Of a stretch of 20,516 nt of DNA, positions 1-20,516 are shown piece after piece. Each line of letters starts with the position of its first letter. Position 1 is the first letter of the stretch. Origin of the DNA: a virus. A model generated the notes under the pieces. The model searched no databases and had not been told where the DNA came from. It saw nothing but the letters and a program-made list of their open reading frames with translations. The stretch is from positions 1 to 20,516 of IMG/VR virus record IMGVR_UViG_3300033149_005750. One strand, given 5' to 3'. A program made the translations under genes and the position numbers.

Positions 1-1
1 T

Positions 2-115
2 TGGTATTCCAAAGCCGCGGAGCGTGTGTTTGCAGGTGTATTGGATACGCAGAGATGCACGTTGGGTATTCCTTCAGACGAATACATCGCCACTTATTAT
101 ACAAAGATTAAGTAG
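2..115 (+). CDS. C-terminal fragment of an unidentified protein (5' partial)
   Basis: An open frame enters from the left edge and ends at TAG 113-115, giving the last 37 residues (ends TYYTKIK). No start lies inside the window. The stop codon is part of the TAGGAGG ribosome binding site of the next gene, which is the tight spacing seen through the whole window and supports this being a real gene end. The fragment is too short to identify; no motif is recognisable. Confidence 0.5.
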   Translation, partial: WYSKAAERVFAGVLDTQRCTLGIPSDEYIATYYTKIK

Positions 116-127
116 GAGGCAAAAGTA

Positions 128-610
128 ATGGCTTGTAAACAATGTGGAAAGCCTTTGGTATTCTCTGCGTCTTTATTTTGCCACAGAACATGTAAGGACG
201 AATACTATGCAGCGAAAGTACAGGACGCCATCCAACCGCCGGAAGGTGTACGTTTAGTTGAAGGCGACTATTCCGGCGTGGAGGTTGCTCTTGCAGCCGC
301 AGCTATGGTGGAATGCGCGGGGTTACTGCCTTGCGTTATTTGTGGAGATAAAGTTGCCAACGCTCTTCTCGTAGATGGGGAACTCATTTGCCACTCCTGT
401 TCTAAAATCCCAGTGGAATGCGAAAGCTGCGGCTCCGAACTCAAGGAGTACTATCCAGACAGTGTAAACAGTACTTGCGAAATCTGTGAGAAGACTGTCG
501 TGGGTTATTGGGTTGGCCATGCCCATGAGTCAGATGAGATGCGTGCTACAGCTTCGATGATTGCGGAAGTAGGCAATTTAATTCTCGAACGTTTGAAGGA
601 GAAGGCATAA
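128..610 (+). CDS. Small zinc-finger protein carrying a polymerase motif-A-like segment
   Basis: A 160-residue protein of unknown function. Start 128 follows TAGGAGG (113-119) at 8 nt. Three cysteine clusters are visible. The N-terminal one is C3-x2-C6 with C18-x3-C22 followed by KDEY, a small treble-clef-like zinc finger. Later come CVIC/CHSC (about residues 70-91) and CESC/CEIC (about 98-120), both zinc-ribbon-like. Between the first finger and the ribbons, residues 37-59 read PPEG..LVEGDYSGVEVALAA, which matches motif A of family-A DNA polymerases and resembles the motif A of the polymerase encoded at 15712-17133. The rest of the polymerase is absent, so this is not a polymerase. The N-terminal finger is paralogous to that of the gene at 1145. 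The stop overlaps the next ATG (TAATG). Zinc binding is inferred from cysteine spacing; the partner is unknown. Confidence 0.8.
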   Translation: MACKQCGKPLVFSASLFCHRTCKDEYYAAKVQDAIQPPEGVRLVEGDYSGVEVALAAAAMVECAGLLPCVICGDKVANALLVDGELICHSCSKIPVECESCGSELKEYYPDSVNSTCEICEKTVVGYWVGHAHESDEMRATASMIAEVGNLILERLKEKA

Positions 611-774
611 TGGCCATTATCTGCCCAGGATGTAACAAGCCTTTTGCTGAGTGCGCTTGCAATCTCCGTGACGAGCCTATGCACCCTGACGTGGAGAAGT
701 CATTGGAGAACTTGAAAGAATGGATCGAAGCGATGACGGATGAAGAACTTCAGGAACGCCTAAGCAAATCGTAA
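610..774 (+). CDS. Small cysteine-rich hypothetical protein
   Basis: A 54-residue protein whose ATG (610-612) shares its first base with the TAA of the gene before, so it is probably translationally coupled. Its N-terminus holds C5-x2-C8 and C15-x-C17, a possible mini zinc site. The rest (about residues 25-54) is an acidic, probably helical segment (LENLKEWIEAMTDEELQERL). It resembles no family I can name. The intact frame, the coupled start and the theme of small cysteine-pair proteins in this cluster support it as a real gene. Confidence 0.6.
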   Translation: MAIICPGCNKPFAECACNLRDEPMHPDVEKSLENLKEWIEAMTDEELQERLSKS

Positions 775-812
775 CCGTAAGCAATTCCCATGTGTAAGCA
801 ATTTGGAGACCT

Positions 813-1148
813 ATGACAATCATCAAACTCATCATGATTCTCATCTCCATCGAGAGTGGAGGCAATCCAAACGTTCCTGCTGGAGATGGAGGCAAAGCTG
901 TAGGCATTTTACAGATCCATCCTATCATGGTACGCGAGTGCAACCGTATAGCAGGAGAGAAGCGTTGGACATTGCGTAGTCGTAGGTCCCCAGCGGCTTC
1001 GAAGCGGATGTGCGCGTTGTTCATCGCCCACCATAGAAAAAGGGGACACAGCTGGAGAAGTATTGCAGAGGGCTGGAACAGTGGTGTCCCTGGTAGACCT
1101 GCCCTTCCTAGTTATAAAGAAAAACTAACAAGACTTGGAGTAGAATGA
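813..1148 (+). CDS. Small lytic-transglycosylase-like (SLT-fold) protein
   Basis: A 111-residue protein with the signature of the soluble lytic transglycosylase/goose-lysozyme fold. The catalytic-glutamate helix is ISIESGGNPN (E14), followed by GDGGKAVGILQIHP (residues 24-37), equivalent to the family's G-L/I-x-Q motif. Near the C-terminus EGWNSGVPG (about 86-94) corresponds to the family's Y/W-N-x-G motif. Such enzymes cleave the MurNAc-GlcNAc bond of peptidoglycan. It is close to the minimal catalytic domain. There is no separate signal peptide: the hydrophobic N-terminus is the catalytic helix itself. The start follows GGAG (805-808) at a short 4-nt spacing. It overlaps the next gene by ATGA. 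Its place among small accessory genes rather than a lysis or tail module is unusual, so its job (entry, lysis or other) is open. Confidence 0.75.
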   Translation: MTIIKLIMILISIESGGNPNVPAGDGGKAVGILQIHPIMVRECNRIAGEKRWTLRSRRSPAASKRMCALFIAHHRKRGHSWRSIAEGWNSGVPGRPALPSYKEKLTRLGVE

Positions 1149-1600
1149 TGGAGAAATGTAAGAATTGTGGCAACCCTCCATTTGGGAACATGGACTTTTG
1201 TTCTCTTCGGTGTAAAGACGAATACAATATGAAAAAGGACACTGCCGTTCCTCCTGCTCCCAAGATCGTGGATTACCTCACTGTAATAGACTGCAATCAC
1301 AAAGCACCTCCTGGAGACGTGAAGAGAGTATTTGAATCTTTGAAAGAGATTGCAAAGAAGCATAAGGTTGTGATGCATACCGTAAAACAACCGGTGAGGA
1401 AGAAGGAATTCGGTCCATTCCCATGCTGCGCTGGCGATTACTACTATCGAAAGTCCCCAACCAGTCGTCCATACCTGTGTGAAGTGATTGCGTTTGGTGG
1501 GACTGGTTGGCAGACACATATCTACAGCGTGGAGGAAGGTGTCCAAATAGTTTATGGTGTTCCTGAAGGAGAATTCAAAAGTATCAGCTTTTTAGATTAG
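1145..1600 (+). CDS. Zinc-finger hypothetical protein, N-terminal paralogue of the gene at 128
   Basis: A 151-residue protein of unknown function. The N-terminal finger, C5-x2-C8-G-x-P then FC-x3-CKDEY (about residues 5-26), matches the start of the protein at 128-610 closely, down to the shared CKDEY. It is probably a duplicated small zinc-binding module joined to a different C-terminal part. The C-terminal half (about 95-151) has a CC pair, GDYYYRKS and an aromatic-rich beta-like end, which I cannot assign. ATG 1145 overlaps the previous stop (ATGA). A second ATG directly follows at 1148; with GGAG at 1137-1140 the second start has better spacing (7 versus 4 nt), so the protein may begin one residue later. 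Confidence 0.75.
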   Translation: MMEKCKNCGNPPFGNMDFCSLRCKDEYNMKKDTAVPPAPKIVDYLTVIDCNHKAPPGDVKRVFESLKEIAKKHKVVMHTVKQPVRKKEFGPFPCCAGDYYYRKSPTSRPYLCEVIAFGGTGWQTHIYSVEEGVQIVYGVPEGEFKSISFLD

Positions 1601-1610
1601 GAGTAGAATA

Positions 1611-1823
1611 ATGTCTCGTAAAATAGTGATTAACGATTGCTCAGAATGCCCACATAAGGACCATAAAGGCGGCTGCGGTAATCCTGCCTATGAGCCGTGC
1701 TGCCGGAAGAAGAAAGGGAGAAAACTACCCTATACGTGTTCTGGCAGCTCACGTCGGTCCCGTGCCATCCCTACTAATGTAATCCCAAAATGGTGCCCAC
1801 TGGAGAAAGAGCCAGCTTCTTAG
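1611..1823 (+). CDS. Small cysteine-rich basic protein
   Basis: A 70-residue protein preceded by TTAGGAG (1597-1603) at good spacing. It has many cysteines (C10, C13, C22, then a CC pair, a single C in YTCSGS and a C-terminal WCPLE) and a lysine/arginine-rich centre. The pattern C-x2-CPH ... GCGNPAY ... IPKWCPLE resembles short cysteine-rich proteins common in phages that I cannot name further. Metal binding is inferred only from the cysteines. It is the last gene before the promoter-like intergenic region at 1824-1942, and no clear terminator hairpin follows it. Confidence 0.7.
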   Translation: MSRKIVINDCSECPHKDHKGGCGNPAYEPCCRKKKGRKLPYTCSGSSRRSRAIPTNVIPKWCPLEKEPAS

Positions 1824-1857
1824 ATTAGAAACTCCCCATTCTTTTTCTTAAAAGGAC

Positions 1858-1886
1858 TAGACTTCAGACTTATAGTGCTTATAGTA
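1858..1886 (+). promoter_or_regulatory. Promoter-like box with duplicated TTATAGT
   Basis: The intergenic stretch 1824-1942 contains CTTATAGTGCTTATAGTA (1869-1886), two TTATAGT copies at a 9-nt period. The same 18-mer, different only at the two central bases, occurs at 3199-3216. Read as a sigma70-type promoter, the second copy gives TATAGT (1880-1885) as -10 and TAGACT (1858-1863) as a weak -35 at a 16-nt spacer. It would drive the small genes from 1943. It could instead be an operator or a phage-specific promoter; the repetition in two intergenic gaps is the main evidence. Confidence 0.55.
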
Positions 1887-1942
1887 ATGAGGTAGACGGA
1901 AACACTAACTAGAACAAACAACCCAAACCAGGAGAACCCAAA

Positions 1943-2137
1943 ATGAGAATGCACGAAGTCTACAAAGCCTCCACCTTCAAAATCGAGAACGGAAGCAAAA
2001 TGAGCGCGAAGCAGTGCAAAGCCACTCAGACCCTGCATCGCCGCTTCGCTAAGAAAAAGGATGCCGATCACGTTGCTCGCACTATGCGTGCCCAAGGCAT
2101 TCCCGCCGTCGTTCGTAAACGTAAACAGACTGCCTAG
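1943..2137 (+). CDS. Small basic hypothetical protein
   Basis: A 64-residue, strongly basic protein (C-terminus AVVRKRKQTA). It is the first gene after the promoter-like box at 1858-1886 and starts at ATG 1943 behind AGGAG (1930-1934) at 8-nt spacing. A second in-frame ATG is only two codons later. The middle, KDADHVARTMRAQGIPAVVRKR, suggests a helix followed by a strand, like small nucleic-acid binding or DUF-type folds, but no family can be named. A role in nucleic-acid binding is only suggested by charge. Confidence 0.65.
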   Translation: MRMHEVYKASTFKIENGSKMSAKQCKATQTLHRRFAKKKDADHVARTMRAQGIPAVVRKRKQTA

Positions 2138-2140
2138 GAG

Positions 2141-2527
2141 ATGGGCAACCCTCACGCCATAATAGCAGCGAAAGCCTTGCTCGACTTCATTGTGTGGGGT
2201 TTGTTTCTTCTGCAAACCCAAAGCAAATTCAAAGACATTAAATCGCTTAACAAAATAGACAACCTGGCTTTCGCTGCAAAGGAGGGCTGGAAGCCAGAGG
2301 AGGAGAAAATGAAAAACCCATTCGTGAAAGCTGCCCAGGAAATGGCGGGCGTAATCCGAGGAGCCCTTATCTCAATGGGGCATTATGGTCGTAGTATGTC
2401 GAACATACTGGGCACCGCAGAAATCTGTGGCATCTGTGGAGAAGCCTACATACGTCATCTGGATGATGAGGATTTCACTGTCTGTCCTAAATGTATGGAA
2501 CTATTCGAGGAAGATCATGAAGTGTAA
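2141..2527 (+). CDS. Zinc-ribbon hypothetical protein with ambiguous start
   Basis: The frame is open from ATG 2141 to TAA 2525-2527 (128 residues). The C-terminus carries a clear zinc ribbon, CGICGEAY ... FTVCPKCMELF. The start is uncertain. ATG 2141 lies 3 nt after the previous stop, so it could be used by termination-reinitiation, but its AGGAG touches the ATG. An in-frame ATG at 2309 has AGGAGG (2298-2303) at an ideal 5 nt and would give a 72-residue protein. The extension (residues 1-56) has a hydrophobic stretch (AIIAAKALLDFIVWGLFLL), possibly a membrane helix, then a charged segment. I give the long form because no other gene fills 2138-2308; both forms may be made. It overlaps the next gene by 11 nt. 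Function unknown. Confidence 0.65.
   Translation: MGNPHAIIAAKALLDFIVWGLFLLQTQSKFKDIKSLNKIDNLAFAAKEGWKPEEEKMKNPFVKAAQEMAGVIRGALISMGHYGRSMSNILGTAEICGICGEAYIRHLDDEDFTVCPKCMELFEEDHEV
2298..2303 (+). promoter_or_regulatory. Strong internal Shine-Dalgarno (AGGAGG)
   Basis: AGGAGG lies 5 nt upstream of in-frame ATG 2309, inside the frame that is open from 2141. It is the best ribosome binding site for that frame and argues that a 72-residue zinc-ribbon protein is made, either as the only product or as a nested one. A lysine/glutamate-rich stretch can produce AGGAGG by chance, so it is not decisive. Confidence 0.5.
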
Positions 2528-2729
2528 AGTATGCGGCAAGAAACAAGAGTTCTGCATCCCCGTCAGTATGTTCGTATGTTCCTGTGGCGCTGTTCACGAG
2601 GACGGGGAGGTAAAGCTAACTGGCGGTATCGTAGACGTCACCGGGTACGTAGAAACAGAGGAGGACACTGTCTGCCCGCCAATCGCACCCAAACCGCGCC
2701 GCGTTCTCAAACTGAGGAGGAAGAAATGA
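2517..2729 (+). CDS. Small zinc-finger-like protein
   Basis: A 70-residue protein starting at ATG 2517 behind GAGGA (2507-2511). It overlaps the zinc-ribbon gene before it by 11 nt and the gene after it by ATGA. The N-terminus MKCKVCGKK ... FVCSCGAVH gives C3-x2-C6 and C21-x-C23, a compact zinc site. The middle is acidic (ETEEDTVCPP), and the C-terminus is very basic (KPRRVLKLRRKK), suggesting RNA, DNA or acidic-partner binding. A longer in-frame reading from 2385 would be out of frame within the preceding gene and is not needed. No family identified. Confidence 0.7.
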   Translation: MKCKVCGKKQEFCIPVSMFVCSCGAVHEDGEVKLTGGIVDVTGYVETEEDTVCPPIAPKPRRVLKLRRKK

Positions 2730-2938
2730 AATTAGTAGAGATCAAAACCTTCCGTGGATTCAAAGAGCGACAGAGAAAGGAGAAGACTGTGGAGCGTGTT
2801 CGTATCTGCGTAGATGAAGAGGACTACACTATCACTGAGACGCCCGATGGCATGCTTGAGATACACAAGCATTGTTTGAACGACAGCGGCCCACTCATCA
2901 TCCAACCGTCCGTATCCAACGTGATCAAAATCAAGTAA
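2726..2938 (+). CDS. Small hypothetical protein
   Basis: A 70-residue protein. ATG 2726 overlaps the preceding TGA (ATGA) and has AGGAGG (2715-2720) at 5 nt, so this start is preferred over any upstream in-frame start lying in the previous gene. It has a basic N-terminal segment (KERQRKEKTVERVR) and then a beta-rich part (RICVDEEDYTITETPDGMLEIHKH ending NVIKIK). There are only two cysteines, so it is not a zinc ribbon. It resembles no named family. It belongs to the co-transcribed set 1943-3162. Confidence 0.65.
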   Translation: MKLVEIKTFRGFKERQRKEKTVERVRICVDEEDYTITETPDGMLEIHKHCLNDSGPLIIQPSVSNVIKIK

Positions 2939-2955
2939 AAACTGAGGAAGAAGAC

Positions 2956-3162
2956 ATGAACGTATACATCTGGGAAGACGTTCTGGTGGACTATACCGCA
3001 GGCATGATGGTTGTAGTAGCACACAACAAAAAGGAAGCACTTGCGGTATTGGAAAAAGCACACGGTACTCCCTGTGTGGAGGAAGCGAGGAGCGTAAAGC
3101 CCACAGTGATCAGAAAAACTAGGAAGACGCCAGTATCGTTTATTTGCTACGGTGGAGGGTAA
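2956..3162 (+). CDS. Small hypothetical protein
   Basis: A 68-residue protein starting at ATG 2956 with GAGGAAG upstream. The sequence MNVYIWEDVLVDYTAGMMVVVAHNKKEALAVLEKAHG suggests a beta-alpha-beta pattern (strand, strand, helix). Small phage proteins with a similar VxAxxxxEAL pattern exist, but I cannot name a family or function. The C-terminus is basic and ends FICYGGG. It is the last gene before the second promoter-like gap (3163-3252). Confidence 0.65.
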   Translation: MNVYIWEDVLVDYTAGMMVVVAHNKKEALAVLEKAHGTPCVEEARSVKPTVIRKTRKTPVSFICYGGG

Positions 3163-3187
3163 ACTGCCCAAAACCTCCCGCTTTTAT

Positions 3188-3216
3188 TTGCATTCCGGCT
3201 TATAGTCGTTATAGTA
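3188..3216 (+). promoter_or_regulatory. Promoter-like box with duplicated TTATAGT upstream of the sigma-like gene
   Basis: CTTATAGTCGTTATAGTA (3199-3216) repeats the box at 1869-1886 with the same 9-nt period and differs only in two central bases. As a sigma70-type promoter it reads TTGCAT (3188-3193), 16-nt spacer, TATAGT (3210-3215). A 5' leader of about 30 nt follows before the gene at 3253, which encodes a sigma-70-like protein, so self-regulation is possible. It could also be a repressor or activator site. Confidence 0.6.
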
Positions 3217-3252
3217 CGATAAGCCACCACAAAACTACTAGAGGATCCCCGA

Positions 3253-3780
3253 ATGAAACCAAGCAAAGAACAAGTCCTGCAAATGCTCGAAAGTGGAGAA
3301 CTGTACGAAGAACATAAAGATATGCTCCACAAAATCGCCAACCAAATCCACAGACAGCATCCGTGGTGCAACAAAGGAGACCTCGTCTTCGAGGGCAACT
3401 TCGCAATCGTGAAAGCCGCCTACAAGTGGAACCCCGAAAAGAATATGGCAATCTCTACCTGGGTCTACAAGGTCCTGTATGGCTGGATGAAGAACGTCGC
3501 TATCCACCCACGGCAGTTTGACACCTTTGCAACCGATCACACAGATCCCGTCTTCGAGACGGAAGCCCGTACCGACTTTTCCGGATTCATCTCGGAACTC
3601 CGGGAAGATGCAAAGCTGCTCGTTCGCGCCGTTATCGAAGCACCTGGCGAGCTGGGAGACCTCATGCGTCCTCGTGCTCCTGTCGCTTCGCAGAAAGCTC
3701 TCCGCAAGTACATGACGAAGCAAGGCTGGAGCGAAGGACGCATTGAGTCCGCCTGGCTTGAGGTAGCCGAATGTCTCTAA
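3253..3780 (+). CDS. Sigma-70 region-2-like transcription factor
   Basis: A 175-residue protein resembling a small phage-type RNA polymerase sigma factor. Residues about 22-82 match sigma-70 region 2: GDLVFEGNFAIVKAAYKWNPEKN then ISTWVYKVLYGWMKN, equivalent to the family's DLxQEGxxGLxxAxxxFDPxxG and FSTYAxWWIR segments (core-polymerase binding and -10 melting). The C-terminal part (about 117-173) ends in KALRKYMTKQGWSEGRIESAWLEV, a helix-turn-helix-like pair that could stand in for region 4. It is shorter than a primary sigma factor. It would redirect host RNA polymerase to phage promoters; this is inferred from the fold. It is the first gene after the TTATAGT box and overlaps the helicase gene by 10 nt. 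Confidence 0.7.
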   Translation: MKPSKEQVLQMLESGELYEEHKDMLHKIANQIHRQHPWCNKGDLVFEGNFAIVKAAYKWNPEKNMAISTWVYKVLYGWMKNVAIHPRQFDTFATDHTDPVFETEARTDFSGFISELREDAKLLVRAVIEAPGELGDLMRPRAPVASQKALRKYMTKQGWSEGRIESAWLEVAECL

Positions 3781-5183
3781 AAGAACTCAAACCCCGCCTC
3801 CAGAAGGTAATGCGGACGAAGCCCAGGAAGTTCCAGGCCCAAGGCATCCGCTTTCTGGAACGTAACAAAGGACGGGCAATTGTAGGCGACGACATGGGTG
3901 TAGGCAAAACGATACAGGTACTTGGGTACCTTGCTCTTCACCCCGAGGTTCGTCCCGTTGTTATCGTCTGTCCTGCAAACGCCAAATATGAATGGGAAGA
4001 CCAGATCAACCAGCACATCAAGGACATGAAGTGCGAGGTCCTCACCGGCCAGAAGCCTTACAAGACGAAGGCAGATGTCCTCATTGTAAATTACGACATT
4101 GTCTCCTACTGGAAGGAAGCTCTTGCCAAACTGGGAATAAAAGGCTTGGTGATGGACGAGTGCCACAAAGTGAAAAATCTGAAAACGCAGAGGACGGCTA
4201 CTTGCAAAGAACTTTCTAAGAAATGCAAAGTTGTCATCCCTATGTCTGGGACTCCAATTGTGAATAGACCGGTGGAGTTCTTTCCTGTCCTCAATATGCT
4301 TTACCCCAGTGAGTTTGGTAGTTTCTGGAAATACGCTTTCCGCTACTGCCAACCACGCAAGGGATTCAGAGGGCAAGGGTGGAGATTTGATGGAGCTACT
4401 AATACAGAAGAGCTCCATGAGCGTGTCAGTCCTTTCATGATTCGCAGGATGAAATCGGAGGTACTCACAGAGCTGCCGCCGAAACAAAGAATCATGATCA
4501 ACGTGGACATAACCAATCGCAGGGAATATGATTCCGCGCAGAACGACTTCCTAAAGTGGCTGGAGAAGAACCAAGGCAAGAAAGCTGCGAAGAAAGCGAG
4601 CAAGGCAGTAGAGTTCGTACGTATGGGCCAACTGCGGCGATTGGCGGCACAAGGCAAGCTCAAGGCGTGCAAAGCCTGGATCGATGACTTCCTGGAGACT
4701 ACAGACGAGAAACTTGTTGTGTTCTCATTCCACAAAGATATTTTTGCAGCCTTATCCAAGCACTACGCCAAGATTTCATGCTTTGGAGGCAAAGCAGGAC
4801 CCAAACGGAAAGAGGAAGTCAGACGCTTCCAAAGTGACCCAAGCAAACGTCTATTCATAGGTAGTGTGAACGCAGATAAGGAAGCAATAACACTGACAGC
4901 CGCTTCTACTGTCCTTTTCATAGAAACGGGATGGACGCCTGGGGAGCAGGATCAGGCAGAGGACCGGGTGAATCGTTTTGGGCAGTTAGCCAAGCGTATT
5001 TCAGCCTACTATTTGATTGGTAGAAATACTATAGATGAACATGTTTGGAGCTTGATCGAGAAGAAGAGACGGGTCGTTGGGGCTGTAATTGATGGGAAGG
5101 ATCAGAATGAGGAAGGGGACGAGGTATGGGAAGACGAAACAAATTGGACTACTATGATAACTAAACTACAGAAAGGAGCATAA
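3771..5183 (+). CDS. SNF2/SMARCAL1-like superfamily 2 helicase
   Basis: A 470-residue SF2 DNA-dependent ATPase of the SNF2 type. Motif I is DMGVGKT (41-47), motif II DECH (129-132) and motif III SGTP (159-162). In the C-terminal RecA-like lobe motif V is AITLTAAST (372-380) and motif VI QAEDRVNRFGQ (395-405), close to the SNF2 QxxxRxxRxGQ. The short insertion between lobes and the overall size fit single-chain SMARCAL1-like phage enzymes. Proposed roles are fork remodelling, annealing or recombination during phage replication; the exact role cannot be told from sequence. The start has GAGGT 6 nt upstream and lies inside the end of the sigma-like gene. All motifs look intact. Confidence 0.9.
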   Translation: MSLKELKPRLQKVMRTKPRKFQAQGIRFLERNKGRAIVGDDMGVGKTIQVLGYLALHPEVRPVVIVCPANAKYEWEDQINQHIKDMKCEVLTGQKPYKTKADVLIVNYDIVSYWKEALAKLGIKGLVMDECHKVKNLKTQRTATCKELSKKCKVVIPMSGTPIVNRPVEFFPVLNMLYPSEFGSFWKYAFRYCQPRKGFRGQGWRFDGATNTEELHERVSPFMIRRMKSEVLTELPPKQRIMINVDITNRREYDSAQNDFLKWLEKNQGKKAAKKASKAVEFVRMGQLRRLAAQGKLKACKAWIDDFLETTDEKLVVFSFHKDIFAALSKHYAKISCFGGKAGPKRKEEVRRFQSDPSKRLFIGSVNADKEAITLTAASTVLFIETGWTPGEQDQAEDRVNRFGQLAKRISAYYLIGRNTIDEHVWSLIEKKRRVVGAVIDGKDQNEEGDEVWEDETNWTTMITKLQKGA

Positions 5184-5184
5184 C

Positions 5185-5346
5185 ATGGACGCAGAAAAGA
5201 AAAAAAGAATGAAGACTGGAACGGAGATGCTGATCTGGGGTATTCCAGAAGAACTGAAGCACAAGTTCAAGATGAGATGTATGGAACAAGAAGAAACTAT
5301 GAAGGACGTTATTATTGACTTCATGCAGAAGTATACAAAAGCATGA
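5185..5346 (+). CDS. Ribbon-helix-helix-like small protein
   Basis: A 53-residue protein with AAGGAG (5173-5178) 6 nt before ATG 5185. Its stop overlaps the primase start (ATGA). The order of a short beta strand (TEMLIWGIPEEL), helix (KHKFKMRCMEQEE) and second helix (MKDVIIDFMQKYTKA) is the pattern of Arc/MetJ/CopG ribbon-helix-helix DNA-binding proteins, where the strand pair contacts the DNA major groove as a dimer. The sequence is short, so the call rests on pattern only. It may be a local transcriptional regulator of the replication genes. Confidence 0.65.
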   Translation: MDAEKKKRMKTGTEMLIWGIPEELKHKFKMRCMEQEETMKDVIIDFMQKYTKA

Positions 5347-6254
5347 TTGACTTCGTTTCATTATGCCGTGATGTACGAATCTCCATTGCGGAAGAAGGGG
5401 ATACCCATTGCACCGCCGGATGGGTGCAAACCCACTGCCCATTCTGTGGTGACGGTTCCTACGGATTCCATCTTGGCTTCAACTTAGAGTTTGGGAATAT
5501 GAATTGCTGGAAATGTGGAAAGCAGGACATGAAGGCTTTCCTCAAATCCATACTACCGGCAAGCAGGCATTCCCAAATCTTTGCCTTGATCAAGAAGCAT
5601 ACCACCAAAGGACATCGCGTCATCCGCACGAAGAAGACAATCGTGCGCAAACGAAACATTAAACCTGTCCGAGGAATGGGTGAATTACTGGACAAACACA
5701 AACGATATCTGGAGCGTCGGGGTTTTGACGCAGAAGCTCTAATAAAAGAATGGGGTCTCAAAGCTACCCGCTATTTATCCGGAGAATGGAACTGGCGAAT
5801 TGTCGCACCTATCCGTGATCAGGAAAAGAGAATTGTAGCTTACACAGGACGTGCATTAAACAAAAAGGAACAACTACGATGGAGAACCACCCCGAACGAC
5901 GAAATGGCAGTAGATCCAAACTGTCTTATCTACGGAATAGAAAAGTGTGATCCCGCCGCAGGCATTTTGATTGTTGAAGGCCCCAGCGACGTCTGGCGTA
6001 TGGGACCAGGATGTGGCGGTTTGTTGGGCATCGACTGGTCTGAACAACAGGCAAGCATGCTCCGCCAGTTTAATAGGCGCTTCATTTGCTTTGATAGGCA
6101 CCCAGTCGCGCAGAAGCGGGCAAAGGCGCTGGCTTATTGGCTAGCACCTTTCCCGGGCGTGACAGAGCTAATTCTCATAGATGCAGATGACCCAGGTTGT
6201 CTATCGCAGGAAGAAGCAGACAACATCATGCGTGAACTTGGACTGAGAGAATAG
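5343..6254 (+). CDS. DNA primase (zinc finger plus Toprim)
   Basis: A 303-residue DnaG/T7-gp4-type primase without a fused helicase. The N-terminal zinc finger is CPFC (C32, C35) and CWKC (C55, C58). A conserved middle segment WNWRIVAPIRDQEKRIVAYTGR (about 149-170) matches the family's region before Toprim. The Toprim core is IYGIEKC ... ILIVEGPSDVWRM (about 197-220), with the general-base glutamate E212. The second Toprim acidic motif reads FDRHPVAQKRA (250-260): D251 is present, but the second aspartate of DxD is histidine. It should synthesise RNA primers for lagging strands with the helicase encoded at 7519. It is followed by the initiator gene after 8 nt. Confidence 0.85.
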   Translation: MIDFVSLCRDVRISIAEEGDTHCTAGWVQTHCPFCGDGSYGFHLGFNLEFGNMNCWKCGKQDMKAFLKSILPASRHSQIFALIKKHTTKGHRVIRTKKTIVRKRNIKPVRGMGELLDKHKRYLERRGFDAEALIKEWGLKATRYLSGEWNWRIVAPIRDQEKRIVAYTGRALNKKEQLRWRTTPNDEMAVDPNCLIYGIEKCDPAAGILIVEGPSDVWRMGPGCGGLLGIDWSEQQASMLRQFNRRFICFDRHPVAQKRAKALAYWLAPFPGVTELILIDADDPGCLSQEEADNIMRELGLRE

Positions 6255-6262
6255 GAAAAATT

Positions 6263-7522
6263 ATGGAACACAGACCCATTACGAATCGACTGCCATATCA
6301 GGGGACAACTATCCCAGCGGATATGGTCTACCTGATGGAATTCGGGGTCATCACCAATAAGGAATTCCTCACCATGTTTGCCCTGACAGCGCAAACGCAT
6401 TGTCACCATGGAGGCAAACTCGGATGGTGTGTCCTCTCCAACGATGAGATTGGACGTCTCATTCACATCAAGCCCAGGGTGTTGAAAGATATCTTGGCAA
6501 GTCTCACCAAAAAAGGACTGGTGGCAAGACGGATTGTCAATGGGAATCAGCGGGCGCTTGGAATATCGTGGCGGAATGTTGGACGGGCCATTGAACGTCT
6601 TTTCGAGGACGTGAAAATGGAATCCTCCAATGAGGAAAATAGCGGGGGGCCGGACAGCGTACACCGGGGGGGACCGAATGTCGTACACCGCCTCGCGGAC
6701 CCACGCATAATGCACGCACGTAACACGGAGCCGCCTACACACGTTAAAAATACTCCTATCCGTTCATTAGTATTACTACGTAATACCAATAAACAAATAA
6801 GAGCAGAAAAAGAAAATACAGAGATATCTCCATTTGTAGACTTGTCCACAAAATTCAATGAAGCCATTCCTTTGAAAAGGAAAAGACAGCCACCTATGGA
6901 AAAGTGGGGCCAGGAATTAAAACGTCTCTGTAATTCAGAAGAATTAGAACTCGCCACCGTGGAAAAAGTGCTCCTGTGGTACTGCAAACAATTCGACAGA
7001 GACACCCACCCTGCTCACAGGAAATACCTTCCCAAATATATTCCACAAGCAACCTCGATGTCCGGTTTTTGCAGGAAGTATGAATCCATATCAGACGCCA
7101 TGGGACGTGCAATTGAGGAAGGTGGATACGAGGAAGAATTAGAACTCTCCACACATGACCAGAAATGGTATGACGTAATGGTGTCGGATCTGAAACACGT
7201 CAAAAAAGCAGATCTGTCCAGTCTACCCAGTCTGATTCAAAGTTTGTCCTCCCACCTGACAAAATGTCGTGGTGAGTTGAATAAGACGAAACAGCCAGAA
7301 AAAAACAAAGAACTGTATTTGAACAGTCTCTTCCATCCACGAATTTTCTTCGTTGCCTATGCAGGTTGGATTGAATCTGAAGTAGGATCCTGGAAGGGTA
7401 CCTGGGGAGGAGACTTGCGCCAGTTTGCCCCGTCAGGTAAGCATTTCGCAAGATACATTGAACATACAATGAGCAGGGGCCAAATGTTCCCAGCTCCAGA
7501 GATTCGGAGGATACTAGATTGA
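6263..7522 (+). CDS. Probable replication initiator / helicase loader with N-terminal winged helix
   Basis: A 419-residue protein. Residues about 15-105 look like a winged-helix domain (LSNDEIGRLIHIKPRVLKDILASLTKKGLVARRIV), as in phage replication proteins of the lambda-O/DnaD-like type. Residues about 120-215 are a low-complexity, probably disordered linker whose DNA is first GC-rich and repetitive, then very AT-rich. A C-terminal helical domain (about 216-419, e.g. MEKWGQELKRLCNSEE and ...FARYIEHTM...) is not recognised. Lying between primase and replicative helicase, it most likely binds the origin and recruits the helicase. That is inference from position and domain order. TAGGAA (6252-6257) precedes ATG 6263. 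Its TGA overlaps the TTG start of the helicase. Confidence 0.6.
   Translation: MEHRPITNRLPYQGTTIPADMVYLMEFGVITNKEFLTMFALTAQTHCHHGGKLGWCVLSNDEIGRLIHIKPRVLKDILASLTKKGLVARRIVNGNQRALGISWRNVGRAIERLFEDVKMESSNEENSGGPDSVHRGGPNVVHRLADPRIMHARNTEPPTHVKNTPIRSLVLLRNTNKQIRAEKENTEISPFVDLSTKFNEAIPLKRKRQPPMEKWGQELKRLCNSEELELATVEKVLLWYCKQFDRDTHPAHRKYLPKYIPQATSMSGFCRKYESISDAMGRAIEEGGYEEELELSTHDQKWYDVMVSDLKHVKKADLSSLPSLIQSLSSHLTKCRGELNKTKQPEKNKELYLNSLFHPRIFFVAYAGWIESEVGSWKGTWGGDLRQFAPSGKHFARYIEHTMSRGQMFPAPEIRRILD
6641..6850 (+). other. Candidate replication origin inside the initiator gene
   Basis: By hand count, 6641-6740 is 68% G+C and the next 100 bases (6741-6840) are 29% G+C, the sharpest composition step I found in the window. 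The GC block contains two in-frame 24-nt repeats. The AT block is A-rich and could be an unwinding element. Repeats next to an AT-rich stretch within the linker of an initiator gene is the arrangement of lambda ori inside gene O. This is inference from architecture only. Confidence 0.4.
6644..6691 (+). repeat. Two tandem 24-nt repeats (iteron-like)
   Basis: Copies at 6644-6667 and 6668-6691 match at 18 of 24 positions. Both start with a G run, share CCG at the third codon and share GTACACCG near the end. They encode GGPDSVHR and GGPNVVHR. A weaker third copy (LADPRIMHAR) may follow to about 6721. They could be initiator binding sites or simply repetitive linker. Confidence 0.55.
7506..7510 (+). 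promoter_or_regulatory. Shine-Dalgarno deciding a TTG start
   Basis: GGAGG lies 8 nt upstream of TTG 7519, which overlaps the previous TGA as TTGA. The next in-frame ATG (7570) lacks a ribosome binding site and would remove conserved N-terminal sequence, so the rare TTG is the likely start. Confidence 0.65.
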
Positions 7523-8931
7523 AACGTCAAAAAATAGATACGTCGACTGAGCAGAAAATTATCACTGCCATGGTCGTCGATGATGAGTTTTTAGGACAGG
7601 TCCAAACTTCATTGGACGTGGAACTCATACGAGCACCGCACCTTCAAAAGATTGCCAAATGGTGTCAGCGTTACCATGAGAAATACAGGAAAGCTCCACG
7701 ACAGAACATAGAATCGATTTACCACAGTTGGGTGCGAAAAGGGAAAGCGAAGGAAGAAGTCATGGATGCTGTCCATGATGTCCTGGAGCATCTGTCCGAA
7801 CTGTACGAAGAGACACCAGACCTGAACGTTCCCTATTTGCTCGATGTAGCGAGTAAGTATTTCAACATGAGGCGAATCGAAGTTCTTCGCGACGACTTGG
7901 ATTATTCCCTAACAGAAGGAGACGAGACTGCTGCCCAAGAAGCTATTACGAATTTTGCAACTGTGGATTCCGGATTGGACTTGGGCATCGACCCATTCAA
8001 CAACGAACTCGCATGGGACGCTGCTTTCGCTGAATCCCAGCAACCTTTGATCGACTGGAAGGACAAAGCTGCTAACAAGTTCTTTGGAACTGCACTAGGG
8101 AGGGATTCCCTGGTAGCTGTTCTAGCTCCAGAGAAACGTGGGAAAACCTGGTGGTGTATTGAGTTTGTGGTACGCGCACTCATGAACCGCAAACGTGTCG
8201 CACTGTTCGAAGTGGGAGACATGAGCCAGTCGCAAACGTTGCGGCGGTTTGGTGTACGCTTCAGCAAACGCCCTATGTTTCAACGTGACAAGGGAACGAT
8301 AGAAGTTCCACGTAAAATCTGGAAAGATGAGGAAGGCGTTCATGTGACAATGCGCGAGGTCGAATGCGACAAGACATGCAATGCAGCAATCGCAAAGAAG
8401 TCATTGCATAGGTTCCTTCGATCCAATGGCCTCAAGCGGAGCGTTCCCTACTTCAAACTCTCCACCCATGCGAACTCGGCCATCAATGTTCATGGGATTA
8501 ACACTGTATTGGACCAATGGGAATTGTATGAAGGATTTATTCCGGATATCATTATAATTGACTATCCAGATATCCTAGCACCGGAGCCTGGTGTTTCTGG
8601 ACAGTCTACACGTGACCAAATCAACGGCACATGGAAAGCATTGCGCAGATTATCTCAGGAGAAGCATGCCTGCGTCATAGCCCCAACCCAGGCAGATGCA
8701 GCAGCGTATCTTGTGGAAACACTGAATGAATCCAATTTTTCTGAAGATAAACGAAAAGCCGCTCATGTGACTGGAATGCTGGGCTTGAATCAGACGCGGG
8801 AAGAGAAGAACGCGGGTCGTATGCGGTTGAATTGGATATTCTTACGTGAAAATGAATTCTCGGCGGATCTGTGCTTGCACGTTGGCCAGTGCCTGTCGTT
8901 GGGTCGTGCTTTTTGTTGCTCTACACTATAA
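7519..8931 (+). CDS. Replicative DNA helicase (DnaB/RecA-like)
   Basis: A 470-residue protein. The N-terminal ~150 residues are helical (STEQKIITAMVVDDEF opens like DnaB N-terminal domains). From about 185 there is a RecA-like motor: Walker A APEKRGKT (203-210), a following strand and acid RKRVALFEVGDMSQSQ (about 224-238), and Walker B IIIIDYPDIL (about 345-353). Later come ALRRLSQEKHACVIAPTQ and, at the end, MRLNWIFLRENEF, like the C-terminal strands of DnaB-family helicases. It should be the hexameric 5'-3' helicase of the phage fork, working with the primase at 5343. It starts at TTG 7519 with GGAGG upstream, an unusual start that may limit its expression. The C-terminal CCSTL tail looks normal for a gene end; the gap behind it holds a promoter. 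Confidence 0.85.
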   Translation: MKRQKIDTSTEQKIITAMVVDDEFLGQVQTSLDVELIRAPHLQKIAKWCQRYHEKYRKAPRQNIESIYHSWVRKGKAKEEVMDAVHDVLEHLSELYEETPDLNVPYLLDVASKYFNMRRIEVLRDDLDYSLTEGDETAAQEAITNFATVDSGLDLGIDPFNNELAWDAAFAESQQPLIDWKDKAANKFFGTALGRDSLVAVLAPEKRGKTWWCIEFVVRALMNRKRVALFEVGDMSQSQTLRRFGVRFSKRPMFQRDKGTIEVPRKIWKDEEGVHVTMREVECDKTCNAAIAKKSLHRFLRSNGLKRSVPYFKLSTHANSAINVHGINTVLDQWELYEGFIPDIIIIDYPDILAPEPGVSGQSTRDQINGTWKALRRLSQEKHACVIAPTQADAAAYLVETLNESNFSEDKRKAAHVTGMLGLNQTREEKNAGRMRLNWIFLRENEFSADLCLHVGQCLSLGRAFCCSTL

Positions 8932-8956
8932 ATTTCGGAAAAGAATTCAAAAAGGG

Positions 8957-8985
8957 TTGTCACTTCTCCATGTGGCACTGATAAT
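8957..8985 (+). promoter_or_regulatory. Near-consensus sigma70-type promoter
   Basis: TTGTCA (8957-8962), a 17-nt spacer and GATAAT (8980-8985) match the -35/-10 consensus at 5 of 6 positions each, with an A-rich stretch just upstream. It lies in the 120-nt gap 8932-9051 and would start a transcript about 60 nt before ATG 9052. With the terminator at 9676 it makes a one-gene unit, which suggests strong, host-polymerase-driven expression of the gene at 9052. Confidence 0.75.
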
Positions 8986-9051
8986 ATGTCATAAGCGGGA
9001 AGAACCGCGTCTTAAACAAACACATCATCGCAAACTGCGAAAGGAGAAATC

Positions 9052-9651
9052 ATGGACCGCAAAGAAAAACTCGAACTCATGGACAAGCTGGAACTCGAGT
9101 ACCCGAAAAAGATTACGGCTTCTCGTGCTGAAAAGAAGATCATCGATCACCTGGAAGACGAAGGCCTCCCGGAAGATATCGAGCTGTCTGACGACGAGAT
9201 GAGCTGGCTTGAAGAGCAGGGCTTCAGTTTCGATGCCGAAGAGGAAGAAGGCGAAGAGGAAGAAGGCGAAGAGGAAGAAGGCGACTGGGATGAGGACGAG
9301 GAGGAAGAGAAGCCCGCCAAGAAGACCAAGTCCAAGGGCAAAGAAAAGTCCAAGTCCAAGGGCAAAGAAAAGTCCAAAGAAAAGCCGGCAAAAGAAAGTG
9401 ACAAGCCTAAGGCGAAATCCAAGGGCAAAGGTGGAAGCAAGTGTGCCGCCATCGAAGCCACGATTCTCAAAGTTGTCAAGAAGAAGCCGGCCACCCGTAA
9501 GGAAATCGTCGCGGCTGTCTTGGAAGCTATGCCCGATGCGAACAAGAATACCATCGGCGTCCGCATCTCCCGCGCTAAGAGCAAGGACACGACACCGTTT
9601 GACGGCAAGGTCCTGGTTGAAGGCGACGACAAGAAGCTCTCCCTCAAGTAA
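9052..9651 (+). CDS. Acidic/lysine-rich low-complexity protein with C-terminal winged-helix-like domain
   Basis: A 199-residue protein in four parts. Residues 1-60 are helical and charged. Residues 62-87 are almost all acidic, with three EEEEG repeats and a single tryptophan (GDWDEDE). Residues 88-128 are lysine/serine-rich, with KSKGKEK repeats like a histone tail. Residues about 130-199 form a compact domain (CAAIEATILKVVKKKPATRKEIVAAVLEAMPDANKNT then RVISRAK-like) that resembles HARE/winged-helix DNA-binding folds. It is preceded by AAGGAG at good spacing, has its own sigma70-like promoter and ends in a terminator, so it is probably abundant. The acidic-DW-KSK segment resembles the tail of the SSB at the right edge. 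DNA binding or DNA mimicry are both possible; the function is unknown. Confidence 0.75.
   Translation: MDRKEKLELMDKLELEYPKKITASRAEKKIIDHLEDEGLPEDIELSDDEMSWLEEQGFSFDAEEEEGEEEEGEEEEGDWDEDEEEEKPAKKTKSKGKEKSKSKGKEKSKEKPAKESDKPKAKSKGKGGSKCAAIEATILKVVKKKPATRKEIVAAVLEAMPDANKNTIGVRISRAKSKDTTPFDGKVLVEGDDKKLSLK
9238..9282 (+). repeat. Three perfect 15-nt repeats coding EEEEG
   Basis: GAAGAGGAAGAAGGC is repeated three times without mismatch (9238-9252, 9253-9267, 9268-9282). Perfect identity at the DNA level, not only the protein level, points to recent expansion by slippage. Confidence 0.85.
9331..9378 (+). repeat. Two 24-nt repeats coding SKGKEKSK
   Basis: Copies at 9331-9354 and 9355-9378 differ only at the last base. 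They encode the lysine-rich linker of the gene at 9052. Confidence 0.8.
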
Positions 9652-9675
9652 TCCACTCCCCGCCAGCGTACCTCT

Positions 9676-9704
9676 AGCCTCCTCCCCTCTGGAGGGGGCT
9701 TTTT
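9676..9704 (+). terminator. Rho-independent terminator
   Basis: A 10-bp stem, AGCCTCCTCC (9676-9685) with GGAGGGGGCT (9691-9700), contains one G-T wobble, a 5-nt loop CCTCT and then a T run (TTTTT to 9704). It lies 25 nt after the gene at 9052 and only 19 nt before queC, so the modification operon must be reached by read-through or from a promoter not visible here. Confidence 0.85.
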
Positions 9705-9723
9705 ACTCACCAAGGAATCAACT

Positions 9724-10395
9724 ATGAATTGTATTCTATCCCTATCCGGCGGCATGGACTCAGGCACCTTGCTCAGGCGCTGTCAGCTTGAGTATGTCGA
9801 CGTCCTCGCCGTAGGTTTCACGTATGGATCAAAACACAATAAATGGGAACAGATCTGCGCTCAGCGGCTCTGTGATCATTATGGTGTAGAGTTCCTCCAG
9901 ATCGACATCTCCAACATTGGGCAGCATCTGGAATCCAATCTCCTCAAGTCGGGTGGTGATATTCCCGAAGGACACTATGAAGAAGAGTCCATGAAGCAGA
10001 CGGTGGTCCCAGGTCGTAACACCATTTTTATGGCCATTCTTATGGGCATTGCGGAGTCCCGAGGCGCGGGGCATATTGCAGTAGGCATCCACTCGGGTGA
10101 TCACGCTATCTATCCCGATTGTCGTCCTGGTTTCTACAAGGCGTTCAACGGTGTGTGCCACCATGCTACGGAAGGCAAGGTAGAAGTCGTCGCGCCATTC
10201 CTTCATACAGACAAGACTGGGATTCTTAAATGGGGCTTCCGTCACGACTTCCCCTACCACCTCACCCGCACATGCTACAAGGATCAGAGAGACCCCTGCG
10301 GCAAATGTGGCGCCTGCCAAGAACGGCTGGAAGCTTTCTCCAATATCCGCCGCAAAGATCCCGTAAAATACGAGGACGAAAATTCCAATGTATAG
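9724..10395 (+). CDS. queC: 7-cyano-7-deazaguanine (preQ0) synthase QueC
   Basis: A 223-residue QueC, close to the usual cellular length (about 230). It converts 7-carboxy-7-deazaguanine to preQ0 with ATP and ammonia. The PP-loop ATP site SGGMDS is at residues 8-13, the second signature VPGRN at 95-99, and the zinc site is C184, C192, C195, C198 (TCYKDQRDPCGKCGACQ), the same spacing pattern as bacterial QueC. No glutamine amidotransferase (Gat) domain is fused, unlike phage enzymes linked to archaeosine-like dG+. Its start follows the terminator at 9676-9704. It overlaps queD by 8 nt. All key residues appear intact. Confidence 0.95.
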   Translation: MNCILSLSGGMDSGTLLRRCQLEYVDVLAVGFTYGSKHNKWEQICAQRLCDHYGVEFLQIDISNIGQHLESNLLKSGGDIPEGHYEEESMKQTVVPGRNTIFMAILMGIAESRGAGHIAVGIHSGDHAIYPDCRPGFYKAFNGVCHHATEGKVEVVAPFLHTDKTGILKWGFRHDFPYHLTRTCYKDQRDPCGKCGACQERLEAFSNIRRKDPVKYEDENSNV

Positions 10396-10822
10396 AATCA
10401 GAAAACAGCTCAAATGGGAAGGGGCACATCGGCTCGTGACCAGCTACACAGAAGCCTGCCAACGTATCCATGGACACAGCTATCGAGCTGACGTTATCAT
10501 TGAAGCGAAGGAGCTTGATGAGGATGGCATGGTGGTAGACTTCAAGAAAATCAAGGATGCCATAGCAGGTGTCATTGATCTGCTGGATCATCGTACAATG
10601 CTTCACGTGGACGACCGGAGTTTGTTCGCGGACGTCAACAATGAGATTGTGCAGGACAGTATCATCTGGGTGGACTTCAATCCAACCGCTGAGAATATGT
10701 GCCAGTACATCCTCCAGTTTCTCATCATCCACCTGGACTGTTCTAAGTTCCACTCTGTAGCAATTCGTATCCATGAAACTTGCACTGGAGACGCAGAATT
10801 GAAGGAGATCCTAGATGCCTAA
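10388..10822 (+). CDS. queD: 6-carboxy-5,6,7,8-tetrahydropterin synthase QueD
   Basis: A 144-residue member of the 6-pyruvoyl-tetrahydropterin synthase/QueD family. The zinc ligands are H14 (GAHRL), H28 and H30 (RIHGHSY), with the catalytic cysteine C24 upstream (EACQRIHGH). The catalytic D67-H68 pair (LLDHRTML), PTAENM (99-104) with E102 and the terminal glutamate in RIHETCTGDAE are all present. It converts dihydroneopterin triphosphate, the FolE product, to 6-carboxytetrahydropterin, the second preQ0 step. The start lies within the end of queC and GAGGAC is upstream. It overlaps queE by 8 nt, so the operon is translationally coupled. Confidence 0.95.
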   Translation: MYRIRKQLKWEGAHRLVTSYTEACQRIHGHSYRADVIIEAKELDEDGMVVDFKKIKDAIAGVIDLLDHRTMLHVDDRSLFADVNNEIVQDSIIWVDFNPTAENMCQYILQFLIIHLDCSKFHSVAIRIHETCTGDAELKEILDA

Positions 10823-11462
10823 AATCCAACGCCTCAAGCTCACAGAAATCTTCTACACCCTGCAAGGCGAAGGCCGTTACACAGGTTATCCTGCGGTCTT
10901 CATACGATTGGCAGGGTGTAATCTAAATTGTCCTTGGTGCGACACTGTCCATTCCTCCAACTTCCAAGCCACAGCGGATACCATTTGCATGTGTGTTGAA
11001 GGCAACCTTCCTGCGAAAGACAGTGAGTCTGTCTTGCTCGTAATCACGGGAGGCGAGCCCACTTTGCAAGACTACTGGACTCTTGTGAGAGAGCTGCATA
11101 GTTGGTTCCCGAACAATACTATTGCAATGGAGACCAATGGCCGGGCGGCGGATGAAACCGCTTTGAGGATTCTACGGAACACCCAAAATCTCTATCTTAC
11201 TGTATCGCCCAAGTTAGCGGTGGAGGACTGCTCCAAGTTTTTCGACAATCCGGCTTGGTGCGGGGATGAACTGAAAGTAGTACTGGACCCCAAGGCCGAT
11301 TTGACGGTACTGGAATCCCTGCCTGAGAAATTAGGAGATCGTTTTACCCATTACTACATACAACCGTGTAGTGAAGATTATCAACCAGCAATCAGACTCA
11401 TAAGGAGAAACCCGAGATGGAAGCTATCAGTGCAGACACACAAAGTGACGGGAGTGGAGTAG
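10815..11462 (+). CDS. queE: 7-carboxy-7-deazaguanine synthase QueE (radical SAM)
   Basis: A 215-residue radical SAM enzyme. EIFYTLQGEG (11-20) is the typical QueE opening and the iron-sulfur loop is C35-x3-C39-x2-C42 (GCNLNCPWCDT). GGEPT (79-83) binds SAM. The ending RWKLSVQTHKVTGVE matches the family's SLQTHKxxG close. It converts 6-carboxytetrahydropterin to 7-carboxy-7-deazaguanine, the substrate of QueC. AAGGAG (10801-10806) sits 8 nt before the ATG. Its last 46 nt overlap the folE fusion gene in another frame, an overlap much longer than others in the operon. Confidence 0.95.
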   Translation: MPKIQRLKLTEIFYTLQGEGRYTGYPAVFIRLAGCNLNCPWCDTVHSSNFQATADTICMCVEGNLPAKDSESVLLVITGGEPTLQDYWTLVRELHSWFPNNTIAMETNGRAADETALRILRNTQNLYLTVSPKLAVEDCSKFFDNPAWCGDELKVVLDPKADLTVLESLPEKLGDRFTHYYIQPCSEDYQPAIRLIRRNPRWKLSVQTHKVTGVE

Positions 11463-12346
11463 AGAAAGTCTACCTCAAGTGGAATGATGTATACGCTATG
11501 ATACATCAGAATTATGCCAACTGTAAAGACAACTTCCCCACCGATCGCCCAATCAAAATCTTTGGCATTCCCCGTGGCGGTGTTTACACTGCTTTGTCTT
11601 GGATGGCTGTGCTGCCCGACGCCGTCGAATTGGTGGACCATCCAGAAGCATGCGACATGTTTGTAGATGACATCATTGATACCGGAGCAACAGCGAAGTT
11701 CTACAATGAAAAGTATGGCAAACCCGTTGCCGCCATGCTCGCCACCGATGAAGCGACGAAGCTTCTCTGGTACGTATTCCCTTGGGAAGCACTTCAAGCG
11801 GAAACAGGACCGACGGAGAACGTTAGGCGCGTTCTAGAATACATTGGTGAGGAACCCGATCGTGAAGGTCTTCTGGAAACGCCAGATCGTGTCGTTCGTT
11901 CATGGGAACAGCTTTACGGCGGCTATGGGAAGGACCCGAAGGCTATTCTGAAAGTGTTCGAAGAGGACACCAGCGACGAAATGGTGGTGCTTAAAGACAT
12001 TGAGTTCTATTCCACATGTGAGCACCACATGATTCCATTCTTCGGGAAAGCTCACATTGCCTATATCCCCAATGGTAAAGTCGTGGGCATCTCCAAGTTG
12101 GCTCGTCTCTTGGAAGTGTTCGCCCGCCGCCTGCAAATCCAAGAACGCCTATGCCAGCAGGTGACCAAAGTGCTCATGGAAGAGCTTGGGGCGAAAGGCG
12201 CTGCCTGCGTCCTTGAAGCTCAACATCTGTGCATGCTTGCGCGTGGAGTTGAAAAGCAGAATAGCGTCATGGTCACCTCCAGTACCGTCGGGGCATTCAG
12301 AGACGATCCTGCCACAAGGGCAGAGTTCATGAATCTCATCAAGTAG
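11417..12346 (+). CDS. folE: Phosphoribosyltransferase-GTP cyclohydrolase I (FolE) fusion
   Basis: A 309-residue two-domain protein. Residues about 16-125 look like a compact type I phosphoribosyltransferase: GIPRGG (50-55), the PRPP-binding loop MFVDDIIDTGAT (81-92) and an end WYVFPWE (118-124) as in purine PRTases. Residues about 128-309 are a complete FolE: TPDRVVRSWEQLY (155-167), CEHHMIPFFGKAHIAY (201-216) with zinc/catalytic residues C201 and H204, and EAQHLCMLARGV (267-278) with H270 and C272. FolE makes dihydroneopterin triphosphate from GTP, the first preQ0 step. The role of the fused PRTase is unknown; guanine salvage to feed GTP is one idea. ATG 11417 follows AAGGAG at 9 nt and lies inside queE. 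The next in-frame ATG (11498) would cut into the PRTase domain. Confidence 0.9.
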   Translation: MEAISADTQSDGSGVEKVYLKWNDVYAMIHQNYANCKDNFPTDRPIKIFGIPRGGVYTALSWMAVLPDAVELVDHPEACDMFVDDIIDTGATAKFYNEKYGKPVAAMLATDEATKLLWYVFPWEALQAETGPTENVRRVLEYIGEEPDREGLLETPDRVVRSWEQLYGGYGKDPKAILKVFEEDTSDEMVVLKDIEFYSTCEHHMIPFFGKAHIAYIPNGKVVGISKLARLLEVFARRLQIQERLCQQVTKVLMEELGAKGAACVLEAQHLCMLARGVEKQNSVMVTSSTVGAFRDDPATRAEFMNLIK

Positions 12347-12355
12347 GAGGCCGTT

Positions 12356-13543
12356 ATGGCCCAAAGACAGTTAATGATGGACTCCGGCGCTTTTACGGTG
12401 TGGAACATTGGAGGTGAAGTAGACCTCGAAGCCTACATCCAATTCTGCAAGGAGTATGAGGACGTCATTGATGCCATTGTTGCATTAGACGTCATTCCAG
12501 ATTCGCCGGCCCCTAGTGTCGTTGAAGATGCTTGCCAACGTGGCTGGGACAACTATCAGAGGATGATAGATGCCGGCCTTCCAAAAGACAAAGTCCTACC
12601 GGTATTCCATCAATTCGATGGATTCCATTGGTTGGAGAAGTATATGGAAGCGGGAGTGCCCTACATTGGGCTTTCCCATCGTAAGAAAGGTGTCTCCCGG
12701 GAACAGCAAATGATGTGGCTGGATTCCTGTATGAATCTCGTGTGTGATTCTGACGGCAATCCGCTCATCAAAACGCATGGGTTCGGTTTAACATCGGTTC
12801 CTATGATTGTGCGATACCCCTGGCATACTGTGGACTCAAGCACAGCCTTGAAAGAGGCTATGTACGGAGGCATTTCTGTCCCATGGAAAAGGGATGGAAA
12901 ATGGCAAATACTTCGCACGCCGAGGCACATATCTGTTTCCAATAAATCAGGAGATAAGCACTTCAAGAACGCCCATTATCATACTTTGCCTCCATTGGCC
13001 CAAAAGATGATTCGGGATTGGCTTGACGAAGCTGGTGTTCCCGTTGGTGTGTCTAAGAATCGCAAGGAGGACAAGGGGTACAAACACATCACCGGAAAGG
13101 AGAACATTCTTGAGAAGAATGAAGACCATCTTGTCATCGAGGAGATTGTGGAGCCCGGTGTTACCAACACTGTGCAAGGACGTACATCTGTTAACATGTA
13201 CTTTTACGAACGTGTGGAGCGGGAATTTGCAGGCGTCCTTCGGAAGTACGAAGCTGTCGCAAATGAACGCAGACTACTTCCAGTCAACGAATCTTGCGAA
13301 GTGGCGAACAGGCCCACGATAGACAACCTGAATATATACATTGCAGGATGCACGGGCACCCCAGGAACAGGCGCAGATCTGTCCACGGCAAAAAACAGGA
13401 TCTTGTCCTACCACTATATCGGAAACTCTCAGAAAGAAGAATTCAACGAATTCGTCAAACAGATAAGGAATAAGAAAAATGGAAGTAAAAAGAGCAACGG
13501 TGCTAAGAAAGCTGGAAAACGCCAGCGTCGCAACGACAAGTAA
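12356..13543 (+). CDS. dpdA: DpdA-like 7-deazaguanine DNA transglycosylase
   Basis: A 395-residue protein related to tRNA-guanine transglycosylase (TGT) and the phage DNA enzyme DpdA. The opening LMMDSGAFTVW (D9) corresponds to TGT's DSGGFQ aspartate, VALDVIPD (D45) to TGT's substrate-binding FDECP, and HGFGLTS ... HTVDSST (D160) to the GxG and nucleophile-aspartate region. It would swap guanine in phage DNA for preQ0 or a derivative. Cysteine zinc ligands typical of tRNA TGTs are not visible, as expected for DpdA. Position right after queC-queD-queE-folE strongly supports this role. TAGGAGG (12344-12350) gives the start. The Lys/Arg-rich C-terminal tail overlaps the clamp gene by 65 nt. The C-terminal ~150 residues are unassigned. 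Confidence 0.88.
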   Translation: MAQRQLMMDSGAFTVWNIGGEVDLEAYIQFCKEYEDVIDAIVALDVIPDSPAPSVVEDACQRGWDNYQRMIDAGLPKDKVLPVFHQFDGFHWLEKYMEAGVPYIGLSHRKKGVSREQQMMWLDSCMNLVCDSDGNPLIKTHGFGLTSVPMIVRYPWHTVDSSTALKEAMYGGISVPWKRDGKWQILRTPRHISVSNKSGDKHFKNAHYHTLPPLAQKMIRDWLDEAGVPVGVSKNRKEDKGYKHITGKENILEKNEDHLVIEEIVEPGVTNTVQGRTSVNMYFYERVEREFAGVLRKYEAVANERRLLPVNESCEVANRPTIDNLNIYIAGCTGTPGTGADLSTAKNRILSYHYIGNSQKEEFNEFVKQIRNKKNGSKKSNGAKKAGKRQRRNDK

Positions 13544-14516
13544 TGCAATCTTGGAACAGTCGGATACCTTCGTTTTCAAGGATGGCAAATTGGTCACGTT
13601 CGATGGGGACATCTGCACGATGCAGGATTCCCCGTTCGGTGATGAGATCGAAGGCAGCATCGTGGCCGGCGACTTCCTGAAAATGCTCCAACGGTTCCCA
13701 GACGAAGTCCTCAAAGTCACAGGCCGCGCATCGGAACTGGTCATTAAAGGAAAACGACGTCAGGCTGGCGTCAAGATGATGGCGGAAGTGCTGCTTCCAT
13801 TCGATGACGTTCCTGTCCCTTCCAAGTTCAAGAAAGTCCCAGAAGGTATGAAGGGAAAACTCATCCAAGCCGCACAAGTTTGTGGGAAGGACGAAACTGC
13901 CCCGAAGACAACGCATGTACACATCGCCAAGGACCGGATCGAAGCTACGGATAGCTTTCGTGTATTTCGTGCTGAGGCGAAGACGAACATGCCACGTCCG
14001 GTACTTGTGCATGCCCAGAGCTTAATCGCAGCCTGTCGTTTCGAGTTGAAGAAGATGACTGTATCCAAGGAAGGCTGGTTTCACGTGATGACAGAAGACG
14101 GCATGCTTGTGTCGATTCTTTGCTGCGCCGACGAATACTATGCTTCCTCGATGATGGATCAATTGCTGGACGTGGTTGGAGAAGAAGTCAAGCTTCCAGC
14201 GAACCTCCCGGACATCCTATCTCGTGCTGAAGTCATGGACACCCCAAGTCTGTCGATTGGCGGATGGGATTCTCAAGTCACTATCTCACTGGAAGACAAC
14301 GTTCTGACGGTAGCCAGTCGCAAGGAAGAGGGTTGGTTCCGTGAGCGTCAGAAAGTCAAGTATAACGGTCCTGCTATGACGTTCTCGATTCACCCGGCTT
14401 TCCTGAAGGAGCTGGTAGACAGAACGAGCACTGTGACAATCAGCGATCGCCAGATTAAAGTGGAAGTTAACGATACTCATTTCACCGCCGCCTTGGAATC
14501 TGGAGGAGACGAGTAG
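13479..14516 (+). CDS. DNA sliding clamp (DnaN/beta-clamp-like)
   Basis: A 345-residue protein with the three-domain look of bacterial beta clamps, though diverged. The N-terminal domain includes LVTFDGDICTMQ (about 38-49), the middle one HVHIAKDRIEATDSFRVFRAE (like DnaN's ATDxHRL segment), and the C-terminal one TFSIHPAFLKELVDRTSTVTISDRQIKVEV, close to DnaN's final domain. It would encircle DNA and hold the phage polymerase, loaded by the ATPase encoded at 17852. ATG 13479 with AAGGAA upstream lies 65 nt inside dpdA; starting later would remove the first clamp strand. Its TAG shares a base with the GTG start of the next gene. A phage-type clamp without close DnaN descent is the alternative. 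Confidence 0.78.
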   Translation: MEVKRATVLRKLENASVATTSNAILEQSDTFVFKDGKLVTFDGDICTMQDSPFGDEIEGSIVAGDFLKMLQRFPDEVLKVTGRASELVIKGKRRQAGVKMMAEVLLPFDDVPVPSKFKKVPEGMKGKLIQAAQVCGKDETAPKTTHVHIAKDRIEATDSFRVFRAEAKTNMPRPVLVHAQSLIAACRFELKKMTVSKEGWFHVMTEDGMLVSILCCADEYYASSMMDQLLDVVGEEVKLPANLPDILSRAEVMDTPSLSIGGWDSQVTISLEDNVLTVASRKEEGWFRERQKVKYNGPAMTFSIHPAFLKELVDRTSTVTISDRQIKVEVNDTHFTAALESGGDE

Positions 14517-15715
14517 TGGCTGGATTCTTCAATCCACACTCCTTCGAAAAGGGCAGTAAGGGCAAACCGTCACGGATCACTCAGTGTGGGAAGTGCGGTT
14601 TGTCCAAACAGTGCCTTTCTCCAAAGATGGAGGTAGGAGGAGAGAAGACCCGGCGAATTATGTTCGTCGGGGAATCCCCTTCTTATATCGAGGACCAACG
14701 CGGTCAGCATTTCGTAGACGATAGCGGCGAACTACTACGTGACGCCTGTTTGCAGTATGGACTCGATATAGAAGACGCGATGCTCACGAACGCAGTGTGT
14801 TGCATGCCGAAGAAGAAAGTAGAGACATTCATGGTCTCCGCCTGCCGCCCAGCCTTGCTCAAGGCTATTAAGAAATACAAACCGCATGTCATAATTCCAC
14901 TCGGACACGCTCCATTGGAATCCCTGATGTATGGTTTGTGGGCGAAGAGCCTTGGAACTGTGGAACGTTGGGCAGGCTGGAAAATACCCGTCGCGGAATA
15001 CAATGCTTGGGTCTGCCCAACTTATGCTCCGTGGTATATTCTCAAGAACGAAAAGAACCCAGTGGTAAAATTGGTCTGGGAAAAGCATCTGCGCGAAGCG
15101 ATTCGCATGGAAAAGAGGAAGGTGGAATATTATGATCTAAAAGACTTGGAGGATCAAGTTGAGATCGTAACCTCCACGAAGGAAGCTGAGAAGCGGATGT
15201 ACGACCTTGCAGAGCGGGAAGGTGATCTGGCGTGGGACATTGAGACTACTGGACTGAAGCCCGATCGTAAGAAGCAGAAGATTGTCTCTGTCAGCTTCTG
15301 TCTTGACGGAGCGGAGACCTGGGCATGCATGATGAAGCCTGAGCTCCGCAATGCTTTGTCCACAGTGTTAAAGTCTCGCAAGCTGCGCAAGATTGCATCC
15401 AACCTCAAATTCGAGGAACGATGGAGTATTGCAAAACTTGGGCATGGTGTCAGGAATTGGCACTGGGACACGATGCTTGCGGCTCATGTGCTTGATAATA
15501 GACCATCTATCTGCTCTGTAAAATTCCAGGCATTTGTTTTGCTTGGCATAGCAGACTTTGACAGTCACATCAGTGCATACTTGAAAGCAACGGGTTCTAA
15601 TGGCATCAACAGGATACACGAACTTGATGAAAAAGACCTGCTTTTGTACAATGGCCTTGATAGTCTATTAGAATACCTCGTTATGCTGGAACAGAAGGAG
15701 ATGATGTTTGGATGA
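14516..15715 (+). CDS. UDG-like domain fused to DnaQ-type 3'-5' exonuclease (PolA editing half)
   Basis: A 399-residue two-domain protein starting at GTG 14516 behind GGAGG (14502-14506). The N-terminal ~195 residues match iron-sulfur family 4/5 uracil-DNA glycosylases: cluster cysteines C24, C27, C95 or C96 and C110, and the loop VGESPSYIEDQRG. The motif-B histidine (family YHPAY) is alanine here (TYAPWYIL, about 169-176), so glycosylase activity is doubtful. Residues ~205-399 are the PolA proofreading exonuclease: ExoI DIETTG (D241, E243), ExoII NLKFEERW (aspartate replaced by E300) and ExoIII YNGLD (Y378, D382). The polymerase half is the next gene, overlapping by ATGA. The C-terminus EQKEMMFG resembles a clamp-binding peptide. 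Confidence 0.85.
   Translation: MAGFFNPHSFEKGSKGKPSRITQCGKCGLSKQCLSPKMEVGGEKTRRIMFVGESPSYIEDQRGQHFVDDSGELLRDACLQYGLDIEDAMLTNAVCCMPKKKVETFMVSACRPALLKAIKKYKPHVIIPLGHAPLESLMYGLWAKSLGTVERWAGWKIPVAEYNAWVCPTYAPWYILKNEKNPVVKLVWEKHLREAIRMEKRKVEYYDLKDLEDQVEIVTSTKEAEKRMYDLAEREGDLAWDIETTGLKPDRKKQKIVSVSFCLDGAETWACMMKPELRNALSTVLKSRKLRKIASNLKFEERWSIAKLGHGVRNWHWDTMLAAHVLDNRPSICSVKFQAFVLLGIADFDSHISAYLKATGSNGINRIHELDEKDLLLYNGLDSLLEYLVMLEQKEMMFG
15695..15700 (+). promoter_or_regulatory. Shine-Dalgarno of the polymerase gene inside the exonuclease C-terminus
   Basis: AAGGAG lies 11 nt before ATG 15712 and within the codons for Q-K-E near the end of the exonuclease gene. With the ATGA overlap it argues for reinitiation at the polymerase start rather than a frameshift fusion. 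Confidence 0.55.
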
Positions 15716-17133
15716 TACCTTATACGAAGAAAGCCTATAAGCTCATGCACCAGGGCGCCATCGCCCTCGCGAAAGTAGAATCCAATGGCATTCGCATGGA
15801 TGTAGGCTACCTCGACAAAACTATCGAGACGACAGGCAAGAAAATCATAGAGCTGGAGAAGGAACTACGGACTGGAAAAGTAGCCAAAGAATGGAAGAAG
15901 ATGTTCGGTCGAAAGATGAAGTTCGGCTCCCCGGATCAGCTTGGCAAAGTCCTCTTCGATGGACTTGGCTATGAATCCGTCGGGATGACGGCAGGCGGAG
16001 ACAGGTACAAGACGGATGAGAAAGCTCTTGCAGGTGTGGAGGATCCGTTCGTCAAAGACTATCTGAAATTGAAGAAACTCCAGAAAGTCCATGTCACCTA
16101 TTTGAAGGGCATAAGGAATGAGATCGTAGACGGTTTACTCCATCCGTTTTTCAACCTGCACACTGTCCGCACGTTCAGGTCCAGTTCATCCAATCCGAAC
16201 TTCCAGAATATACCCGTCAGAGACCCCGAGATTGGACGTATGGTGCGCCAGGCATTCATACCACGGAAGGACAGCCACTTAGTTGAGGTTGACTATTCTG
16301 GTATTGAGGTTGGCATTGCAGCATGTTATCACAAAGACCCACGCATGTTGGAGTATATCGCAGACGACACGAAAGACATGCATCGCGATATGGCTACGGA
16401 ATGCTTTCTGTTGCCCAAAGACGAAATGGTTCCGCGAGACGATGTGGATAAAGCACGCATCAAACGAATCCGGTATTGTGGAAAGAATATGTTCGTCTTT
16501 CCGCAGTTCTACGGCGACTATTATATTGATTGCGCCAGGAGTTTATGGGACGCAGCAGAACACATGGAGTTGAAGTTGCGCGATGGAACACCACTTCGGG
16601 AGCATCTGAGGAGGAAAGGTATAACGGAACTTGGCGAATTAGATCCGAAGGAAAAGGCAGGTTGGAACACGTTTGAGCGGCATCTGCAAGAAGTGGAGAA
16701 GTCGTTCTGGAATGAGCGTTTCCCAGTATACAATCAGTGGAAGAAAGATTGGGTTCAGGAGTACTTCAAGAAAGGTTGGCTGAAAACTCTGACAGGTTTC
16801 ATCTGCCAGGGCGCTTTGAGGCGTAATCAAATTGTGAATTACCCAATCCAGGGTTCTGCGTTTCATTGTCTCCTCCAGTCTCTCATCACGCTTGTCAATA
16901 AGGAACTGAGACGACTCAAAATGAAATCGAAGGTCGTTGGACAGATTCATGACTCGATCTTAGCTGACGTTCCAGCCGTGGAACTGGATCAGTTCTTGCA
17001 GGTTGTTAATCACGTTACGACCGTCCTCCTTCTAGAGAAGTTCCCATGGATCATTGTCCCGATGGAAATTGAAGCTGAAGTAACGCCGCTCAATGGATGT
17101 TGGGCGGATAAACAAGAGGTAAAGATAGCATGA
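15712..17133 (+). CDS. Family-A DNA polymerase, polymerase domain only
   Basis: A 473-residue protein covering only the palm, fingers and thumb of DNA polymerase I. It opens with the pre-thumb LAKVESNGIRMDVGYL, then RTFRSSSSNPNFQNIP (153-168). Motif A is LVEVDYSGIEVGIAA (190-204) with catalytic D194 and steric-gate E199. Motif B is GKNMFVFPQFYG (257-268), YPIQGSAFHCL (377-387) follows, and motif C is QIHDSILADV (411-420), where D414 is kept and the usual glutamate after it is serine. No exonuclease domain is present; it is encoded separately just upstream. The split falls in the normal exo-polymerase linker with nothing missing. It overlaps the next gene by ATGA. It is the phage replicative polymerase, presumably clamp-assisted. 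Confidence 0.93.
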   Translation: MIPYTKKAYKLMHQGAIALAKVESNGIRMDVGYLDKTIETTGKKIIELEKELRTGKVAKEWKKMFGRKMKFGSPDQLGKVLFDGLGYESVGMTAGGDRYKTDEKALAGVEDPFVKDYLKLKKLQKVHVTYLKGIRNEIVDGLLHPFFNLHTVRTFRSSSSNPNFQNIPVRDPEIGRMVRQAFIPRKDSHLVEVDYSGIEVGIAACYHKDPRMLEYIADDTKDMHRDMATECFLLPKDEMVPRDDVDKARIKRIRYCGKNMFVFPQFYGDYYIDCARSLWDAAEHMELKLRDGTPLREHLRRKGITELGELDPKEKAGWNTFERHLQEVEKSFWNERFPVYNQWKKDWVQEYFKKGWLKTLTGFICQGALRRNQIVNYPIQGSAFHCLLQSLITLVNKELRRLKMKSKVVGQIHDSILADVPAVELDQFLQVVNHVTTVLLLEKFPWIIVPMEIEAEVTPLNGCWADKQEVKIA

Positions 17134-17390
17134 AAATAGTATTTGAATTAGAAGAGGATCTCGTTGATTGGCTGGACGAAAAGAATTATAAAATAACGGA
17201 GAACACTGTTCCAGATGCACTCGTTTCCCATATTATGTGTGGTATGACAGAAGCACACAGAGTAGAATTCCAACGGTGCTTAGATGAAGTTTGGAGCAAT
17301 ACTGTATCAGGTTCTGTTGTAGAGGAGCTGAAAGTGGTGTGCAGGGTGCATGGAATAGAATTGCATATACTATTGGAGCCGCGGACATGA
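17130..17390 (+). CDS. Small hypothetical protein
   Basis: An 86-residue protein coupled by ATGA overlaps to the polymerase gene before it and to the phosphatase gene after it. It is slightly acidic: MKIVFELEEDLVDWLDEKNYKI at the start, a helical middle and a beta-like end (CRVHGIELHILLEP). I see no metal motif, membrane segment or recognisable family. Its place suggests co-expression with the replisome; nothing more can be supported. Confidence 0.65.
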   Translation: MKIVFELEEDLVDWLDEKNYKITENTVPDALVSHIMCGMTEAHRVEFQRCLDEVWSNTVSGSVVEELKVVCRVHGIELHILLEPRT

Positions 17391-17842
17391 AAGAGCTCCT
17401 ATGCAAAAAATGCGGTACTCCGCAGATGGTTACGGTCAACGTACACAAAATATTGGCATGTGACTACTGTCGCAGAGACTACAGTATTCTCTCCATCGAT
17501 TTTGATGGCACCCTGACCAAAAAGGCATGCTTCCCAGAACTGGGTGAATTGGATATGGATATGGTCCAAGCTGCTATAGCTTGCAGGGAAGCAGGACACA
17601 TCCTGATACTGTGGACATGCCGAGAAGGACAGTATCTAGAACCCGCTGTGAAAGCATTGAAAGAACAGGGCTTGGAGTTCCACGCTGTGAATACCTGCAT
17701 CGAGCCTATCCCTGCTATGCCTTTCACCCGGAAACCATACGCAGATTTCATTTACGACGACAGAAATTATAACTGGGATCGCGATGAAGCTCTTGAGCAT
17801 CTCCGCAGTCTCGCAACTATCCAGAATACAGCCTGGACATAA
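17387..17842 (+). CDS. Zinc-ribbon HAD-superfamily phosphatase-like protein
   Basis: A 151-residue protein. An N-terminal zinc ribbon (C6, C9, C25, C28) precedes a small HAD hydrolase. Motif I is IDFDGTL (37-43; nucleophile D38, acid D40), motif II ILWTCREG (74-81; T77), a lysine follows in FTRKPYAD (K116), and motif IV is FIYDDRN (121-127; D124, D125). The LWTCREG/ADxxxDDRN pattern is that of small BT_0820-like HAD proteins of unknown substrate, often annotated as nucleotide or sugar phosphatases. ATG 17387 has TTGGAG (17373-17378) at 8 nt and overlaps the previous TGA; an upstream start at 17291 would lie out of frame in the preceding gene. The ribbon-HAD fusion could target the phosphatase to nucleic acid; this is a guess. 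Confidence 0.75.
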   Translation: MKELLCKKCGTPQMVTVNVHKILACDYCRRDYSILSIDFDGTLTKKACFPELGELDMDMVQAAIACREAGHILILWTCREGQYLEPAVKALKEQGLEFHAVNTCIEPIPAMPFTRKPYADFIYDDRNYNWDRDEALEHLRSLATIQNTAWT

Positions 17843-17851
17843 GGAAGAACG

Positions 17852-18769
17852 ATGGCAACAGAACTCTACAAACGATTCAGACCACCCGACCTCAAAAGAA
17901 TGATAGGCAATGTTATCACAGTCCAGACACTCCAGAACATGCTCGACCGTGATACCGTACCACATACGATTCTACTCCATGGTCCTAGTGGCTGCGGCAA
18001 GACGACGCTTGCTCGTATTTTGAAGAACGAATTGGAATGCTCCGAAATGGATTTCAAGGAGCTCAATTGTTCGGATGAACGTGGCGTTGACACAATCCGG
18101 AAGATACGCCGCGAGATGAACATGATGCCGACTGGAGGTAAGTGTCGTATCTACCTTCTGGACGAAGTACATCAGATGACAAAGGATGCTCAGAATGCAG
18201 CTCTGAAAATCCTGGAGGACACACCAAAGCACGTCTACTTCATCCTCTGTACTACCGACCCGCAGAAAATCATCCCAACTATCAAAACACGTTGCTGCCA
18301 GCTTGAAGTGGAGCTGCTGAACACAGCGAATACCAAGAAACTCGTCCAACGTGTTTTGAAACGGGAGAAAGCAGAACTGTCTGAAGACTTGATCTTGGAT
18401 CTGGTTGATGCGGCGGGCGGTTCGGCAAGGAAAGCTCTTGTCATCCTCGATAGAGTACTTAACCTGCCTAATGATGCTCGCGAGGGAGCAATCAAGGACA
18501 ACCCGGAAGACAGAGGGACGATGGACCTCTGTAGAGCAATCATGAAGGGTGATAGCTGGACCCGGATTGCCAAAATCCTCAAAGAGCTGAAAGAAGACCC
18601 AGAGAAAGTGCGTTATAGTGTGTTGGGTTACTTCCAAGCCGTTCTGCTCAACAAGGGCGATGAGAGAGCTGCTAACGTCATTGAGATCTTCAGTTCCAAC
18701 TTCTACGACTCGAAAAAGGCTGGACTTGTCCTTGCCTGCTGGGAAGCTGTAGTTGGTTTCGGAGACTAA
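17852..18769 (+). CDS. Clamp-loader ATPase (DnaX/RFC-small-like)
   Basis: A 305-residue AAA+ ATPase of the clamp-loader type. The opening LYKRFRPPDLKRMIGN matches the start of DnaX and RFC subunits. Walker A is GPSGCGKT (44-51), Walker B LLDEVH (102-107) and sensor 1 CTTDP (133-137). TRCC (146-149) stands at the site of the SRC motif. Sensor-2-region GGSARKAL and a C-terminal collar-like helical domain follow. It would use ATP to open the clamp encoded at 13479 and place it on primed DNA. No second loader subunit is recognised, so either it acts as a homo-oligomer or a partner lies outside or goes unrecognised. AAGGAA precedes ATG 17852. Confidence 0.9.
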   Translation: MATELYKRFRPPDLKRMIGNVITVQTLQNMLDRDTVPHTILLHGPSGCGKTTLARILKNELECSEMDFKELNCSDERGVDTIRKIRREMNMMPTGGKCRIYLLDEVHQMTKDAQNAALKILEDTPKHVYFILCTTDPQKIIPTIKTRCCQLEVELLNTANTKKLVQRVLKREKAELSEDLILDLVDAAGGSARKALVILDRVLNLPNDAREGAIKDNPEDRGTMDLCRAIMKGDSWTRIAKILKELKEDPEKVRYSVLGYFQAVLLNKGDERAANVIEIFSSNFYDSKKAGLVLACWEAVVGFGD

Positions 18770-18773
18770 GAAA

Positions 18774-18791
18774 TAAACTGATAATAGTTTA
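18774..18791. promoter_or_regulatory. Perfect 6-bp inverted repeat, possible operator or promoter element
   Basis: TAAACT-GATAAT-AGTTTA (18774-18791) lies in the 38-nt gap between the clamp loader and the gene at 18808. The arms match perfectly. Its core ACTGATAATA also occurs over the -10 of the promoter at 8957-8985. There is no good -35 and no T tail, so an operator or weak promoter is likelier than a terminator. Confidence 0.4.
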
Positions 18792-18807
18792 ACAGGAAGG
18801 AAGAAGC

Positions 18808-19323
18808 ATGCAAAAAAGTGAATTCGAACAAGACCTGGCAATCGATCCAAATGAGCTGGATGTCCAATGTGCAGGACAGGGCGAGCTGTTCTTCAAGTGG
18901 GCTGAGAAATCAGTAGAAGCTAAGAAGGAAGCGGACCAAGCCAAGTTCCGTATGGAAGTCCTGTTTTCTCAATTGTCCAATAAGGCAAGGAAAGATCCTG
19001 CTTCTTTTGGATTGGAGAAACTCACAGAGGCTGGAATTACCACAGCGGTCAAAATCTCTGCCGAGTACCAAGAAGCGTACGAAGAATGGATTGACGCCAA
19101 ATCCGCCGCAGATATGCTCGGTAAAGCTGTAGAAGCCATGGAGCAGAAGAAGAGGATGCTGGAAGTCCTCATCACACTCCACGGCCAACAGTATTTCGCA
19201 GGTCCTTCTGTACCACGCAATTTGGTAGATGCATGGAATGACAAGAAGGAAGCGCGTTCCAGTAATGTAAAGAAGAAAACCAAAATCCGCAGGAGGAAGC
19301 GGGAAGATGTCGATAAGGAGTAA
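18808..19323 (+). CDS. Coiled-coil protein, possible recombination/SSB-associated factor
   Basis: A 171-residue, mostly helical protein. An N-terminal segment (QGELFFKWAEKSVEAKKEADQ), a conserved-looking middle (KDPASFGLEKLTEAGITTAVKISAEYQEAYEEWIDAK) and a long helix (AVEAMEQKKRMLEVLITLHGQQYFA) suggest coiled-coil dimerisation. The last 25 residues are lysine/arginine-rich. Proteins with this layout occur beside SSB genes in many phages and are sometimes described as UvsY-like recombination mediators. I cannot prove that homology here, so function is left open. Its end overlaps the next small gene by 17 nt. Confidence 0.7.
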   Translation: MQKSEFEQDLAIDPNELDVQCAGQGELFFKWAEKSVEAKKEADQAKFRMEVLFSQLSNKARKDPASFGLEKLTEAGITTAVKISAEYQEAYEEWIDAKSAADMLGKAVEAMEQKKRMLEVLITLHGQQYFAGPSVPRNLVDAWNDKKEARSSNVKKKTKIRRRKREDVDKE

Positions 19324-19468
19324 AATTGAATTCGCTTGGTTTTTCGTTATGTCGCTTCTCTGGATCTATATTGCGGTCCGGATCGGTGGTAGAGCGGTAA
19401 TCAGGTCCATCCACGAATACAAAAACAAGTTTGTCAACAAAGGAGCCTACAATGGCCACAAGAAGTAA
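19307..19468 (+). CDS. Small single-pass membrane protein
   Basis: A 53-residue protein, easy to miss because it overlaps the genes on both sides (17 nt each). ATG 19307 follows AGGAGG (19291-19296). Residues about 8-25 (EFAWFFVMSLLWIYIAVR) form one hydrophobic helix. The flanks are basic and the C-terminus is short and hydrophilic. The frame fills the otherwise empty 128-nt gap 19324-19451 exactly and ends just inside the SSB gene. Possible roles are membrane attachment of replication proteins or an effect on the host; nothing specific can be said. Confidence 0.6.
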   Translation: MSIRSKIEFAWFFVMSLLWIYIAVRIGGRAVIRSIHEYKNKFVNKGAYNGHKK

Positions 19469-20516
19469 GAGCAAGAGCAAGCGCCGGGGAAGCAAATCCA
19501 AACGGAAACGCATGTCGGCGAAGGAAAGCAGACAGAAGCACCAGGCATCCGCCGCAGGTAAAGGTGGTGGCAACTGGTTCGATCTTCCGGACGGTGTAGG
19601 GCAATGGACGCCGGAAAAAGCTGCCAAGTACATGATCGATATTCTGCCTTATGAAACGACGTCTGCGAATCACCCGGACGACGTAGAACCGGGAGTCGTT
19701 TGGTATCGTTACAAGTTCGCAATACATCATGGCGTGGGTTCGGAGAATAAATCGATCGTCTGCCCGCGGTCCATTGGACAGAAATGCCCGCTCTGCGACG
19801 AGAAGGATAGGCTTTCAAAAGAAGACTACGACGAGCACGAAGAGGTCATCAAAGATTTGCGTCCGCAGAACTATATGGCATTCAACATTCTGGATCCCGA
19901 CGACCCGGAAAAGATTGCTATCTTCTCCATGAGCGTTGGCAAGTTCTACAACCTTCTGGAGCAGGAGTTGGAAGAAGCTGACGATGAGGAACTGGCGAAC
20001 TTCTTCGATGTGGATGAGCAAGGCAGGACACTGAAAGTCCGTTTCTCGAATGCCAGCTACGCCGGAAGCAAGTACATCGAAGCCACCAAACTGGACTTCG
20101 TCGAACGTGACGAGATGGACGAGGAGGATATCTTCCAGCGTGTTGTTTGTCTGGACGACATGTTCGTTGTCCTTCCTTACGACAAATTGAACGCTATGTT
20201 CCTGCAAGATGGCGATGAAGACGATGAGGAAGAGGAGGAAGAGCCTCCCAAGAAGTCCAAAGCGAAAACAGCACGCGACAAGAAGAAATCCAAGTCGCGA
20301 CGCGATGAGGAAGAAGAAGAGGAGGAAGAAGAGGATGATTGGGATGACGATGAGGAAGAGGAGGAAGAGCCTCCCAAGAAGTCCAAGTCTAAGTCGAAAC
20401 CTAAGTCCAAGCGTCGGCCTCCAGTAGAGGAGGAAGAGGAGGAAGAAGAAGAGGAAGAGGAAGAGGATGATTGGGATGACGATTGTGACGATGAAGAGGA
20501 GGAAGAAGAAGAGGAA
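19452..20516 (+). CDS. Single-stranded DNA-binding protein, gp32-like, with long acidic tail (3' partial)
   Basis: A frame of at least 355 residues open to the window edge. After a Lys/Arg/Ser-rich N-terminus (1-30) comes the OB-type core: NWFDLPDGVGQW, then a zinc site like T4 gp32, H92/H93, C104, C112, C115 (VCPRSIGQKCPLCDEK), and RFSNASYAGSKY and VVCLDDMFVVLPYDKL later in the core. From about 254 the protein becomes an extreme tail of Glu/Asp runs broken by PPKKSKxK basic blocks and DDWDDD. SSBs use a short acidic C-tail to recruit partners; this one exceeds 100 residues and is repetitive. AGGAG precedes ATG 19452. It coats single strands at forks and in recombination. Confidence 0.85.
   Translation, partial: MATRSKSKSKRRGSKSKRKRMSAKESRQKHQASAAGKGGGNWFDLPDGVGQWTPEKAAKYMIDILPYETTSANHPDDVEPGVVWYRYKFAIHHGVGSENKSIVCPRSIGQKCPLCDEKDRLSKEDYDEHEEVIKDLRPQNYMAFNILDPDDPEKIAIFSMSVGKFYNLLEQELEEADDEELANFFDVDEQGRTLKVRFSNASYAGSKYIEATKLDFVERDEMDEEDIFQRVVCLDDMFVVLPYDKLNAMFLQDGDEDDEEEEEEPPKKSKAKTARDKKKSKSRRDEEEEEEEEEDDWDDDEEEEEEPPKKSKSKSKPKSKRRPPVEEEEEEEEEEEEEDDWDDDCDDEEEEEEEE
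20220..20386 (+). repeat. 41-nt perfect direct repeat in the SSB tail
   Basis: A 41-nt segment at 20220-20260 recurs exactly at 20346-20386 (offset 126 nt), coding DDEEEEEEPPKKS. A second 21-nt repeat (coding EDDWDDD) lies at 20331-20351 and 20463-20483. In-frame duplication within the acidic tail is the likely cause. Confidence 0.8.

Follow-up and report, generated by a model that had tools for sequence, protein, structure and literature searches.

The window, by which we mean the whole stretch of DNA analyzed, is the entire viral record IMGVR_UViG_3300033149_005750 (20,516 bp, linear). It belongs to a clade of phages that share a conserved replication block, in which an SNF2-type helicase, a primase, a divergent DnaB, a sliding clamp, a UDG-exonuclease, a family-A polymerase, and a clamp loader are encoded, together with a queuosine-pathway cluster. 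The set of relatives used here comprises 68 loci, all of which encode polymerases related to that of this phage. The features that concern us are a small zinc-finger gene near the start of the window, a neighboring gene, and the phage polymerase:

114 to 119, + strand: Shine-Dalgarno-like AGGAGG 5' of the ATG at 128 (direct sequence reading).
128 to 610, + strand: 160-aa zinc-finger gene with a motif-A-like segment, an orphan in the collections searched (translation, codon usage).
128 to 217, + strand: N-terminal treble-clef-like zinc finger, C3-x2-C6-x11-C18-x3-C22 then KDEY (score against gene 1145-1600; library hits sub-threshold only).
194 to 298, + strand: segment resembling motif A of family-A polymerases, residues 23-57 (profile match, shuffle control, and score against the phage's own polymerase).
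254 to 298, + strand: core of the motif-A-like segment, LVEGDYSGVEVALAA.
332 to 487, + strand: C-terminal zinc ribbon pair, C69xxC72/C88xxC91 and C98xxC101/C117xxC120 (cysteine pattern; sub-threshold Pfam hits).
1145 to 1600, + strand: 151-aa neighbor with an N-terminal zinc finger like that of 128-610 (47% identity over residues 2-37).
1265 to 1390, + strand: DnaB Walker-B-like segment of the neighbor, residues 41-82, IVDYLTVID...SLKEIAKKHKVVMHTVKQP (PHROG, NCBIfam, Pfam).
15712 to 17133, + strand: family-A DNA polymerase domain of the phage itself, 473 aa (Pfam DNA_pol_A, E = 1.1e-48; 68 related loci).
16279 to 16322, + strand: phage polymerase motif A, which aligns with 254-297 at the DNA level.

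Gene 128-610 is a plausible coding gene, with codon usage like that of the phage's other genes (0.123 in frame 0 against a shuffle maximum of 0.052). Its product is predicted to belong among the zinc-ribbon/treble-clef proteins, with six CxxC/CxxxC knuckles in three pairs at typical spacing; the flanking of the polymerase-like segment by zinc fingers, which the preliminary description had pointed out, is borne out by the C3-C6-C18-C22 finger before it and the two CxxC knuckle pairs after it. CxxC pairs and treble-clef and zinc-ribbon spacing are shared with small proteins of the zf_Tbcl, DUF2116, DZR, and Gin-like kinds, but every library hit falls under the curated cut-offs and the protein is without a family assignment. 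The sub-threshold Pfam zinc-ribbon hits of the C-terminal ribbons (DUF7573, 3e-5; Gin, 1e-3; DZR, 0.015) suggest a fold class alone for the zinc modules, and AlphaFold models of 128-610 and 1145-1600 (pLDDT 43 and 34) are too poor for use. A T7-type primase zinc domain was considered for residues 68-159 and rejected, as its E values (0.3, and 0.11 against the PDB) are in the chance range.

Homologues of the 160-aa protein were absent from viral contigs, phages, plasmids, GTDB genomes, and 50 related viral records, with the searches returning only polymerase motif A, chance-level matches, or nothing. A degenerate DNA pattern that combined the zinc finger with DYSGVE at unchanged spacing gave zero matches, and there was no relative among the 261 pattern matches from a scan with the two-paralogue alignment of 128-610 and 1145-1600. 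Because these scans work by exact matching of short peptides or by similarity to a single sequence, remote homologues could have escaped them; a literature search returned nothing on point. The SNF2 helicase is present in 26 of 35 related records, and the stretches read upstream of its gene in relatives contain neither a counterpart of the first 3 kb of the window, which holds gene 128-610, nor an equivalent zinc-finger gene; the sole gene in common there is the sigma-like gene at 3253. Gene 128-610 thus lies in a region that is not conserved among relatives, where new genes are expected.

Residues 37-57 of the protein read PPEGVRLVEGDYSGVEVALAA. The preliminary description had taken residues 37-59 as motif A, and both the translation and a profile comparison agree with this reading. 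A 39-column motif-A profile, derived from the polymerases of ∼65 related phage loci with the window excluded, finds 128-610 with 23.2 bits and E = 3.6e-5 in a set of 17,142 distinct ORFs, although E values for this segment are flattering because it was picked out post hoc in the preliminary description. The next non-polymerase ORF reaches 10.1 bits, real polymerases score 54 to 86 bits, and 257,130 shuffled ORFs peak at 13.9 bits. Aligned with residues 170-204 of the phage's own polymerase, residues 23-57 have a BLOSUM62 score of 66, whereas 3000 shuffles averaged 31 and never exceeded 53; the imitation of one polymerase active-site strand spans 25 to 35 residues of the small zinc-finger protein. 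A profile search with the segment in isolation, as had been proposed, matches DNA polymerase only (PHROG, 0.057; NCBIfam, 0.12), and five shuffles each of this segment and that of the neighbor gave nothing comparable in PHROG (a single match to an unknown family, E = 0.23). When 2.3 Gb of phage records are searched by tblastn with the 39-aa segment, most of the matches carry a DNA polymerase annotation (in 8 Arthrobacter phages and in Lactococcus phage KSY1, at E values of 2 to 4; 1 of 11 records is unannotated). Among the conserved families of the window run as profiles, only the polymerase matches the 128-610 protein, and the best protein matches of the segment are from the same phage clade, with the LVE.DYSG.EV signature in common.

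The segment has the appearance of motif A (DYSxxE) with its flanking strand and helix, sharing with family-A DNA polymerases (PF00476, phrog_17) the LVE.DYSG.EV.LAA core; as noted previously, the catalytic aspartate and steric-gate glutamate are kept, and D47 and E52 are at the right spacing. In contrast to those polymerases, the likeness is of 37 residues only, without palm, fingers, thumb, motifs B and C, or the context arginines. The full-length family-A polymerase profile aligns to residues 22-58 alone, and 128-610 has neither motifs B and C nor any remaining portion of the palm and fingers, consistent with the earlier statement that no other polymerase part is present; Pfam DNA_pol_A does not match 128-610 up to E = 1. 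The first arginine of the motif-A context, invariant in 67 of 67 aligned polymerases, is replaced by Q32, and the second, R in 56 of the 67, by P38. With motifs B and C absent and both arginines lost, the protein is not a polymerase, and since it has no other polymerase part it cannot polymerize.

The similarity to the phage's own polymerase is visible in the DNA too, as had been claimed, over 44 nt (254-297 versus 16279-16322; blastn E = 5.9e-4 within the window), but with 10 mismatches and not the 11 reported. This identity (34/44 nt) is largely a consequence of the protein similarity; synonymous recoding of the segment attains the observed DNA score in 3 to 9% of trials (3.1 to 9%, by scoring). 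The segment and the own polymerase have 8 of 15 codons identical compared with 5.0 expected, which is not significant (P = 0.08), and immediately upstream of the segment is a faint, out-of-frame similarity of 18 nt (P ∼0.03). The own polymerase ranks 1 of 69 by DNA score and 6 of 67 by protein identity, and when each polymerase gene is compared by blastn with its own locus, similar E values turn up at other loci too. The phage's own polymerase is thus a weakly supported candidate for the donor of the segment.

The neighboring gene 1145-1600 has a closely similar N-terminal finger (local score 71, against a maximum of 37 in 1000 shuffles), with little similarity past residue 38, where 4.5% (local) or 11% (global) of shuffles equal it. 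The linkers that follow the fingers align as D.A..PP....[LI]V..DY, and 14 of 1000 shuffles are as good. The segment of the neighbor at residues 41-82 matches phrog_19 DnaB-like helicase (E = 6.6e-5), NCBIfam PRK05973 (E = 0.0049), and Pfam DnaB_C (E = 0.14). The neighbor has the Walker-B-like segment alone (phrog_19 columns 462-504 of 621), with the other helicase parts absent, and does not have the RecA core with Walker A and Walker B of a DnaB-like helicase. It has no match to the DnaB family of this phage itself, and tblastn with this piece against phages recovered no DnaB at a cutoff of E = 10. There are two readings of the neighbor: either both genes took pieces of replication genes, or both linker strands end in a motif-like DY, a reading to which the weak alignment of the two linkers lends support.

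The explanation that we rank first, above chance or a linker character common to both genes, is that the segment in 128-610 is a captured, catalytically dead fragment of a polymerase that now links the modules of an orphan zinc-finger protein, and we hold this with moderate confidence. A captured fragment, one of the origins offered in the preliminary description, is favored because the resemblance to motif A holds up statistically and is restricted to a single stretch flanked by zinc fingers; the part of that proposal that derives it from the phage's own polymerase is weakly backed (P of 0.03 to 0.09). Counted against capture is that the segment is short and diverged, at 23 bits compared with the far higher scores of real polymerases, as are the loss of the two context arginines, the non-significant codon identity, and the weakness of the DNA excess. 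By this account, 128-610 would be a small, fast-evolving accessory phage protein, with an N-terminal treble-clef-like finger and a C-terminal double zinc ribbon, in which the stretch between the modules most likely derives from motif A of a family-A polymerase in the phage's own clade. Uptake may have occurred by illegitimate recombination, with the phage's own gene as a possible source, and the fragment would now act as a strand-helix linker joining the zinc-binding modules. The whole protein would bind nucleic acid or a partner protein, perhaps as a small accessory or early regulator.

Pieces of the polymerase gene do get rearranged in this clade, as shown by a partial duplication at loci L037 and L038. 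There, the 5' end of the polymerase gene recurs as a 206-bp copy with 86% identity, within a chimeric ORF whose terminal part is a piece of the exonuclease C terminus. These ORFs resemble 128-610 in joining a fragment of the polymerase gene with other coding sequence, but they are tandem duplications at the polymerase locus, whereas 128-610 has an internal, strongly diverged fragment ∼16 kb off. A fragment search of 18 window families against all ORFs, with contig-end pieces and distant family members set aside, found L037 as the sole other comparable internal fragment. The chimeric ORF lies at about 9965-10267, upstream of the intact polymerase. At L024, the start of the polymerase is duplicated as an identical 50-bp copy, ∼500 bp upstream.

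The leading alternative is a chance resemblance, in which the hydrophobic strand of an inter-finger linker, ending in Asp-Tyr, happens to read as motif A; a linker strand common to the paralogues may then account for both look-alikes. We regard this as a real possibility, if less probable than capture. Such strands are present in many proteins, the neighbor has IV-DY at the equivalent place behind the same finger, with the linker alignment described above, and the codon-level case for a common DNA origin is weak. A scan of viral contigs for the DNA pattern of VE.DYSG.EV found six loci, four of which are long polymerase-like frames and two of which are copies of one 52-codon non-polymerase ORF on two contigs, showing that chance occurrences exist but are rare. 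However, the profile score of the segment is well above the shuffle maximum, the match covers 35 residues, including E45, G50, E52, V53, and A56-A57, and so extends beyond DY alone, and the paralogues are hardly alike past residue 38. The 52-codon ORF (L127, 1485-1513; L129, 5069-5097) reads VEVDYSGVEVDLA and is outside any polymerase, either by chance or as an unexplained look-alike.

It is also conceivable, though doubtful, that 128-610 and 1145-1600 represent a modular group of small phage proteins on which motifs of replication enzymes are displayed, for instance as a way to engage the binding partners of these enzymes; in each, the same finger would be followed by a strand from the active site of a different enzyme (polymerase motif A in 128-610, DnaB Walker B in 1145-1600). 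The preliminary description had raised a decoy role, by which, in a dominant-negative manner, the motif-A peptide would allow 128-610 to associate with partners or substrate of the polymerase and to influence replication of the phage, a rival phage, or the host. That adjoining paralogues mimic active-site strands of two different replication enzymes speaks for such a role, but an isolated motif-A strand is not known to have binding activity; the decoy role is unsupported, and we consider it improbable. A like action of the Walker-B-like segment of the neighbor on the replicative helicase is similarly improbable, given that the DnaB family of this phage is not matched by that segment. Least likely of all is that 128-610 is what remains of a mobile endonuclease, of HNH or homing type, which brought along polymerase sequence flanking its insertion site, since, although phrog_1271 'HNH endonuclease' matches the protein at E = 4.9e-5, the match covers profile positions 180-234 of 361 only, apparently cysteine columns, falls to E = 0.13 with the N-terminal piece and E = 0.001 with the protein minus the segment, and the HNH (beta-beta-alpha-metal) motif is absent from the translation.

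If the segment is indeed a captured scrap, gene 128-610 would be a clear case of a phage orphan gene in which fragments of conserved genes have been put together behind zinc-finger modules. Were the Walker-B likeness of the neighbor also real, this would hint at selection for the display of replication-enzyme motifs; unless that helicase-like segment is confirmed, the finding is a modest curiosity.

Elsewhere in the window, QueC, QueD, QueE, FolE, and a tRNA-guanine-transglycosylase-like gene are encoded at 9724-13543, a set that suggests 7-deazaguanine modification of the phage DNA. The GTP cyclohydrolase I (FolE; 11417-12346) has a phosphoribosyltransferase-like N-terminal domain (GIPRGGVY, VDDIIDTGAT; phrog_8995, E = 5e-4). 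Immediately 5' of the exonuclease-less polymerase domain, at 14516-15715, a uracil-DNA glycosylase domain and a 3'-5' exonuclease are joined in one fusion.
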